The notes beneath the pieces were generated by a model that made no database searches, was not told where the DNA came from, and saw only the letters and a list, made by a program, of their open reading frames with translations. Shown piece after piece: positions 1-64,000 of a stretch of 64,000 nucleotides of DNA. The DNA is from Rhodanobacteraceae bacterium (GTDB lineage: Bacteria; Pseudomonadota; Gammaproteobacteria; Xanthomonadales; Rhodanobacteraceae). Position 1 is the stretch's first letter. Each line of letters opens with the position of its first letter. The stretch covers positions 62,001 through 126,000 of the forward strand of contig SCQU01000003.1 of the NCBI GenBank assembly GCA_004299555.1, given 5' to 3'. The translations under genes and the position numbers were made by a program.

Positions 1-108
1 CATCACAAGGTCTGGCGGGTCCATGGCGGCACCGACCAATTGTCGAACCTGCAAGTGCTCCACCCCACGTGTCACGCGCAGTTGCACGCGCGCGCCACCG
101 CGGGTTAG
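1..108 (+). CDS. Group II intron reverse transcriptase/maturase, C-terminal HNH end (partial)
   Basis: The reading frame is open from the first base to the stop at 106-108, giving 35 residues. They contain the tail of an HNH endonuclease domain: a Gly-Gly pair, then LSNLQVLHPTCHAQLH, the pattern (N, L..LH..CH..H) found at the end of many group II intron-encoded proteins. In the family this domain cuts the second DNA strand during retrohoming. Reverse transcriptase and maturase domains would lie upstream, outside the window. The domain V hairpin follows 44 nt after the stop, as expected for an ORF looped out of domain IV. Confidence 0.8.
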   Translation, partial: HHKVWRVHGGTDQLSNLQVLHPTCHAQLHARATAG

Positions 109-230
109 GCTGCCGCTCGCTCCTTGGTCTTCGAGCGGGTTCAAGGCTGCTTGAGCCGTATGAGGCGAAAGTCTCACGTACGGTTCTGAGGGGGGAGGGT
201 GGCCGCGAGGCCACCTTCCCACCCGACTAC
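1..230 (+). mobile_element. Group II intron, 3' portion (domains V and VI)
   Basis: The segment holds the end of an intron-encoded protein followed by the catalytic 3' part of the ribozyme. Domain V is the 34-nt hairpin at 153-186, beginning GAGCCGTATGAGG and closing with its complement CACGTACGGTTC, which is close to the bacterial group II consensus. Domain VI is the long hairpin 190-224. I can pair 190-204 with 209-224, leaving a single unpaired adenosine at 221, which fits the branch-point nucleotide. The intron would end near position 230 with the usual A-pyrimidine. The rest of the intron lies upstream of the window. Splicing competence cannot be judged without domains I-IV. Confidence 0.88.
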
Positions 231-262
231 TGACGAGGGTTCGATTCCCTTCACCCGCTCCA
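231..262 (+). tRNA. 3' part of tRNA-Gly, split by the group II intron
   Basis: The sequence after the intron reads as the variable loop, T arm and acceptor strand of a tRNA: T stem GAGGG with CCCTT around loop TTCGATT, then CACCCGC, discriminator T and an encoded CCA at 260-262. This 3' half matches bacterial tRNA-Gly, most like the CCC isoacceptor. The anticodon half is not in the window, so the isoacceptor is inferred. The junction falls at the anticodon-stem/variable-loop boundary. If the intron splices, a mature tRNA is made; if not, this is a disrupted gene. Confidence 0.72.
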
Positions 263-368
263 CGAAGGGGCCGCACGCCATGTCGACGCCAGCGGTTGCC
301 GGCTGCACCGCGGCGTATCGTCCGCGGTGCCGTCCTGTGCTGGTGCGTGAATGGCACGGGAGGCGTGC

Positions 369-1292
369 ATGAAAATCGGCATCCTGTCGCGCAACTCGCG
401 TTTGTATTCGACCCGGCGCCTGGTTGCGGCTGGACGTGCGCGCGGGCATCGGGTGCGCGTGCTTGATCCGCTGCGCTGCTACCTCAAGATCGCGCGCGAC
501 GGCTTTGCCATGCACTACGGCGGGCGGCCACTGCAGGGGTTTGACGCCGTCATTCCGCGGATCGGTGCGTCGATCACCTTTTACGGCACGGCGGTGCTGC
601 GTCAGTTTGAAATGATGGGGGTGTATACGCCCAGCCCGTCCGACGCGGTGCTGCGGGCGCGCGACAAGCTGCGCAGCCTGCAGCTCCTGGCCCGGCACGG
701 CATCGACCTGCCGGACACCGTGTTTGGCGACAACCCCGATGACACCGCCGATCTTTTGAACATGCTGGGCGCGCCGCCGCACGTGATCAAGCTGAACGAA
801 GGCGCTCAGGGTGCAGGCGTGGTGCTGACGGAAAAACCGGTGGCGTCGCAAAGCGTCATCGAGGCCTTGCGGGGCGTGTACGCCAATTTTCTGGTGCAGG
901 AATTCGTGCGCGAGGCCGAGGGCCGGGACATCCGCTGTTTCGTGGTGGGTGAACGCGTGGTGGCCGCGATGCAGCGCGTGGCGCGCGACGGCGACTTTCG
1001 CGCCAACCTGCACCGGGGCGGGCACGGTGATCCGGTCGAGCTGTCGGCGGCGGAGCGCGGGGTGGCTGTGCGCGCGGCCAAGGCGCTGGGCTTGGGCATC
1101 GCGGGCGTTGATCTTCTGCGCTCCGCGCGCGGCCCGCTGTTGCTTGAAGTCAATGCCTCGCCGGGTCTCGAGGGCATCGAAGCCGTCACCGGCGTGGACG
1201 TTGCCGGGGCGATGATCGGGCAGGTGGAAGCGGCGCTTGCCGCGGGCGCGGCAGAGCCCGGAAAGATGCACGACAGTCATAGTACGAACTAA
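369..1292 (+). CDS. rimK: RimK-like ATP-grasp ligase (ribosomal protein S6:glutamate ligase)
   Basis: The 307-residue protein aligns along its whole length with RimK. It has the N-terminal [14 protein letters not shown], the block [20 protein letters not shown], the ATP-grasp core with [20 protein letters not shown], the loop NLHRGG, and the metal/ATP motif [14 protein letters not shown] near residues 260-273. In the family this enzyme adds glutamate residues to the C-terminus of ribosomal protein S6. I chose the ATG at 369 over the in-frame ATG at 351 because the protein then begins exactly where RimK proteins do, behind a GGGAGG-type ribosome site at 359-364. No partner gene is adjacent; it stands alone after the tRNA. 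Confidence 0.92.
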
Positions 1293-1376
1293 TTCGTTGA
1301 CAGTACCCGTGTAGTGTATTAGCGTTCGCTACGGTCGCACCAATCCGGGTGCGCCGGTTCGACGGAGACGGGGCTC

Positions 1377-1973
1377 ATGAAAACATCGGGTTGGGTGGTG
1401 GCGGTGGTGTTGGCAACCTGTGGTTTGGCGTTGCAGGGTTGCGCGGCAGATGGGGGGGTCAGGGATGCGGCGGATACGCAGCCTGTAGCCGCGACGCAGG
1501 TGCCGTCCACCGCGGTGCAGGCGGCCGCCGCACCTGCCGTTGCGATCCCTGAAGATCATGGCAAGCCCGTCGTGAAGGCCGACACCAAGGACAACTTCGC
1601 GGCCATCGTTGCGGCCATTCGCCAGCAGATGCAGCCGGGTGGCCGCTGGCAGTACATCGACCAACGCGAGCGCACCACCATTGATGGCAGTTTCGCTGAC
1701 ATGCAGTCGCTGTATGACCAGTTCGGCAGCGTGGACAAGATGGACCAGGCTGGCAAAATGCGACTGCTCGCCGACCAGAGCACCGTCAATGCCATCCTGA
1801 CGCGAAAGGATGGTGACCGCCTGATCTGCCGCAGCGAAATGCCCGTGGGCTCGCATCTGCCGGTGAGGACCTGCCGCACTTATGCACAGGTTCAGGCAGA
1901 GGAGCGGGGTGCGCAGCAATCCCTGCAGAAGCTCAACCAGCAGTCGGATTACCAGCGGAGAGGTGGCCACTGA
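1377..1973 (+). CDS. Putative lipoprotein of unknown function
   Basis: The protein has 198 residues. The first 22 form a signal sequence ending in a lipobox (LQGC, cysteine at residue 22), so it should be lipidated and kept at a cell-envelope membrane. After an Ala/Thr/Pro-rich linker the rest is soluble, with a central stretch of polar helices and two later cysteines (ICRSE, RTCRT) that could form a disulfide. The C-terminus is glutamine-rich. I recognise no family. It stands alone between rimK and the blaI-like gene. Confidence 0.7.
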   Translation: MKTSGWVVAVVLATCGLALQGCAADGGVRDAADTQPVAATQVPSTAVQAAAAPAVAIPEDHGKPVVKADTKDNFAAIVAAIRQQMQPGGRWQYIDQRERTTIDGSFADMQSLYDQFGSVDKMDQAGKMRLLADQSTVNAILTRKDGDRLICRSEMPVGSHLPVRTCRTYAQVQAEERGAQQSLQKLNQQSDYQRRGGH

Positions 1974-2132
1974 TCCTGGTGCCGGAGTACGCCGGATGCG
2001 ACACGCGGCAACTGGTAATGCACGATTGCGTGCGGGATGCGTACCGGCCGCGCGCGACGATGACCCGCGGCGGTGCGTGGCGACGACCCTTCATGCACGT
2101 CCGTGTGGACGTGCGGCCAAGCGCAGGCGGTG

Positions 2133-2534
2133 ATGATGGCCAATCGAGTATGGACGCCTCCGCGTCCCACCGAAGCCGAACTTGAAATCCTGCAGGTGCT
2201 GTGGGAACACGGCGCCTGCACGGTGCGTGACGTGCACGAGGTGCTGAATCAACGCTCGGGTACCGGGTACACGACGGCGCTGAAGCTGCTGCAGATCATG
2301 CACGACAAGGGGCTGGTGGCGCGCGACGAATCGCAACGCGCGCACGTCTACCGCGCAGCGGTGAGCAAGGAGCGGACCCAGAAAAAGTTTGTGTCCGACA
2401 TGTTGCGGCGGGTATTTGATGGTTCGCCTTCGCGGCTGGTGCTGCAGGCATTGGGTGACCATCAGGCGAGCCATGCGGAATTGCAGGAAATCCGCTCGCT
2501 GCTCGATCGCCTGGACCGGGACGCGGATCGATGA
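2133..2534 (+). CDS. BlaI/MecI-family transcriptional repressor
   Basis: The 133-residue protein has the winged-helix fold of BlaI/MecI repressors: PTEAELEILQVLWEHG, then TVRDVHEVLN and TGYTTALKLLQIMHDKGLV, where the recognition helix sits, and a C-terminal dimerisation helix pair rich in Leu and Arg. Repressors of this family bind palindromes as dimers and are cleaved after a signal from a partner M56 peptidase. That partner is the next gene, whose ATG at 2531 overlaps this stop codon. Two ATGs are adjacent (2133 and 2136); either may be used. The likely operator lies in 1974-2132. Confidence 0.88.
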   Translation: MMANRVWTPPRPTEAELEILQVLWEHGACTVRDVHEVLNQRSGTGYTTALKLLQIMHDKGLVARDESQRAHVYRAAVSKERTQKKFVSDMLRRVFDGSPSRLVLQALGDHQASHAELQEIRSLLDRLDRDADR

Positions 2535-4195
2535 ACGCAGCCTCACTCGTTTCCATCGTCATCGCCGCACTCGGCTGGGCGCTGCTGCAGTTCGTGTGGC
2601 AGGCGGGTGTGGTGGGCCTGGTGTACGCCGCGGCACGCTGGCTGCTGCCGCGCGGGAACCCCCGCTACCTGGCGGCGCTGCTCGCGCTTGCCGTGCTCGT
2701 GATCTGGCCCGCCGTGACCGTGTGGCGCGAACTGGCGGCCGGGCTGTCCGCGGTGGACCTGCCCGCGGTGGCGGCGCTTGGGAGCGCGGGGGCGGCGGGC
2801 GCGCCGGCACCGGCGCTGCCCGGCTGGCACCGGGCGCTGGCTGCGGCGGTGCCGTGGCTGGTGTTGGTGTGGGCACTGGGCGTGGCCGTGCTGGGTACGC
2901 GCGTGTTCCGGCAATGGCGCGGACTGCGCGCGCTGCTGCGCGCCGCCGAGGCGCTGCCCGCGTGGCAAGCGCGGGCGCGGCGGTTTGCAGACGCCCTCGG
3001 CCTGCGCCGCATGGTGCCGGTGCTCGCGAGCGTGCGCGTTGTGACGCCGACGCTGGTCGGGTGGGTGCGGCCGGCGGTGGTGCTGCCGCTTGCGCTCCTG
3101 GCGCGGATGCCCGCGGCGCAGATCGACTTGATCCTGGCGCATGAGCTCGCGCATCTCAAGCGGCTGGATCACCTTGCCAACCTGTTCCAGGTGGTGGTGG
3201 AGACGCTGTTTTTCTACCACCCGGCGGTGCACTGGATTTCGCGCGACGCACGCAACGAACGCGAGTTGTGCTGCGATGCGCTGGCGCTGCGCGTGACCCG
3301 GGGGCGGCGCCGCGACTTTGTCGCGGCGTTGGCCAATCTCGAGGCATTTCGAGCCGGGGACACCGCCCTCGCGCTGGCAGCCAGCGGCGGCGTGCTGGCG
3401 GAACGCGCGTGGTTCATTGCCGGGGCGCTGCCAGCGCCGCGCCGCCACTCGCGTGGAAACCTGCTCATCGCCGTGGCCGCGGTGGCGCTGGTTGGGTTGG
3501 CGTGGACGACGTGGCAACGCGCGTCACAGCGGGCCGGCACGCTGGCGCTGGTTGCCGCCAGCGACCGCACGCTGCTGCAGGCGACGGAGCAACGCACGGC
3601 GCGGATGCCGCTGCAGTGGGCTGACGCCGCGGCCGGCGCACCGTCGCTGTCGCCGGTACCACCCGCCGTGCTGGCACCAGCAACGCCCACGCCGGTGCCA
3701 CCCCGGTCGCTGCGCCTGCTGGATCCGCCCTCCCTGCGTTTGCCGGTTGCGCCGCTGCGTAGTGCGCCGGTGATGGCGATACCGCCGTCAGCGCGTGTGC
3801 TGGCGCCGGCGGCCGCCACCGCGACGGCGCCGCCGCGGGCCGTGCATACGGTACGGCCGGTGTATCCCGCCGCGGAACTGTGGGCGGGAACCCAGGCCCG
3901 GGTCGTGGTGGAATTTGCGCTGGACGCGCGCGGTGTGCCGCGGCACCTTGAAGTGCTTGGCGCGGGTGCCGGGCCGTTTGCCGTTGCGGCGCTGCAGGCC
4001 CTGCAGCAGTGGCGGTTTGCCGCGCCCACGGCCGGCGGACGGCGTTACCGCCAGGCGTTCTCGTTCGTGTTGGGGGCCGATGCCGCCGCATCGCCTGCTG
4101 CCGCGCAACCCTGCGTGGTGACGACGGGCACGCACATTTGCCGGCCGGTCACCGCTGCCGGCGCAGGCGTCACGGCATTCAAGCGGCTGCGCTGA
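2531..4195 (+). CDS. BlaR1-like M56 membrane metallopeptidase fused to a TonB C-terminal domain
   Basis: The 554-residue protein begins with several hydrophobic segments (residues about 5-30, 37-60 and 95-120). A zinc peptidase domain follows with HELAH at residues 204-208 and a downstream NERELCCD that should supply the third zinc ligand. Another membrane segment lies near residue 315. A long Ala/Pro linker then leads to a TonB-like domain (about residues 438-510: VRPVYPAAE... VVVEFALDARGVP... ALQQWRFAAP). In BlaR1 the outer part is a beta-lactam sensor; here it is replaced by the TonB-like domain, so the signal is unknown. It pairs by ATGA overlap with the repressor before it. Confidence 0.85.
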   Translation: MNAASLVSIVIAALGWALLQFVWQAGVVGLVYAAARWLLPRGNPRYLAALLALAVLVIWPAVTVWRELAAGLSAVDLPAVAALGSAGAAGAPAPALPGWHRALAAAVPWLVLVWALGVAVLGTRVFRQWRGLRALLRAAEALPAWQARARRFADALGLRRMVPVLASVRVVTPTLVGWVRPAVVLPLALLARMPAAQIDLILAHELAHLKRLDHLANLFQVVVETLFFYHPAVHWISRDARNERELCCDALALRVTRGRRRDFVAALANLEAFRAGDTALALAASGGVLAERAWFIAGALPAPRRHSRGNLLIAVAAVALVGLAWTTWQRASQRAGTLALVAASDRTLLQATEQRTARMPLQWADAAAGAPSLSPVPPAVLAPATPTPVPPRSLRLLDPPSLRLPVAPLRSAPVMAIPPSARVLAPAAATATAPPRAVHTVRPVYPAAELWAGTQARVVVEFALDARGVPRHLEVLGAGAGPFAVAALQALQQWRFAAPTAGGRRYRQAFSFVLGADAAASPAAAQPCVVTTGTHICRPVTAAGAGVTAFKRLR

Positions 4196-4286
4196 GCGCG
4201 TGCGGCCGTCGGGGAACGCAGCGCGCGCACGCGTTTCTCGCTAAGCTTGCAACCGCGGTGGATAGCCGCATTCGACGGAATCGACC

Positions 4287-4973
4287 ATGCGCGTGCTGGT
4301 GATCGAAGACAACAACGATATCGCCGCCAACATCGGTGATTACCTGGAAGACCGCGGGCATGTGGTCGATTTTGCGGGCGATGGCGTGACCGGCTTGCAC
4401 CTGGCCGTGGTCAACGATTTCGACGTGATCGTACTCGATCTGACCCTGCCCGGGATGGACGGCATCGAGGTGTGCAAAAAACTCCGCGGTGAAGCCCACA
4501 AGCAGACGCCGGTGTTGATGCTGACGGCGCGCGATGCGCTGGAGCAGAAGCTGACGGGGTTCGAGTCGGGCGCCGATGATTACATGACCAAGCCGTTTGC
4601 CCTGCAGGAGCTGGCGGCACGGCTGGAAGTGCTGGCGCGGCGCGGCAAGGGGCCCAAGAGCCGCATCCTCAAGATCGCCGACCTGACTTTCAACCTTGAC
4701 ACCTTGGTGGTGATTCGCGCCGGGCAGTCGATCCAGCTGAACCCGATTGGCCTGAAACTGCTGCAGGCGCTGATGGAAGCCAGTCCATCGGTGGTGACGC
4801 GGCAGGATCTCGAGCAGAAGGTGTGGGGCGAGGAATTGCCCGACTCCGATTCGTTGCGGGTCCACATCCACGGCCTGCGGGCCGCGATCGACAAACCCTT
4901 CGACAAATTGTTGATCCACACCCGCCACGGCATCGGCTACCGCATGGTCGATCCGGATGCAGTCCCGGCGTAA
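4287..4973 (+). CDS. OmpR/PhoP-family response regulator
   Basis: This 228-residue two-domain regulator starts with a receiver domain: acidic pocket VIEDNND, phosphoacceptor Asp51 in VLDLTLPGMDG, the threonine in LTARD and Lys102 in MTKPF. The second half is an OmpR-type winged helix with RVHIHGLRAAIDKPF and the final wing HTRHGIGYRM. It should bind DNA as a dimer when phosphorylated. The histidine kinase gene begins 17 bases before its stop, so the two are co-translated and almost certainly cognate. The regulated genes are unknown; nearby pilT is a possible target only by proximity. Confidence 0.92.
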   Translation: MRVLVIEDNNDIAANIGDYLEDRGHVVDFAGDGVTGLHLAVVNDFDVIVLDLTLPGMDGIEVCKKLRGEAHKQTPVLMLTARDALEQKLTGFESGADDYMTKPFALQELAARLEVLARRGKGPKSRILKIADLTFNLDTLVVIRAGQSIQLNPIGLKLLQALMEASPSVVTRQDLEQKVWGEELPDSDSLRVHIHGLRAAIDKPFDKLLIHTRHGIGYRMVDPDAVPA

Positions 4974-6270
4974 GCTCCGCTTTCGGCTGATCGTCACCTT
5001 CACGCTGTTTGGGCTTGGCCTCAGCGTGCTGTTTGCCGTGGCGTCGCTGTATGTGCGCGCGAAGGTCGAGAACCAGCTGATCGACCAGAGCCTCGAAGCC
5101 GATCTTACCCAGGCGGTCGAGACCAAGCACCAGCATCCGGACCAGCCGCCGCATTCAAACCTCATCGTGGTGTGGTTCTGGAACGACCAGACCGTGTACC
5201 AGGCGCCGCTGGCGTGGCAGGGCCTGGCCTCGGGGGTGTATGACATGCACGGGGGCACCGGCGGCATGCCGCAGCGTTACAAGCTGGCGGTGGTGCGGAA
5301 ATACGGATTGGATGCGTTCCTTACCTACGACATCAGCCGCGAGAGCCTGGGCAAGCGCCAGCTGGTCACGGGACTCGTCGCGGCGGTGGTGCTGTTCACC
5401 CTGTTGTCGCTGCTGGTCGGCTACTGGTTGTCGCGGCGGGTGATGCGCCCGGTCACCGAGCTGGCGCAGCGCCTGCGCGCGTTCCGCAGTGGCCACCAGA
5501 TGGAACCGCTGGCACCGCATTTCGCCGAGGATGAAGTCGGCGAATTGGCCGCCGCGCTGGATGACTATGCCGCACGCCAGAGTGCCCTGATCCAGCGTGA
5601 TCGCGAGTTCAACGCCGACGTCAGCCACGAGCTGCGTACGCCGCTGGCGGTCATCGCCAGCACCACCGAGCTGCTGGTCGGCGCGCCGGATCTGTCCGAC
5701 AAGCTGCGCACGCGCCTGCAGCGCATCGAGCGGGCGGTGCGGCAGGCGACCGAGCTCACCCAGGCGTTGCTGCTGTTGTCGCGGGCCGAGCGTTCCGGGC
5801 CGGTGGACGGCGAGAGCACCGACGTCGTCAAGGTGGTCACGGAAGTGGTCGATACCCACCGGCCGGACCTGGCGCACAAGGCGGTGGAGCTGCGGCTCGA
5901 AGTTGAAGCCGCGCTCACGGTCGATGCGCCGGCGTCGGTGGTGGCGGTGGCGCTCGGCAACCTGGTGGGCAACGCCTGCAAGTACACCCAGGAAGGCGAA
6001 ATCGTCGTGCGGGTGCAAGCCGGAAGGGTGCGGGTCGAAGACACCGGGCCCGGCATCAAGGCCGAGGACGCCGAGCGCCTGTTCCAGCGCGGCCAGCGCG
6101 GCGAGGGCGTGACCGTAGGCGGCGCCGGGCTGGGACTTGCGATCGTGCGCCGGCTGTGCGAGTTGTACGGGTGGCGCGTGGGCCTGGCGCCGCGCGCCGG
6201 GCGGGGTGCGGTGGCGACGCTGGACTTCGGCGACGCCGCCGGATCGGGGTCCGACGGCGCGGCCGGCTAG
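4957..6270 (+). CDS. Sensor histidine kinase, partner of the preceding regulator
   Basis: The 437-residue kinase has a membrane segment at about residues 9-30, a periplasmic sensor stretch, a second membrane segment near 135-160 (GLVAAVVLFTLLSLLVGYWL), a HAMP region, and the H box FNADVSHELRTPLAV with the phosphorylated histidine at about residue 224. The N box is LGNLVGNACKYT, and the G boxes are EDTGPGIKAED and GAGLGLAIVRRL. The reading frame overlaps the regulator by 17 bases. The sensor region of about 100 residues resembles no fold I can name. Confidence 0.9.
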   Translation: MQSRRKLRFRLIVTFTLFGLGLSVLFAVASLYVRAKVENQLIDQSLEADLTQAVETKHQHPDQPPHSNLIVVWFWNDQTVYQAPLAWQGLASGVYDMHGGTGGMPQRYKLAVVRKYGLDAFLTYDISRESLGKRQLVTGLVAAVVLFTLLSLLVGYWLSRRVMRPVTELAQRLRAFRSGHQMEPLAPHFAEDEVGELAAALDDYAARQSALIQRDREFNADVSHELRTPLAVIASTTELLVGAPDLSDKLRTRLQRIERAVRQATELTQALLLLSRAERSGPVDGESTDVVKVVTEVVDTHRPDLAHKAVELRLEVEAALTVDAPASVVAVALGNLVGNACKYTQEGEIVVRVQAGRVRVEDTGPGIKAEDAERLFQRGQRGEGVTVGGAGLGLAIVRRLCELYGWRVGLAPRAGRGAVATLDFGDAAGSGSDGAAG

Positions 6271-6303
6271 CGGCGGCGCCGGGTTTTCGCGGGCCGGCGG
6301 GCG

Positions 6304-6309
6304 TATACT
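6304..6309 (+). promoter_or_regulatory. Possible -10 element upstream of pilT
   Basis: TATACT lies about 110 bases before the pilT start, in the 150-base gap after the kinase gene. It is a five-of-six match to the sigma-70 -10 box in otherwise very GC-rich sequence. No good -35 box is visible at the normal spacing, so this is a weak call. Confidence 0.3.
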
Positions 6310-6421
6310 CAAGGCCGGTTCGGGGTGCGTGCAGCGGGCTTGCGGTATGGGCCGGCGTCGGGCACAGTGAGCCCGCCCTGCGTCGCGTTGCGCCGTCTCA
6401 AGGCACTCATCGGGAGGGGTC

Positions 6422-7459
6422 ATGGATATTGCCGAACTGCTGGCCTTTTCGGTCAAGAACAAAGCCTCGGACTTGCACTTGTCGGCAGGACTGCCGCCGA
6501 TGATCCGGGTCGACGGCGATATCCGCCGCATCAACCTGCCGGCGCTGGAACACAAGCAGGTACACGCGCTGGTGTACGACATCATGTCGGACAAGCAGCG
6601 GCGCGACTACGAGGAATTCCTCGAGACCGACTTTTCATTCGAGATACCGGGCCTCGCGCGCTTTCGTGTCAACGCGTTCAACCAGAACCGCGGCGCCGGT
6701 GCGGTGTTCCGCACCATTCCGGCCGAGGTGTGGACGCTCGAAGACCTTGGCACCCCGAAGGTCTTCAAGGATCTCATCAACCAGCCGCAGGGCCTGATCC
6801 TCGTGACCGGGCCGACGGGCTCCGGCAAGTCGACGACGCTCGCGGCGATGATCGACTACGTCAACAAGAACAACTACGGGCACATCCTGTCGATCGAGGA
6901 TCCGATCGAATTCGTGCACACCGCGCAAAAGTGCGTGATCAACCAGCGCGAAGTGCATCGCGACACGCTTGGGTTTACCGAGGCCTTGCGTTCGGCGCTG
7001 CGCGAAGATCCCGACTTCATCCTGGTCGGCGAAATGCGCGACATCGAGACCATCCGTCTCGCGCTGACGGCGGCCGAAACCGGACACCTGGTGTTTGCGA
7101 CGCTGCACACCAATTCGGCGGCCAAGACCATCGACCGCATCATCGACGTGTTTCCCGCCGGCGAAAAGCCGATGGTGCGTTCGATGCTGTCTGAATCCCT
7201 GCGCGCGGTGATCACGCAGACGCTGCTGAAGAAAGTCGGTGGCGGCCGCGTGCCGGCGTGGGAAATCATGGTCGGCATCCCGGCCATCCGGAACCTCATC
7301 CGCGAGGACAAGGTCGCGCAGATGTATTCATCGATCCAGACCGGCCAGCAATACGGGATGCAGACGATGGATCAGTGCCTGCAGGATCTGGTGCGGCGCG
7401 GATTGGTCACGCGGCAGGATGCCATGATGCGCGCCAAGATCAAGGAAATATTCAAATGA
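6422..7459 (+). CDS. pilT: Type IV pilus retraction ATPase PilT
   Basis: The 345-residue protein is the cytoplasmic hexameric ATPase that depolymerises the pilus and drives twitching. It has the N-terminal PAS-like domain (KNKASDLHLSAGLPPMIRVD), a Walker A at residues 130-138 (GPTGSGKST), the aspartate box SIEDPIEF, the Walker B region ALREDPDFILVGEMRD, the histidine box TLHTNSAAKTIDR, and the C-terminal motif AIRNLIREDK typical of PilT. Length matches the family. A GGGAGGGGT ribosome site precedes the ATG. pilU follows after a 120-base gap, the normal arrangement. Confidence 0.96.
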   Translation: MDIAELLAFSVKNKASDLHLSAGLPPMIRVDGDIRRINLPALEHKQVHALVYDIMSDKQRRDYEEFLETDFSFEIPGLARFRVNAFNQNRGAGAVFRTIPAEVWTLEDLGTPKVFKDLINQPQGLILVTGPTGSGKSTTLAAMIDYVNKNNYGHILSIEDPIEFVHTAQKCVINQREVHRDTLGFTEALRSALREDPDFILVGEMRDIETIRLALTAAETGHLVFATLHTNSAAKTIDRIIDVFPAGEKPMVRSMLSESLRAVITQTLLKKVGGGRVPAWEIMVGIPAIRNLIREDKVAQMYSSIQTGQQYGMQTMDQCLQDLVRRGLVTRQDAMMRAKIKEIFK

Positions 7460-7587
7460 ACGCCGGACATTCATCCTGCGCGGTACGCGGATGCGGGGCG
7501 ATGCAGGGCGCGGAGTGCAACGGTGTTGTCATCCCGTAGCAGCGGCGCAGGGCTGCTGCTGCGGGTTCCCAGCGTGAGGACATGCCC

Positions 7588-8736
7588 ATGAGTGCCGTCG
7601 ACTTCACCTCGTTCCTCAAATTGATGGTGCACAAGAAGGCTTCCGACTTGTTCATCACCGCCGGCGTGGCGCCGTCGATCAAGGTCAACGGCCGCATCGT
7701 GCCGATCACGCAGACCGCACTGACCGCGCAGGACTCGCGCGACATGGTGCTGAACGTGATGAATCCGCAGCAGCGCGAAGAGTTTGAAAAGACCCACGAG
7801 TGCCAGTTCGCGATCGGCGTGTCTGGCGTCGGACGCTTCCGCGTGTCGTGTTTTTACCAGCGCAACTGCGTCGGCATGGTGCTGCGCCGGATCGAGTCGC
7901 GCATTCCAACCATCGAGGAACTGAACCTGCTGCCGATCGTCAAGCAGCTGGCGATGACCAAGCGCGGCATCGTGCTGTTCGTGGGGGCCACCGGCTCGGG
8001 CAAATCGACCTCGCTCGCCGCGATGATCGGCTACCGCAACCAGAACTCCACCGGCCACATCATCACCATCGAAGACCCGATCGAATACGTCCACAAGCAC
8101 GAGGGTTGCATCATCACCCAGCGCGAACTCGGGATCGACACCGACAGCTGGGAAAACGCGTTGAAGAACACGCTGCGCCAGGCGCCCGACGTGATCATGA
8201 TCGGCGAGGTGCGTACGCGCGAAACCATGGAGTACGCGATCCACTTTTCCGAAACCGGCCACCTGGTGCTGTGCACCTTGCACGCCAACAACGCCAACCA
8301 GGCGCTGGAACGCATCATCCACTTCTTCCCGGAAACCATCCGCGACCAGCTGTACATGGATCTGTCACTGAACCTCAAGGGCATTGTCGCGCAGCAGTTG
8401 ATCCCGACCCCCGACGGCAAGAGCCGCTGGGTGGCCATGGAAGTCCTGCTGGGCACGCCGCTGGTGCAGGACTACATCCGCAAGGGCGAGGTCCACAAGA
8501 TCAAGGACGTGATGAAACAGTCCACCAACCTTGGCATGTGCACCTTCGACCAGAACCTCGTCGAGCTGTATCACGCCGGCCACATCAGTTACGAGGACGC
8601 GCTGCGTTTCGCCGACTCGGCCAACGAGGTGCGCCTGGCGATCAAGCTGGCGCAGGGCGGCGACGCGCGCACCCTGTCCCAGGGGCTGGGGGACGTGGAG
8701 CTGCAGGAAACCCGCGACGCCGGGCGGCGGCTCTGA
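7588..8736 (+). CDS. pilU: Type IV pilus retraction ATPase accessory protein PilU
   Basis: This 382-residue PilT paralogue acts with PilT in retraction under load. It shows SDLFITAGVAPSIKVNGR at the start, Walker A GATGSGKST near residue 133, the acidic box TIEDPIEY, Walker B APDVIMIGEVRTRE and the histidine box TLHANNANQALER. Its C-terminal tail is longer than that of PilT, as in other PilU proteins. I preferred the ATG at 7588 to the one at 7582, because GAGGA at 7576-7580 is then seven bases away rather than one. It converges on pyrB. Confidence 0.95.
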   Translation: MSAVDFTSFLKLMVHKKASDLFITAGVAPSIKVNGRIVPITQTALTAQDSRDMVLNVMNPQQREEFEKTHECQFAIGVSGVGRFRVSCFYQRNCVGMVLRRIESRIPTIEELNLLPIVKQLAMTKRGIVLFVGATGSGKSTSLAAMIGYRNQNSTGHIITIEDPIEYVHKHEGCIITQRELGIDTDSWENALKNTLRQAPDVIMIGEVRTRETMEYAIHFSETGHLVLCTLHANNANQALERIIHFFPETIRDQLYMDLSLNLKGIVAQQLIPTPDGKSRWVAMEVLLGTPLVQDYIRKGEVHKIKDVMKQSTNLGMCTFDQNLVELYHAGHISYEDALRFADSANEVRLAIKLAQGGDARTLSQGLGDVELQETRDAGRRL

Positions 8737-8786
8737 CGCCGGCGTACCGGACCGCGCGCAACACAATGGGCAGGCCCTGCGTGCGA

Positions 8787-9698
8787 TCAGGCAGCCGGGC
8801 CGACCAGCTCGGCCAGCACCGCCATGCGGACGGCGACGCCGTTGGCCACCTGGTCGAGGATGCGTGACTGCGGGCCATCGGCGACGTCGGGTGCAATCTC
8901 GATGCCGCGGTTGATCGGGCCCGGGTGCAATACCTGACAGCCGGGCGCGGCCAGCGTCAGCCGCCTTGCGGTGAGTCCGTAGTGCGCGTGGTAGTCGGCG
9001 GCCGCCGGAAACTGGGCCGCCGCCATGCGCTCCTTCTGGATGCGAAGCATCATCGCCACGTCGGCGCCGGCGATCGCGCGGTCGAAGTCCTCGCTGGTGC
9101 TGCAGCCGGGAAATCCATCCAGCGTTTCCGGCAGCATTGCGGCGGGCGCGCACAGGCGTATATCGCGCACGCCCAGCGTGTGCAGGGCCTGCACGTCCGA
9201 ACGGGTCACCCGCGAATGGCGGATGTCGCCGCAGATGGTCACCTTGAGGTGCTCGAAATCGGGCCGGCGCTGACGGATGGTCAGGACGTCCAGGAGGCCT
9301 TGCGTCGGGTGCGCGTGGGTGCCGTCGCCCGCGTTGACGATGGCGACCTTGGTATGCGCGTGCGCGGCCAGGTAGGCCGGCATGCCGTTTTCGTTGTGGC
9401 GCACGACCAGCGCGTCGAGGTGCATGGCCTCGAGTGTGTGCAGGGTATCAAGCAGGCTCTCGCCCTTGACGGTGGACGAATGGGAAAGGTCAAAATTGAG
9501 GGTATCGGCGCCGAGCCGTTTGGCGGCCAGCACAAAGGACGTCCGCGTGCGGGTCGAGGGTTCGAAAAACAGGGTCAATACGGTGCGGCCGGCCAAAAGA
9601 CTGCGCGCGGCGCCGCGGGCGCGGAACTGCTCGGCGCGATCGAGCAGGCGCATGATGGAGGGTCGGTCAAGGTTTTCCAGGGTCAGCAGGTGCTGCAT
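8787..9698 (-). CDS. pyrB: Aspartate carbamoyltransferase catalytic subunit
   Basis: The 303-residue enzyme joins carbamoyl phosphate to aspartate in the committed step of pyrimidine synthesis. The carbamoyl-phosphate loop FFEPSTRTRTSF, the second signature HPTQGLLDVLTI and the C-terminal LHPGPINRG are all present. It ends the minus-strand run gshB-tonB-yqgE-ruvX-pyrB, starting 9 bases after ruvX. The regulatory subunit gene pyrI and the dihydroorotase-like pyrC partner often found next to pyrB are not adjacent here, since pilU follows head-to-head. Confidence 0.95.
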   Translation of the reverse strand: MQHLLTLENLDRPSIMRLLDRAEQFRARGAARSLLAGRTVLTLFFEPSTRTRTSFVLAAKRLGADTLNFDLSHSSTVKGESLLDTLHTLEAMHLDALVVRHNENGMPAYLAAHAHTKVAIVNAGDGTHAHPTQGLLDVLTIRQRRPDFEHLKVTICGDIRHSRVTRSDVQALHTLGVRDIRLCAPAAMLPETLDGFPGCSTSEDFDRAIAGADVAMMLRIQKERMAAAQFPAAADYHAHYGLTARRLTLAAPGCQVLHPGPINRGIEIAPDVADGPQSRILDQVANGVAVRMAVLAELVGPAA

Positions 9699-9706
9699 GG
9701 TCGCGC

Positions 9707-10132
9707 TCAGGGTGTCTGCTCCAGCCAGCCCTCTAGGATAACGGCGGCCGCCAGGGAATCGATATTGGCGGCATCGCGGCGCCGCGCCGTGCCGGCCGCG
9801 CGTTGTGCGGCGAACCGGCGTGCGGCTTCCTGCGAGGTGTGGCGTTCGTCAACCAGATGTACGGGCAGGCCGCTGCGCTCACCCAGGGCCTGCGCGAAGG
9901 CGCGCGCGGCCTGGCTGGTTTTTTGCTCGCCGCCGTCGAGCGTCAATGGCAACCCCACGACCAGTGCGTCGGGCTGCCACTCGGCCAGCAGGGCGTCGAT
10001 GCGCAGCCAGTCGGGTTTGCCCGCTTGCGCGATCAACGCAGCGAGCGGGCGCGCCGACCGGCTGATGCGATTGCCGCTGGCAACGCCGATCCAGCGGGTG
10101 CCGAAATCGAACCCCAGCACGCAGCCGGTCAT
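9707..10132 (-). CDS. ruvX: Putative Holliday junction resolvase RuvX (YqgF)
   Basis: The 141-residue protein has the RNase H-like fold of the YqgF family: LGFDFGTRWIGVASGN holds the first catalytic Asp, VVGLPLTLDGGE the middle strand and LVDERHTSQEA the conserved Asp-Glu-Arg motif. In Escherichia coli this protein is tied to 16S rRNA 5'-end processing; a resolvase role is known in some bacteria. It lies between yqgE and pyrB, a conserved gammaproteobacterial order. Confidence 0.93.
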   Translation of the reverse strand: MTGCVLGFDFGTRWIGVASGNRISRSARPLAALIAQAGKPDWLRIDALLAEWQPDALVVGLPLTLDGGEQKTSQAARAFAQALGERSGLPVHLVDERHTSQEAARRFAAQRAAGTARRRDAANIDSLAAAVILEGWLEQTP

Positions 10133-10230
10133 GGGATTTGCCTGCCCCCTCGCGTGCGCGGGGCGCCCTGGGGGGATGGCTTGGCGACGAACCGGCGAGC
10201 GGTTGCCGTTGCGGGTGGAAGCATCCCCTC

Positions 10231-10263
10231 GCCGCTTCGCGGCGGTCCCCTTCGTTCCGAAGG
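10231..10263. repeat. Two short palindromes in the yqgE-ruvX gap
   Basis: The 208-base gap between yqgE and ruvX holds two small hairpins, GCCGC-TTC-GCGGC at 10231-10243 and CCTTCG-TTC-CGAAGG at 10249-10263. Neither has a T tract. The second resembles the CCCTTCC-nnn-GGAAGGG palindromes at 42851 and 53429, so I read it as a dispersed intergenic repeat rather than a terminator. The rest of the gap shows no gene. Confidence 0.5.
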
Positions 10264-10340
10264 AGACGCCGCACCTGCGTGGTGCTTGAGCCGCGCACGC
10301 ATCCGCGTCGCTGCACCCTTCGCTGCACCGAAAGCGCGGC

Positions 10341-10907
10341 TCATGCGCGGCCGGCGTACGACGTCAGGTTGGCCGGATCGATGCCCATCGATGCAACGGC
10401 CGCCTTCCAGCGGTCATCCAGCGGTGTCTCGAACAGGATCTGGTCGCTTGCGCGTACGGTGAGCCACGCGTTGTCCAGCAGTTCCCGCTCCAGCTGCCCG
10501 GCGCCCCAGCCGGCGTAGCCGAGGGCCACCAGCGCGTGGCTGGGGCCCTCGCCATCGGCCATCGCCGCAAGGATGTCGCGCGATGTGGTCACGCCAAATC
10601 CGTCGTTGATCCGGTAACTCGATTCCCACGCGTGCTCGCCCAGCGCGTGCAGCACGAAGCCGCGCTCGGGTTGCACCGGGCCGCCCGTCAGCACCGGCGT
10701 GGCGGCGACTTCGGCGCGCTCGCACGGCATCTGCATCTGCTGCAGCACTTCGCCGAGGTTGAAGTCGGAACGACGGTTGATCATGAGCCCCATGGCGCCG
10801 TCTTCGCTGTGCTGGCAGATGAAGGTGATGCCGCGCTCGAAGTTCGGATCGCCCACGCTTGGCATCGCGATCAGGAAATAACCGGCAAGGGACAACGGGG
10901 TAGCCAT
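10341..10907 (-). CDS. yqgE: YqgE/AlgH family protein
   Basis: The 188-residue protein has the family's N-terminal LAGYFLIAMPSVGDPNFERG followed by CQHSEDGAMGLMINR, and the central VLTGGPVQPERGFVLH. YqgE/AlgH proteins are widespread and sit beside ruvX; a clear biochemical role is not established, though AlgH was linked to alginate control in Pseudomonas. It is the third gene of the minus-strand gshB operon. Confidence 0.93.
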   Translation of the reverse strand: MATPLSLAGYFLIAMPSVGDPNFERGITFICQHSEDGAMGLMINRRSDFNLGEVLQQMQMPCERAEVAATPVLTGGPVQPERGFVLHALGEHAWESSYRINDGFGVTTSRDILAAMADGEGPSHALVALGYAGWGAGQLERELLDNAWLTVRASDQILFETPLDDRWKAAVASMGIDPANLTSYAGRA

Positions 10908-10944
10908 GGGCCGATTGTAGCGGCGGCACGCGCGTGGGCCGGCC

Positions 10945-11844
10945 TCAGTGGGTCGCGCGCGTCTGCAGGTGGTTGCCGGGCAGGAACTGCCAGGTGCGCG
11001 TGATCACGAGCTCGGTGATGCGGTGGCCGCCGGCATCCTCTTCGTTGGGGATGGGCGGAAACGGTGCCGCCAGGTGGACGATGCGAACGGCCGCGTCGTC
11101 GAGCACGCGGTACCCCGAGCTGGTGTTGATGGTGACGCCGCGCACCGTGCCGTCGGCAGCGAGCGTGACCGACAGCACGACATCACCGTGCAGGTCGCGG
11201 CGGCGCGCAGCGTCCGGGTAATTGAGGTTGCCGATGCGCTCGATGCGGCGCACCCAGGACACCTGGTAGGCGGCGTCGGCGACGCTGCGGGTGTTGGCTG
11301 AAATGTATCTGCGGTGCGGGCGGCGTGCGTAGGCTTCCTGCGCGTCACGGACTTCCTGCGTCAGGCGTGCCATCGCCAGCCGCTGCTGCACCGGGATCGG
11401 TCCAATGCGCGCCTGCGGTTGGGGTTCGGCCCGGGTGTCCTGTTGCTGCGCCACGCTGGTTTTGGCCGGCGCCGCGGTCGTCAGGAGGTGCGGCCCACTG
11501 GCGACCCGCGGCGCCGGTGCGGCCGGCAGCATCGGCCGCGGCGCGATGCCGGCCTCGGTCAACGGCAGCGCACCGGAAAACGGCGCACCGGGGCGATGTG
11601 CCTTGTCACTGTTGCCGCCGCCGGCGTTGTTGGCCTGGGCAAGGTAGTCCGCCCGTTTGGGCGCCTGCGCGTTCGCGGTGTTGACCAGGGTGACGTCCAG
11701 CGTCGGCAGGCTGGGCGCGGGCCGCGCAAAGTGAAAGCCGATCCCGAGGATCACGATTGCGTGCAACAGCAACGAAAACAGCAGCGCGGCGCCGAAGTGG
11801 CTGGCCGGTTCACCCGACAGCGCGGGCGCCGCCGCCGCATTCAT
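10945..11844 (-). CDS. TonB-family energy transducer
   Basis: The 299-residue protein has one N-terminal membrane anchor (about residues 17-39, ALLFSLLLHAIVILGIGF), a long Pro/Ala-rich periplasmic spacer and a C-terminal TonB domain (about residues 205-285: YPDAARRRDLHGDVVLSVTLAADGTVRGV). It should carry proton-motive energy from an ExbB-ExbD pair to outer-membrane receptors, but no exbBD genes are here. Its ATG overlaps the gshB stop by four bases, so the two are translationally coupled. The same order is seen in Pseudomonas and Xanthomonas. Confidence 0.85.
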   Translation of the reverse strand: MNAAAAPALSGEPASHFGAALLFSLLLHAIVILGIGFHFARPAPSLPTLDVTLVNTANAQAPKRADYLAQANNAGGGNSDKAHRPGAPFSGALPLTEAGIAPRPMLPAAPAPRVASGPHLLTTAAPAKTSVAQQQDTRAEPQPQARIGPIPVQQRLAMARLTQEVRDAQEAYARRPHRRYISANTRSVADAAYQVSWVRRIERIGNLNYPDAARRRDLHGDVVLSVTLAADGTVRGVTINTSSGYRVLDDAAVRIVHLAAPFPPIPNEEDAGGHRITELVITRTWQFLPGNHLQTRATH

Positions 11845-12821
11845 GCGTGACCCGTGGGCCGGGCTGCGGTGCCGGTGCGCGTTGCCTCGATGGCATCCAG
11901 CACCAGGCCGGCGATGTTGAGGCCAAACTGCGCATCCAGCTCGCGGGCGCAGGTCGGCGAGGTCACGTTGACCTCGGTGAGGTAGTCACCGATCACGTCC
12001 AACCCCGCGAGGAGGATCCCGCGGCGGGCGAGTTCGGGGCCCACTTCAGCCGCGATCCAGCGGTCGCGATCGCTCAGCGGTTGGCCAACACCCTTGCCGC
12101 CGGCCGCGAGGTTGCCGCGAAAGTCGGTGCCCTGCGGGATGCGCGCGAGCGCGTAGGGGACGGGCTCGCCGTTGACCACCAGGATGCGCTTGTCGCCCTG
12201 GGTGATTTCCGGAATGTATTTTTGCGCCATCACCAGCCGCTGGTCGGCGCCGGCCAGGGTTTCGAGGATCGAGTTGAGGTTGGGATCGTCCCCGGCGGAC
12301 AGGAACACGCCGTGGCCGCCCATGCCGTCCAGCGGCTTGACAACGATCCTGCCGTATTCGTGCGCGAAATGCCGCAATTGGTCACGTTGGCGCGTCACCA
12401 GCGCCGGGGCGCAGCACTGCGGAAACCACTGGGCCGCCAGTTTTTCGTTGAAATCACGCAGTGCCTGCGGACGGTTGACGACCCGGACGCCGGCCCGCTC
12501 GGCGAGATCCAGCACCAGGGTGTCATACAGGAATTGGGCGTCGAAGGGCGGGTCCTTGCGCTCCAGCACCACGTCGGCGCCCCCGGCCAGCGGCTGCCAG
12601 CGCGATTGGCCCAGGGTGAACCAGTCCGTACGGCTGTCCCGGACCTCAAGCGGCGTCAGGCGGGCCCACGCGGCTCCGTCGCGGATCGCCAGATCGCCCT
12701 GCAGGGAATAGCGCAGGGCGTGCCCGCGGCGCTGCGCTTCCAGCAGCAGGGCAAGGGTCGTATCTTTTTCCGGGTGGATCCGTTCGATCGGGTCCATCAA
12801 CACCGCAAAGGTTTGTGACAT
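11841..12821 (-). CDS. gshB: Glutathione synthetase
   Basis: The 326-residue ATP-grasp ligase joins gamma-glutamylcysteine and glycine. Diagnostic pieces are VLMDPIERIHPEKDTTLALL at the N-terminus, VLERKDPPFDAQFLYDTLVL, KPLDGMGGHGVF, the glycine-rich loop RGNLAAGGKG and the final EVNVTSPTCARELD. I start it at the MSQTF methionine, 22 codons inside a longer possible frame, because that matches family N-termini and follows a usable GGAAG site. It is divergent from the pil-chp operon, sharing a 204-base control region. Confidence 0.95.
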   Translation of the reverse strand: MSQTFAVLMDPIERIHPEKDTTLALLLEAQRRGHALRYSLQGDLAIRDGAAWARLTPLEVRDSRTDWFTLGQSRWQPLAGGADVVLERKDPPFDAQFLYDTLVLDLAERAGVRVVNRPQALRDFNEKLAAQWFPQCCAPALVTRQRDQLRHFAHEYGRIVVKPLDGMGGHGVFLSAGDDPNLNSILETLAGADQRLVMAQKYIPEITQGDKRILVVNGEPVPYALARIPQGTDFRGNLAAGGKGVGQPLSDRDRWIAAEVGPELARRGILLAGLDVIGDYLTEVNVTSPTCARELDAQFGLNIAGLVLDAIEATRTGTAARPTGHA

Positions 12822-12975
12822 GGGGCTTCCAACGACGTCGGCATGGTGTATCTTGGCACAAGCGGCCGGTCTTTCCGGGGCAAGCATCCCGGATCCGTCT
12901 ACAGGGGGCGGATTGCGGGGGGTGGGGCTTTTCCGGAATCAGCGTGATAGCCGTCACAATTGTTTGCGGTGTGGC

Positions 12976-12992
12976 ATCCATGTTGCATGGAT
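12976..12992. promoter_or_regulatory. Perfect 7-bp palindrome upstream of pilG
   Basis: ATCCATG-TTG-CATGGAT lies 33 bases before the pilG start codon, in the region shared with divergent gshB. It could be an operator or a small leader hairpin. No matching regulator is known, and no promoter boxes can be placed with confidence. Confidence 0.35.
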
Positions 12993-13025
12993 CTTCACCG
13001 CCTCCTGCGAGGTGGAACCCTGACC

Positions 13026-13430
13026 GTGAATGATATCGCCAACCATGATGACCTGACCGGCTTGAAGGTCATGGTCATTGACGACTCCAAGACCATCCGC
13101 CGCACCGCCGAAACCCTCCTGAAAAAGGAGGGCGCCGAGGTGTTGACCGCGGTCGATGGGTTCGAGGCCCTCGCCAAGATCTCCGACCTGCGCCCGGACA
13201 TCATTTTCGTCGACATCATGATGCCGCGGCTGGATGGCTATCAGACCTGCGCCCTGATCAAGAACAATCATGTGTTCCGCTCGACGCCGGTGATCATGCT
13301 GTCTTCCAAGGACGGCCTGTTCGACAAGGCCCGGGGCCGTATCGTGGGTTCCGAGCAATATCTCACCAAACCGTTTACGCGCGACGAGCTGCTGGACGCG
13401 ATCCGCCAGCACGTCGCGGTCGTCAAGTAA
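13026..13430 (+). CDS. pilG: Pil-Chp response regulator PilG
   Basis: A single receiver domain of 134 residues, nearly collinear with Pseudomonas PilG: GLKVMVIDDSKTIRRTAETL, Asp63 in FVDIMMPRLDGYQTCALIKNN, then SSKDGLFDKARGRIVGSEQY and LTKPF. In the family ChpA phosphorylates PilG, which promotes pilus extension and cAMP signalling. I chose the GTG at 13026 because GAGGTGGA lies just upstream; longer in-frame starts have no ribosome site. It is the first gene of the operon. Confidence 0.94.
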   Translation: MNDIANHDDLTGLKVMVIDDSKTIRRTAETLLKKEGAEVLTAVDGFEALAKISDLRPDIIFVDIMMPRLDGYQTCALIKNNHVFRSTPVIMLSSKDGLFDKARGRIVGSEQYLTKPFTRDELLDAIRQHVAVVK

Positions 13431-13468
13431 CGCGTGCGCCGCAGCCGGCCGCGCCCAAGGGGGACTGC

Positions 13469-13840
13469 ATGGCAAACATTCTGATCATCGATGACTCGCC
13501 GACCGACGTGAAGATCTTCTCCGGCGCGTTGGAGCGCGCGGGGCACAAGGTCACCTCGGCCGGCACCGCCGAAGCGGGCATCGATGCGGCGCACAAGAGC
13601 AAGCCCGACCTCGTGCTGATGGATGTGATCATGCCCGGCATGAATGGCTTCCAGGCTACCCGCACCCTCACCAAGGACCCGGACACCAAGGCCATCCCGG
13701 TATTGATCGTCACCACCAAGAGCATGCAGACCGACCGCATGTGGGGTATGCGCCAGGGCGCCAAGGATGTGCTGGTGAAGCCGGTCAGCGAAAAGGACCT
13801 GGTGGAGCGGGTGAACAAATTCCTCGTGGCAAACGGCTGA
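13469..13840 (+). CDS. pilH: Pil-Chp response regulator PilH
   Basis: A CheY-like receiver of 123 residues. The pocket is ILIIDDSPTD, the phosphoacceptor is Asp52 in VLMDVIMPGMNGFQATR, and the lysine is in DVLVKPVSEKDLVERV. In Pseudomonas PilH counteracts PilG and favours retraction or acts as a phosphate sink. It sits between pilG and pilI, six bases before the pilI start, as in the model cluster. Confidence 0.94.
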   Translation: MANILIIDDSPTDVKIFSGALERAGHKVTSAGTAEAGIDAAHKSKPDLVLMDVIMPGMNGFQATRTLTKDPDTKAIPVLIVTTKSMQTDRMWGMRQGAKDVLVKPVSEKDLVERVNKFLVANG

Positions 13841-13846
13841 AACACG

Positions 13847-14488
13847 ATGAGCAAGCGACACGGCAACCGGGGAGCAGGCAACGCAGTGGACCGCGCGCCG
13901 GAACGCGGCAGCGTCGCGGTGCCGGCGGACGTGGCCGCGGCCTCTGCCGAGCAACCGGCGGGCGCGTACGCGCTGCTGGCCAACTACGAGCGGCGCAGCC
14001 TCGCGCATGATCCGGGCGTACCCGAGCAGATCGAGGCTCCGGGCCTGTGGCGCGCGATCGGCTTCCGCGTGGGTGAGCACCATTTCGTCAGCGGCATCGA
14101 CGAAATCGGTGAAATCCTGATGTCGCCGCCGCCGGTCACCAGCATTCCGGCGACGCGCCCGTGGCTCCTCGGCGTCGCCAACGTGCGCGGCAACCTGGTC
14201 GCGCTGGTGGATTTGAAGCAATTCCTGTTCGGGCAACGTACCCACATCACCGGCCGCGCGCGCGTGCTGGTGGTCAAGCAGGCGGGCGGCAACGTCGGCC
14301 TGCTGGTGGATGAGTTGACCGGGCAGCGCAACCTGACCGATGCCGACCGCGCCAACGCGGAAGGCGAGGCCGACCCTGGCCTGGCGCGCTTCGTGACCGA
14401 AAACGTCACCCTGGGCGCGACGCGGTTGGGGCGATTCAGCATGGTGGAATTGGCGCATGCGGCGGAGTTTCAGCATGCGGGCGTCTAG
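13847..14488 (+). CDS. pilI: CheW-like coupling protein PilI
   Basis: The 213-residue protein has about 60 poorly ordered N-terminal residues, then a CheW domain: FRVGEHHFVSGIDEIGEIL, PWLLGVANVRGNLVALVDLKQF and VLVVKQAGGNVGLLVDEL. CheW proteins bridge the receptor (PilJ) and the kinase (ChpA). Order and spacing match the Pil-Chp operon. The basic N-terminal extension is longer than in Pseudomonas PilI, and an internal start cannot be excluded. Confidence 0.92.
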   Translation: MSKRHGNRGAGNAVDRAPERGSVAVPADVAAASAEQPAGAYALLANYERRSLAHDPGVPEQIEAPGLWRAIGFRVGEHHFVSGIDEIGEILMSPPPVTSIPATRPWLLGVANVRGNLVALVDLKQFLFGQRTHITGRARVLVVKQAGGNVGLLVDELTGQRNLTDADRANAEGEADPGLARFVTENVTLGATRLGRFSMVELAHAAEFQHAGV

Positions 14489-14668
14489 TTTTGCGATCGT
14501 CCTTGATCGCGGTTTCGCTTGGCGGGTTGGGGCATTGGAGGGGTTTTAGACCATGAACACCAAAACGGCCATCCATGGCCTGACTTTCAACGACAACCGC
14601 TCCGGATCAGCTCTCCGGCAGCGCGCAACCAGCATGCATGCGACACACTTGGCAATGAGGTGGCAATC

Positions 14669-16669
14669 ATGAGCGCGAATTCCGGTGCAGCTCGCAAGGG
14701 TGCGTCCCTGCAGACCTGGCTTATCATCCTGTTGCTGCTGGCGATCGTGCTGGCGGGCGTGGACTTCTTCCTGCTGAACCGGCATGACAGCCAGGATCGC
14801 CAGGCGGCCCAGCTCACCACCCAGATCCAGGTGAATTCGCAGCAGGTCGCGAACTTCGCCCTGCAGGCGGCGAACGGCAACATCGACGCCTTCAAGGAGC
14901 TCACCAGCACCCGCGCGGCGATTGCGGCGGCCGTGCAGCACCTCAATACCGGCGATTCGGCCACGGGCCTGCCCGCCTACGGCAATACGATTTCCATGCG
15001 CGGTTCCATGGCGGCGCTGACCAAGTCATGGAACCAGCTCAGCCAGGACCTTGGCGACATCGAGGCCAACAAGGATGCGGTGCTCGATTCGGCGTCGCAG
15101 GCGGCCACGTTCAACCAGCAGATGCCGGACCTGAACTCCAAGATCAACCAGGTCATCAACATCCTGCAGTCCAAGGGCTCATCCTCGCAGATCTACACGG
15201 CCTCGCAGCTGCTGGCATCGGGCAACGGGCTGCTCAGCAACATGGGTGTCGTGTTGCAGGGTGGGGCCAATTCGGCTTCCGCGGCCAACAGCCTCGCCCT
15301 TGGATCGACCAACTACGGTGCGACCCTGAAGCAGTTGGCCGATGGCAGCTCGGGCGCCGCCGAGAAGATTCTGGGCGAGATGCAGAAAACCTGGAATGCG
15401 CTGCAGGTTCCGGTGCAGAAGGTGACCGCCGCGGCGTCGACGCTGGTCACCGTCAAGGGCGCGGCCACCCAGGCTTCGGTGGACTCACAGGACGTGCTGC
15501 TGAAGGCCAACGCAGTATCCAACGCCTTGGGCAATCTGCCCCAGACCCGCCCGTTCCCGAACGTCTGGTGGGGCCTTTTGGGCGCGGTACTCGCGGTGGT
15601 TTTCGCGATCGTGCTGGCCTTCAGCTTCATCGGCGCCGAGCGCAAGCGTTCGGCCGAAAGCCGCAGCCTGAACGAACGCAACCAGCAAGCCATCATGCGG
15701 CTGCTCGATGAGATGGGCACCCTCGCCGAAGGTGATTTGACGGTAAAGGCCACCGTGACCGAAGACATCACGGGCGCGATCGCCGACTCCGTGAACTTCG
15801 CGGTCGAGGCATTGCGGTCGTTGGTCACGACCATCAACGAGACGGCCGTGCGGGTGTCCTCCGCCGCCCAGGAAACCCAGGCGACCGCCAAGCATCTGGC
15901 GGACGCCGCGACCCAGCAGGCGCAGCAGATCACGTCCGCTTCGGCCAAGATCAACGAGATGGCGGTCTCCATCGACCAGGTGTCCAAGAACTCCAAGGAC
16001 AGCGCGGAAGTGGCGCAACGCTCGGTGCAGATCGCTTCCAACGGCGCCCAGATCGTGCGGCAGACGATTTCGGGCATGGATTCGATTCGCGAGCAGATCC
16101 AGGAGACGTCCAAGCGCATCAAGCGGCTGGGCGAGTCCTCACAGGAAATCGGCTCGATCGTCGAACTCATCAACGACATCGCCGAACAGACGAACATTCT
16201 GGCCCTGAATGCCGCCATTCAGGCGGCCTCCGCGGGCGAGGCCGGACGCGGGTTCGCGGTGGTCGCCGATGAAGTCCAGCGACTGGCCGAGCGTGCGACG
16301 GGCGCCACCAAGCGTATTGAAACACTGGTGCAGACCATTCAGTCCGATACGGTCGAGGCGGTCAGTTCCATGGAACAGACCACGACGCAGGTGGTCAATG
16401 GCGCACGCCTGGCCGAGGACGCTGGTACCGCCCTGGGCGAAATCGAAAAGGTGTCGAACAACCTCGCCGGCCTGATTCAGGGTATTTCCAGCGCCGCCCA
16501 GCAGCAGTCTGCCGCGGCGACCAACATCAGCTCGACCATGAGCTCGATTCAGCAGATCACGGCACAGACTTCGGTTGGCGCCAACCAGACCGCCGAGTCG
16601 ATTGGCAACCTCGCGCAACTGGCCCAGGAACTGCGGCGTTCAGTGGCTGACTTCAAACTGCCGGCATAA
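14669..16669 (+). CDS. pilJ: Methyl-accepting chemotaxis-like receptor PilJ
   Basis: The 666-residue receptor has a first membrane helix at about residues 14-35, a long helical periplasmic PilJ-type sensor region, a second helix at about 298-321, a HAMP, and a cytoplasmic coiled coil whose hairpin tip reads IAEQTNILALNAAIQAASAGE (about residues 510-530). In Pseudomonas PilJ responds to surface contact and pilin. I start it at 14669, where GAGG lies 8 bases upstream and the protein begins MSANSG; an upstream extension has no receptor features. No methyltransferase gene follows, unlike Pseudomonas. Confidence 0.93.
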   Translation: MSANSGAARKGASLQTWLIILLLLAIVLAGVDFFLLNRHDSQDRQAAQLTTQIQVNSQQVANFALQAANGNIDAFKELTSTRAAIAAAVQHLNTGDSATGLPAYGNTISMRGSMAALTKSWNQLSQDLGDIEANKDAVLDSASQAATFNQQMPDLNSKINQVINILQSKGSSSQIYTASQLLASGNGLLSNMGVVLQGGANSASAANSLALGSTNYGATLKQLADGSSGAAEKILGEMQKTWNALQVPVQKVTAAASTLVTVKGAATQASVDSQDVLLKANAVSNALGNLPQTRPFPNVWWGLLGAVLAVVFAIVLAFSFIGAERKRSAESRSLNERNQQAIMRLLDEMGTLAEGDLTVKATVTEDITGAIADSVNFAVEALRSLVTTINETAVRVSSAAQETQATAKHLADAATQQAQQITSASAKINEMAVSIDQVSKNSKDSAEVAQRSVQIASNGAQIVRQTISGMDSIREQIQETSKRIKRLGESSQEIGSIVELINDIAEQTNILALNAAIQAASAGEAGRGFAVVADEVQRLAERATGATKRIETLVQTIQSDTVEAVSSMEQTTTQVVNGARLAEDAGTALGEIEKVSNNLAGLIQGISSAAQQQSAAATNISSTMSSIQQITAQTSVGANQTAESIGNLAQLAQELRRSVADFKLPA

Positions 16670-16677
16670 CCGGCGGT

Positions 16678-19600
16678 ATGGCCATGACCGCAGGTAACGA
16701 CATGATGTCCACGGTAACCGGTGCAACCGGGGTGGCGTCGATGGCGCCGCCCGGCATGGCGGCACGGGACGCGGATGGGGCTGACCGGAAGGCGACGATG
16801 CGACTTGAAGAACACATCGAATTTTCAACCCTCGGTTGGGTCAAGCCCCAGATCGATGGGCTCCTGCTGGAAGCGCGCCAGGCCCTCGAAGCGTTCGCCG
16901 AGGACGCTGCCGACACGGGATTGATCAAAAATTGCGTGGGGTTGCTGCACCAGGTGCTGGGTACCCTGCGCATGGTCGAGTTGTATGGCGCCGCTGAATT
17001 GGCGCAGGAAATGGAGCATCTGGCGCAAGCGGTGCTGGATGGCCAGACCGCGCACCAGGACGAGGCCATGGGCACGCTGATGCGTGGCCTGGTGCAGTTG
17101 CCCGACTACCTTGACCTGATCGAAAGCGGACACAAGGACATCCCGATCGTCCTGTTGCCGTTGCTGAACGAACTGCGGGATGCGCGTGGGGCCGCACCGG
17201 TCGACCGGCGCGTGCTGTTCCATCCCGACATTGACCGTCCGTTGCCTGCGGACGCCGCGGGTGCGCGGGCCGCGTATCCGTTTGCCGACCTGCGTCAGCG
17301 CGCCACCCAGATCCGCGCGCGGTTGCAGGTGCAGCTGCTCGCGTGGACGCAGGGCAAGGCCACCGATTTCGGCGCCCTGCGGACGTGCGTGGATGACTTG
17401 CTGGCCATCAGCCACGAAGAATCGGCGCGGCGCCTGTGGTGGATTGCCGGCGGCGTGCTGGAAGCCCTGCAACAGGGGCGCTTGGATTCGCATCTGGCGA
17501 GCCTGCAGCAGCAGTTTGGACATCTCGACCGGGCGCTGCGGCGGGTGCAGGATCAGGGTGAGGAATCCTGCGCCGATGAAGACGCGCGCGAGTTGACCCG
17601 GGCGCTGCTGTTTTTCATTGCCCAGGCCGCGCCCGGCCCGGGCCGTGGTGAGGCGGTCGCGCGGTGTTTCGCGCTCGACAAGATGGTACCCACCGAGGCC
17701 GAGCTCGAGCGTGCGCGGGCCGCGATGTCCGGCCGCAATCGCGCCCTGCTCGACACCGTCGCCAAGGCGGTGCGGGAAGACCTGCTGCGGGTCAAGGAAG
17801 GGCTGGATATTTTTCTCCGGCGCGAGAATCGCGAAGGGCGCGAGCTCACGCCGCAGGTCGAGGTCCTGCACCGGGTGGGTGATACGCTGGCCGTGCTGGG
17901 CCTGACCGCGCCCGCCAAGATGGTGGAAGAACAGCGGCGGGTGGTCGTTGACATCATCGATGGCAAGCGCGCGGCAAAGCCCGATGTGATCCTGGATGTG
18001 GCGAGCGCGTTGCTGTACGTCGATGCCTCGCTGGATGAGCACATCGAACACCTCGGCGCGGAAACGCCGTCGGACAGCACGCTGCCGGCCAGCGAGGCGC
18101 GCAAGATCATGCGCGCGCTGATGCGCGAGGCCGGCACCAACCTTGGCAAGGTCAAGGATGCGTTGACGGCCTTCATCGAATCCTCATGGTCGCACGCGCA
18201 GCTGGCGGGCGTGCCCAAGCTGCTGGCCGAAGTGGGCGGCGCCTTGCGCATCCTCAATCTTGATCACCCGGCCGGTTTGGTCGAAGGCATCGATTGCTAC
18301 GTTGGCAACGAGTTGATCGCCGACCACCGGGTACCGACGGTCGACGAGATGAACCAGTTGGCCGATGCGCTGGCCGGCGTCGAGTATTACCTCGAGATCG
18401 GCCACGACGCCAACGCCAGCGACAGCCGCGTGCTGGATGCAGCGCAACACAGCCTCGAGCTGCTGCACTACTGGCCCGTGCCTGCGCGGCGCGACCCGGT
18501 GCCGCCGCTGGAGGCGGACCTCGCGTCGACCGCGGTGGTGCCGGCCCCGGCTGCAACGGCCCCAGGTACGCCCAGCGCGCCTGCTCAGGCCAAGACCGCA
18601 CCGGTCACCACCGTCGAGGAGCCCGCGCCGGCGGCACGGGTGATCCCCGGGGTCGGCCCCGGCAAATGGGTGGAAGTCGAGGTCGAGGCGCTGGAACCGG
18701 TCAGTGGCGATGCCGCGCCGGTCGACGCCACGTTCCAGGATGCAGCCGGCATCGACGAGGAAATCCGCGAGGTCTTCGTCGAGGAAGTCGGCGAAGAGAT
18801 TGCCAACATCAACGTGAACCTGCCGGCCTGGAAGGCCAATCCGGGCGACCTCGACACGCTCAAGAACGTGCGGCGTTCGTTCCATACCTTGAAGGGTTCC
18901 GGCCGCCTGGTCGGCGCGGCCGCGCTCGGTGAGTTCAGCTGGAAGATCGAGAACATGCTCAACCGCGTGCTCGATCAGACCATCCAGCCCGACGCGAATG
19001 TGCAGGCGCTGGTGGACGCTGCGGTCGCGACGCTGCCCAAATTGCACGCCGCGCTGCAGGGTGAAGGCGTGACGCTGGATCCGCCACTGGACGCGATCAT
19101 GCAGACCGCCGACAAGCTGGCGGCCGGGGCGCCGGCGCGGATCGAGGAGCTGGCGCACGGCTACCGCAAGGTACTGCGCAAGGAGATGCGGTGGGTACCG
19201 ATGCCCGAGGCGGAGCCGGCGGCGGCCGTTGAACCGGCTGGCGCGGTACCGCTCGAGCCGGTCATTACCTCGCCCGAGTCCGGGCTGCCGGTCATCGACC
19301 CGATCCTCCTCGACGTGCTGCGCACCGAGGTTGGCCAGCATCTGGAAACCATGCGCGGTTACCTCGCGCGTGATGACGCATTTGCCGCACCGGTCGACGA
19401 TGAGCTGGTGCGTTCGGTGCATACGCTGCACGGCGCCATCGCGATGGTCGGCATCGACGCCTTGGCCAGCATGCTGGCGCCGATGGAAACCTGGATCCGG
19501 CGGGTGCGCAGCGCCGATGCGGCGCTCGATCACGAGGGCTGTGATGCCGTGCGCGATGCGGTCGCGGTGACTGAACACGTCATGGCGCAGTTTGATGCGC

Positions 19601-22600
19601 CGGTGGCCGATGTGCCCGACACCACCGCGTTGACCGAGCGCCTGGAAGCCTTGCGTGACCGGTGGCCCGAGGCCGCTCCGCTGGGCGCACCGCGGCGCGC
19701 GGCCGCCACCACGGCGGTTGAACCTGAAGCCGTACCGGCCGAACCGGCACTCGATGCCGGTGTGGCCGCGGTAGGCCTTGAGTCCACGTCGATGTTGCCG
19801 ACCGAGGATGACGAACAGGCATTGGCGGCGCGGGAAGCGGCCGAACGGGTGGCGATCGAGCAAGCCGAACAGCAGCGCCTTGCGGCCGAGCGCGCCGAGC
19901 GGGAACGCGTTGCGGCCGAGCAAGCCGAACAGGAACGCGTTGCGGCCGAGCGGGCCGAGCGGGAACGCGTTGCGGCCGAGCGGGCCGAGCAGGAACGTGT
20001 TGCGGCCGAGCAGGCCGAGCAGGCCGAGCAGGAACGCGTTGCGGCCGAGCAGGCCGAACAGGAACGTGTTGCGGCCGAGCGCGCCGAACAGGAACGCGTT
20101 GCGGCCGAGCAGGCCGAACAGGAACGTGTTGCGGCCGAGCAGGCCGAACGCGATCGTCTCGTGGCCGAGCAAGCCGAACAGGAACGCGTTGCGGCCGAAC
20201 AGGCCGAGCGCGATCGTCTCGCCGCAGAGAAGGCCGAGCAGGAACGCATCGCTGCCGAACGCGAAGAGCAGGCACGCCTTGCGGCGGAAGCCGAGCAGGC
20301 GCGCATCGCCGCCGAGGCGGCCGAGCAGGCGCGTATCGCCGCGGCGCGCGAAGCTGCCGAAAAGGTCCTGGCTGCCACCGCGTTGCCGCCATTCCCCGAT
20401 GATCCGCAACCCGACGGGGCACTGGACCCCAATCTTGACGCCGAGCTTGTGGGCCTGTTCACCGAAGAGGGCGGCGAGTTGCTGGACGCGAGCGATGGCC
20501 TGCTTGCGGCCTTGCGCGGTGCACCCGCCGACTTTGACAGTGTGCACGGCCTGCAGCGCAATCTGCATACGCTCAAGGGTGGTGCGCGCGTGGTGGGCCT
20601 TGGCCAGATCGGCGATCTGGCGCACGCGATGGAGACCCTGCTGGAGATGGTGGGCGAGCGCAAGCGCGCGCTTGAACCCATAGAAGTCGATTCCCTCGAA
20701 CGGGGCTTCGACCGTCTGCACGACATGGTGGAACGCGTGCAGCGGGGCCAGGCAGTGGCCACGCCGCTCAACGCGATCGAGCGTTTCAATGCGCTGGCCG
20801 AAGGCCGGCCGGTGGGCGGTGAAGCGGCTCCGGTTGTAGCGCCGGCGGTGGGCGGCAAGGCGCCCGCGCGGCGCGTACCGGCCCCGGCACCGCGCGTCGC
20901 GCCCAAGCATCTGGAAACCGAAGTGCACGCGCCGGTCGAATTGATCCGCGTGCGCAGCGACCTGCTCGATTCGCTGGTCAACGCGGCGGGCGAGGCGTCC
21001 ATCTATCGCGCCCGCCTGGAACAGCAGATCGCCAACTTCCGCTTCAACCTGGTCGAATTCAATCAAACGGTATCGCGTTTGCGTGAGCAGCTGCGCAAAC
21101 TCGAAATCGAAACCGAAACCCAGATCCTGTCGCGTTATCAGCGCGAGAACGAGGCCGCCGAAGGCGCCGCGTTTGATCCGCTGGAGCTCGACCGCTTCTC
21201 CAACCTGCAGCAGTACTCGCGTGCGCTGGCCGAGTCGGTGTCGGACTTGGCGTCCATCGAGGACATTCTGGACGATCAGACCCGCCAGTCCGAAACGCTG
21301 TTGCTGCAACAGTCGCGGGTAAATTCGGATTTGCAGGACGGCTTGATGCGCACGCGCATGGTGCCGTTCGAATCGCTGGTGCCGAACCTGCGGCGCACGC
21401 TGCGTGGCGCGGCCGACGAGCTTGGCAAACGCGCGCAGCTCAAGGTGGTAGGCGCGCAGGGTGAAATGGACCGAAGCGTACTCGAGCGCATGAAGGCGCC
21501 ATTCGAGCACATGCTGCGCAATGCCTTGACGCACGGCATCGAGGCTCCGGCCGAGCGCGTCGCACACGGCAAGCCGGCCGAGGGCACCGTCACCGTGCAG
21601 GTCGGGCGCCAGGGCACGGAAGTGCTGGTGCGCGTGTCCGACGATGGCGCCGGTTTCGACCGCGACGCGATTCGGGCCAAAGCCATCGAGCGCGGCCTGT
21701 TGCAGCCGGGGGTGCCGGTCACCGACAGCGAACTGTTCAATTTCGTGTTGCAGACCGGCTTCTCAACTGCAGCGGAAATCAGCCAGCTTGCGGGTCGCGG
21801 CGTGGGCATGGACGTGGTGGCCAACGAAATCCGTCAGCTGGGCGGCTCGCTGGTGATCGAATCCGAACGTGGCCGTGGCACCACGTTCAACATCCGCCTG
21901 CCGTTCACGCTGGCCGTCACCCAGGCCATTACCGTGCGCGCGGGCGAAGCGACCTTCGCGATCCCGATGACCTCGGTGCAGGCGGTGTCGCGCATTCCGC
22001 ATACCGAGCTGGCCGAGCGGATCGCGGGCGATGCCCCGGCGGTCGACTACATGGGCGAGTCCTACGCGCTGTATGACCTGTCGGCGATGCTGGGGTTTGG
22101 CGCGTCACGTGCGCCGGAAGATACCGCCGGACAGGTGCCGCTGCTCATGGTGCGCGCGGGCGATCTGCGTGCGGCGGTGCACATCGACACCGTCATCGGC
22201 TCGCGCGAAATCGTGGTCAAGCCGGTCGGCCCCCAGATCAGCAACGTGCCGGGCATGTTTGGCGCCACGATCATGGGCGATGGTTCGGTGATGCTGATCC
22301 TCGACCTTGCACCGCTGGTGCGGCATCAGGTTGCGGCCAAGGCGGCTGCGGCCGCCGCGCTGGTGGCGGCGCCGGAGGGCGAAACGGGCGCCGCGGTTGC
22401 CGCAGCGGCGCCGGTGGCCCCGGTCGCGAAGCCCGAACCCGAGGGCCCGCGCGTGGTCATGGTGGTCGATGATTCGATCACGATGCGCAAGGTCACCACC
22501 CGCGTGCTCGAGCGCGAGCAGTTTGGCGTGATCACCGCCAAGGACGGTGTGGATGCGCTGGAGAAACTGCAAGAGCACATCCCCGACCTGATGCTGCTCG

Positions 22601-22821
22601 ACATCGAGATGCCGCGGATGGACGGTTTCGAGCTGGCCACCCACATGAAAAACGACAGCCGGTTCCGCAAGGTGCCGATCGTGATGATCACCTCGCGCAC
22701 CGGCGAGAAGCATCGCCAGCGCGCCTTCGAGATCGGCGTGGACCGCTACCTTGGCAAGCCCTACGGCGAGGCCGACCTGCTGCGCAACGTGCACGAGTTG
22801 CTGGAGGCCACGAGTGGCTGA
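16678..22821 (+). CDS. chpA: Hybrid CheA-type kinase ChpA/PilL
   Basis: A 2047-residue kinase controlling twitching. Three phosphotransfer (Hpt) sites can be read: His736 in FHTLKGSG, His915 in HTLHGA and His1297 in HTLKGG; further degenerate Hpt-like helices lie in the first 700 residues. Residues about 1050-1230 are a highly repetitive Glu/Ala/Arg coiled coil. Then come the dimerisation region, the ATPase domain (N box MLRNALTHGIEAP near 1612, G box GRGVGMDVVANEI near 1705), a CheW domain and a C-terminal receiver with Asp1975 (LLDIEMPRMDG). The start could instead be the ATG at 16798, which has a better ribosome site. Pseudomonas ChpA is longer and has more Hpt domains. Confidence 0.94.
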   Translation: MAMTAGNDMMSTVTGATGVASMAPPGMAARDADGADRKATMRLEEHIEFSTLGWVKPQIDGLLLEARQALEAFAEDAADTGLIKNCVGLLHQVLGTLRMVELYGAAELAQEMEHLAQAVLDGQTAHQDEAMGTLMRGLVQLPDYLDLIESGHKDIPIVLLPLLNELRDARGAAPVDRRVLFHPDIDRPLPADAAGARAAYPFADLRQRATQIRARLQVQLLAWTQGKATDFGALRTCVDDLLAISHEESARRLWWIAGGVLEALQQGRLDSHLASLQQQFGHLDRALRRVQDQGEESCADEDARELTRALLFFIAQAAPGPGRGEAVARCFALDKMVPTEAELERARAAMSGRNRALLDTVAKAVREDLLRVKEGLDIFLRRENREGRELTPQVEVLHRVGDTLAVLGLTAPAKMVEEQRRVVVDIIDGKRAAKPDVILDVASALLYVDASLDEHIEHLGAETPSDSTLPASEARKIMRALMREAGTNLGKVKDALTAFIESSWSHAQLAGVPKLLAEVGGALRILNLDHPAGLVEGIDCYVGNELIADHRVPTVDEMNQLADALAGVEYYLEIGHDANASDSRVLDAAQHSLELLHYWPVPARRDPVPPLEADLASTAVVPAPAATAPGTPSAPAQAKTAPVTTVEEPAPAARVIPGVGPGKWVEVEVEALEPVSGDAAPVDATFQDAAGIDEEIREVFVEEVGEEIANINVNLPAWKANPGDLDTLKNVRRSFHTLKGSGRLVGAAALGEFSWKIENMLNRVLDQTIQPDANVQALVDAAVATLPKLHAALQGEGVTLDPPLDAIMQTADKLAAGAPARIEELAHGYRKVLRKEMRWVPMPEAEPAAAVEPAGAVPLEPVITSPESGLPVIDPILLDVLRTEVGQHLETMRGYLARDDAFAAPVDDELVRSVHTLHGAIAMVGIDALASMLAPMETWIRRVRSADAALDHEGCDAVRDAVAVTEHVMAQFDAPVADVPDTTALTERLEALRDRWPEAAPLGAPRRAAATTAVEPEAVPAEPALDAGVAAVGLESTSMLPTEDDEQALAAREAAERVAIEQAEQQRLAAERAERERVAAEQAEQERVAAERAERERVAAERAEQERVAAEQAEQAEQERVAAEQAEQERVAAERAEQERVAAEQAEQERVAAEQAERDRLVAEQAEQERVAAEQAERDRLAAEKAEQERIAAEREEQARLAAEAEQARIAAEAAEQARIAAAREAAEKVLAATALPPFPDDPQPDGALDPNLDAELVGLFTEEGGELLDASDGLLAALRGAPADFDSVHGLQRNLHTLKGGARVVGLGQIGDLAHAMETLLEMVGERKRALEPIEVDSLERGFDRLHDMVERVQRGQAVATPLNAIERFNALAEGRPVGGEAAPVVAPAVGGKAPARRVPAPAPRVAPKHLETEVHAPVELIRVRSDLLDSLVNAAGEASIYRARLEQQIANFRFNLVEFNQTVSRLREQLRKLEIETETQILSRYQRENEAAEGAAFDPLELDRFSNLQQYSRALAESVSDLASIEDILDDQTRQSETLLLQQSRVNSDLQDGLMRTRMVPFESLVPNLRRTLRGAADELGKRAQLKVVGAQGEMDRSVLERMKAPFEHMLRNALTHGIEAPAERVAHGKPAEGTVTVQVGRQGTEVLVRVSDDGAGFDRDAIRAKAIERGLLQPGVPVTDSELFNFVLQTGFSTAAEISQLAGRGVGMDVVANEIRQLGGSLVIESERGRGTTFNIRLPFTLAVTQAITVRAGEATFAIPMTSVQAVSRIPHTELAERIAGDAPAVDYMGESYALYDLSAMLGFGASRAPEDTAGQVPLLMVRAGDLRAAVHIDTVIGSREIVVKPVGPQISNVPGMFGATIMGDGSVMLILDLAPLVRHQVAAKAAAAAALVAAPEGETGAAVAAAAPVAPVAKPEPEGPRVVMVVDDSITMRKVTTRVLEREQFGVITAKDGVDALEKLQEHIPDLMLLDIEMPRMDGFELATHMKNDSRFRKVPIVMITSRTGEKHRQRAFEIGVDRYLGKPYGEADLLRNVHELLEATSG
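19829..20365 (+). repeat. Tandem 30-bp coding repeats in chpA
   Basis: Near-identical 30-base units built on GCGGCCGAGCAGGCCGAACA and GGAACGCGTT recur in frame, encoding ten-residue blocks of the type QERVAAEQAE. There are roughly a dozen clear copies, with more diverged ones at both ends. The product is a long charged helix between the second and third readable Hpt sites. Near-perfect DNA identity implies recent expansion or gene conversion, and copy number probably varies between strains. Confidence 0.9.
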
Positions 22822-23926
22822 CCAAGCGCAAACGGATCGCGCGCGGGTGGCGTTGATCTTTGGCGATGCGGCGGCGGTCAAGCACCTGCGTGACGCCGTG
22901 TCCGGACCGGTGGATCTGGTCTATGACGTACAGGCCAGCGACTTTGACGTCGCAAAGCTGGTGGCCGCGCGCGCGCGCGCGGCGTTGATCAATCTCGACA
23001 GCTTCGAGTGGCTGGACACGATCGGTGCACAGTTGAGCAAGGCGGGCGTCGCGGTGGTCTTCAACGATCCGGAGATTTCAAGCCAGCTCGAAGGCTGGGA
23101 ACACGCGCGGTGGTTGCGTCACCTAGTTGCCAAGCTGCGCGGCAGCGACGACTACGATCCGCCGCGGCCGGTCGTGGGGACAGCGGCGCCCGTGACCGGA
23201 ACCCCGGTTGTGCCGGCGCCCGCAGTGACGGCGGCGCCCTCCGTGCCGCCGGCCGTAGCCGCGGTGGCAGCAGCGCCCGCATCGCCCGCGGCGATCGAAT
23301 CCGTGTTGCCCTCTCCACCGGCCGCGCTGCCCGCGGTCGAGTTGCCGCTGTCGGCGCGTGAAATCGACACCTTGACCGCCGACTTCGCAGCGGCGCCCGG
23401 GGTGGATGCGGCCGTCGCACCGGCGGGTGACTCCCCCGGGCCGGCGGTGCCCGCGGCCGCAGACCCCAATCCGGCGGATGGCGCCGCCGATGAGCTGGAC
23501 GTTGATACCGAAGCCCTGTCGGCGCTGATTGACGCGCGTCTTGCCGAACCCGAGCAACGCGCGCCGGCGGCCACGGATGCAGGGCCGGCCGACGCCGCTG
23601 CGGTGGTGGCCGACGTGGGCGCGCCGGGCGCCGATGGACCACTGGCGGCGCCACCGCCCGATGATTCCGATGTGCTGGCCGAGCTGCCGGCGCTGGACGA
23701 CTGGCAACTGCTCGATCCCGATGCGCCGGTGGCGCCGGTGGCGGGTAGCGCGCACCCGGAGCCGGCCGCGTCCACCCTGTCTGGCCTGGAACTGGTGCCG
23801 CTGGAGCGCGACGCGCCGCTTGAGCTGCACAGCGAACCGGTGGAACACCGGTTGTACGTGGAAGCGCGCAAGCAACAGGCTGCCGCCGAACCCAAGGCCG
23901 CGGACGCCAACGGAGACCATGCATGA
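22814..23926 (+). CDS. Unknown protein at the chpB position of the Pil-Chp operon
   Basis: The 370-residue protein starts at a GTG that overlaps the chpA stop. Its first 115 residues (VALIFGDAAAVKHLRDAV ... AALINLDSFEWLDTI ... WLRHLVAKLRG) look like an alpha/beta domain similar in outline to the receiver-like N-terminus of ChpB proteins. The rest is a long Ala/Pro/Asp-rich low-complexity region. I see none of the CheB methylesterase motifs (catalytic Ser, His, Asp blocks). The position suggests a remnant or replacement of ChpB that may work as a scaffold; its role is unknown. Confidence 0.6.
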   Translation: MADQAQTDRARVALIFGDAAAVKHLRDAVSGPVDLVYDVQASDFDVAKLVAARARAALINLDSFEWLDTIGAQLSKAGVAVVFNDPEISSQLEGWEHARWLRHLVAKLRGSDDYDPPRPVVGTAAPVTGTPVVPAPAVTAAPSVPPAVAAVAAAPASPAAIESVLPSPPAALPAVELPLSAREIDTLTADFAAAPGVDAAVAPAGDSPGPAVPAAADPNPADGAADELDVDTEALSALIDARLAEPEQRAPAATDAGPADAAAVVADVGAPGADGPLAAPPPDDSDVLAELPALDDWQLLDPDAPVAPVAGSAHPEPAASTLSGLELVPLERDAPLELHSEPVEHRLYVEARKQQAAAEPKAADANGDHA

Positions 23927-24405
23927 GCGCAGTCGAAGCCCTGCCGCGTGAAATCCGCGGGGTCATGCTTCCCGTCACCGGGGGACGGGTGCTGGTGCCA
24001 AACACCACCATGGCCGAGGTGATTACCTATGCGCGGCCGGCCCCCGTGGAAGGCGCGCCCGCCTGGCTGCTGGGGCGCCTGGGCTGGCGTGGCTGGGGTC
24101 TGCCGGTACTGGCGTTCTCGGTGTTGTCGGGCGTTACCGCCGCAGAGTCCACCGAAAACGCCCGCGTGGCGATTTTGAAGGCGCTGGGCGGGCACGCGCG
24201 ATTGCCCTACCTTGGCGTGCTCACGCAGGGGTTTCCGCGCCTGACGCTGATTGCCGAAGATACCCTGCTGGCCGATGACGCGGCCGAAGGCGATACCCCG
24301 GTGGGTGTGCGCGAGCGGGTACGGGTGCATGCCGATCCCGCGTGGATTCCGGACCTGGCGGCGGTCGAGCGCATGGTGCTGGACGCGTTGCCCGCGGTGG
24401 CCTGA
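23923..24405 (+). CDS. chpC: CheW-like protein ChpC
   Basis: The 160-residue protein has a short CheW-type domain: GVMLPVTGGRVLVPNTTMAEV, a WLLGRLGWRGWGLPVLAFS core and ARVAILKALGG. In Pseudomonas ChpC is a second coupling protein of Pil-Chp thought to link other receptors. Its ATG overlaps the preceding stop by four bases. It ends the operon and converges on rsmE with a 39-base gap and no obvious terminator. Confidence 0.85.
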   Translation: MSAVEALPREIRGVMLPVTGGRVLVPNTTMAEVITYARPAPVEGAPAWLLGRLGWRGWGLPVLAFSVLSGVTAAESTENARVAILKALGGHARLPYLGVLTQGFPRLTLIAEDTLLADDAAEGDTPVGVRERVRVHADPAWIPDLAAVERMVLDALPAVA

Positions 24406-24444
24406 CCGCGCCGATCAAAGCCGCGCCTTGCGCCCGTTCAGCAA

Positions 24445-25176
24445 TCAGAAATCGCCGAGCATCGCCTGCAATGCCGCGAGGGCGGCGATGCCGGCGGTTT
24501 CGGTGCGGAGGATGCGTGGCCCAAGGCTGAGCGCACCATAGCCGGCCGCGCGCAGTGCCGCGAGGTCGTCTTCCCCAAAGCCGCCTTCCGGACCCACGGC
24601 CAGCGTCACGGGCGTGGGCGGCGGCGTGAGGCTGCGGATGCGCGTGGCGTCGCCCGGTTGCAGTACGAAACGCGCGTCGGTTGCCGCGTTGGCGGCAAGA
24701 AAGGCCTCGAGGCTGCCGGCGACGTCGATCCGGGGCACGGTGTTGCGTCCGCATTGCTCGCACGCGCCGATCGCGATCGCGCGCCAGTGTTCCAGCCGCT
24801 TTGCCGCACGCGCCGCATCGAGCTTGACTTCGCTGCGCGCGGTCACGATCGGGGCGACGCGTGCCACGCCAAGCTCGGTCGCCTTTTGCACGATCCAGTC
24901 CATCTTTTCGCCGCGCGCCAGCGCCTGCAGCAGGGTCACGCGCAGCGGCGATTCGCGCGCTGGCGATTCGACGGTTGCCACACGTGCGCGGGTCACGCCG
25001 GGCGCGATGGTGGACAGCTGCGCCGGGTACTGGTGGCCGTCACCGTTGAAAAGGGTGACCGCATCTCCGGCGCGCAGCCGCAGCACGCGCACGGCGTGTT
25101 GCGCCGCGGTGGCCGGCAGGGCCAACTCAAGCCCTACCCGCAACGGGGTGTCTACAAACAGTCGTATTTCGCGCAT
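24445..25176 (-). CDS. rsmE: 16S rRNA (uracil-1498-N3)-methyltransferase RsmE
   Basis: The 243-residue SPOUT methyltransferase has an N-terminal PUA-like part (RLFVDTPL ... HAVRVLRLRAGDAV), a linker ALARGEKMDWIVQKATELGV, and the knotted SAM-binding C-terminus: LAVGPEGGFGEDDLAALRAAG and SLGPRILRTETA. It modifies U1498 in the small ribosomal subunit. It is a single gene, transcribed away from the signal-peptide protein that follows. Confidence 0.95.
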   Translation of the reverse strand: MREIRLFVDTPLRVGLELALPATAAQHAVRVLRLRAGDAVTLFNGDGHQYPAQLSTIAPGVTRARVATVESPARESPLRVTLLQALARGEKMDWIVQKATELGVARVAPIVTARSEVKLDAARAAKRLEHWRAIAIGACEQCGRNTVPRIDVAGSLEAFLAANAATDARFVLQPGDATRIRSLTPPPTPVTLAVGPEGGFGEDDLAALRAAGYGALSLGPRILRTETAGIAALAALQAMLGDF

Positions 25177-25301
25177 GGCCCGCGAATCATCACGCTTGGG
25201 TGTTGTCGAAAGTATGAACGGAGTCTGATGTGTGTACCGTGTGCGCGGTTGCCGGGATGCGGCAGGCGCACAATGGCCGTAGAACCTGTAAGGAGGCCAA
25301 C

Positions 25302-25649
25302 ATGAACAAGCGTATTCTTATCACGGCTCTGGTTGCGGCCGGGGGCCTGGCCGCGCTGTCGATGACCGCGGTCGCCGGGCCGGCGGCCAATGGCCAAGCC
25401 GCAAGCCAGCCTGCTGCTGCGCCCGCGTCGCATCCTGCCACGCACGCCACCACGCCGAAGGCGGTGCCGCCGCTTGCCAGCCGCCAGTGTATTCGCGATA
25501 CCGGCAGCCACATTCCACCGCCCAAGGGCCAATGCCTGCCGGTGGCCGGCACCAGCTACAGCCAACAGGATCTCCGGCGCACCGGGGCGATTGACGTGGG
25601 CCGGGCACTGCAGATGCTGGATCCATCCGTCACGGTGCATGGGCACTGA
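25302..25649 (+). CDS. Small secreted protein of unknown function
   Basis: The 115-residue protein has a clear Sec signal (MNKRILITALVAAGGLAAL..., cleavage likely after AVAG near residue 26). A Pro/Ala/Thr linker follows, and then a compact tail holding two cysteines (RQCIRDTG and KGQCLP) that probably pair. The ATG is fixed by a strong AAGGAGG site seven bases upstream. The mature protein would be about 90 residues in the periplasm. I recognise no named family. Confidence 0.7.
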   Translation: MNKRILITALVAAGGLAALSMTAVAGPAANGQAASQPAAAPASHPATHATTPKAVPPLASRQCIRDTGSHIPPPKGQCLPVAGTSYSQQDLRRTGAIDVGRALQMLDPSVTVHGH

Positions 25650-25980
25650 CGAACCGCTGGGCGACCTGTCGGTGGGGTCCGGGGTTGCGGCGGGCGGTGC
25701 TCGCGGCCCATGGCGGCGCGACTTCAACCGTGCTCGGGTCCTGACAAACGCCACCCGGGTCAGGCCGGAGAGCGCGACGCGTGCCAGCGCCCGGGGCCAC
25801 CCGCAGGGCTGGTTCGTGTCTGGGGCCGGCCAGCATCGGCATGCTTGAGGTGCGCGGCCGGTTCCGCAATCGCGCCGGTGCTGCGGGTGGGCATGGCAAC
25901 CGGTTGCCCCGTCACGGGCGGATCCCGGCGAGGCCACGTGGCCGTCCGCGCCGGCATGCCAGCGCGGCTAAGCTTGCCGC
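25650..25980. other. Gene-free interval of 331 bases
   Basis: Between the small secreted protein and the phosphatase gene. Short open frames exist on both strands but are arginine- and proline-rich, lack ribosome sites and resemble nothing known. No terminator with a T tract or promoter boxes can be named. Confidence 0.5.
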
Positions 25981-26769
25981 ATGACCGATACCGTTGATGC
26001 GGCGTTCCTGGATCGCGCCCTTGGCGTGGCGCTGGACGCGGCGCGCGCCGCGGGCCGGCGCATCCGGTACCACTTTGAACGCGGTGTCGAGGTGGAGCTG
26101 AAACCCGACGCCACGCCGGTCACGGTGGCCGACCGCGAAGCCGAGGACCTCATCCGCGGTGCGTTGCGACACGCGTTTCCGGGCCACGCAATCCTCGGCG
26201 AGGAACGCGGCCGCGACGGCGAAGGTCCATTCCTGTGGCTGGTCGATCCGCTGGACGGTACCAAGAGCTTCGTGCGCGGAACGCCGTTTTTTTCGACCCA
26301 GATTGCGTTGATGCACGCGGGCGAGCTGGTGCTGGGCGTCTCGCACGCGGAGCTGTATGGTGAAACCATGTGGGCGCGGCGCGGTGGTGGCGCGTTCCTG
26401 GAGGGTCGGCGGGTACAGGTTGCCGCGACGCACACGTTGGGTGACGCGGCGCTGTCGTGCGGCAACATCAAGTCGTTGGCCCAAGATCCGCGCCGCTGGC
26501 AAGCATTCGGCAAGTTGGTGGGCGAGGTCAACCGGGTGCGGGGCTACGGCGACTTTTGCCACTACCACCTGCTCGCGCGTGGCGCGCTGGACGTGGTGCT
26601 CGAATCCGACGTCAACATTCTCGACATCGCGGCGCTGGCCGTGATCGTGCGTGAAGCGGGCGGGGTGTTCACCGACCTCGAAGGCCGTGCGCCGGCACTG
26701 GATACACGCAGCGTGCTTGCGGCGGGGCCGGCTCTGCATCCAGTGCTGCGGCAGCGGTTCCAGGCTTGA
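25981..26769 (+). CDS. Inositol monophosphatase-family phosphatase, likely histidinol-phosphatase (HisN type)
   Basis: The 262-residue protein has the lithium-sensitive phosphatase signatures: TPVTVADREAEDLIR, ILGEERG, the metal motif WLVDPLDGTKSFVRG and the second motif VLESDVNILDIAALAVIVREAGG. The residues after the metal site (TKSFVRG) and the motif GYGDFCHYHLLARG are those of HisN-type histidinol-phosphatases rather than SuhB. No other his genes are near, so the substrate is an inference. It is followed by dodecin. Confidence 0.82.
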   Translation: MTDTVDAAFLDRALGVALDAARAAGRRIRYHFERGVEVELKPDATPVTVADREAEDLIRGALRHAFPGHAILGEERGRDGEGPFLWLVDPLDGTKSFVRGTPFFSTQIALMHAGELVLGVSHAELYGETMWARRGGGAFLEGRRVQVAATHTLGDAALSCGNIKSLAQDPRRWQAFGKLVGEVNRVRGYGDFCHYHLLARGALDVVLESDVNILDIAALAVIVREAGGVFTDLEGRAPALDTRSVLAAGPALHPVLRQRFQA

Positions 26770-26882
26770 TCACCTGCCCGGCAGGAGGATCGGCACTTGA
26801 GAAAAACCGGGAGCCGTGTCACGGTTGGCAACATGTATCAGCCCGCAACCAAGGGGATTCGCTGCGCGCAAGGAGAACGGAA

Positions 26883-27086
26883 ATGTCCGTGACCAAAGTC
26901 ATTGAACTGAGTGCGTCTTCTGCCGAAGGTATCGAGGGTGCAGTGCGCGAGGGCCTCGCCAGGGCCGGCAAGACCGTCAAGAACATCAAGGGTGCCTGGG
27001 TCAACGACATCAAGGTTGCGACCGATGCCGAGGGCAATGTGCGCGAGTGGCGGGTCAACATGCGGATCAATTTCGAAGTGGATTGA
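26883..27086 (+). CDS. Dodecin (flavin-binding small protein)
   Basis: The 67-residue protein matches the dodecin family in length and pattern: VTKVIELSASSAEGIEGAV, KNIKGAWVNDIKV with the flavin-stacking tryptophan, and WRVNMRINFEVD. Dodecins form hollow dodecamers that store or buffer riboflavin derivatives. The start follows AAGGAGAACGGAA. It is probably transcribed alone. Confidence 0.93.
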   Translation: MSVTKVIELSASSAEGIEGAVREGLARAGKTVKNIKGAWVNDIKVATDAEGNVREWRVNMRINFEVD

Positions 27087-27185
27087 CCCGTCCGCGGGGT
27101 CGGTAGCGCACGCGCGCAGACCACGCCTGCCTGGCCAGCAGAGATGTGAGGGGGCCATGCGATTGACGAGAGCACAAAACCAACG

Positions 27186-27884
27186 ATGAATGCAGCGACG
27201 TGGACGATCGGTTGTGTCGAGGACGACCCCGACCAGACCGGGTTGTTGCGCCTGTGGCTGGAACATGCAGGCTACGGTTGCGCGGTGTTTCCCACCGCCA
27301 GCGATTTCCGCCGGCGGCTTGGCAACGAAGCGGTGGATCTGGTGCTGCTCGATCGCAGCCTGCCGGATGCGACGGGGCTTGAGGTATTGTCCTTCATTCG
27401 GCAATCGCCCAATGCCGGCTTGCCGGTCATTTTCCTGACGGCGAGCGGCGATGAATCCGACATCGTCGAGGGACTGGCCGCCGGTGCGGACGATTATGTG
27501 GTCAAGCCGCCCAAGCAGGGCGAGCTGCTGGCGCGCGTGGCGGCGGTGTTGCGCCGGCGCGGGAGCGACACGGAAGCCAACGAAACCATGGAACTGCCCC
27601 CCTACAGCATCGATCCGCAGCGCCGGCAAGTCAGCATCAACGGCGAGCCGGTCGACCTGACCCAGCGCGAATACGAGCTTGCCTGCTACCTGTTCCGCCG
27701 CCAGGGGCGCATCGTCAGCCGCGATGCGTTGCTCGAGAACGTCTGGAACCTTGCCGGCGGGGTCAGTACGCGGACGGTCGACACCCATATCAGCCGCCTG
27801 CGCAAGAAGCTTGGCCTGTCCGGTGAATACGGCTGGCGCCTGACCGCGGTATACCAGCACGGGTACCGCATTGAGCAGGGTTGA
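27186..27884 (+). CDS. Orphan OmpR-type response regulator
   Basis: The 232-residue protein has a receiver (CVEDDPDQ, phosphoacceptor Asp in VLLDRSLPDATGL, lysine in YVVKPPK) and an OmpR winged helix (LTQREYELACYLFRRQG, VDTHISRLRKKLGL, AVYQHGYRI). No histidine kinase is adjacent. The reading frame ends just inside or just before pdxH, depending on the pdxH start. Partner kinase and targets are unknown. Confidence 0.88.
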   Translation: MNAATWTIGCVEDDPDQTGLLRLWLEHAGYGCAVFPTASDFRRRLGNEAVDLVLLDRSLPDATGLEVLSFIRQSPNAGLPVIFLTASGDESDIVEGLAAGADDYVVKPPKQGELLARVAAVLRRRGSDTEANETMELPPYSIDPQRRQVSINGEPVDLTQREYELACYLFRRQGRIVSRDALLENVWNLAGGVSTRTVDTHISRLRKKLGLSGEYGWRLTAVYQHGYRIEQG

Positions 27885-27894
27885 GGGTGCGGGT

Positions 27895-28485
27895 GTGGAG
27901 CTGACGGCCGAGATGCTCGAAACCTTCACCCGGCTGCACGCCGCCGCGTGTGCAAGTGGTGATCCGGAAGCCAACGCGATGACGGTGGCGACCGCCGATC
28001 CCGATGGCCGCGTGCACGCGCGCATCGTGCTGCTGAAAACCTTCGACGCGCGGGGGCTGACGTTCGTCACCCAGTATCGCGGCGACAAGGGCAGGGAGAT
28101 CGCAGCCAATCCGCACGTGGCGTTGTGCCTGCACTGGAAGCGGCTCGACCCGGCCGTGCAGGTGCGGGTCGAAGGGCGCGCAGAAAAGTGGCCGGCGGCC
28201 GAATCGGACGCCTACTTCGCGACGCGCGAGCGCCTGAGCCAGATTGGCGCATGGGCGTCCAGGCAATCACAGACGCTGCCGGACCGGGCCACGCTGGCCG
28301 CGCGCGTGCATCAGTATGAACAGAAATTCGCGGGTCGCGACGTGCCGCGCCCGCCCGAGTGGGGCGGTTTTCGCGTACTGCCGGACATGGTCGAATTCTG
28401 GTACGCCGGTGCGCACCGCTGGAATGAGCGTGAACGCTGGGAGCCGGTCGATGGCGCGTGGCGGATGCGGTGGCTGTATCCGTGA
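27895..28485 (+). CDS. pdxH: Pyridoxamine 5'-phosphate oxidase
   Basis: This FMN enzyme makes pyridoxal 5'-phosphate in the vitamin B6 pathway. Family blocks are EANAMTVATADPDGRVHARIVLLKTFD (shortened here), YFATRERLSQIGAWASRQS and the C-terminal RPPEWGGFRVLPDMVEFWYAG with RMRWLYP. The GTG at 27895 gives 196 residues, close to Xanthomonas homologues, and has GAGGG seven bases before it. A TTG at 27871 would overlap the regulator gene. The next gene overlaps this stop by one base. Confidence 0.93.
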   Translation: MELTAEMLETFTRLHAAACASGDPEANAMTVATADPDGRVHARIVLLKTFDARGLTFVTQYRGDKGREIAANPHVALCLHWKRLDPAVQVRVEGRAEKWPAAESDAYFATRERLSQIGAWASRQSQTLPDRATLAARVHQYEQKFAGRDVPRPPEWGGFRVLPDMVEFWYAGAHRWNERERWEPVDGAWRMRWLYP

Positions 28486-29288
28486 TGCTGGGCCCGCGCC
28501 GCATCGTATGCTTGACTGAAGAGCCGACCGAGGTGCTCTATGCACTCGGTGAGCACGATCGCATCGTCGGCATCTCGGGCTTCACCGTGCGGCCGCCGCG
28601 CGCGCGCAAGGAAAAGCCCAGGGTTTCCGCCTTCACCAGCGCAAAGATCGACAAGATCCTTGCGCTCAAGCCCGACATGGCGATCGGGTTCTCCGACATC
28701 CAGGCCGACATCGCGCGCGAGTTGATCAAGGCCGGGGTGGAAGTGTGGGTCAGCAACCATCGCTCGGTGGCCGGCATTCTGGCCTATGTGCGGCGCCTGG
28801 GCGCGTTGGTCGGTGTGGCCGGCAAGGCTGCGGCGTATGCGGGCGAGCTGGAGGCGCACGTCGAAGCGGTACGGACCCAAGCCGCGGCGCTGCCACGTCA
28901 TCCCCGCGTGTATTTCGAAGAGTGGGACGACCCTGCCATCACCGGCATCCGCTGGGTCGCCGAGCTGATCCGCATTGCCGGCGGCGTGGATGTATTCCCC
29001 GAATTGGCGGCGGAATCGCTCGCAAAGAACCGCATCCTTGCCGACGCGACGCTGGTGATTCCGCGCCAGCCGGACCTGATCCTGGGCTCGTGGTGCGGCA
29101 AGAAATTCCAGCCCGATGCGGTCAAGGCGCGCCCGGGTTGGGGCGCGATCCCCGCGGTGCGGACCGACGACTTGTACGAGATCCAATCGTCGATCATCCT
29201 GCAGCCCGGACCCGCGGCGCTGACCGACGGGCTGGACGCGCTGCACGCGGTGATCGCGCGCTGGGCGCGCGGTACCCCGCGCGGCTGA
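28485..29288 (+). CDS. Cobalamin-binding protein of the BtuF-like family
   Basis: The 267-residue protein has the two-lobed vitamin B12 binding fold: RIVCLTEEPTEVLYALGEHDRIVGISG, LALKPDMAIGFSDIQADIA, VYFEEWDDPAITGIRWVAELI and IILGSWCGKKF-like residues near 200. No signal peptide or lipobox is present at any reasonable start, so it looks cytoplasmic or exported by another route. No BtuCD genes are adjacent. The ATG overlaps the pdxH stop by one base; an upstream in-frame start at 28458 is possible. Confidence 0.82.
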   Translation: MLGPRRIVCLTEEPTEVLYALGEHDRIVGISGFTVRPPRARKEKPRVSAFTSAKIDKILALKPDMAIGFSDIQADIARELIKAGVEVWVSNHRSVAGILAYVRRLGALVGVAGKAAAYAGELEAHVEAVRTQAAALPRHPRVYFEEWDDPAITGIRWVAELIRIAGGVDVFPELAAESLAKNRILADATLVIPRQPDLILGSWCGKKFQPDAVKARPGWGAIPAVRTDDLYEIQSSIILQPGPAALTDGLDALHAVIARWARGTPRG

Positions 29289-29290
29289 CC

Positions 29291-29497
29291 CCGGCGTTGG
29301 CGCCGGTGGGGGCAGGCTGCGGAAGTTGGCTGCGGTTCATGGGATCCGGGTGGACGGCAAACCGCATGGCGCCTGTACCCTGTGGGGGCCGCGAGGCGGC
29401 AAAAGGATTCGTGGCGGCTGATCCGCAGTGATGCCGGTCCTACTGGCTACCGGCCTTTCCTCCACGCCGTGATCACCCGCCCAGCGTTTGGAGATCC
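29291..29497 (+). promoter_or_regulatory. Structured RNA leader upstream of nhaA (candidate cation riboswitch)
   Basis: The 209 bases before nhaA hold a run of clean hairpins: 29291-29306 (CCGGCG/CGCCGG), 29331-29337 with 29360-29366 (TGCGGTT/AACCGCA), 29388-29400 (GCCGC-GAG-GCGGC), 29414-29426 (GCGG/CCGC) and 29433-29454 (GCCGGT/ACCGGC). GGGT at 29348-29351, inside the loop of the second stem, can pair with ACCC at 29377-29380, a pseudoknot. Two structured motif classes, nhaA-I and nhaA-II, are known upstream of nhaA and sense lithium or sodium. Identity with either is not proven here. Confidence 0.5.
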
Positions 29498-30688
29498 ATG
29501 TTTCGATTGATCCACTGGTTGCCGTTGCAGCGCATCCGCGACTTCATGGACAACGAAGCCGCGGGCGGCCTGGTGCTGATGGCGGTCGCGGCGCTGGCGC
29601 TCATCGTTGCAAACTCGCCGCTGGGCCCCGGCTATGTCGGGGCCCTGCACGCGCAGGTGGGGCCGCTCAGCGTCCATGACTGGATCAACGATGGCCTGAT
29701 GGCCGCGTTTTTCCTGTTGGTCGGGATCGAGATCAAGCGCGAAGTGCTGGCCGGTGAACTTGCAACCTGGTCGCAACGCCTGTTGCCCGGCGTGTGCGCG
29801 CTCGGCGGCATGCTGGTGCCGGCCTTGATCTTCGGTGCGTTCAACCGCGCCGATGCCGAAACGCTGCGCGGCTGGGCCATCCCCACCGCCACCGACATCG
29901 CCTTCGCGCTGGGCGTATTGTCCCTGCTCGGCAACCGCGTACCGGTGTCGCTGAAGATCTTCCTGACCGCACTGGCCATCATCGATGACTTGGGCGCGGT
30001 GCTGATCATCGCCATTTTCTACACCAGCGGGCTGTCGCCGGTGTATTTGTCCGGCGCGCTGGCCGTGTTGGCGCTGCTGGCGCTGCTGAACCGCTGCCAG
30101 GTGCGCGTACTGTGGCCGTACCTGTTGCTGGGCGTGATCCTGTGGGTGCTGGTGCTGAAATCCGGCATCCACGCGACGCTTGCCGGAGTGGCCTTGGCGC
30201 TGGCGCTGCCGCTGGATGCAACCGGCACAAGCGCGAAGGATGACCGTGCGGGCGCTTCGCCGCTGCTGCGCGTCGAACACGCATTGCAGCGCGTGGTGCC
30301 CTTCGTGATCATCCCGGTCTTCGGTTTTGCGAACGCCGGCCTGTCGTTTGCCGGCATCGGCGTTGCGCAACTCATCGCGCCGCTGACGCTGGGCGTTGCG
30401 GGCGGGCTGCTGGCCGGCAAGCTCATCGGCGTGTTTGGCGTTGCCGTCTTGGCCGTCAAGCTGGGCCTCGCGCGGCTCCCGGCCGGCGCGAACTGGTGGC
30501 AGATGTTCGGCATCGCGACGCTGTGCGGCATCGGCTTCACCATGAGCCTCTTCATCAGTGCGCTGGCGTTCGCCAACCACGCCGTGCTGCAGGAAGAAGT
30601 GAAGCTCGGCATCCTCGGTGCCTCCCTGATTGCAGGCGCCGCCGGCTGGCTGGTGTTGCGCCCGGTTGCCCCCGCACGCGCGCGCTGA
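29498..30688 (+). CDS. nhaA: Na+/H+ antiporter NhaA
   Basis: The 396-residue membrane protein has about twelve hydrophobic segments. Diagnostic pieces are [17 protein letters not shown], the signature [36 protein letters not shown] with the two ion-binding aspartates, and the C-terminal [15 protein letters not shown]. It exchanges sodium or lithium for protons at the inner membrane. Expression may be controlled by the folded leader just upstream. It appears to be monocistronic. Confidence 0.96.
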
Positions 30689-30907
30689 GGCCGCCCCGCA
30701 GCCGCGCTCGCCGGGATTCGAGCGCGGCGCTACAGGGGCCTTGCAAGGGTGCCCGCACCGGGCCGCTGCCTGCGCTGCCGGGCGGCACGGCAGCCCGCCG
30801 GGGCCAAGCCCGGCACTGCGGCAAATTGTCGCGGCGGCACCAGGAAGCTGGGCCCAGGCGGGATCGAGTGTTACAGTTCCGCGTTCACCTTGAGGCTGAT
30901 ATCCCTT

Positions 30908-32269
30908 GTGCCAACCGATTCGTTGACCGCTACCGAGCGCCGTGCCTCCATGTCGCTGGCCGGCATTTTTGCCCTGCGCATGCTCGGCCTGTTCATGATC
31001 TATCCGGTGTTTGCGCCGTGGGCGCGCCACCTGCCCGATGCCACCGCGGTCAGCATCGGCCTTGCGCTTGGCGTGTACGGGTTGGCGCAGGCGCTGCTGC
31101 AGATCCCGTTTGGCTTCCTCTCGGACCGCATCGGCCGCAAGCGCGTGATCGCGGCGGGCCTGGTGCTGTTTGCGGCTGGGAGCGTGATCGCGGCCCTGTC
31201 GCCCTCGGTCTACGGCATCGTGCTGGGGCGCGTCCTGCAGGGTGCGGGTGCGGTGGGCTCCACGCTGCTGGCACTGGCGGCGGATCTGACGCTCGAGGAA
31301 CACCGCACGCGGGCGATGGCACTGATCGGCATGACCATCGGCCTGGCCTTCGGGGTCGCGGTGGTGCTGGGGCCGGTCCTGAACGCCTGGATCGGCGTGC
31401 GCGGCATCTTCTGGTTGACCGCGGCGCTCGCGGGCCTCGGCATCGTGGTGCTCTATGCGTTGGTGCCGCGGCCCGCGGCCCGCGTCGTCCATCGCGACGC
31501 CGAGCCCGTGGCGGCGTTGTTTGGCCGCGTGCTTGCCAACCGCGACCTGCAACGCCTGGACCTGTCGATCTTCTGCCAGCACGCGATCCTGACGGCCAGC
31601 TTCCTCACGATTCCGTTTCTGCTGACCCACGCCGGCATCACCTTGCACCACCAGTGGTGGGTGTACCTGCCGGTGCTCGTGGTTTCAATCGTGCTTCTGG
31701 TACCGCTGGTGATCGCGGCCGAGCGCGGGCGCATGAAGCCGGTGTTCCTTGCCGCCATTGCGTTGCTGGCGCTCGGCCAGCTGCTGTTTCCCTGGGGACG
31801 GGTGCATCTGCCGCTCCTGGTGCTGGGGCTGGTGCTGTTTTTCACCGCGTTCAACGTGCTGGAATCGATCCTGCCCTCGCTGGTGTCGCGCCTCGCACCG
31901 GCCGATGCCAAGGGCACCGCGATGGGCGTGTATTCCTCATCGCAGTTCCTCGGCATTTTTGCCGGCGGCGCGCTGGGCGGATGGATCGACAGCCGCTGGG
32001 GCGTCGATGGCGTGGTGGCGTTCTGCGTTGCGGTGGCGGTCGTGTGGGGCGCGTTCACGTGGAGCATGCAGCCGCCGGCGCTCGTTTCGAGCCGGGTGCT
32101 GCGGGTGCAGGTGCGCGATGAGGGCGAAGCGCGGCAGCTGGAGCAAAAGCTGCGCGGGGTGCCGGGCGTCATGGAAGCCATCGTGGTGCGCGACGAGGGC
32201 GTGGCTTACGTGCGCGGCACGCGCGGGCTGGACCCTGGCGCCCTCAGCGCGGTACTCGCCAACCAATGA
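30908..32269 (+). CDS. YajR-like MFS transporter with C-terminal ferredoxin-like domain
   Basis: The 453-residue protein has twelve membrane helices with MFS motif A (FGFLSDRIGRKRVI) and a cytoplasmic tail of about 65 residues (LRVQVRDEGEARQLEQKL ... PGVMEAIVVRDEGVAYVRG). The tail matches the ferredoxin-like domain that distinguishes YajR of Escherichia coli, and the length is almost the same. The substrate is unknown. The GTG at 30908 has GAGG upstream, though at 12 bases it is a little far. Confidence 0.85.
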   Translation: MPTDSLTATERRASMSLAGIFALRMLGLFMIYPVFAPWARHLPDATAVSIGLALGVYGLAQALLQIPFGFLSDRIGRKRVIAAGLVLFAAGSVIAALSPSVYGIVLGRVLQGAGAVGSTLLALAADLTLEEHRTRAMALIGMTIGLAFGVAVVLGPVLNAWIGVRGIFWLTAALAGLGIVVLYALVPRPAARVVHRDAEPVAALFGRVLANRDLQRLDLSIFCQHAILTASFLTIPFLLTHAGITLHHQWWVYLPVLVVSIVLLVPLVIAAERGRMKPVFLAAIALLALGQLLFPWGRVHLPLLVLGLVLFFTAFNVLESILPSLVSRLAPADAKGTAMGVYSSSQFLGIFAGGALGGWIDSRWGVDGVVAFCVAVAVVWGAFTWSMQPPALVSSRVLRVQVRDEGEARQLEQKLRGVPGVMEAIVVRDEGVAYVRGTRGLDPGALSAVLANQ

Positions 32270-32288
32270 TCCGGCCGCGCGGCGCGCC

Positions 32289-32753
32289 CTACCGGTTCAA
32301 CGGCTGGTACGGCGGTGGTGGCGGCAACGGCAACTGCTTGAGCAAACCCAGGACTTGCGCTTGCGCCGCGGGATGCGCCTGCACGAACGCGACGATCTCA
32401 AGGTAGCGCCGAACGGACAGATGGTCGCTGCGGATCGCCGCCTTGATCCGGCGGGTGGCGGCCTGCTCCAGCCGGGCCCGGTTGGCGGCGGTGGTTGCGC
32501 CCTCGATGCCAGGGCGCGCCGCCCGCTTGATGTTGCCGGTTGCAATGATGGCGCGCGCAAAGTCGTCGAGTTCGGCGGGGGTCGGTGCCGGCGCGGCGGT
32601 GGTCGCCACGACAGTGCCGTGGGCGGCGCTTGGCGGCACCGGCGCTGGCGCCGCCGGCAGCGGCATTGCGACGGATGCGGCCGCCAGCGTCACCGCAAGC
32701 ACCGCGAGGTTCGGCCGCCGCCGCGTTGGCCTGCCAATGGACACCCCGAGCAT
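32289..32753 (-). CDS. Secreted DUF4168-like protein
   Basis: The 154-residue protein has an N-terminal export signal (NLAVLAVTLAAASVAMPLPAA), a Pro/Ala linker and a helical domain with LDDFARAIIATGNIKR ... ATRRIKAAIRSDHLSVRRYLEIV, which resembles the DUF4168 pattern of periplasmic helical proteins. The tail is proline-rich. Function is unknown. It converges on the YajR-like gene with a 19-base gap. The start at 32753 gives a normal signal peptide; a longer frame does not. Confidence 0.68.
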   Translation of the reverse strand: MLGVSIGRPTRRRPNLAVLAVTLAAASVAMPLPAAPAPVPPSAAHGTVVATTAAPAPTPAELDDFARAIIATGNIKRAARPGIEGATTAANRARLEQAATRRIKAAIRSDHLSVRRYLEIVAFVQAHPAAQAQVLGLLKQLPLPPPPPYQPLNR

Positions 32754-32999
32754 GGTTCCGTCGCTTCCTTGAAACCGGCTACGAGGGTACCCGTTGCGCC
32801 GCACGCCTTCAACCAGGGGCCGGGTCGCGCGCATCTGGCGGGTGGGGGTGGCAGCGCCCGGCGCTGCGTACGCTGACGGCGCCAGGGTTGCACGGTCCTG
32901 CGTGGCTGGACATTCAAAAGCCGCGCACCGCGGGCGGCCTCCAGCGTGCATGTAGAATCACCGCGTGCGCCCGGCCACGCAACGCAAGGGGATCTACTT

Positions 33000-34727
33000 G
33001 TGCGGTTGATGAAACTGGACCGCACCACGCGCCTGATCGTGATCAGCGTTGCGCTCGGGGTGGTGGGCGCGCTCGGCGCGCAGTTGTTCCTGCTGCTGCT
33101 GCACCTGACCGACACCTGGGTGCTGGCGTTGCTCGGGCATTACCACACGATCGACGTCGCCGCCGCGCACACGATGGGCGCGCCGCCGGCGCCGTTTACC
33201 CGACTGCATTGGTGGATCCCGATCGCGACCACGCTCGGCGGTCTCGTCGCGGGTGTCTTGATCTACAGCCTGGCGCCGGAAACCGAAGGCCACGGGACTG
33301 ACGCGACCCTGATCGGGTTCCACCGCAACAACGGGCGCATGCGCGCGCGCGCCCCGTTCGTCAAGATCGTGGTGAGCGCGCTCACCATCGGCAGCGGCGG
33401 TTCCGGCGGCCGCGAGGGACCGACGGCGCAGATCGCGTCGGGCGTCGGGGCCATCGCGGGTTCGCTCTTCAAGCTGCCCGACGATGAGCGGCGGCTGGTG
33501 ATGCTGATCGGCATGGCCGCGGGCCTGTCGGCCATTTTCAAGAGTCCGCTCGGCACCGCGATCTTCGCGGTGGAGATCCTCTATTCGCGCATGGCGTTTG
33601 AAGGCGATGCGCTCATTTACACGCTGATTTCCGCGGCGGTTGCGTACGCGATCACCGGCGCATTTTCAGGCTACACGCCGTTGTTCCTGCTGCCCACCAG
33701 CCAGCACGTGGTGCAGCCGATGGACCTGGTCTGGTTTGCACTGCTGGGCATCATCGCCGGCGGCCTCGGCGCGTTGCTGCCGGCCGTGTACTACCGCATC
33801 CGCGACGGATTCGCGGCACTCAGGATCCCCAATCATTTCAAGCCGGCGATCGGCGGGCTTGCCGTCGGGCTGATCGGCATCGTCGTGCCGCCCATCATCG
33901 GTGGCGGCTACGGTTACATGCAGTTTGCCCTGCAGGGCGGTACCGGGCTGGCCGCGTGGGTGCTGCTGCTGTTTTCGCTGGGCAAGGTGCTGACGCTCTC
34001 GCTCACCATCGGCTCCGGCGGCTCGGGCGGCATGTTCGGGCCGACGCTGTACGTCGGCGCGATGCTGGGCGCCGCGTTTGCGGCGTCGCTGAACCTGTTG
34101 CACCTCAACCTCGACTCGTCCTGGTTTGCGGTGGTTGGCATGGCGGCGGTCTTTGCCGGCGGTGCGCGGGTACCGATCGCGGCGATGGTGATGGTGATCG
34201 AAATGACCGGCGGGTTCGAGCTCATCATGCCCACCATGATCGCGGTCGCACTCGCCTTCATCGTGCAACTGGCGCTGACGCGCCATGCGAAATACCCGAC
34301 CATCTACGAAGCCCAGGTGCCAACGCCCGCCGAGAGTCCCGCCCACCGCCGGGCCTACTACGAGGCCGCGGTCGGCCTGCTGCGACGGCAGGAGGTGCGG
34401 CTGGACCGCGACATCCTGTCGCGCGAGCTGCACGGCGCCCTCGCCCGCGGCGAGGGGATCCCGCTGACCGGCCGCAGCGAGCAGCTCTACCGGCTGGCCC
34501 TTGCGCCAGGATCACCGGTCGTCGGACGGGAGGTGCGCAGCCTCGGGCTCGCGGCCATGGGGGTGGTCATCGTGGGGCTTATCCGTGGCGAAGGCGACGT
34601 CGTGCCGGGGGGCGGTACCCGCCTGCAGGTTGGCGACCAGCTGCTGGTAGCTGCGGGCAGTGACGGCATCGGAAAGTTTCGCAGCCTGATCACGGCGCCC
34701 GGCGGCGCCGGAGGCGCGGCCGCGTAG
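33000..34727 (+). CDS. ClC-family chloride channel/antiporter with C-terminal RCK_C (TrkA_C) domain
   Basis: The 575-residue protein has the ClC selectivity motifs GSGGSGGREGPTAQIASG and GSGGSGGMFGPTLYVG and ten or more membrane helices. After residue 440 a soluble tail appears, ending in a TrkA_C-like fold (GSPVVGREVRSLGLAAMGVVIVG ... GGTRLQVGDQLLVAAGSDG). TrkA_C domains bind small ligands and gate potassium channels; here the tail may regulate anion transport. The GTG at 33000 follows AAGGGG by nine bases. Confidence 0.88.
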   Translation: MRLMKLDRTTRLIVISVALGVVGALGAQLFLLLLHLTDTWVLALLGHYHTIDVAAAHTMGAPPAPFTRLHWWIPIATTLGGLVAGVLIYSLAPETEGHGTDATLIGFHRNNGRMRARAPFVKIVVSALTIGSGGSGGREGPTAQIASGVGAIAGSLFKLPDDERRLVMLIGMAAGLSAIFKSPLGTAIFAVEILYSRMAFEGDALIYTLISAAVAYAITGAFSGYTPLFLLPTSQHVVQPMDLVWFALLGIIAGGLGALLPAVYYRIRDGFAALRIPNHFKPAIGGLAVGLIGIVVPPIIGGGYGYMQFALQGGTGLAAWVLLLFSLGKVLTLSLTIGSGGSGGMFGPTLYVGAMLGAAFAASLNLLHLNLDSSWFAVVGMAAVFAGGARVPIAAMVMVIEMTGGFELIMPTMIAVALAFIVQLALTRHAKYPTIYEAQVPTPAESPAHRRAYYEAAVGLLRRQEVRLDRDILSRELHGALARGEGIPLTGRSEQLYRLALAPGSPVVGREVRSLGLAAMGVVIVGLIRGEGDVVPGGGTRLQVGDQLLVAAGSDGIGKFRSLITAPGGAGGAAA

Positions 34728-34750
34728 GTGCGCCGCGCGGGCAGGTGCGG

Positions 34751-35320
34751 TCAAATGGCGTGCCCCAGGTTCATCAACCACGCGATGATCACCGTCTGCA
34801 CCAGGAGGATGATCAAGATTGCGATCACGGGCGAGAGGTCGAACCCGCCGGGCAGCGGCAGCCGCTTGCGCAACGGTTTCAACACCGGGTCGACGATCTT
34901 GCCGAGCAACGGCACCAGCGGGTTGCGGGCGTCGATGTTGACATAGGAAAGCAGCGCCCACGCGAAGACCATGACGAGGTAGATGATCGCGAAGAAATTC
35001 AGGAGGTCGGCGAGTCCCAGCACCAGTACGCCTGGGGCCGACGCCCAGTAGCCCGGCGTGACGTAGCGCAGCAGGAAGTTCTTGACGACTTCCAGCAGCC
35101 AGATGATCACCAGCGCCGCCAGGTTGATCCGGCGCCAGCTCGGAACCAAGCGCCGGGCCGGGGTCAGGATCGGGTTGGTGGCACGGTAGAGGAACTGGCA
35201 GATGGGGTTGTAGAAGTCGGCGCGTACGGCCTCGGCGAGCAGGCGAAACGCAAACAATGCGATCGCGCAGCCGAATGCAAACTGGATCAGCAGGGTGAGC
35301 GCGTTGGCAAGATAGATCAT
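34751..35320 (-). CDS. yggT: YggT family membrane protein
   Basis: The 189-residue protein carries two YggT repeats, each with two membrane helices and a conserved polar segment: NPICQFLYRATNPILTPARR and IDARNPLVPLLGKIVDPVLKPLRK. YggT proteins are linked to osmotic or ion homeostasis, but the mechanism is not settled. It overlaps proC by four bases and follows it, as in many gammaproteobacteria. Confidence 0.9.
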   Translation of the reverse strand: MIYLANALTLLIQFAFGCAIALFAFRLLAEAVRADFYNPICQFLYRATNPILTPARRLVPSWRRINLAALVIIWLLEVVKNFLLRYVTPGYWASAPGVLVLGLADLLNFFAIIYLVMVFAWALLSYVNIDARNPLVPLLGKIVDPVLKPLRKRLPLPGGFDLSPVIAILIILLVQTVIIAWLMNLGHAI

Positions 35321-36168
35321 CCGGCGCGATCCAGTTCGGCGGACATGGCCGCGCCGCGCTGCTTGGCCGCGGTGAGCGCGGCCTGTACGAGCGTACGCAG
35401 GCCGCCGTGTTCGAAGGTTGCCAGCGCGGCCTCGGTCGTGCCATGCGGCGAGGTCACGCGCTGGCGCAACTGCGCGGCGGTTTCACTGGATTCGGCCAGC
35501 ATGCGGCCGGCACCCAGGCAGGTCTGCGCGGCCAGTGCGCGTGCCGTCGCGCGCGGCAGTCCAAGTTCTACCGCCGCGTCTTCCAGGGCCTCCACCAACA
35601 GGAAGAAATAGGCCGGGCCGGAGCCCGACAGTGCGGTGACGGTGTCCATCTGCGCCTCATCGTCGACCCAGCGCACGATACCGGCCGCGCCAAGGATGCG
35701 CTCGGCCAGCGCGTGCTGGGCGGCGTCAACGTGGCCGTTGGCGCACAGGCCTGCCGCGCCGGCGCCGACCAGCGCGGGAGTGTTGGGCATGCAGCGGACG
35801 ATGGCGTGCTGCGCGCCGAGCAGGCGTTCGAGCTGTGCGATGCGGATGCCGGCGGCGATCGATACGATCAGGGGATGCGCGTCGCGCAGTGGCCCGGCCA
35901 GCGTGGCGCACGCGGTGCGCATCACCTGGGGCTTTACCGCGAGCAGCACGCAGTCGGCATCGCGGATGGCATCGGCGTTGCCGGCAAAGGTGCGAATGCC
36001 AAATTCCTGCGTCAGCGCCGCGCGGGCTTCCGCGCGCGGTTCGGCCACCCGGATCGAATCGGGGCTGGCGCCGCGGGCCAGCTGCGCGCCGATCAGGCTG
36101 CGCGCCATGTTGCCGCCGCCGATGAAACCGATGCGGGCGGGGTGGGTGTCAAGCGGATCAGGACTCAC
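35317..36168 (-). CDS. proC: Pyrroline-5-carboxylate reductase
   Basis: The 283-residue enzyme makes proline from pyrroline-5-carboxylate. The Rossmann start is RIGFIGGGNMARSLIGAQL; VLLAVKPQVM, RCMPNTPALVGAGAAGL and the C-terminal substrate motif VTALSGSGPAYFFLLVEAL follow, ending with VTSPHGTTEAAL. I use the GTG at 36168, which has AGGAAAGG seven bases upstream. It is the first gene of a proC-yggT pair. Confidence 0.94.
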   Translation of the reverse strand: MSPDPLDTHPARIGFIGGGNMARSLIGAQLARGASPDSIRVAEPRAEARAALTQEFGIRTFAGNADAIRDADCVLLAVKPQVMRTACATLAGPLRDAHPLIVSIAAGIRIAQLERLLGAQHAIVRCMPNTPALVGAGAAGLCANGHVDAAQHALAERILGAAGIVRWVDDEAQMDTVTALSGSGPAYFFLLVEALEDAAVELGLPRATARALAAQTCLGAGRMLAESSETAAQLRQRVTSPHGTTEAALATFEHGGLRTLVQAALTAAKQRGAAMSAELDRAG

Positions 36169-36233
36169 GGGCCGGCCTTTCCTGGGATGGCGAAAGCGCC
36201 AGCATAACAAGCTGGTGGGCCCGGCGCAGACGG

Positions 36234-39200
36234 TCAGGCTTCATCCAATGCGGTCTTGCGGCGCAACCCCTTGCGCGCCCGGCGCTCGCGCCGCCGCCGC
36301 GACCACGACGCGAACACGAGGTAAATCGCCGGCGTCGAAAGCAGGGTCAGGCTTTGCGAGAAGACCAGGCCGCCCATCATCGCGATGCCGAGTGGGCGCC
36401 GCAGGGCCGCGCCGGTGCCGATGCCGACGACCAGCGGCACCGAGGCCAGGATCGCGACCATGGTGGTCATCATGATCGGCCGAAACCGCACCAGGCACGC
36501 CTCGCGCACCGCGTCCAGCGGCGTCTTGCCTTCGCGCTCGGCCACCAGCGCAAAGTCGACCATCATGATCGCGTTTTTCTTGACCAGGCCGATCAACAGG
36601 ATGAGGGCCATCATCGCCACGATCGACAGCGGGGTATTGGTGAGCAGCAGCGCCAGCAGCGCACCGACGCCCGCCGCGGGCAGGGTCGAGAGGATGGTGA
36701 CCGGGTGGATCAGGTTTTCATACAGCATCCCGAGCACCAGGTACACGGCGAGGATCGCGCCGAGCAGCAGCAGCGGCATGGTTTGCTGTTGCTGCTGGAA
36801 GCGGCGGAAGAAATCGCCGAAGCCGAGCGTAATGTCACCGGGCATCCGCAGGTTCGCGATGGTCTTCTTGATCTGCGCCGTCGCCTCGCCCATGTTGCCG
36901 CCGGGCGCCAGGTTGAACGACAGCGACATGCTGGTCATCTGGTTGATGTGCTGGATCTGGGTTGGCGCGATGCCGGGGGCCTGGTGCGCGATGGTGCTGA
37001 TGGGGATCATCTGCCCGCTGGACGAGCGCACCCGCACGGTGTTGAGTGCGGCCGGCGACGCGGTCTGCGCCGGCAGCGCACCCAGCACCACCTCGAAATT
37101 GTTGGTGTCCGAGTAGATGGTCGAGATCTGGCGCTGGCCGAAGGCGTTGTAGAGGGCGTCATCGACCGCCGCCATCGACACACCGAGGGCCGCGGCCTTG
37201 GCGCGGTCCACCACCATGGTCTGCAGCAGCGAGCCTGAGTCCAGGTCCGAGCCGACGTCCCGGAACAGCGGGTTCTTCTGCAGCTCGGCCTCCAGCTTCG
37301 GCAGCCATTCCTCCAGTTCACCGACGTTGTTGCCTTCCAGGTTCACGCTGTATTGCGCGCCCTGGCTGGTACCGCCCGAACCGCTGGGCAGATCCTCGTG
37401 CGCGCGGAAGCGCACGTTGAGGTCGGGGTACTGCGCGGCCTTGGCCGACAGCCTTGCCACCACCTGCTGGGTTGAATCCCGGCGTGCCGTGCCGTGGGGC
37501 CTCAGCTGGATGCTGAACCAGCCGCTGGCGCCGCGGCTGCTGCTGCCGATCGACGCGCCCACGTACTGCACGGCAGGATCGTCGTGGATCATCTGCATGA
37601 TGGCCTTGGTGCGCGCTTCGAGGTCGGTGAACGACATCGTCGCGCTGCCGTTGGCCCGGCCCCAGATGAGGCCCGTGTCCTGCGGCGGGAAGTTGGTGGC
37701 CGAGACCTTGGTGAACAGGAAAATCGTCAGTGCCAGCAGCAGCAACGGCGACCAGGCCATGAGCCTGGGATGCCTGTGCAGCGTCCAGTCGAGGGTCACC
37801 CGATAGGCCGACAGCAGGCCCGCGTGGAACGCGTCAAGGGCGCGCGACAGCCGCGATGGCCCACGCTCGGCCGCGGCGTCATGGCGCAGGAAATGGCCGC
37901 ACAGTGATGGGGTCAGGGTCAGTGACACCAGCATCGACACGAAAATCGCCGCCACCACCGTGACCGTGAATTCGCGGAAGAACATGCCGATGATGCCCGG
38001 TGCGAACAGGATCGGGCTGAACACGGCGATCAGCGATGCGGTGATCGCGACGATGGTGAAGCCGATTTCCCGGGCGCCGTCCAGCGCGGCCTGCAGCGGG
38101 GTTTTGCCTTGATCCAGGTGGCGGATGATGTTTTCAATCACCACGATCGCGTCATCGACCACGAAGGTCAGCGCGATCACCAACGCCAGTAGCGACAGGT
38201 TGTCGAGCGTGTAGTGCATGGCGTACATCACGATGAACGCGCCGCACAGTGACAACGGCACCGCGGTCGAGGCGATCAGCGTGGGTGCCAGCCGGCGCAG
38301 GAACACCGCCATGGTCAGGATCACCATCGCAAGGCTGATCAGGAGCGTGATCTGCACGTCGTTGACCGAGTCGCGGATGGTTGGGGTGCCGTCGAAGTAG
38401 GGCGTCAGCTGGGTGCCCGGCGGCAACAGGTTGCGCAGGCCCGGCAGCTCGTCCTTGACGCCGTCCACCGTGGCCAGCACGTTGGCGTCGGGGCGCTTGT
38501 ACACCTGCAGCATGATCGCCCGTTTGCCGTTGAAGTACGCCGCCTGGAACTGATCCTGCGAACCCTGGTACACGTGCGCCACGTCGTGCAGGAATACCGG
38601 GGATCCGTTGTGGTTGGCGATGACGAGGTCGGCGAACTGCTGCGCGGTCTGCAGGTGGTCATTGGCCGTGATCGCGGTCGCGATGTCGCCGTTGGTGAGG
38701 AAGCCCTGCGGCGAGGTCACGTTGGCCGCGGTGATGGCGTTGCGGATGTCGTTGGTCGACAGCCCCAGCGAATCCAGCTTGTGCAGGTCGACCTCGACCC
38801 GCACGCCCGGTTGCGCACTGCCCGATACATCGACCGACGACACGCCCGCAAGCTGCGACAGCGGCGGCTGCAACAGGGTGTTGGCGGCGTTGAAGAGTTC
38901 GGACATCGGCTGCGTGTCGGACGTCAGCGCCAACTCGATCACCGGGTCGTCGTTGGGGTTGGCCTTGTGCCACTGCGGCATGGGAATGCCGGGCGGCAGA
39001 TCCGGTATCGCCGCGTTGATGGCGGCATCGACCTGTTGCGCCGCCGAGTTGATGTCGACGCTGGAATCGAAAAACATGATCACGAATCCGTTGCCGTTGG
39101 AGCTGCGCGAATTCATGGTCTCGATGCCGGGGATCTGGCCGAGGTGGCGTTCCAGCGGCGCGATCACGGTCGAGGACATCGTGGTCGCGTTGGCGCCAGG

Positions 39201-39353
39201 TTCGCTGGCCGATACCCAGATGGCAGGGAATGACAGTTGCGGCAGCGCGCTGATCCCGAGCAGCGTGTAGCAAAGGATGCCGATCGCGAGCACCCCGGCA
39301 GCCAGCAGCGAGGTGCCGATGGGACGCTTGATGAAGGGGGCGGAGATGTTCAT
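36234..39353 (-). CDS. RND efflux transporter subunit, MdtC-like
   Basis: The 1039-residue inner-membrane pump has the RND plan: helix 1 (RPIGTSLLAAGVLAIGILCY), a large periplasmic porter domain, a cluster of helices with the proton-relay aspartates in ALVIALTFVVDDAIVVIENI, a second porter loop, and final helices ending in an Arg-rich tail. It pairs with the MdtB-like subunit encoded just before it in the same direction; MdtB and MdtC form a mixed trimer in the family. Substrates likely include bile-salt-like or aminocoumarin drugs, by analogy only. Confidence 0.88.
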   Translation of the reverse strand: MNISAPFIKRPIGTSLLAAGVLAIGILCYTLLGISALPQLSFPAIWVSASEPGANATTMSSTVIAPLERHLGQIPGIETMNSRSSNGNGFVIMFFDSSVDINSAAQQVDAAINAAIPDLPPGIPMPQWHKANPNDDPVIELALTSDTQPMSELFNAANTLLQPPLSQLAGVSSVDVSGSAQPGVRVEVDLHKLDSLGLSTNDIRNAITAANVTSPQGFLTNGDIATAITANDHLQTAQQFADLVIANHNGSPVFLHDVAHVYQGSQDQFQAAYFNGKRAIMLQVYKRPDANVLATVDGVKDELPGLRNLLPPGTQLTPYFDGTPTIRDSVNDVQITLLISLAMVILTMAVFLRRLAPTLIASTAVPLSLCGAFIVMYAMHYTLDNLSLLALVIALTFVVDDAIVVIENIIRHLDQGKTPLQAALDGAREIGFTIVAITASLIAVFSPILFAPGIIGMFFREFTVTVVAAIFVSMLVSLTLTPSLCGHFLRHDAAAERGPSRLSRALDAFHAGLLSAYRVTLDWTLHRHPRLMAWSPLLLLALTIFLFTKVSATNFPPQDTGLIWGRANGSATMSFTDLEARTKAIMQMIHDDPAVQYVGASIGSSSRGASGWFSIQLRPHGTARRDSTQQVVARLSAKAAQYPDLNVRFRAHEDLPSGSGGTSQGAQYSVNLEGNNVGELEEWLPKLEAELQKNPLFRDVGSDLDSGSLLQTMVVDRAKAAALGVSMAAVDDALYNAFGQRQISTIYSDTNNFEVVLGALPAQTASPAALNTVRVRSSSGQMIPISTIAHQAPGIAPTQIQHINQMTSMSLSFNLAPGGNMGEATAQIKKTIANLRMPGDITLGFGDFFRRFQQQQQTMPLLLLGAILAVYLVLGMLYENLIHPVTILSTLPAAGVGALLALLLTNTPLSIVAMMALILLIGLVKKNAIMMVDFALVAEREGKTPLDAVREACLVRFRPIMMTTMVAILASVPLVVGIGTGAALRRPLGIAMMGGLVFSQSLTLLSTPAIYLVFASWSRRRRERRARKGLRRKTALDEA

Positions 39354-39501
39354 TGCCCGAACCCTCGAATAACCTGCTGCGCTCGGCCGCTTGCGCGCCG
39401 GCGGTGCCCGGAATGCTCATGTACTGACGTGTGCACTCCGCTTCCCGCGCTCCGGCGACCCGCAATCTGCCCTCGCTCGCGACGGTTCTTCGAGGGTTCC
39501 A

Positions 39502-42500
39502 TTAGCCCTCGCTTTCAGTCGCGAGTTCTGGGTGACTGTGGCCGAGCCGCTCCTTCAGCCAATCCTGGAAACGTTCCATGTAAAGATAGATCACCGGCGT
39601 CGTGTAGAGCGTCACCAGCTGCGAGAGCAGCAGCCCGCCCACGATCGAAATGCCGAGCGGACGCCGCAGCTCCGCGCCGATGCCGTTGCCAAGCGCCAGC
39701 GGGAGGGCGCCGAACAGGGCCGCGAAGGTGGTCATCATGATCGGCCGGAAGCGCAGCAGGCACGCGCGCCGGATCGCGTCGTGGGTGTTCATTCCCTTGC
39801 GCTGTGCGGTGATCGCAAAGTCGATCATCATGATGGCGTTTTTCTTGACGATGCCGATCAGCAGCACGATGCCGACGATGCCGTCCACCGACAGCGGCAA
39901 TCCGAACAGCATCAACGCCAGCAGGGCCCCGACCCCGGCCGGCGGCAGGGTTGACAGGATGGTCAGTGGATGGATGTAGCTTTCATACAGCACGCCCAGC
40001 ACGATGTAGATGACGATGATCGCCGCCAGCAGCAGCAGCACCTCGTTGCCGAGCGAGGATGAGAATTCGGCGGCGGTGCCGATGAAACCGGCGCGCACCT
40101 GTGGCGGCAGCTGCAGCGTGGCTTCGGTGGTGTTGATCGCGTCAACCGCCTGCGACAGCGAGTAGCCGGGGGCGACGTTGAACGAGATGATCACCGCCGG
40201 CAGCTGGTTCTGGTGTGCGATCACCAGTGGCGCATCGGTCACCGTGGCGGTTGCGAGCGTGGACAGCGGCACGGTGCCGCCGCCGCCCAGCGGGATGCCG
40301 GTATTGGATTGTCCGATGCCCGTCGCGGTCGACGAGTTGGCGGATTTGAGCATCCCAAGGGTGGTGGCGTTGCTGCCGGTGAGGGCCCCGCTTGCGCCAT
40401 TGGAGCGCACGCGCAGCATGTTCATGAGGTCCGCGCGATTGCGGAACTGCGGCTGTACCTCCAGCACCACCCGGTACTGGTTTTGCTGGGTGAAGATGGT
40501 CGAAATCTGCCGTTGGCCGTAGGCGTCGTACAAGGTGTCATCGATCGTTTGCACCGGAACGCCGAGCCGGCTGGCAGCGGTGCGGTCGATGTCGAGCTTG
40601 AGCGCGCGGCCGTTCATGGCCAGGTTGTCCGAGACGTCCGCGAGCTCGGGCAGCTGCTTCACGGCGCGTACCATCTGCGTGGCATATTTGGCAAGATCCG
40701 CCGAATCAATCTCGGACAGTGCGTACTGGTATTGCGTCGGCGCGACGGTGGTGTCGAGCGTGATGTCCTGCACCGGCTTCAGGAACAACTGCACGCCGGG
40801 AATCCCGGCAACGTCCTGTTGCAGTCCGGCCAGGACGCTGTCGAGGCTGCCGCGCTTGCCGCGCGGCTGCAGCACGATGCTGACCTGGCCCTGGTTGAGC
40901 GTGGGATTGATCGCGCCGGCACCGATGAACGAGGCGACGCCCGCGACCGCGGGATCCTTCCGCAGCGCGGCGGTCACGGCCCGGGTGTCCTTTTCCATGG
41001 CCGGGAACGCGATGTCGCTGTCGGCCTGCACGACGCCGGTCACGAGGCCGGTGTCCTGTTGCGGCAGCAGGTCCTTGGGGATGGCAATGTAGAGCAGCAC
41101 CGTGACGGCGAGCGACGCCGTCGCGATCAGTATCGTGGTGCGCTGGTGGGCGAGTACCCAATCGAGGCTCGCCTCGTACCAGCCCAGCATCTTCGCGTAG
41201 AAACCACGGCGGTGTGCCAGCGCCGCCTCGTCGCCCGCGGGCAGTGAGCCGGGCTTCAGGAGGTACGCGCACATCATCGGCGTCAGGGTCAGCGACACCC
41301 CCATCGAAATCGCCACCGCGATGGTGAGTACCCACGCAAATTCGTGGAACAGGCGGCCGGTGACGCCGGGCATCAGGAGCAGCGGCAGGAACACCGCGAT
41401 CAGCGATACGGTCAGGGACAGCACCGTGAAGCCGATTTCGCGAGAACCCGTCTCGGCCGCCTCGCGGCCGCCCTGGCCCTGTTCAAGGTAGCGCACGATG
41501 TTCTCGATCATCACGATCGCATCGTCAACGACAAATCCGGTGGCGACCGTCAGCGCCATCAAGCTGAGGTTGTCGAGCGAAAATCCCGCCGCGGCCATCA
41601 CCGCGAAGGTGCCCATCAGCGACAGCGGCACCGCGACGGCCGGGATCAGGGTTGCCCACAGGCGGCGCAGGAACATGAAGATCACCGCGACCACCAGCGC
41701 CACCGCGATCAGCAGCGTCATCTCGACGTCATGCACCGAAGCGCGGATCGTGACCGTGCGGTCGGCAAACACCGTCAGGTGTACGCCCGCCGGCAGCACC
41801 GCCCGCAGCGAGGGCAGGGTCTGCTCGATCTGGTCGACCGTGTGGATGATGTTGGCGCCGGGCTGGCGGCGGATGTCCAGCAGCACCGCCGGCTTGCCGT
41901 TGGCCCACGCCGCCAGCTGGTCGTTCTCGACCCCGTTGACGACGTCGGCGATGTCCGACAGTCGCACCGGCGCGCCGTTCTTGTAGGCGATGATGCTGTC
42001 GGCGTATTCCTCGGCGCTCTGCAGCTGGTCGTTGGTGCCAATCTCGTAGGTCTGCACCGCGCCGTTCAGGGAGCCTTTGGCGGCATTGACGTTGGCTTGC
42101 GTCAGCGCGCCGCGGACGTCTTCCAGGGTCAGGCCGAGGTTGGCGAGCTTGCCGGGATCGACCTGCACACGGATGGCTGGACGGACGTTGCCGGCGATTG
42201 AGACCAGGCCCACGCCCGGTACCTGGGCCAGGCGCTGGGCGAGGATCGAATCGGCGTAATTGTTGACGTCACGCAGCGGCAGGCTGTTGGACGTGAGCGC
42301 GAGGGTAAGGATGGGGGCGTCGGCCGGGTTGACGCGCTTGTACACCGGAGGATACGGCAGGCTCGATGGCAGGCGCGCGGTGCGCAGCGCCGATTGCACG
42401 TCCTGCGCGGCCACGTCGAGGTTGGTATCCAGCGCGAACTGCAGGGTGATGGTCGACAGGCCGGCAGCGCTGTTGGAACTCATCATCGTCAGCCCGGAAA

Positions 42501-42720
42501 TCTGGCCCAGCTGCTGCTCCAGCGGCGTGGTGATCAGGGTCGCGATCGTGGTCGCGCTCGCACCGGGGTATTGCGTGGTCACGACGAGGCTCGGCGCCTC
42601 GATCTCGGGCAGCGCCGAGACCGGCAGCTCCTTGTAGCCGAGGATGCCGAGCAGCAACACCGCCGCCATCAGCAGCGAGGTGGCGATCGGTCGGCGGATG
42701 AAGAGGCTGGAGAAACCCAT
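39502..42720 (-). CDS. RND efflux transporter subunit, MdtB-like
   Basis: The 1072-residue RND subunit begins LFIRRPIATSLLMAAVLLLG, has the relay segment VATGFVVDDAIVMIENIVRYL and closes with FGALPLALGNGIGAELRRPLG. Two RND genes in tandem behind one fusion-protein gene is the MdtABC/MuxABC arrangement. The 148-base gap to the MdtC-like gene shows no promoter I can defend. Its start lies 488 bases from the end of the fusion-protein gene, because tandem repeats separate them. Confidence 0.9.
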   Translation of the reverse strand: MGFSSLFIRRPIATSLLMAAVLLLGILGYKELPVSALPEIEAPSLVVTTQYPGASATTIATLITTPLEQQLGQISGLTMMSSNSAAGLSTITLQFALDTNLDVAAQDVQSALRTARLPSSLPYPPVYKRVNPADAPILTLALTSNSLPLRDVNNYADSILAQRLAQVPGVGLVSIAGNVRPAIRVQVDPGKLANLGLTLEDVRGALTQANVNAAKGSLNGAVQTYEIGTNDQLQSAEEYADSIIAYKNGAPVRLSDIADVVNGVENDQLAAWANGKPAVLLDIRRQPGANIIHTVDQIEQTLPSLRAVLPAGVHLTVFADRTVTIRASVHDVEMTLLIAVALVVAVIFMFLRRLWATLIPAVAVPLSLMGTFAVMAAAGFSLDNLSLMALTVATGFVVDDAIVMIENIVRYLEQGQGGREAAETGSREIGFTVLSLTVSLIAVFLPLLLMPGVTGRLFHEFAWVLTIAVAISMGVSLTLTPMMCAYLLKPGSLPAGDEAALAHRRGFYAKMLGWYEASLDWVLAHQRTTILIATASLAVTVLLYIAIPKDLLPQQDTGLVTGVVQADSDIAFPAMEKDTRAVTAALRKDPAVAGVASFIGAGAINPTLNQGQVSIVLQPRGKRGSLDSVLAGLQQDVAGIPGVQLFLKPVQDITLDTTVAPTQYQYALSEIDSADLAKYATQMVRAVKQLPELADVSDNLAMNGRALKLDIDRTAASRLGVPVQTIDDTLYDAYGQRQISTIFTQQNQYRVVLEVQPQFRNRADLMNMLRVRSNGASGALTGSNATTLGMLKSANSSTATGIGQSNTGIPLGGGGTVPLSTLATATVTDAPLVIAHQNQLPAVIISFNVAPGYSLSQAVDAINTTEATLQLPPQVRAGFIGTAAEFSSSLGNEVLLLLAAIIVIYIVLGVLYESYIHPLTILSTLPPAGVGALLALMLFGLPLSVDGIVGIVLLIGIVKKNAIMMIDFAITAQRKGMNTHDAIRRACLLRFRPIMMTTFAALFGALPLALGNGIGAELRRPLGISIVGGLLLSQLVTLYTTPVIYLYMERFQDWLKERLGHSHPELATESEG

Positions 42721-43208
42721 GGGTCAGGCGTCAGGAAAAAGGATGTGAAGCCGGATTTGGTCGTTGCCGCGTTGATTCATTTGTTCAGCGCGATTATTCA
42801 GTGCGATGACGGTGAAGCCATCCGAAGCCATCCCCCCGCGCTGCGCGCGACCCCCTTCCTGCGGAAGGGGGTGGGCAGGCGTGGATGTCGCGCCCTGCCT
42901 TCTCGCTGCATCCGGCAGCGGTGATCGGCCGCCGCCATGCAGCGTCTTCTCCCTTCCTGCGGAAGGGGGTGGGCAGGCGTGGATGTCGCGCCTTGTCTTC
43001 TTGCTGCATCCGGCAGCGGTGATCGGCCGCCGCCATGCAGCGTCTTCTCCCTTCCTGCGGAACGGGGTGGACAGGCGTGGATGTCGCGCCCTGCCTTCTC
43101 GCTGCATCCGGCAGCGGTGATCGGCCGCCGCCGTGCAGCGTCCGCCCCCTTCCGGAGGAAGCGGGCGCGGAGGGATGGCGTAACGGATGGCCATGCCTGT
43201 CACCCTGC
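42721..43208. repeat. Three tandem 98-bp repeats between the RND fusion-protein and pump genes
   Basis: Units begin at 42853, 42951 and 43049, each exactly 98 bases on from the last. A fourth, diverged and incomplete copy starts at 43147. Each unit opens with a palindrome of the form CCCTTCC-TGC-GGAAGGG (9 bp at 42851-42871), followed by a GGGCAGGCGTGGATGTCGCG segment and CTGCATCCGGCAGCGGTGAT. As 98 is not a multiple of three, the open frames crossing the array differ between units, so it is not coding. The remaining bases at either side show no gene. Confidence 0.93.
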
Positions 43209-44498
43209 TCAGTGCCGCCGCCCGCCGCCTTGTTTCGCGGCCGCCTTGATCTGCGCGGTGGTCGGCGGGGCCGGCACTTCACCGGGCTGCATGGGGATGA
43301 CGGCGCTGCCCTGTTTCAGCCGAAATTGGCCCGCGGTGACCACGCGGTCGCCCGCCTTGAGGCCGTGGGTGACGATGATGCTGGTATCGCCCGATTCGCC
43401 GCCGGTGGTGACCGGCTGCATCATGACGAATGCCGACGGTTTGCCATGGTCAGCCGCGGGCGACTTGTTGGCGGGGCTGCCGCGCTTGTTCTTGCCTGAC
43501 GCCGGCGCATCCGCGTGCGCGGCGGCCGGACGCTGGTCGGTGATCAGCCAGACGTAATCGCCGTTCGGCCCGCGCTGTACCGCGGCGGTGGGTACCACCA
43601 ACGCGTCCGCAGCGACGCTGACTTCCAGCCGCGCGTTTGCGTACTCGCCAGGGAACAGCTGGTTCTGCGCGTTCGGGAATTCAGCCTTGAGCTTGAACGA
43701 GCCGGTGTTGGGGTCGATCTGGTTGTCGATGACCTTCAATACACCGTCGGCTTCGACCACATGGTTGTCGGCGTCCAGGATCGCGACCTTGAGCGGTGCC
43801 TTGGCCTGCGCCGCGCGTACTTCGTCAAGGTATTTCCCGGCCAGCGTGAAGATCACGTCGATCGGGTGCATCTGGGTGATGGTGACGATGGTCGATGACG
43901 GCGTGATCACGTTGCCGGGATCGACCTGGCGAATGCCGGCGATGCCGTCGATGGGCGACGTGACGCGGGTGAAGCCAAGCTGCACCCTGGTGTCCTCGAT
44001 GGAGGCGTTGTCCGCGGCGACCGCCGCCTGCCATTGGTTCACGGTGTTCCGCTGGGTGATCTTGTCGATCTGGGCGACGTAGGGTGCGTACTTCGGATTC
44101 TCGGAGCGCTCCAGGTTGGCCTTGGCGGTTTCGAGCTGGGTCTGATCCTGGTTGCGCTTGGCAATGCCCTGGTCGAGCTGCGCCTTGATCGTCCGCGGGT
44201 CGATCTGGGCCAGGAGCTGGCCCTTGGTCACCGGCCCGCCTTCCGTGAAGTCGAGCTGCAGCAACTGGCCGCTGATCTGCGGTTGCACGTTGACGGTGCT
44301 GATCGGGGTGACCGTGCCCTGGCTGGTGAGGTACACCGGTACGTTCTCGGCGGTGGCCGGAACCACGGTGACGGGTACCGGCGCGTTGGCCTCGTCCGCG
44401 TGCCCCGATGCCTTGCCCGAGCCCGAGAGCACACGCCACACAATCAGTGCCACGATGACAACGCCGGCCAGCGTCAGAATCCATTTCGTTCGCGACAT
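43209..44498 (-). CDS. RND periplasmic membrane-fusion protein, MdtA-like
   Basis: The 429-residue adaptor has an N-terminal membrane helix (KWILTLAGVVIVALIVWRVL), a barrel-sandwich domain (PQISGQLLQLDFTEGGPVTKGQLLAQIDP), a helical hairpin, the second half-motif FTRVTSPIDGIAGIRQVDPG and a C-terminal beta domain. A Lys/Ser-rich insertion of about 30 residues occurs near residue 350, and the tail is basic and Gln-rich. It should link the RND trimer to an outer-membrane channel; no such channel gene is present in the window. Confidence 0.92.
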   Translation of the reverse strand: MSRTKWILTLAGVVIVALIVWRVLSGSGKASGHADEANAPVPVTVVPATAENVPVYLTSQGTVTPISTVNVQPQISGQLLQLDFTEGGPVTKGQLLAQIDPRTIKAQLDQGIAKRNQDQTQLETAKANLERSENPKYAPYVAQIDKITQRNTVNQWQAAVAADNASIEDTRVQLGFTRVTSPIDGIAGIRQVDPGNVITPSSTIVTITQMHPIDVIFTLAGKYLDEVRAAQAKAPLKVAILDADNHVVEADGVLKVIDNQIDPNTGSFKLKAEFPNAQNQLFPGEYANARLEVSVAADALVVPTAAVQRGPNGDYVWLITDQRPAAAHADAPASGKNKRGSPANKSPAADHGKPSAFVMMQPVTTGGESGDTSIIVTHGLKAGDRVVTAGQFRLKQGSAVIPMQPGEVPAPPTTAQIKAAAKQGGGRRH

Positions 44499-44644
44499 TC
44501 GAGTGCCGTCCAGGGTACGAGAGCATCCGTTCGACCGCGCCAGCGGCCCACGGTTCACGGTTGCGGGGTGGTGCGGGAATGAAGTTAGCCGAACGTGCAT
44601 GCAGCCGCCTCTGCCTTTCGGCAGGGGGGCTTTCGGCATACGGC

Positions 44645-46441
44645 TTACTGTTCAGACTGGATCGTGGGTACGCCTTCGGCCGCGGCAGCGAGCTTGGCGT
44701 GGGCGGCGTGCTGGACGTCGAGCTTGCGCATGATCGGCAACACCGCAAGCGCGATGATGGTACAGGCGACGCCGGCGACCCCGAGCCAGAAGAACAGGTT
44801 CGTGTAGTAGGGCATCGTCACCACGTTCAACTGGCCGTTGAATTGCTGCACCAGCTGCCGGGTTTGCGCGGGCAGTGCCGAGTACAGCGGTACATGGGAA
44901 CTGGCGGCGATCTTGGCCGCGCCGTTGGCGCCCGACATCCAGTCGCGGAAGTCACCCAGCTGCATCGCGAGGACGCCCGGAATTTCCTGGCGGATGGCGG
45001 GCGTCACGGTCACGGCGGTGCTGTGCAGGAAAGCGCCGATCTTGTCCGGCACGCTGGCAAACGACGCCACGATGCCGCCGAGGTATTGGGCCACGCCCGA
45101 CGCCACAAAGTAGGCGCCCATCATGAATCCGCCCATCCGCGCCGGTACGTAACGGGCCACGAAGGCAAGGCCAAGGCCGCTGGTCAAGAGCTCGCCCAGC
45201 GAGCCAAAACCGTAGCCCCACACCATCGTCCACGACGTGGTCATGCCGGGCGAGGTGGTGAAGCGGCCGGCGGCGCCGTAGATGAAAAAGCCAATCGCGA
45301 CCGCGAGGAATCCGAACGCGAACTTGGCCGCGATCGACAGGTCCTTGTCGCGCTTGGCAAAGTGGTTGTAGGTCAGCGCGAGGATCGGGCTGAGGATGAA
45401 GATCCAGATCGGGTTGAACGCCTGGAACTGCGCGGGGTCCCAGTTCCAGAGGTGCGTGCCGAAGAGGTCGAAGGACGGGTTGACGTTGCGCAGGGCGAAC
45501 AGGTTGAGCGAGGTCGACATCTGCTGGTAGAAGATGAAGAAGAATACGGTTTCGACCACCAGGATCAGGGCGATGATGAGGCCGGGCTTTTCACCGCGCG
45601 CGCACTTGGCGATGAGGTAGCCGAAGATCACCAGCACGAACGCGCCGGCCGCGTACACGAAGATTTTCGCGACCGTGCCATAGCGCAGGATGATGGTCGA
45701 GATGAACACCACCACGATGCCGCCGGCAATCACCGTCGCGAGCTTCCACAGCTTCATGGGTTTGTGGTCGGGTTCCGAGCCGATGAAGGCCAGCGTGCGC
45801 CGCATCACGAGATAGTTGCCAAGGCCGACCAGCAGGCCGACGCAGCACACCGCAAAGGCAATGTGCCAGCCGAGCCCGTCGCCAAAGAGGTTCTGGGCGC
45901 CCGGCAGCCACGCCATCTGGCCCGCATACGCGGCGTTGAAATAGTTCTTGATGACGGGCGTCAGCAGCATCGAGAAGGTCGAGCCGATGTTCACCGCCAT
46001 GTAGTAGATCGTGAAGGCGCCGTCGATGCGGCTGTTGTCACCCTCGTAGATCTTGCGCACCAGGTTGCCGGCATTGGCCTTGAACAGGCCGTTGCCGACC
46101 ACGATCACGCCCAACGCCACGAAGAGGAAGTTGGTGCTGTGGGCGGGCACCACCATCAGGCCGTAGCCGATCGCCAGCACGAACGCACCGAGCAGCATGG
46201 TGTGGCGGGTGCCGAAGAACTTGTCGCCGACCCAGCCGCCAATGGCGGGCGATACATAGATCAGCGCCGCGGCGGCGCTCCAGGTCAGGTTGGCAGGCGT
46301 GTCCTGAAAGCCGAGCCGCTGCACCATGTAGTAGATGATGAGCGCCTGCATGCCGTAGTAGCCAAAGCGCTCCCACATCTCGATCAGGAACACGGTCGAG
46401 AACGAACGGGTCTTGGACACGGCCGGTACGGTTGAATTCAT
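44645..46441 (-). CDS. Proton-dependent oligopeptide transporter (POT/PTR2 family)
   Basis: The 598-residue transporter has the POT signature EMWERFGYYGMQALIIYYMV in helix 1, GGWVGDKFFGTRHTMLLGA, and NAGNLVRKIYEG with FTIYYMAVNIGS in helices 4-5. It imports di- and tripeptides with protons. A large loop of about 100 residues between the last helices is longer than in DtpA and close to some Xanthomonadales homologues. I start it at the MNSTV methionine; an upstream TTG extension seems unlikely. Confidence 0.88.
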   Translation of the reverse strand: MNSTVPAVSKTRSFSTVFLIEMWERFGYYGMQALIIYYMVQRLGFQDTPANLTWSAAAALIYVSPAIGGWVGDKFFGTRHTMLLGAFVLAIGYGLMVVPAHSTNFLFVALGVIVVGNGLFKANAGNLVRKIYEGDNSRIDGAFTIYYMAVNIGSTFSMLLTPVIKNYFNAAYAGQMAWLPGAQNLFGDGLGWHIAFAVCCVGLLVGLGNYLVMRRTLAFIGSEPDHKPMKLWKLATVIAGGIVVVFISTIILRYGTVAKIFVYAAGAFVLVIFGYLIAKCARGEKPGLIIALILVVETVFFFIFYQQMSTSLNLFALRNVNPSFDLFGTHLWNWDPAQFQAFNPIWIFILSPILALTYNHFAKRDKDLSIAAKFAFGFLAVAIGFFIYGAAGRFTTSPGMTTSWTMVWGYGFGSLGELLTSGLGLAFVARYVPARMGGFMMGAYFVASGVAQYLGGIVASFASVPDKIGAFLHSTAVTVTPAIRQEIPGVLAMQLGDFRDWMSGANGAAKIAASSHVPLYSALPAQTRQLVQQFNGQLNVVTMPYYTNLFFWLGVAGVACTIIALAVLPIMRKLDVQHAAHAKLAAAAEGVPTIQSEQ

Positions 46442-46702
46442 GTTCGGGACACACCCTTTGGGCGGTTGCAATCGGTCAAGACTACCCTAATCGCGGCTGA
46501 ATGTGGGTGAGATGTGGCGTCTGCGCGATGCGGGGCATCGCGCGCCACTGCGCACGGGCGGCCAGCGATGAGCACGCTGGAACCCGCACCATGGATGGTT
46601 GTTTGCGCAACGGTCGAGGGGAGGGCTGGTTGCCAGGTCCTGGATTCTCCGCCGCGGTGGGCGCTGATATTCTTCCTAGGCCCAACGCCTCCCGTCCCGG
46701 CC

Positions 46703-47497
46703 ATGCAGCTCTATCTCGACCTTCTCCGCGACGTACTCGAACATGGCGCCGCCAAGGGCGATCGCACGGGTACGGGTACGCTGTCGGTGTTTGGCCGGCA
46801 GATCCGCATGGATCTGGCCCACGGGTTTCCGCTCCTTACCACCAAGAAGCTGCATTCGCGGTCGATCATCTACGAGTTGCTGTGGTTCCTGCGTGGCGAC
46901 ACCAACATCGCGTACCTCAAGGAACACGGCGTCAGCATCTGGAATGAATGGGCCGATGCCAATGGCGACCTTGGCCCCGTGTACGGTCACCAGTGGCGCG
47001 CGTGGCCAACGCCCGATGGGCGCACCATCGACCAGCTGGCGCGGGTGATCGGGCAGATCAAAAGCAACCCCAACTCAAGGCGCCTGCTGGTATCGGCGTG
47101 GAACGTCGGCGAGCTGGACCGGATGGCGCTGGCACCGTGCCATGCGCTGTTCCAGTTCTACGTCGTCAATGGCAAGCTGTCGTGCCAGCTCTACCAGCGT
47201 TCGGCCGACATTTTCCTCGGTGTGCCCTTCAACATCGCAAGCTACGCGCTGCTGACGTGCATGGTCGCGCAGGTGTGCGGGCTTGCGCGCGGTGAGTTCG
47301 TGCATACGTTCGGGGACCTGCATTTGTATTCCAACCACGTCGAGCAGGCGCGTGAGCAACTGACGCGCGCCCCGCGCGCCTTGCCGCGGCTCGAACTGAA
47401 TCCCGCGGTGAAGTCGCTGTTCGATTTCAGGTACGCAGACATCCACATTGCCGAATACGACCCGTGGCCCGCGATCAAGGCGCCGGTGGCGGTGTGA
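46703..47497 (+). CDS. thyA: Thymidylate synthase
   Basis: The 264-residue enzyme, the same length as in Escherichia coli, methylates dUMP with methylenetetrahydrofolate. It has [34 protein letters not shown], the catalytic cysteine in [32 protein letters not shown] and the C-terminal IKAPVAV. folA follows 163 bases later, so methylation and recycling of dihydrofolate are encoded together. Confidence 0.97.
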
Positions 47498-47660
47498 GCG
47501 GCATCTGTACCCCACCGACGTTTCGCATCGATTCCCGTCCCGTGGGAGGGGGCGGACGCTGGCGCGTGTGCGGGCGGTTGTCTCCGTCGGACCGCAGGGG
47601 GCCGGTGCGCAGCAGCTGGGGGAGGCGATTCACGGGTGCACGCGGGCACGGGGATGGCGC

Positions 47661-48143
47661 ATGATCACCCTCGTCGCCGCGCTGGATCGCGATCGCGCCA
47701 TCGGCCGCGCGGGCGCAATGCCGTGGCACCTGCCCGACGACCTGAAGCGCTTCAAGGCGTTGACGCTCGGCAAGCCCGTACTGCTTGGCCGCAAGACCGC
47801 GCTGGCGATCGGGCGGGCGTTGCCGGGCCGTGCGAACCTCGTGCTGACACGCGGCGCCACGGCACCCTTTGCCGGCCAGTTTGTGGTGCATTCGCTGGAC
47901 GCCGCGATTGATTTTGCGCACGGTGCCGAGCTCATGGTGATCGGCGGCGGTGCGGTCTACGCGCTCGCGCTGCCGCGCGCCACACGCATGTGCCTGACCG
48001 AAATCGACACCACGACAAAAGACGCGGATACCTTTTTCCCCGCATTTGACGCCGCGCAGTGGCGCGAGTCCGCGCGTGAGCACCACGCCGCGGACGCGAA
48101 GCACGCGCTGGCGTTCGATTTTGCCGAGTACCTGCGCCGATGA
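47661..48143 (+). CDS. folA: Dihydrofolate reductase
   Basis: The 160-residue enzyme reduces the dihydrofolate made by ThyA. It has the start MITLVAALDRDRAIGRAGAM, PWHLPDDLKRFKALTLGKPV with the active-site acid, LLGRKTALAIGRALPGR and MVIGGGAVYALAL. The usual GRKTWESIG is GRKTALAIG here. The mutT start codon overlaps its stop by four bases. Confidence 0.95.
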   Translation: MITLVAALDRDRAIGRAGAMPWHLPDDLKRFKALTLGKPVLLGRKTALAIGRALPGRANLVLTRGATAPFAGQFVVHSLDAAIDFAHGAELMVIGGGAVYALALPRATRMCLTEIDTTTKDADTFFPAFDAAQWRESAREHHAADAKHALAFDFAEYLRR

Positions 48144-48601
48144 TCGAAGTCGCCGCCGGCGTCCTGATCGATGCGCGTGGCCGCGTGCTGCTGCAGCAGC
48201 GGTTGCCGGGCAAGCACCTGGCGGGCTTGTGGGAGTTCCCGGGCGGCAAGCTCGAACCCGGTGAGAACGCCGCGCAGGCGTTGGCGCGCGAGCTGGACGA
48301 GGAGCTTGGCATCGCCGTGTTGGTGGCCACGCCGCTCATTTCACTGACCTGGGACTACCCCGAAAAGACCGTGCACCTGCATGCCTTCCAGGTCACTGCC
48401 TGGCGCGGCGAGGTGCGCGCGCGGGAAAACAATCCGCTGCGCTGGGTTGCCATTCCGGATATGGACACCAGCGTCATGCCGCCAGCCGACGTCCCGATCG
48501 TTGCGGCAGTGGCAAGCCGCGCCGCGTGCGCGCCGGAAGGCGACGGTGAATCGCCGCACGGCTCGATCGCCGGTCAAGCCGGGGATTGGCCGCCGAAGTA
48601 G
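48140..48601 (+). CDS. mutT: MutT-type Nudix hydrolase (8-oxo-dGTP diphosphatase)
   Basis: The 153-residue protein has LLQQRLPGKHLAGLWEFPGG and a full Nudix box (GGKLEPGENAAQALARELDE then ELGI). MutT removes oxidised dGTP from the nucleotide pool. After the fold (about residue 130) comes a short extra tail with no recognised motif. It is translationally coupled to folA, making a small nucleotide-metabolism operon. Confidence 0.9.
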   Translation: MIEVAAGVLIDARGRVLLQQRLPGKHLAGLWEFPGGKLEPGENAAQALARELDEELGIAVLVATPLISLTWDYPEKTVHLHAFQVTAWRGEVRARENNPLRWVAIPDMDTSVMPPADVPIVAAVASRAACAPEGDGESPHGSIAGQAGDWPPK

Positions 48602-48650
48602 GGGGGAAGGGTGCGTGTCGACCCGGTTGCGGAACGTCGGCGCGACTCGC

Positions 48651-49568
48651 CTAGTCCATCATCGCCGCCACGTGCGCGGCGGTGCCCTCGCGCAGGGCGT
48701 CGAGGTCGTAGCCGCCCTCGAGCGCCGAAACGATCCGCCCGCCGGCATGGCGGTCAGCGAGTTCCACCAAGTGCTGCGTGATCCAGCTGTAGTCGTCCAC
48801 CTTGAGTTGCAGCTCTGCGAGCGGATCGCGCGCGTCGGCGTCAAAGCCGGCCGAGATCAGCAGCAGTTGCGGGCGGTAGCGGTCCAGTTCGGGCAGCAAG
48901 TGGTTTTCCCACGCGGCGCGGAATTCGGCCGAGCCGGCGCCGGCCGGCAGTGGCGCATTGAAGATGTTGCCGCAACCGCGTTCGCTGGCGGCGCCCGTGC
49001 CGGGGTACAGCGGCATCTGGTGGCTGGATGCGTACAGCACCCGTGGCTCGTTCCAGAAGATGTCTTGCGTGCCGTTGCCGTGGTGGACGTCGAAATCGAC
49101 GATCGCGATGCGTTCCAGGGCGTGGGTTGCCAGTGCGTGGGCGGCGGCGGCGGCGATGTTGTTGAAGAGGCAAAACCCCATCGCCGCGTCGCGCGTCGCA
49201 TGATGGCCGGGTGGGCGCACGGCGCAGAACGCGCGTTGCGTGCCGCCGGTCAGCACGGCGTCGACCGCGGCGCAGGCGGCGCCCGCGGCGCGCAACCCGG
49301 CTTCGAGTGAGCCGGGTGACATCCAGGTGTCGGGATCCAGCGGGACGCGCTTGTCCGCCGGTGCGCTCGCGAAGATCTTGCCGATGTAGCCGGGTGCGTG
49401 TACACCCTCCAGCTGTGCGCGCGTCGCGCGCGGCGCCTCGATCCGTTCCAGTGCCGCAAAGGGCGCCGGATTCAACGCGGCAAGTACGGCTCGCAGCCGC
49501 GCGGGCGACTCGGGATGATCGGCGCCGGGGTCGTGTTGCAGGCAGGCGGGGTGCGTGTAGATGCGCAC
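48651..49568 (-). CDS. Histone deacetylase-family hydrolase
   Basis: The 305-residue protein has the zinc deacetylase fold: HPESPARLRAVLAAL, RPPGHHATRDAAMGFCLFNN with the paired active-site histidines, VDFDVHHGNGTQDIF with the zinc aspartate, and LISAGFDADARDPLAEL. Bacterial members act on acetylpolyamines, acetoin-like or acetylated protein substrates; which applies here is unknown. It is the last gene of a three-gene minus-strand run, starting at a GTG 13 bases after the adenosyltransferase stop. Confidence 0.9.
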   Translation of the reverse strand: MRIYTHPACLQHDPGADHPESPARLRAVLAALNPAPFAALERIEAPRATRAQLEGVHAPGYIGKIFASAPADKRVPLDPDTWMSPGSLEAGLRAAGAACAAVDAVLTGGTQRAFCAVRPPGHHATRDAAMGFCLFNNIAAAAAHALATHALERIAIVDFDVHHGNGTQDIFWNEPRVLYASSHQMPLYPGTGAASERGCGNIFNAPLPAGAGSAEFRAAWENHLLPELDRYRPQLLLISAGFDADARDPLAELQLKVDDYSWITQHLVELADRHAGGRIVSALEGGYDLDALREGTAAHVAAMMD

Positions 49569-49581
49569 ACTCAGTACCCGG

Positions 49582-50145
49582 TCACGCAGGCTTCTTGCGC
49601 TTTTCGTGCTGCCACAACACTTCGCCGTGACCACTGGCGCGCGCCAGCACGCGGCACCAGACAAACAGCAGGTCCGACAAACGGTTGAGGTAATGCACGA
49701 CTTCGATGCGCACCGTCTCGGCGTGCGCAAGGGTCACGACCCGGCGCTCGGCGCGACGACAGGTGGTACGCGCGACGTGGCACTGCGCGGCCGCCATGCC
49801 GCCACCGGGCAGGATGAATTCCTTCAGCCACGGCAGGTCGGCGTTGTAGTGGTCGAGCGTCTGTTCGAGCCCGCTGACGTCGGCTTCCTGGATCGTCTCC
49901 ATGCCCGGCACGCACAGCTCGCCGCCCAGGTCGAACAGTGCGTGCTGGATGCCGGTCAGCGACTCACGGATGTCCTCGGGCACGCCGTCGCAGGCGAGCA
50001 GCACGCCCAGCGTGCAGTTCAATTCGTCGATGCTGCCGTAGGCTTCGACCCGCGCTGAATCCTTGCGCGTGCGCGTACCGTCGCCGAGGCCCGTGGTGCC
50101 ATCGTCGCCGGTCCTGGTGTAGACCCTGGAAACGCGATTGCCCAC
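49582..50145 (-). CDS. Cob(I)alamin adenosyltransferase, PduO type
   Basis: The 187-residue enzyme attaches the adenosyl group to cobalamin. It carries RVYTRTGDDGTTGLGDGTR, VEAYGSIDELNCTLG, the helix ending ILPGGGMAAAQCHVARTTCRRAERR and YLNRLSDLLFVWCRVLA. It starts at a GTG just after the preceding gene's stop. Its neighbours are a putative transport membrane protein and the deacetylase, and a cobalamin-binding protein lies elsewhere in the window, which suggests the organism takes up and uses B12. Confidence 0.93.
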   Translation of the reverse strand: MGNRVSRVYTRTGDDGTTGLGDGTRTRKDSARVEAYGSIDELNCTLGVLLACDGVPEDIRESLTGIQHALFDLGGELCVPGMETIQEADVSGLEQTLDHYNADLPWLKEFILPGGGMAAAQCHVARTTCRRAERRVVTLAHAETVRIEVVHYLNRLSDLLFVWCRVLARASGHGEVLWQHEKRKKPA

Positions 50146-50150
50146 GCGGG

Positions 50151-50756
50151 TCAGTGCGCCGTGGTCAGGCGCAGTACCGTGAAGCGCCGGCCGAGCAGTG
50201 CGAAGCCGCCAAACAGGAGGGCCGACCACACGAGGGTGCCCGCGAGGGTGCCATGCTGGTAGAACGGCCAGCCGGCGATGTAGCAGGCGCCGAGGCCCGC
50301 CAGCGTGTGCGGGTACATCACGGTGGTGGCCCAGGTGAAGAAATTGGTGACGAGGTAAAACCCAGTCGCGCTGCCCACGGCCGCGACGGCGGTGTTCCAC
50401 ACGCGCACGCGGCCGCGCAGCGCGAAGCCGGCGACCGCGGTCAGCGCGACGCAGCCATAGATGACCGGCGCTACCCGCAGCCAGTCGGCAATTTGCGCCG
50501 CTGGCAATGCCAGCGCGATCAGCGCGTCGGCGCCGGCCATCGCCACCAGCGGCACGATGACCGCAAGATGGCGCTTGGCGAAGTAGGCGCCGCCAAACAG
50601 CGCCATGGCTTCGATGGGGGTGAAGTTCCATGGCAGTTCACCGGCCGCGAAATGCACCAGCAGGCGATAAATAACGGTGAAGGCAACCATTCCGCACAGC
50701 ACCAGGGTGCCGGGCGAAACCAGGTTTGCGTGGGGTGCGGGTACCGATTGCGACAT
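50151..50756 (-). CDS. DUF6580-like membrane protein, possible transporter S component
   Basis: The 201-residue protein has five or six hydrophobic helices, with NFTPIEAMALFGGAYFAKR near residue 47 and a WATTVMYPHTLAGLGACYIAG segment. This resembles DUF6580 proteins, whose outline recalls substrate-binding (S) subunits of energy-coupling factor transporters. Coupling to a cobalamin adenosyltransferase suggests a cobalamin or precursor substrate, but that is inference. I use the ATG at 50756, placed nine bases after GAGG. Confidence 0.7.
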   Translation of the reverse strand: MSQSVPAPHANLVSPGTLVLCGMVAFTVIYRLLVHFAAGELPWNFTPIEAMALFGGAYFAKRHLAVIVPLVAMAGADALIALALPAAQIADWLRVAPVIYGCVALTAVAGFALRGRVRVWNTAVAAVGSATGFYLVTNFFTWATTVMYPHTLAGLGACYIAGWPFYQHGTLAGTLVWSALLFGGFALLGRRFTVLRLTTAH

Positions 50757-50841
50757 GGAATCCATCCTCGATGCGACTGCGCCTAGCTTAGCGCAAACGG
50801 CGTGCGCCGAAGGCTGACCGGCATCAACCGGTTATCATTGC

Positions 50842-52059
50842 ATGATGCCCGATTCGGTAGAAATCCTGATCGTGGGCGGTGGCCTGGTCGGCACCAGCCT
50901 GGCGCTGGCGCTGGACGCAACCGGTATCGACGTGGCGCTGGTTGAAGCCGCACCGCCGCGTGCGCCGAGCCTGCCGGCTGCCGAGGACAACGACCGCAAC
51001 CTTGTGCTTGCGCGCGCGTCGGTGAATGCCCTGCGCGCGTTGGGTGTCTGGCCGCACCTTGCCGCGATGGCGGGCACGATTCGCCGGCTGGAAGTCAGCC
51101 GTGCGGGTGAGTTTGGCCGGTTCCGCGTTGCGGCTGCGGATGCAGGCGTCGATGCGTTGGGGCGCGTGGTGCCCGGGCGCGTGCTTGCAGCGGCGCTGGA
51201 GGCCCGCTTGCATGAATGCCGCCACGTCCAGCGTTTGGCACCGGCGCGGCTGCTGTCACTGGCGCCCGTCGCAACCGGTTGGCGCGCGGTGGTACTGGCC
51301 GATGGCGCCGAGTGTACGCTGGATGCCCGCCTGGTCGTGGGCGCCGACGGCAGCCATTCGCTGGTGCGTGCGCAGATCGGCATCGCGGCGCGCAAACACG
51401 ACTACGCACAAAGCCTGTTTGTGTGTACGGTCGGGTGTGGGCGCGAGGTGCCGGACTGTGCCTTCGAGCGTTTCACGGATGCGGGCCCCGTCGCGCTGCT
51501 GCCGTTGCCGCATGGCCGCCGCGGCCTGGTGCTGACGGTGACGGCGGACCAACATGAGGCGGTGGCGGTGATGGACGACGCCGCCTTCGTGGCCTTGGCC
51601 CAGCAGCGCTGCGGCTGGAAGCTGGGGGCGTTGACGCGGCCCGGCAAGCGTTTTGCACACCGCATTCAGCGGGTGCTGGCCGACGCGCTGACCGCGCCGC
51701 GTGCGGTGCTGGTCGGCAACGCCGCGCAGACCGTGCATCCGATCGGCGCACAGGGATTCAATCTTGGCCTGCGCGACGCGCTGACACTGGCGGAATTGCT
51801 GGACGGCGCCCCTGATCCCGGCGCGGGGGCGCTGTTGGGCGCCTATGCCGCACGGCGGCGGCCCGATCGTGACGGCGTCGTGGCCTTCAGCCACGGGTTG
51901 ATCGCGCTTGGTTGCCTCGCGCAACCGGTGCTGTCACCGCTGCGCTCGCTGGCGTTGCTGGCGCTCGATCGCATGCCGCCGCTGCGGCATGCCGTCGCCC
52001 GCCACGGCATGGGTTTTCGCGGGCTGCCTCCGGCGGCCGTATTGGACGCCGGCCCGTGA
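50842..52059 (+). CDS. ubiH: UbiH-like FAD hydroxylase (ubiquinone synthesis)
   Basis: The 405-residue flavoprotein has the FAD-binding start EILIVGGGLVGTSLALALDATG, the middle block LVVGADGSHSLVRAQIGI and the late VLVGNAAQTVHPIGAQGFNLGLRD. These are the motifs of UbiH/UbiI/UbiF enzymes, which hydroxylate the ubiquinone ring. Assignment to UbiH rests on similarity to the gammaproteobacterial gene order with a second hydroxylase next. The next gene's GTG overlaps its stop. Confidence 0.87.
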   Translation: MMPDSVEILIVGGGLVGTSLALALDATGIDVALVEAAPPRAPSLPAAEDNDRNLVLARASVNALRALGVWPHLAAMAGTIRRLEVSRAGEFGRFRVAAADAGVDALGRVVPGRVLAAALEARLHECRHVQRLAPARLLSLAPVATGWRAVVLADGAECTLDARLVVGADGSHSLVRAQIGIAARKHDYAQSLFVCTVGCGREVPDCAFERFTDAGPVALLPLPHGRRGLVLTVTADQHEAVAVMDDAAFVALAQQRCGWKLGALTRPGKRFAHRIQRVLADALTAPRAVLVGNAAQTVHPIGAQGFNLGLRDALTLAELLDGAPDPGAGALLGAYAARRRPDRDGVVAFSHGLIALGCLAQPVLSPLRSLALLALDRMPPLRHAVARHGMGFRGLPPAAVLDAGP

Positions 52060-53246
52060 GCACGCGGCGCCCCGCGTTGGACGTGGCCGTGGCCGGCGGT
52101 GGAATGGTCGGCGCGGCGTGTGCGTTGGCGTTGGCACAACAGGGTTTCGCGGTCGCGCTGCTGGATGCGCGCGAGCCCCCGCCGTGGCGCACGGGCGACC
52201 CCGAAGACCTGCGGGTGATTGCGATGGCGCCGTCCTCGGCGCGCCTGCTCGATGGGCTGGGCGTATGGCGCGGCATCCAGACGGCGCGCGTGTCGGCGTA
52301 CCGGCGCATGGTCGTGTGGGATGCCGGGTCGGGCGCGGAGCTCCGGTTTGATGCCGCGCGCGAAGGCCGTGCACAGCTCGGCTGGATCGTCGAAAACAAG
52401 CTTGTTGCGTGGGTGTTGTGGCAGGCACTGGACGCCGCCGGCGTGCGCCGCGTGTGTCCGGCCGAGGTCGAATCGTTCGTGCAGCGCGACGATCGCGTCA
52501 CGCTGAACCTTGCAGGGGGCGAGGCGCTGTCCGCGGCGCTGCTGGTGATCGCCGATGGCGCGGGTTCGCGGCTCCGCGCGCAGGCCGGGATCCCGGTGCA
52601 TGGGCGCGACTATCACCAGCGCGCGGTGGTCGCGCATGTGGTGACCGAGCGCGGTCACGCGCACACCGCGTGGCAGCGGTTCACGCGCGAGGGCCCGATT
52701 GCGTTGTTGCCGCTGGCCGGGGGACGCAGTTCCATCGTGTGGTCGTTGCCGGAGGCACGCGCGCGCGACGTGCTGGCGCTGGATGCCGCGGCGTTTTGCC
52801 GGGCCGCGGGTCTGGCCGCGGATTTTCGGCTCGGACGGGTCACGTCCACCACGGCGCGCGCATCGTTTCCGCTGCGCCTGCGGTTTGCTGCGCGGTTTGC
52901 GGCCGGGCGTTGCGTGCTGGTGGGCGATGCCGCGCACGCGGTACACCCGCTGGCGGGCCAGGGCGCGAACCTCGGCCTGCGCGACGTGGCCGAATTGGCG
53001 GCGGTGCTGGGTCAGGCGCACGCCGCCGGGCGTGATTTCACGGCAGCGCATGTGCTGCAGCGCTATGCGCGCCGGCGGCGCTCGGCCAGCGCGCTGGATG
53101 CGTGTTCGATTGACGCCATCGAGCGGATCTTTGCGTGGCATGCGCCCGCGTGGGCGGCGCTGCGCGGTGCCGGGATGCGCGGGCTGGATGCGCTCCCGGT
53201 TCTGAAACGGCGACTGGTGGCACGCGCCGCAGGCAACCTGCCGTAA
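52056..53246 (+). CDS. Second ubiquinone-biosynthesis FAD hydroxylase (UbiI/UbiF type)
   Basis: The 396-residue paralogue has DVAVAGGGMVGAACALALAQQ, EDLRVIAMAPSSARLLDGLGVW, LLVIADGAGSRLRAQAGI and VLVGDAAHAVHPLAGQGANLGLRD, followed by a helical C-terminus. It probably hydroxylates a different ring position from the first enzyme; UbiI and UbiF cannot be told apart by eye. The GTG start overlaps the ubiH stop, so both are translated from one mRNA. Confidence 0.85.
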   Translation: MSTRRPALDVAVAGGGMVGAACALALAQQGFAVALLDAREPPPWRTGDPEDLRVIAMAPSSARLLDGLGVWRGIQTARVSAYRRMVVWDAGSGAELRFDAAREGRAQLGWIVENKLVAWVLWQALDAAGVRRVCPAEVESFVQRDDRVTLNLAGGEALSAALLVIADGAGSRLRAQAGIPVHGRDYHQRAVVAHVVTERGHAHTAWQRFTREGPIALLPLAGGRSSIVWSLPEARARDVLALDAAAFCRAAGLAADFRLGRVTSTTARASFPLRLRFAARFAAGRCVLVGDAAHAVHPLAGQGANLGLRDVAELAAVLGQAHAAGRDFTAAHVLQRYARRRRSASALDACSIDAIERIFAWHAPAWAALRGAGMRGLDALPVLKRRLVARAAGNLP

Positions 53247-53560
53247 CCAGGACCGCGCAGGCGGACATAGACGGGTGGTCGAGATGACCGGGCGCGCGTG
53301 CGCGTTGATGTGCGCGTGGCTCGCGGGGGCGTTTGCAGGTGGAAACGCCCTTGTTCGCCAACAAAGGAGAATGAAGGGATGGTTTCCGGTGCTGTGCGAC
53401 TGCATCCCCCTCGTGCCTGCGGCGTGGCCCCTTCCGGCGGAAGGGTGTCTCGGTGCCACGCGCTGCCCCGCTCCGCCGAAGGCAAGAGTAATGGGGCCTT
53501 CACCCTGGGTGCGTGACTGCATCCCCCGATGCTCCGCATCGACTCCCTTCCGCTGAGGGG
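53247..53560. repeat. Gene-free interval with intergenic palindromes
   Basis: This 314-base gap between the hydroxylase and ispB contains the perfect hairpin CCCTTCC-GGC-GGAAGGG at 53429-53445, the same family as the 98-bp repeat palindromes. A segment like GACTGCATCCCCC occurs twice, near 53398 and 53517. Small open frames on both strands look like by-products of GC bias. There is no T tract fit for a terminator. Confidence 0.6.
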
Positions 53561-54568
53561 TCAGCTCGTGCGGTTGACCGCATAGTCGGCGAGTCCCGCG
53601 AGTGCGTCGCGGTATCTTGATTCCGGCAATCCCGCGAGCGCCGCGTGCGCGGCCTCGGCGTGGGTCTGCGCGCAGGCGCGCGTGCGTTCGAGCGCGCCGG
53701 AGTCGCGGATCGCGGCGATGATCACGTCCAGGGCGGCCAACCGCTTGCTGGTGATGGCGTTGCGCAGGAGTTCGGCCTGCATCGGCGTCGAACGCTCGAT
53801 GGCAAAGATGAGGGGCAGCGTGGGTTTGCCTTCGGCCAGGTCATCGCCAATGTTCTTGCCGAGGGTGTCGGCGTCGGAAATGTAGTCCAGCAAGTCGTCC
53901 GCGATCTGGAACGCCGAGCCAAGCTCCATCCCGTAACGGCGCAGCGCCAGGCACTGTTCCTGCGGCAGGCCGGCCAGCACGCCGCCCAATTGCGTCGCCG
54001 CCGCAAACAGCACCGCGGTCTTGCGTTCGATCACCCGCATGTAGGCCGCTTCGGTGGTTTCGGCCTTGCCGATGTTGAGCAGCTGCAGCACCTCGCCTTC
54101 GGCGATCGAATTGGTGGTGTCGGCGAGGATCCGCATGACTTCCATGTGTTCGAGCTCGACCATCATCTGGAACGCGCGCGAATACATGAAGTCGCCGACC
54201 AATACGCTGGCGGCGTTGCCCCACGCGGCGTTGGCGGTCTTGCGGCCGCGCCGGAGGTCGGACTCGTCTACAACGTCATCATGCAGCAGGGTGGCCGTGT
54301 GGATGAATTCAATGACCGCCGCCAGTTCGATGTGCGCCTTGCCGGTATAGCCGGCCGCGTGCGCGGCCAGTACATGCAGGGCCGGGCGCAGGCGCTTGCC
54401 CCCGCCGCCCACGATGTGCTCGGCGATCGCGTTGATCAGCACGACGTCAGAGTGCAGCCGCTGGCGGATCAGCCGGTCCACCCGCAGCATGTCGGCTGCG
54501 GCCAGGTTGCGGGCCACGCGATAGGGGTTGGCGGACTCGGCCGGGTGGGCGGGGCGCAGGAAAGTCAT
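53561..54568 (-). CDS. ispB: Octaprenyl diphosphate synthase
   Basis: The 335-residue trans-prenyltransferase makes the ubiquinone side chain. Both aspartate-rich motifs are present: LLHDDVVDESDLRRGRKTAN near residue 97 and FQIADDLLDYISDADT near 225. GGGGKRLRPALHVL precedes the first. It serves the same pathway as the two hydroxylases upstream. It is divergent from ssb, with a 150-base shared control region. Confidence 0.93.
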   Translation of the reverse strand: MTFLRPAHPAESANPYRVARNLAAADMLRVDRLIRQRLHSDVVLINAIAEHIVGGGGKRLRPALHVLAAHAAGYTGKAHIELAAVIEFIHTATLLHDDVVDESDLRRGRKTANAAWGNAASVLVGDFMYSRAFQMMVELEHMEVMRILADTTNSIAEGEVLQLLNIGKAETTEAAYMRVIERKTAVLFAAATQLGGVLAGLPQEQCLALRRYGMELGSAFQIADDLLDYISDADTLGKNIGDDLAEGKPTLPLIFAIERSTPMQAELLRNAITSKRLAALDVIIAAIRDSGALERTRACAQTHAEAAHAALAGLPESRYRDALAGLADYAVNRTS

Positions 54569-54718
54569 GGCAGTCGGGCGTGCGGCAAGCCGCTGATTGT
54601 ACTGCGTTGCAGCAAATTGCCGGCTTCGGCCTACGCCGCGGCAAGGCTTGCACCGGCAGACGCCGCGCTATGCTGCTAGCATCCTCGGGTTCGACGACAC
54701 CATTCGAGGGTTTGCACC

Positions 54719-55216
54719 ATGGCACGAGGCGTCAACAAGGTCATCCTGATCGGCAACCTGGGCGCCGATCCCGATACGCGCTACAGCGCGTCCGGCTCGG
54801 CGATCTGCACGGTCAGCCTGGCCACGTCGGAAAGCTGGAAGGACAAGCAAACCGGCGAGATGCAGGATCGTACCGAATGGCACCGGGTCAAGTTTTTCGG
54901 CAAGCTGGCCGAAATCGCCGGCCAGTACCTGAAGAAAGGCCGGCAGGTGTACATCGAAGGTTCGATCCGTTCCAGCAAGTACACCGACAAGGAAGGCATC
55001 GAGCGCTGGAGCACCGACATCATCGCCAACAACATGCAGATGCTGGGTGGGCCGGGTGACGGCGAACCGCGCGGTGAAGGGGGCGGTTATCGTCAGCGCT
55101 CCGCGCCGAGCCATGCTGGCGGCGCGCCGGCAGGCGGCGGATCGCGTCCGGCTGCCGCGGCACCCCAACCGCCGGCTGACAACGGCGGTTTTGAAGACGA
55201 CGATATTCCGTTCTGA
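54719..55216 (+). CDS. ssb: Single-stranded DNA-binding protein
   Basis: The 165-residue protein has the OB fold of Ssb ([56 protein letters not shown]), a Gly/Ala/Pro linker and the acidic protein-recruiting tip FEDDDIPF. It forms tetramers on single-stranded DNA. A GAGGG site precedes the ATG and a strong terminator follows. Confidence 0.97.
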
Positions 55217-55247
55217 GATACACAAGATACAAAGTGTAGGTAGAAAC

Positions 55248-55288
55248 AGGAGGAAGCTGGCACCACTGCTAGCTTCCTCCTTTCTTTT
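55248..55288 (+). terminator. Intrinsic terminator after ssb
   Basis: A 15-bp stem (AGGAGGAAGCTGGCA against TGCTAGCTTCCTCCT, one G-T wobble) with loop CCAC is followed by TTTCTTTT at 55281-55288. The hairpin starts 32 bases after the ssb stop. It is one of the clearest terminators in the window. Confidence 0.95.
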
Positions 55289-55421
55289 GCTCCAGAATGG
55301 TTTTGTCCGGGGCCCGAATCGATCCTGGCTTTGCGGCCGTAAGCCGGCGCCGGCTGCCCGCCTGCGCGGGAAGGGCGATCACATTCAGGATTGGGCGTGG
55401 CTTCCGCACACGGCGGGCCGC

Positions 55422-56819
55422 TCAGTCGATCCCGAGCTTCTTGAGCTTGTAGCGCAACGCGCGGAAGGTGATGCCGAGTTTCCTGGCCGCGGCGGTCTTG
55501 TTGAAGCGGGTTTCCTTCAACGCTTGGGTGATGGCTTCGCGCTCAATATTGGACATGTAGCTGTCAAGGCCACCGGCATCGTCTTCGCCCGCTGCAGCGG
55601 CCAGTTCGGCGGCATCGTCATCGTCGTCCTCATCGCGGTCCTGGTCCGCGATCGCGGCATCGTGGCCGTTGGGTTCGAGCATCAGGTCGGGCGGTTCGAT
55701 GACGCCGCCCTCGCACAGCGCAATCGCGCGTTCCAGCACGTTTTCGAGTTCACGCACGTTGCCCGGAAAGTCGTACTCGGTCAGCGCCTTCAGGGCGGCG
55801 GGCTGCAAGGTTGGTGCGGGGGTGCCGGCCTGCTCGGCCAGCCGCTTCAGGATATGCCTTGCCAGCACCACGATGTCTCCGGCGCGCTCGCGCAGCGGCG
55901 GCACGCGCAGTTCGATCACGTTGATGCGGTAGTACAGATCCTGGCGAAACTTGCCCGCCTGCGTGAGGTGGGCGAGATCCTTGTGGGTGGCCGACAGGAT
56001 GCGCACGTCCACCGGTACCTCACCGCGCCCGCCGATCGGGCGCACCGCCTTTTCCTGGATCACCCGCAGCAGCTTCACCTGCATGTGCAGCGGCAACTCG
56101 GCAACCTCGTCCAGGAACAGGGTGCCGCCATTGGCGGTCTGGAACAGGCCTTCCTTGTCGGCGTGCGCACCGGTGAAGGAGCCTTTTTTGTGGCCGAAGA
56201 ACTCGCTTTCCATGAGCTCGGACGGGATCGCGCCACAGTTGACCGGGACAAAGGCCGCGGTCGCCCGCGGGCCGAGCTCGTGGATCGAGCGTGCGACCAG
56301 TTCCTTGCCTACCCCGGATTCGCCGCTGATGTAAATGGGCGCCTGGCTGCGCGCCAGCTTCGCGATGCGCGCGCGCAGATCCTGCATGACCTGCGACTCG
56401 CCGATCAGGCGGCCGGCCGCCGCCTGCGCGCCAGTGTCGGCTTCGGTCGCCTGGCCGGCCCGCAGCGCGCTTTGCACCAGCCGCCGCAGCATGTGGATGT
56501 CGACCGGTTTGCTGACGAAGTCGAAGGCGCCGGCCTTGAGCGCGTCGACCGCGGCTTCGACGTTGCCGTAGGCCGTGACCATCGCCACCGGGGTGTCCGG
56601 ATATGCGTGGGAAATCAGCTCGATCAGTTCCTGCCCCGTACCATCCGGCAGGCGCATGTCGGTGAAGCACAGGTCGTAGTGCACCTCACCCAGCATCCGC
56701 TTGGCGTCCCCGACGCTCGCGGCGGTGTCAACGTCGAGATCCATGCGCCCGAGCGTGATGCTGAGCAACTCGCGAATGTCGCGCTCGTCATCGACCACCA
56801 GTACCGTTTGTTTGGCCAT
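55422..56819 (-). CDS. pilR: NtrC-family response regulator PilR
   Basis: The 465-residue regulator has a receiver domain (VLVVDDERDIRE, Asp54 region FTDMRLPDGTG, FVSKPVDIHML), a sigma-54 AAA+ domain (GESGVGKELVARSIHE Walker A, GAFTGA-type loop reading GSFTGAHADKEG, GGTLFLDEVAELP Walker B, YDFPGNVRELENVLER) and a C-terminal Fis-type helix (TAAARKLGITFRALRYKLKKL). PilR activates pilin transcription with sigma-54. The gap to pilS downstream on the plus strand is small, and pilS lies upstream in the same direction. Confidence 0.94.
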   Translation of the reverse strand: MAKQTVLVVDDERDIRELLSITLGRMDLDVDTAASVGDAKRMLGEVHYDLCFTDMRLPDGTGQELIELISHAYPDTPVAMVTAYGNVEAAVDALKAGAFDFVSKPVDIHMLRRLVQSALRAGQATEADTGAQAAAGRLIGESQVMQDLRARIAKLARSQAPIYISGESGVGKELVARSIHELGPRATAAFVPVNCGAIPSELMESEFFGHKKGSFTGAHADKEGLFQTANGGTLFLDEVAELPLHMQVKLLRVIQEKAVRPIGGRGEVPVDVRILSATHKDLAHLTQAGKFRQDLYYRINVIELRVPPLRERAGDIVVLARHILKRLAEQAGTPAPTLQPAALKALTEYDFPGNVRELENVLERAIALCEGGVIEPPDLMLEPNGHDAAIADQDRDEDDDDDAAELAAAAGEDDAGGLDSYMSNIEREAITQALKETRFNKTAAARKLGITFRALRYKLKKLGID

Positions 56820-56892
56820 GCGTTCCCGCCCTGCGATGGACCCCCGCTTGCACGAGGTTAACGCGGCGGCCGCGGCATTGTCACGCTTCGGG

Positions 56893-58503
56893 TCAACCTT
56901 CGGTGCCGCTGGGCGCGCGGGCTGGTGCGGTCAGGGTGATGCGAAAGCAGCTGCCGCCGCCGGCGACTGGCACATATTCGAGGCTGGCCTGGTTGGCCTC
57001 GCACATTTGCTTGGCGAGGTACAGGCCAAGCCCGGTCCCATACTCGTGGGTCGTAAAGAACGGCTCGAAGATCTGGGCCGCGACCTTGGGCGGAATGCCG
57101 GGGCCGCGGTCGGTGACTTCCAGCAGCGGCGGGCCGTGGTCGGTGGCAAGGCGCGCGACCACCATGACGCGTGCCGGTTCGTTGGGCATGCGCCCGTAGT
57201 GCAGCGCGTTTTGCACCAGGTTCCACACCACCTGCTGCAGGTGTTGCGGGTCGGCCAGGGCTTCGACCGGGCGCGGGTACAGCAACGCGCGCAGGCTGTC
57301 CTTGCCAAGGTCGTTGGACTCCTTGTATTCGTCGATGAACCGAGTGGTCCAATGGTTGAGGTCCAGTGATTCGGGCCGTGAGCGCTCGCGGCGCGACAGC
57401 TGCAGGATGTTTTCGATGATCTCGTTGACGCGCCCGCAGTGGTTGTTGATGATTTCGACCATGCGCTGGTCGGCAGCATTGAGACCTTCCGATTCGGCCA
57501 GCAGCTGGGCCGAATAGCGGATCGCCGCCAGCGGGTTCCGGATTTCGTGCGCGATCGAAGCCGACAGGCGCCCGAGCGTCGTCAACGTCAGTTGCTCGGC
57601 GCGCTGGGACACCAGCGAGGTGTCATCGAGAAAAATAAGCACATGCGAGTCGTCGTGCGCCGACAGCCGCGTGAAGCGCGGTACGACCTCGGGGACACCC
57701 TCGGCCAGCGCCACCGCGCTGGTATCCAGCTCGTGGCTGGTGCGCCAGTGGTACAGGCGGCGCGACAGTTCCGGTGCGACGGTGCCAAGATCGCGCTGGT
57801 CGATGCCCGGGTTGCCGAGCAGCAGCCAGGCCGACTCGTTGATCTGGTGAATGTGGTTGGCGTCGTCGACCAGCAGTACGCCGGTGCGCATGCGGCGAAT
57901 GATCAGGTCGTTGACCTGCGCGAGGTTGGCGAGGTCGGTGCCGCGCTGCTCGGCCAGGGCCTCGCTGGCGCGCATCTGGCTGCCCAGCGTGTAGCACAGG
58001 GCGGCGGTCGCGAAATAAGCGACGCCGAACAGGCCGGCTTCCAGCAGCATGGGGCTGGTGTCGCCGGTTTGCAGCGTGAACAGCGCCTGCGCGATCATCA
58101 TGAGGGTCGCCAGCGCGGTGACGAACCCGGCGACGCGGGGTGTCAGCAGCAGTGCCGCGGCGCCGACGTTGATGACGAGCATCGCGGCGATGCCGGTGTG
58201 GGCCGCAGGGATCGCGACGGCGGCCAGAAACGCCGCGACCACATCGATGCTCAAGGCAATGCTGATGCTGCGGGTACGCGGATGCCGGTCGCGCAGGCTG
58301 CGCACCAGCACGATCAGTGCAAACAGCAGATAGGCCAGCGCGCTCGCGCGCGCAACCCACGGTTCCCGCAAGGGCATCCACTCAAACGCGAGGCTGCTGA
58401 GTGCCAGGGTGCTGTACGCCAGCGCCTGGAACACCCGGTAGATATTGAGTACCCGCAGCTCACGCCGGATGTGATCTGGACTGTCGGCCGTCGCTGCGCT
58501 CAC
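56893..58503 (-). CDS. pilS: Sensor histidine kinase PilS
   Basis: The kinase has six hydrophobic helices in its first 190 residues (for example ALAYLLFALIVLVRSL), a PAS-like region (NHIHQINESAWLLLGNPGID), an H box LGRLSASIAHEIRNPLAAIRY, an N box VWNLVQNALHYG and G boxes EVTDRGPGIPP and GTGLGLYLAKQM. Six membrane helices before the PAS domain is the PilS layout. Start at GTG 58503 gives 536 residues, near Xanthomonas PilS; a GTG at 58560 would add 19. With PilR it controls the major pilin gene, which is not in the window. Confidence 0.92.
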   Translation of the reverse strand: MSAATADSPDHIRRELRVLNIYRVFQALAYSTLALSSLAFEWMPLREPWVARASALAYLLFALIVLVRSLRDRHPRTRSISIALSIDVVAAFLAAVAIPAAHTGIAAMLVINVGAAALLLTPRVAGFVTALATLMMIAQALFTLQTGDTSPMLLEAGLFGVAYFATAALCYTLGSQMRASEALAEQRGTDLANLAQVNDLIIRRMRTGVLLVDDANHIHQINESAWLLLGNPGIDQRDLGTVAPELSRRLYHWRTSHELDTSAVALAEGVPEVVPRFTRLSAHDDSHVLIFLDDTSLVSQRAEQLTLTTLGRLSASIAHEIRNPLAAIRYSAQLLAESEGLNAADQRMVEIINNHCGRVNEIIENILQLSRRERSRPESLDLNHWTTRFIDEYKESNDLGKDSLRALLYPRPVEALADPQHLQQVVWNLVQNALHYGRMPNEPARVMVVARLATDHGPPLLEVTDRGPGIPPKVAAQIFEPFFTTHEYGTGLGLYLAKQMCEANQASLEYVPVAGGGSCFRITLTAPARAPSGTEG

Positions 58504-58640
58504 ATCGGATCCGGTTGCGGTTGCCACCCGACGATCATGCGGGGCGATGCCCGCGTACACAAGCCCCGCCCCGGATCGACCCGGCCCAAGGGTGCGTTGC
58601 GCGCACCGGTACGCGCCCGTAAACTAACCGGCCCGCTCGT

Positions 58641-58713
<73 letters not shown>

Positions 58714-58732
58714 TATCAATCAATAACTTACG

Positions 58733-58765
58733 AAAGGCCGATTTCGCTGAAATCGGCCTTTTTCG
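58733..58765 (+). terminator. Terminator after tRNA-Thr
   Basis: AAAGGCCGATTTC-GCT-GAAATCGGCCTTT is a perfect 13-bp stem with a T run at 58759-58763, 20 bases past the tRNA. It should end the tRNA transcript at the boundary with the island. Confidence 0.92.
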
Positions 58766-58887
58766 TCGATGCGTGTACCCAATCGTGTACCCAATACACG
58801 AAAGGGGTCCCAAAGTACACGGGAACGCTGCAGGATCGATGTACCCAGTCGTGTACCCAATGACTGGCTGCGAGTCGGGCACGCAAA

Positions 58888-58922
58888 CCACGGCCCTCCG
58901 GTTACCAGCCGGAGGGCCGTGG
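58888..58922. repeat. Perfect 14-bp GC-rich hairpin
   Basis: CCACGGCCCTCCGG pairs with CCGGAGGGCCGTGG around loop TTACCAG. There is no T run on either side, so it is unlikely to be a simple terminator. It could be part of an attachment, transfer or replication site. Confidence 0.85.
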
Positions 58923-59322
58923 GTAGTACATCAGGCGAGGACAGCTCAACCTGCCACGGGTAAGGCCGTGACAGGCGCCGGTTGCGTTGTTGCGCGGTGT
59001 ACCCACGTTCTGGCGGGCGGCTGCGAGCGATCATCGATCCTTTGTGCGGGGGGGGGGGGCGTGCGTGTTATGGCCGTGATGTGAATGACACAGACGGCCA
59101 CGTTGAGATCGGTAACGGGAGCAACTCTTCGCAACACCACCTGTCGATGTTGCCGTGCCTGTCGCAGAACCCGTGAGAAGCGGATTGAGATACGTCCGTG
59201 GCCGCGCGTAGATTTGCGTCGTAGGTCGCACTCTGGTTCAAGCGGTGTGATATCATCCGCGAGTGACCTGATGGTGTGGACCTACCACCCACGCGTACTC
59301 CACCTAGTGTCACCACACATTG

Positions 59323-59356
59323 AGGACAGCATCCGCTCGCGCGGAGCTGTCCTTTT
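59323..59356 (+). terminator. Terminator or attenuator upstream of the island operon
   Basis: GGACAGC-A-TCCGC, loop TCGC, GCGGA-GCTGTCC forms a 12-bp stem with one bulged A, then TTTT, ending 40 bases before the first island gene. A possible promoter (TTGAGA near 59184, TAGATT 18 bases later) precedes it, so a short untranslated RNA of about 140 bases may end here, or the stem may attenuate the operon. Confidence 0.6.
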
Positions 59357-59396
59357 GCGTATGTGACGGCGCGCTGCGAGCAGCAGGAGCCGTCCT

Positions 59397-59750
59397 ATGT
59401 TGTGGAATCAGGGTTCGTCCGTATTTGGCGAGGCGCTCAACGCTGCGTTGGGCCTGCTCGGTGCTCCCCAGGTCCCGGTCGCTGAGGCGGCCACCAAGCT
59501 TCACTGGCCTTGCCGCACGTCGGCTGCGATTCGTAATCGAATCTCGGCCGGAACGCTTCCACTCCCGCCGCGGCGCGTGGGCGGCAGGTGGTACATCACT
59601 GCGGCAGACCTCGCGTGGCAGTTATCTGGCTCGGAGGCGGGCGGATGCATAGACGTCGAAACGCCCGCGCCTAGTGCCGCGGCGCCGCGCCGGCCAGGTC
59701 GTCCACGCAAGACTCAGCAACTCCGCGGAACCGCCCGGGGCGAGCCATGA
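59397..59750 (+). CDS. Small DNA-binding protein of the island (winged-helix/AlpA-like)
   Basis: The 117-residue protein has a central helix-turn-helix-like part (VPVAEAATKLHWP ... SAAIRNRISAGTLPLPPRRV, then RWYITAADLAWQL), resembling small plasmid and phage regulators, and a basic tail with GRPRK like an AT-hook. It occupies the place where IncQ plasmids carry a small repressor ahead of repA, so a repressor role is plausible. AGGAG sits seven bases before the ATG, and the next gene overlaps by four bases. Confidence 0.62.
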   Translation: MLWNQGSSVFGEALNAALGLLGAPQVPVAEAATKLHWPCRTSAAIRNRISAGTLPLPPRRVGGRWYITAADLAWQLSGSEAGGCIDVETPAPSAAAPRRPGRPRKTQQLRGTARGEP

Positions 59751-60079
59751 GGCGCCGCCTTCGCGTCACCCCGCTGCAACGTGATTTGTTTCGGACGGCC
59801 AAACGCCCAGAAGAAGTTCCCGCCTGGATCGTGACTGCTCCGCGACAGATCCGCGGACAGCTCTGGATTGAGTGGCTCAAAGCCATGTGGCGTGGCGAGC
59901 AGGTCGACACGCCGCACGGCCGTGCGAGGTTGCTCCGGCGGGCGCGACTGGAGGACCAAGACCGCGCTGGGGGAATGACTGCCGATCCGCATCGCGGGCG
60001 CCGCGTGCGCTTCTGCGGCCCGGAAATCCTGGACAAGGGACTGGATGCGCCCGCGTCCGATTGGGGGTGGCAGCCATGA
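59747..60079 (+). CDS. Small island protein of unknown function
   Basis: The 110-residue basic protein has no motif I recognise. It is rich in Arg and Trp, with PRQIRGQLWIEWLKAMWRGEQVD in the middle. It overlaps both neighbours by four bases (ATGA), between the regulator-like gene and the helicase, so it is likely translated as part of the replication operon. Confidence 0.6.
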   Translation: MRRRLRVTPLQRDLFRTAKRPEEVPAWIVTAPRQIRGQLWIEWLKAMWRGEQVDTPHGRARLLRRARLEDQDRAGGMTADPHRGRRVRFCGPEILDKGLDAPASDWGWQP

Positions 60080-61074
60080 GCGCTACTCCACAAAACCAAG
60101 CGGACGTGCAGGCGTCCGACCTGGCGCGAGGTCGACTGCTATTCCGCAACGCTCACGACCTTCCGCCGCTCGACTTCGTGCTCCCGGGCTTGCTGCGTGG
60201 AACGGTCGGCATGCTGGTGGGGCCGGGTGGGATTGGCAAATCCATGTTGGCCCTCGCAATCGGCGCCGCCGTGGCGGGACGTTGGCCCGTGGCCGCGGGC
60301 TCAGGTGGGGCACTGTTCGATACACCTGCGCAAGGCGCAGTAGCCATCGCCTTCGGTGAGGACCCGGCGTTGGTGATCCAGCATCGGCAGGGGGCGTTTA
60401 TCGCCGGGTTGACCGCGGAGCAGACGGCCGCACTGGACGCCGCCAGCGGGCTGGATGTCCGCTCAACCTTGGGGGTGGACATGCGCCTCGTCGATACGTC
60501 TTGCAAACCATACGCGCCCGGCCCATGGGTCGACGAGTTGCGTCAACTCTGCACCGGCCGGCGCCTCGTGATCGTGGACTGTTTGAGCCTCTTGCACGAC
60601 GCGGACGAAAACGACAACTCTGCCATGGCGGCAGTGATGCGGGCTCTGGCCCGAGTCGCGTCTGAAACCGGCTGTGCGATTTTGGTCCTACACCACGTTG
60701 GTAAGGCGGCAGGCGATGGGCGTGCTGACGCCGACCGCAGCCGCGGTGCAAGCTCGATTACGACATCGGTGCGTGTGCAGTACGACCTGCGAGGACCAAC
60801 GGACAAGGAGGCCAAGGAACTCGGTATTGGCAGTGAGAACCGCTGGCGCTGGTGCAAATTTGCGACGGTGAAGATCAACTACTCGACGCCGATCCCGCCG
60901 GTTTGGTTGCAGCGTGGGCCAGGCGGACTGCCGGTCCGCGCTGACCTGGACGCCGCAACACACATGGTGCAGCGCTTCGACAAGGACAAGCGCGCGAAGC
61001 TGAAAGCGGAGAAGGCAGGCCTGCACCGCGACGACTACTGGGCGCCGATAAGCGACCTCGGGAGGCGGCCGTGA
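60076..61074 (+). CDS. repA: IncQ RepA-type hexameric replicative helicase
   Basis: The 332-residue protein matches RepA of RSF1010/IncQ in order and spacing: PPLDFVLPGLLRGTVGMLV, Walker A GPGGIGKSMLALAIG (RSF1010 has SPGGAGKSMLAL), Walker B RRLVIVDCLSLLHDADEND, then SETGCAILVLHHVGKAA, SRGASSITTSVRVQYDLR and a C-terminal KINYSTPIPPVWLQR. In IncQ plasmids RepA unwinds DNA at oriV. It ends four bases inside the next gene. Confidence 0.9.
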   Translation: MSATPQNQADVQASDLARGRLLFRNAHDLPPLDFVLPGLLRGTVGMLVGPGGIGKSMLALAIGAAVAGRWPVAAGSGGALFDTPAQGAVAIAFGEDPALVIQHRQGAFIAGLTAEQTAALDAASGLDVRSTLGVDMRLVDTSCKPYAPGPWVDELRQLCTGRRLVIVDCLSLLHDADENDNSAMAAVMRALARVASETGCAILVLHHVGKAAGDGRADADRSRGASSITTSVRVQYDLRGPTDKEAKELGIGSENRWRWCKFATVKINYSTPIPPVWLQRGPGGLPVRADLDAATHMVQRFDKDKRAKLKAEKAGLHRDDYWAPISDLGRRP

Positions 61075-61970
61075 GCGCGCTCGCCACGCACCCGACCACG
61101 ACAGTGCTGCAGAGCCGTGTGCAGCTTTTCCAACCCGTGCTACGCCCCAAGAAGATCGAATGTGGCGCAGCGCGGTGGCAAGAGACCGCGTGGGGGCGAT
61201 GCCGGGTCGCCGGGCGGCTTGGGCAACGACATGCATGCTTGCAGAACGCGATCCTGCACACGGCGCTGGGACAGCACGAGGAAAGCGATGGCGGGATTAC
61301 GGTGCTGACCGACCCGTACAAGCTGCGTGTTGCGACGGGCGGCGGGCCACAAGCGAACTATGGCGGCGGGATCAAACGCCTGATCGAAGACATGATCTTC
61401 GCAACAATCGAAATCGTCGCCATGCCATGCGGCGGTCGCGCCGGGTTCAGCGCAGCAGGGCATTTGATCGACCATGTGGTACAAGTGCCGACGTACATGG
61501 GTCGTGAGATACCGGATCCGCTCCACCCGGGGGCTGCGCGGCGACTTTGGGCCGTGCGTCTGGGTGTCTGCTTGGCCGCGCTACTCAAGCACGATTTGAT
61601 CCTGTACTACGACCCTGAGCCGATTGCCGCTCTTGGCCACGGCATTAGCCAGGCCGTGGCTCGGCACGTGCTCTCGCATAAGCGTGAGCCGCACGGCGGT
61701 TGGAAGCTGGACCGACTCATCGAAGTCGTAGGCGGCCCCACGGGCGGGCAGGCGCTCCGCCATCGCCGACAGGAGTTGCGCGACGATGCCGCAGCGTTGC
61801 GAGCTTGTGGGGTGCTCGTGCGCGGCGACCGCGTGCACAAGTCGAGCGGGAACGTTCAGCAAATCCCCGGGGGCGTTCCGCAAATCCCCGGAATCGTTGC
61901 GCAAATCCCCGGAGCGTTCAGCAAATCCCCGGCCGCAGCAGCTTTGTCAGCCCCTTCAGGGCTGGGCTAG
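61071..61970 (+). CDS. repC: IncQ RepC-type replication initiator
   Basis: The 299-residue protein resembles RepC of IncQ plasmids: GGGIKRLIEDMIFATIEI near residue 100, then PIAALGHGISQAVARHVLSHK and a TGGQALRHRRQELRDDAAALRACGVLV block that fits the second winged helix. In IncQ, RepC binds iterons and starts replication. The GTG follows GGAGG. The last codons contain the iterons, so the protein ends in a QIPG-type repetitive tail. Confidence 0.78.
   Translation: MSALATHPTTTVLQSRVQLFQPVLRPKKIECGAARWQETAWGRCRVAGRLGQRHACLQNAILHTALGQHEESDGGITVLTDPYKLRVATGGGPQANYGGGIKRLIEDMIFATIEIVAMPCGGRAGFSAAGHLIDHVVQVPTYMGREIPDPLHPGAARRLWAVRLGVCLAALLKHDLILYYDPEPIAALGHGISQAVARHVLSHKREPHGGWKLDRLIEVVGGPTGGQALRHRRQELRDDAAALRACGVLVRGDRVHKSSGNVQQIPGGVPQIPGIVAQIPGAFSKSPAAAALSAPSGLG
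61859..61932 (+). repeat. Four iteron-like repeats (candidate oriV)
   Basis: GCAAATCCCCGG starts at 61859, 61880, 61901 and 61921, spaced 21, 21 and 20 bases, with partly conserved CGTT between. IncQ iterons are also about 20-22 bases and are bound by RepC. The last spacing of 20 shifts the reading phase, so the block is not kept for its protein sequence alone. Confidence 0.85.
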
Positions 61971-62020
61971 CCCCAGCTCTGAAGGAGTGGGGCCAGCCCA
62001 GCCAAGAGCCCGCAAAGCAA

Positions 62021-62064
62021 AGCGCACACCGCCCGCCCCCGCCGGGGCGGGGAAAAGAGAAGCT
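62021..62064 (+). repeat. GC-rich hairpin element, copy A
   Basis: Forty-four bases just before the primase start, with an 8-bp stem CCCGCCCC/GGGGCGGG and loop CGCC, and a GAAAAGAGAAG flank. An inverted, about 90% identical copy occurs at 62643-62686. The arrangement resembles the paired single-strand initiation sites used by the IncQ primase. Confidence 0.8.
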
Positions 62065-62068
62065 AAAG

Positions 62069-63259
62069 ATGGCGAAGTCAGAAGATTTAACCAAGACGGC
62101 CGCGTGGCGTCAGATATCTGCCATGGGGTGCAGGGCCCTTGAGGTTGGTATCCGCAATGGCGACCGTGGGCTGATGATGCGGCGCCAGTGGACGCCGAGC
62201 GAGGTGCTTCACTTCCTGCCATGGCTGAAGTCACGAAACGCACGAGGTGCGGACATCTACATCCAGCCCGCGCCGGATCTGATGCACGGGCTGGTGTTGG
62301 TGGACGACCTGAGTCGCCAGGCGATTGCAAAACTCGTAGCCGATGGCCTCGCACCGGCCTGCACCGTCGAGACCAGCCGCGCGAATTTCCAAGTTTGGGT
62401 GAAGATTGCGCCGCTCGTCCTGCCGGCGCTCAGGACCGTAATCGCGCGGCGATTGGCGCGCGATTACGAAGGGGACCCCGCGAGCGTTGGCGCCGCTCAC
62501 TTTGGGCGGCTGGCAGGGTTCACCAACTGCAAGCCCCAACGGGTGGATGACGAGGGGCGCCGCTCGTTCGTTCTGTGTCGGACATGGGATGGTGCGGTAG
62601 CGCCAGCCGGCGCGCAGATGCTCGCCTGGGCCGTGCGACAGCAGGCTTTTCTTTCCCCCGCCCCGGCGGGGCGGGCGGCGTGCGCTGCGGGGCGGTCGGT
62701 TTGCGCTGGCGCCACTGGCGACCAGAGCCGCGCGGACTTTGCCCGTGCGTGTGGCCTCGCAGGAGCCGGGCGAGGTATCGCCGAAATCGCGGCGGCGCTC
62801 GCGGCCGAGTCGCCACAGATCGCCGAACGGAAGCGGGGACATATCGGAGATTACTGCCAGCGCACCGCTGAGGCGGCGATGCGCGCTGTCACGACGCGTG
62901 TCGGGCGTAGCCGTGATGATCGGCGCATAGGGGCCGTCTGCGCCGGTATAGAAGCAGTACTGGTTCACAACTCGGAGGCAGGAATGAAGATCTACGAAGG
63001 TCACCCCGCCCACTTGGACGATGGTTCTTGGGGCGTGAAGGTCGAAGGCGATAGCCACGAAGCTATCGCCGTTGGAGACCGGCTCACGGTCAAGAGCAAG
63101 GCCGGCAAGAAGTGGGGCGCGACCGTCACTCGCGTGGTCGACCACAACGATTACGGGACGCGCGTGGAGGCCAAGAATGACCCCAAGGCTGCGGCGGCAT
63201 CGGCATCGCCGTCATCGACTGCAGGTGCGCCTTCAGTCAGTCAAGACAGCCCGTGCTAA
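62069..63259 (+). CDS. repB: RepB'-type plasmid primase with extra C-terminal domain
   Basis: The 396-residue protein aligns with the primase half of RSF1010 MobA/RepB: SAMGCRALEVGIRNGD, MMRRQWTPSEVLHFLPWLKS, ADIYIQPAPDLMHGLVLVDD, VETSRANFQVWVKIA, ASVGAAHFGRLAGFTNCKPQ and AERKRGHIGDYCQRT near residue 280. The relaxase (MobA) half is missing. After residue 300 an unrelated small beta-type domain follows (MKIYEGHPAHLDDGSWGVKVEGD shortened to GSWGVKVEGD), with its own ATG and GGAGG site at 62974-62984. It may also be made separately. Confidence 0.87.
   Translation: MAKSEDLTKTAAWRQISAMGCRALEVGIRNGDRGLMMRRQWTPSEVLHFLPWLKSRNARGADIYIQPAPDLMHGLVLVDDLSRQAIAKLVADGLAPACTVETSRANFQVWVKIAPLVLPALRTVIARRLARDYEGDPASVGAAHFGRLAGFTNCKPQRVDDEGRRSFVLCRTWDGAVAPAGAQMLAWAVRQQAFLSPAPAGRAACAAGRSVCAGATGDQSRADFARACGLAGAGRGIAEIAAALAAESPQIAERKRGHIGDYCQRTAEAAMRAVTTRVGRSRDDRRIGAVCAGIEAVLVHNSEAGMKIYEGHPAHLDDGSWGVKVEGDSHEAIAVGDRLTVKSKAGKKWGATVTRVVDHNDYGTRVEAKNDPKAAAASASPSSTAGAPSVSQDSPC
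62643..62686 (-). repeat. GC-rich hairpin element, copy B (inverted, inside the primase gene)
   Basis: The reverse complement of this segment matches copy A at 62021-62064 over 44 bases with a handful of differences, and keeps the 8-bp stem with a 3-base loop. Inside the primase gene it encodes the Pro/Ala/Arg stretch after QQAF, absent from RSF1010 RepB, so it looks inserted. Confidence 0.8.
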
Positions 63260-63271
63260 GGAGGGCAAGTG

Positions 63272-63502
63272 ATGGTCAAGCAATCAGAAAAGCTGGCGGA
63301 GAAGATCGCGGCGCTCAATGAAAAGTTGAAGGCCGCGAAGGCGGCGGAGGTGGCGGCGGCAGACGCCGAGCTGGTGCGCCTTGCGCACCGTGCCGGCTTC
63401 GCGAAAGTCCGTGACTTTGCACGGCAGGCGGCGGGTCAGGCGGTGCGGCGGCAGTCAGCAGCGGGGCCGGCCGCCGAGAGCCCCTTGCAGTGGAACCGAT
63501 GA
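63272..63502 (+). CDS. Small coiled-coil protein, possibly TraD/MobC-like
   Basis: The 76-residue protein has a long Lys/Ala/Glu helix (KLAEKIAALNEKLKAAKAAE) followed by LVRLAHRAGFAKVRDFARQ. This resembles small conjugal-transfer accessory proteins of the TraD type in plasmids, but the match is weak. AAGGAGG lies seven bases before the ATG. It is the last gene before a terminator. Confidence 0.55.
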   Translation: MVKQSEKLAEKIAALNEKLKAAKAAEVAAADAELVRLAHRAGFAKVRDFARQAAGQAVRRQSAAGPAAESPLQWNR

Positions 63503-63530
63503 AACAGCTGTGGCATAGATCGTGCGCACT

Positions 63531-63558
63531 GGCGGGGCCGAGTAGTCCCGCCTTTTTT
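63531..63558 (+). terminator. Terminator closing the island replication operon
   Basis: GGCGGG and CCCGCC (63531-63536, 63547-63552) form a 6-bp stem with a 10-base loop, followed by TTTTTT at 63553-63558. It ends the run of overlapping genes from 59397. Confidence 0.88.
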
Positions 63559-63605
63559 ATTCGCTGCGCCGGTAGGGATGACGTCCATCTCGATCGGAGC
63601 GACCC

Positions 63606-64000
63606 ATGCAATTCTCGGAGCGGTACGGAAAAGTTCTGCACATTGCCGACGCTTGCGGCGGCGCGGTAACGATGCCCGTCCTGTATGCGGCCATGCCGGA
63701 GATGAACGCCGGCAACGTGCGCCGGCTGGTTTCAAAGCTGGTGCGAATGCGGGCCTTGGTTCCGGTCTTGCTGCGTGGCGCGGGCTACACATCCCATGCG
63801 TATCTAACTGTGCAGCCGGAAGTGGAAGGGCACGGGCCGGGACTGGTGCGTTTCATCAAAGACGAGGCGGTACGCGCTACCGCGCGGAACACTGGCAAGG
63901 TATCGGGTTGTATCTTCCCCACCGCACGTTTTGTGCACGGCCAGATCGCCGCCGAAGTCGCATGCGGTTACGGGGTCGAGGCATTTGAGCTTGAGCCTGA
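63606..64000 (+). CDS. Island protein of unknown function, N-terminal part (runs off the window)
   Basis: An open frame starts at the ATG at 63606, with GGAG six bases upstream, and stays open for at least 131 codons to the last base. The first 80 residues (YGKVLHIADACGGAVTMPVLYAAMPEMN, shortened; VRRLVSKLVRMRALVPVL) look like a winged-helix DNA-binding domain. The continuation is unknown, as no stop is in the window. It is separated from the replication operon by a terminator. Confidence 0.62.
   Translation, partial: MQFSERYGKVLHIADACGGAVTMPVLYAAMPEMNAGNVRRLVSKLVRMRALVPVLLRGAGYTSHAYLTVQPEVEGHGPGLVRFIKDEAVRATARNTGKVSGCIFPTARFVHGQIAAEVACGYGVEAFELEP

Follow-up and report, generated by a model that had tools for sequence, protein, structure and literature searches.

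Structure of the interrupted tRNA-Gly locus

The window, that is, the whole stretch of 64,000 nucleotides that was analyzed, corresponds to G000:C27:62001-126000. The locus around its left edge, L004, corresponds to C27:52001-70000, and a window coordinate equals the L004 coordinate minus 10000. The features at this locus are as follows.

C27:59523-59561, + strand: 5' exon (5' half of tRNA-Gly), upstream of the window
C27:59562-62227, + strand: group II intron, whole (2,666 nt); the window holds its 3' end (1-227)
C27:60393-60466 (L004:8393-8466), + strand: complete nested tRNA-Gly(CCC), inside the intron and upstream of the window
C27:60477-62108, + strand: ORF encoding the intron protein (543 aa, counted from the first ATG), ending at window 108
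Window 1-108, + strand: end of the ORF of the intron protein, with the C-terminal HNH tail and the stop codon
Window 153-186, + strand: domain V, within the RF00029 match
Window 190-224, + strand: domain VI, from RF00029 and the folded 3' end; helix limits approximate; branch-point A at 221
Window 228-262, + strand: 3' exon; it begins at position 41 in the 3' strand of the anticodon stem and continues through the variable loop, T arm, and acceptor strand to CCA

The intron starts with GUGCG at C27:59562, directly after the 5' exon, and ends with GAC at window 227. The Rfam family Intron_gpII (RF00029; domains V and VI) gave a 71-bit match at window 151-227 (cut-off, 40), the sole match of that family in the genome. 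An earlier, sequence-only reading of the window had described a group II intron that interrupts a tRNA-Gly gene; the interruption is real, the 5' half that it proposed to look for being present upstream. The domain V that it had placed at 153-186 agrees with the Rfam match, its branch adenosine at 221 proved to be the sole bulge of domain VI when the 3' end was folded, and the HNH tail that it had recognized belongs to an ORF with a C-terminal HNH domain. Its description of the 3' tRNA part was correct for the CCA end at 262 and needs revision at the other end, as this part starts in the anticodon stem and not in the variable loop. The 3' exon opens with TAC (228), the 3' strand of the anticodon stem, which places the insertion within this stem, at a site that we take to be between tRNA positions 40 and 41 in the standard numbering. 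Rejoining the exons gave a perfect anticodon stem (GUAGC/GCUAC), and the joined exons, which had been proposed as a check, were read as tRNA-Gly(CCC) by ARAGORN.

Rfam searches of the window and L037 at gathering scores gave group II families only, with no group I ribozyme core, and RF02012 (domain I) was matched in L037. Domains V and VI, exon-binding loops, a reverse transcriptase/maturase/endonuclease protein, and a precise empty-site joint were all found. By these features, the element is a group II intron, which would be expected to splice and to retrohome. The protein scored 361.5 bits against TIGR04416 (cut-off, 300) and contained the RVT_N, RVT_1, GIIM, and HNH domains. The protein match in this genome spans C27:60477-62105, and the start conserved among the proteins of relatives lies two codons after the first ATG. 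The long ORF between the tRNA halves that was searched encodes this protein, and no site-specific recombinase was found in it. The closest solved protein chain was 6me0, which is presumably the protein of a cyanobacterial IIB intron; the ribozyme of the present intron was folded by energy only.

A complete tRNA gene within the intron

Ten bases separate the end of the nested tRNA-Gly(CCC) from the first ATG of the intron protein. We assigned this tRNA to domain IV because it lies after domain III and before the ORF; the ORF of such group II introns lies in domain IV, as stated in the relevant part of PMC4424553. The nested tRNA and the joined outer exons differed at 2 of 74 bases, which form one compensated anticodon-stem pair (29-41; U-A in the nested copy and A-U in the outer gene) at the intron's own predicted recognition site. 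The sequence-only reading had argued that the intron must splice if the interrupted gene were the only tRNA for its codon. This argument is not supported in that form, because the codon might be read without splicing from the complete tRNA-Gly(CCC) within the intron. Nor does the locus resemble the case that the same reading had named against itself, an element inserted next to a stray fragment with a complete identical tRNA-Gly elsewhere: the additional complete copy is inside the intron and non-identical, and the outer halves form a matched pair. No promoters or terminators were found by consensus in L004:7200-8500.

Two observations concern the fate of the nested gene in other members of the family. 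In L058:3001-4020, L068:1-520, and L085:3650-4020, only the last 18–26 bases of the nested tRNA are left before the ORF, and the DNA upstream of the remnant is different, that of L058 and L068 being similar to each other; the pattern suggests that islands used the 3' end of the nested tRNA as an ordinary attachment site. The nested tRNAs at L083:3914-3988 and L104:3915-3989 closely resemble the outer gene of L069, which is naturally U29-A41, and the cargo may at times have been replaced by a naturally resistant host allele.

Empty sites and the glycine tRNA set

The intron protein was found in 1 of the 16 genomes of the genus, and the other 15 were without the intron. Both flanks aligned with an uninterrupted locus in 12 of these 15 intron-free genomes (main pieces, 74–82% identical), the upstream flank alone aligned in two, and no match was obtained in one (G005). 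As judged from these alignments, the intron occupies the one native locus for tRNA-Gly(CCC). The joined exons of this genome were identical to the uninterrupted genes of G003, G009, and G011, and the joined 74-mer typical of the other introns in the family had a full-length identical gene in seven intron-free genomes. A29-U41 was present in all 20 uninterrupted CCC genes recovered with a query that carried A29-U41 itself. When the six intron-bearing genomes of the family were searched, the matches were the nested copy and the two halves, with a tRNA-Gly(UCC) besides in five and one further weak match (77%, E 1.2e-4) in G280.

Among the 40 Rfam tRNA matches of this genome that were given anticodons, the glycine tRNAs were GCC and the nested CCC only, and no tRNA-Gly(UCC) was seen. 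The latter, we presume, usually sits in a Tyr-Gly-Thr neighbourhood, which is also seen in L182. Since this neighbourhood runs off the contig end in this genome, the missing UCC probably reflects a gap in the assembly. GGG, too, could probably be read by a tRNA-Gly(UCC). ARAGORN also called a tRNA-Arg(TCG) at window 24921-25006, which had no Rfam tRNA match and is probably a false call.

Distribution of the nested-tRNA introns

We found 38 loci with an intact nested tRNA-Gly after removing same-genome repeats (35 plus L181-L183). At the level of the order, 13 of the 398 sampled genomes contained a relative at E ≤ 1e-50, with a nested tRNA in six of the 13. A sample of the class gave matches at E ≤ 1e-150 in 11 of 369 genomes; four of the ten besides this genome were examined, and a nested tRNA was present in G644 and G717 and absent from G429 and G490. 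For named genomes, the best 80 of 241 relatives were analyzed by ARAGORN: a nested tRNA-Gly(CCC) was called in 31 of the 35 rows with at least 58% protein identity and in none of the 45 rows below 58%. The hosts of nested-tRNA introns included Rhodanobacter and other Lysobacterales, Solimonas, Piscinibacter, Duganella, Sideroxydans and Gallionella (Gallionellaceae), Dechloromonas, Propionivibrio, and Accumulibacter, with Rhodocyclales among the groups, and others.

The 39 rows of the nested group were separated from all others by a branch with a support of 100 in an 84-protein tree, and in a more careful tree of 50 rows, which included 8 of the 45 outside rows picked by hand, its support was 100/99. 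The nested group in the tree includes L058, L068, and L085, in which a 3' remnant is left, and L076, which contains Ns; these four were excluded from the intact count. Three rows were dropped, namely L040 (genome of L057), L053 (genome of L041), and L051 (locus of L042), whereas L052 and L055 are different assemblies with identical proteins, and the outer 3' half of L104 lies off its contig. These results indicate that, on the protein phylogeny, the nested-tRNA introns are one clade. Neither an interruption of tRNA-Gly nor a carried tRNA was found in the 45 nearest relatives outside the clade. Among plasmids, 1,505 records matched parts of the intron region and none covered 80% of it; among viral contigs, there were 11 relatives (47–53% identity), and ARAGORN found a tRNA in none of them.

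The bins of L052 and L055 are labelled Planctomycetota and Proteobacteria, with identical intron proteins and the same tRNAs, and the Planctomycetota label is probably a binning contamination. In the cargo-free L110 (6183 onward), at both ends of L114, and likewise in L044, the intron end CCCGAC abuts the intron start GTGCGACGAG, a junction that represents either head-to-tail introns or a circular form in short contigs.

Predicted guide pairing and recoded anticodon stems

The exon-binding sequences were predicted from complementarity. EBS1 (TGCTTGG) was identical in all 34 aligned introns, and EBS2 (AAGCT) was found in 31 of them. With EBS3 taken as A, 27 of the 28 distinct combinations (37 introns) had a stronger predicted EBS pairing for the outer gene than for the nested copy, a preference that is a prediction because the loops were assigned by complementarity and related introns are non-independent. 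The exception was L070, in which the predicted pairing was better with the nested copy. When the assumed EBS3 base was omitted, the outer gene was favoured in 25 of 28 combinations, and L041, L064, and L070 behaved in the opposite way. A search for a covarying EBS3 base in domain I gave one candidate column (T in L052/L055 and A in 29 of the 32 others), which was unconvincing and was rejected.

The nested and outer anticodon stems were identical in none of the 37 introns compared. In the cultured host Rhodanobacter thiooxydans LCS2 (L057), for example, the nested stem is GUUGC/GCAAC and the outer one GUAGC/GCUAC. The core target AGCTTCCCAAGCT was present in 31 of 33 outer genes versus 3 of 33 nested copies. 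It is retained by the nested copy in L070, L079, L082, and L183; the sixth EBS2 base still separates nested from outer in the last three of these but not in L070. The outer genes of L052, L055, and L069 were occupied even though they are without the core target/A29-U41. These comparisons suggest that the nested copy has been recoded at the recognition site, with a predicted weaker pairing with the intron's own loops.

Apparent maintenance of both tRNAs

Covariation was analyzed using 19 of the 35 nested copies and the 20 distinct joined outer sequences obtained from 34. Standard pairs made up 98.5% of the cells in the nested set. The number of both-side-changed cells in this set was 42 versus 13.8, above all 500 shuffles, and the covariation score was likewise above all of them; the number of both-side-changed pairs was unremarkable (178 of 500 shuffles were as high), as were the further pair types (367 of 500). 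In regards to the joined outer sequences, 98.1% of the pairs were standard, and the both-side-changed cells (44 versus 13.1), the both-side-changed pairs (9 versus 6.2), and the covariation score were all beyond every shuffle, with the further pair types reached by 104 of 500 shuffles.

The joined exons scored as tRNA-Gly in 33 of 34 introns, the failure being L076, which has Ns, and then in four of four further introns. Of the 34 rejoined stems, 28 were perfect, one contained a wobble pair, three an internal mismatch, and two an end mismatch. The internal mismatch is the same in L060, L078, and L084 (GCAGC/GCUUC, one C-U mismatch at 28-42) and reflects either early decay or a mismatch tolerated by the spliced tRNA. 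In the Gallionellaceae, six of the seven introns share an identical nested tRNA and their domain I-IV DNA is 81.6–97.6% identical; the nested tRNA of the seventh, L064, differs at eight bases. In three Rhodanobacter-group introns, with domains I-IV 92–94% identical, the nested tRNAs are identical and so are the outer ones. Both tRNAs thus look maintained at the sequence level. The conservation of the outer gene would be the weaker evidence of the two, because native tRNA genes are conserved anyway and the insertions may be recent. The distances between nested tRNAs correlated with those between proteins at r = 0.29, against 0.29 for the outer gene (L083 omitted); this comparison did not discriminate and does not show the nested tRNA to travel with the protein.

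Cargo matched to the target in G644

G644 contains two intron copies. L181 interrupts tRNA-Gly(CCC) and carries a CCC cargo. L182 lies between tRNA-Tyr and tRNA-Thr, where it interrupts tRNA-Gly(UCC), and carries a nested tRNA-Gly(UCC); its joined exons were called as tRNA-Gly(UCC) and are identical to the native gene in three genomes of the same family. EBS2 of L182 is AGGCT, versus AAGCT in most CCC-type introns, and fits C32 of the UCC gene in a register that was set by hand. The proteins of L181 and L182 are sisters with 77.6% identity. The anticodon of the cargo is CCC in 37 of the 38 intact nested copies, and the one copy in a UCC gene reads UCC, so that the match of cargo to target for UCC comes from one genome. 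The region from tRNA-Tyr to the interrupted tRNA-Gly(UCC) (L182:880-1300) contains repeated tRNA-Tyr 3' ends, an Rfam RtT match, and a run of Ns.

Nested copies and halves accounted for all six of the matches in G644; outside the introns, neither a CCC nor a UCC gene was found uninterrupted. tRNA-Gly(UCC) is ordinarily the sole tRNA that reads GGA. Every CCC and UCC gene found uninterrupted in G644 lies within an intron, so the decoding of GGA there would be expected to require splicing, the nested copy, or the two together, and in either case a mobile element. The sequence-only reading had suggested that such an intron ties cell survival to a mobile element; this comes closest to being true in another genome, G644, where tRNA-Gly(UCC) is interrupted too. 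More copies of the UCC type were sought in the order of G644 (11 genomes, E ≤ 1e-200) and in the order of G717 (57 genomes, E ≤ 1e-215), with no further clade-level match in either. The 33 named genomes had one high-scoring match each (at least 727 bits), and four weaker extra copies (575–669 bits) were found in G836, G838, and G847, so that additional copies of the UCC type may exist.

Proposed working of the element and alternative explanations

The anatomy of the intron, the empty sites, the single clade, the altered stems in all introns compared, the conservation of the nested copies, and the matched cargo in G644 are together consistent with a mobile intron that targets the anticodon arm of tRNA-Gly genes and brings along a recoded, target-resistant substitute for the gene that it interrupts. 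We consider this reading likely. A single transcript would begin at the promoter of the outer tRNA and could follow one of two routes. In one, splicing of the intron would yield the outer tRNA together with an intron particle capable of homing; in the other, RNase P and the 3'-processing enzymes would excise the nested tRNA, and the intron molecule would be lost while tRNA-Gly was still made. Either route would supply the cell with tRNA-Gly, the second through expression and use of the nested gene. If the element is currently mobile, homing into an empty tRNA-Gly gene would deliver its own replacement, which the intron would not easily attack. The recoding of the anticodon stem, mostly by paired changes, would keep the tRNA and weaken its predicted pairing with the target-recognition loops. 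Counted against this reading are the better nested pairing of L070, the nested copies that retain the core target and the occupied outer genes without it, the different nested tRNA of L064, the undiscriminating distance correlations, the single genome behind the UCC case, and the loss of the nested-tRNA linkage in the three clade members with remnants, which indicates that the joined arrangement can be lost. On balance, we lean towards regarding the family as a natural RNA-guided home-and-rescue retroelement that has reached several bacterial orders, with a recoded and less recognized cargo, in which guide, target, and cargo can change together (CCC to UCC).

The nested tRNA might instead be a domain IVa module that serves in maturase binding, translation control, or as a site of mRNA release, with an outer gene that splices well and supplies the tRNA. 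Its position speaks for this: it lies directly 5' of the ribosome-binding site, where some cargo-free relatives (e.g. L086) have a hairpin immediately 5' of the ORF, and in nearly all nested copies its CUCCA end stands a few bases before GGAGG. We nevertheless regard the explanation as unlikely, since such a module need not keep glycine identity and a target-matched anticodon as the nested copies do, and the difference from the outer stem in 37 of 37 introns would be left unexplained. It is similarly improbable, and a little more so, that the outer gene is dead or nearly so, that there is no useful splicing, and that the nested tRNA is the sole source, the halves looking intact because the insertions are recent. 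The mismatched rejoined stems described above (three internal and two at the end, among 34) would fit a decaying outer gene, and the absence of the intron from the 15 other genomes of the genus implies fast turnover. However, the joined outer genes retain their standard pairs and covariation, the three Rhodanobacter-group introns have identical outer tRNAs at a divergence of approximately 7% in domains I-IV, and most copies have ribozyme ends and a protein that look intact. A chance neighbourhood or an assembly artefact, such as a tandem tRNA duplication or a misjoined contig, is highly implausible. Draft or metagenome assemblies are indeed the source of many loci, and Ns occur in both tRNAs of L076 and, as a run, upstream of the 5' half in L182; yet the same layout recurs in the 38 loci, among them those of G130 and G400, which are single-contig genomes, and L081, which lies on a chromosome record, and its distribution is confined to one branch. 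Tandem duplication and misassembly were rejected on the basis of this recurrence across independent assemblies.

Comparison with known systems

The intron of the preferred reading shares with bacterial mobile group II introns of the RT-maturase-HNH type the GUGYG start, domains V and VI with a bulged A, the EBS-IBS loops, the place of the ORF in domain IV, and the RT, maturase, and HNH domains. Unlike the 45 nearest relatives outside the clade, this family interrupts tRNA-Gly and carries a complete recoded tRNA-Gly in domain IV. Integrated islands and phages use a tRNA gene as their attachment site and restore or replace it. They are likewise mobile, target a tRNA gene, and supply a compensating tRNA sequence (L249, below, is a possible example); in islands, however, DNA recombination by an integrase restores the end of the same gene, whereas here an RNA-guided intron would bring a whole second gene. 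Engineered home-and-rescue gene drives consist of a homing element with a recoded copy of the target that it does not recognize. The proposed working is similar, but the present element is natural, bacterial, and guided by ribozyme loops, and does not belong to that class. It would parallel, in nature, engineered homing with recoded rescue, and would add a paired change of guide and cargo.

In the parts of PMC4390854 and PMC4033280 that treat them, bacterial introns in tRNA genes are described as self-splicing introns in the anticodon region, mostly at 37/38. Chloroplast tRNA genes hold group II introns, and the trnK intron encodes a maturase, according to the corresponding parts of PMC4033280, PMC4390854, and PMC4424553. 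As far as these parts go, the group I introns of bacteria, the group II introns of chloroplasts, and the present family all belong to self-splicing classes located in the anticodon region of a tRNA; those introns lie mostly at 37/38 and no carried tRNA is mentioned for them there, whereas the site here is 40/41 and the RT and HNH domains are kept. In the open-licence literature, which was the scope of our search, we found no description of a group II intron with a tRNA as its cargo. The mobile introns of bacteria are mostly located outside housekeeping genes, as stated in the relevant part of PMC4424553, and the family suggests a way round this limit, namely to bring the broken gene along, altered to fit the intron's own guides poorly. 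The glycine decoding of the hosts may then depend on a selfish element. Because the two tRNA products differ in sequence, the choice between splicing and tRNA maturation in one RNA is directly testable.

A different insertion was observed in L249 (G780:C1:1422000-1426500), where a tRNA-Gly(CCC) is split at the anticodon loop by approximately 2.55 kb of other DNA. This insert is without a group II intron by Rfam and contains another tRNA-Gly(CCC) at L249:1152-1227; L249 is perhaps a DNA island with a similar replacement strategy.
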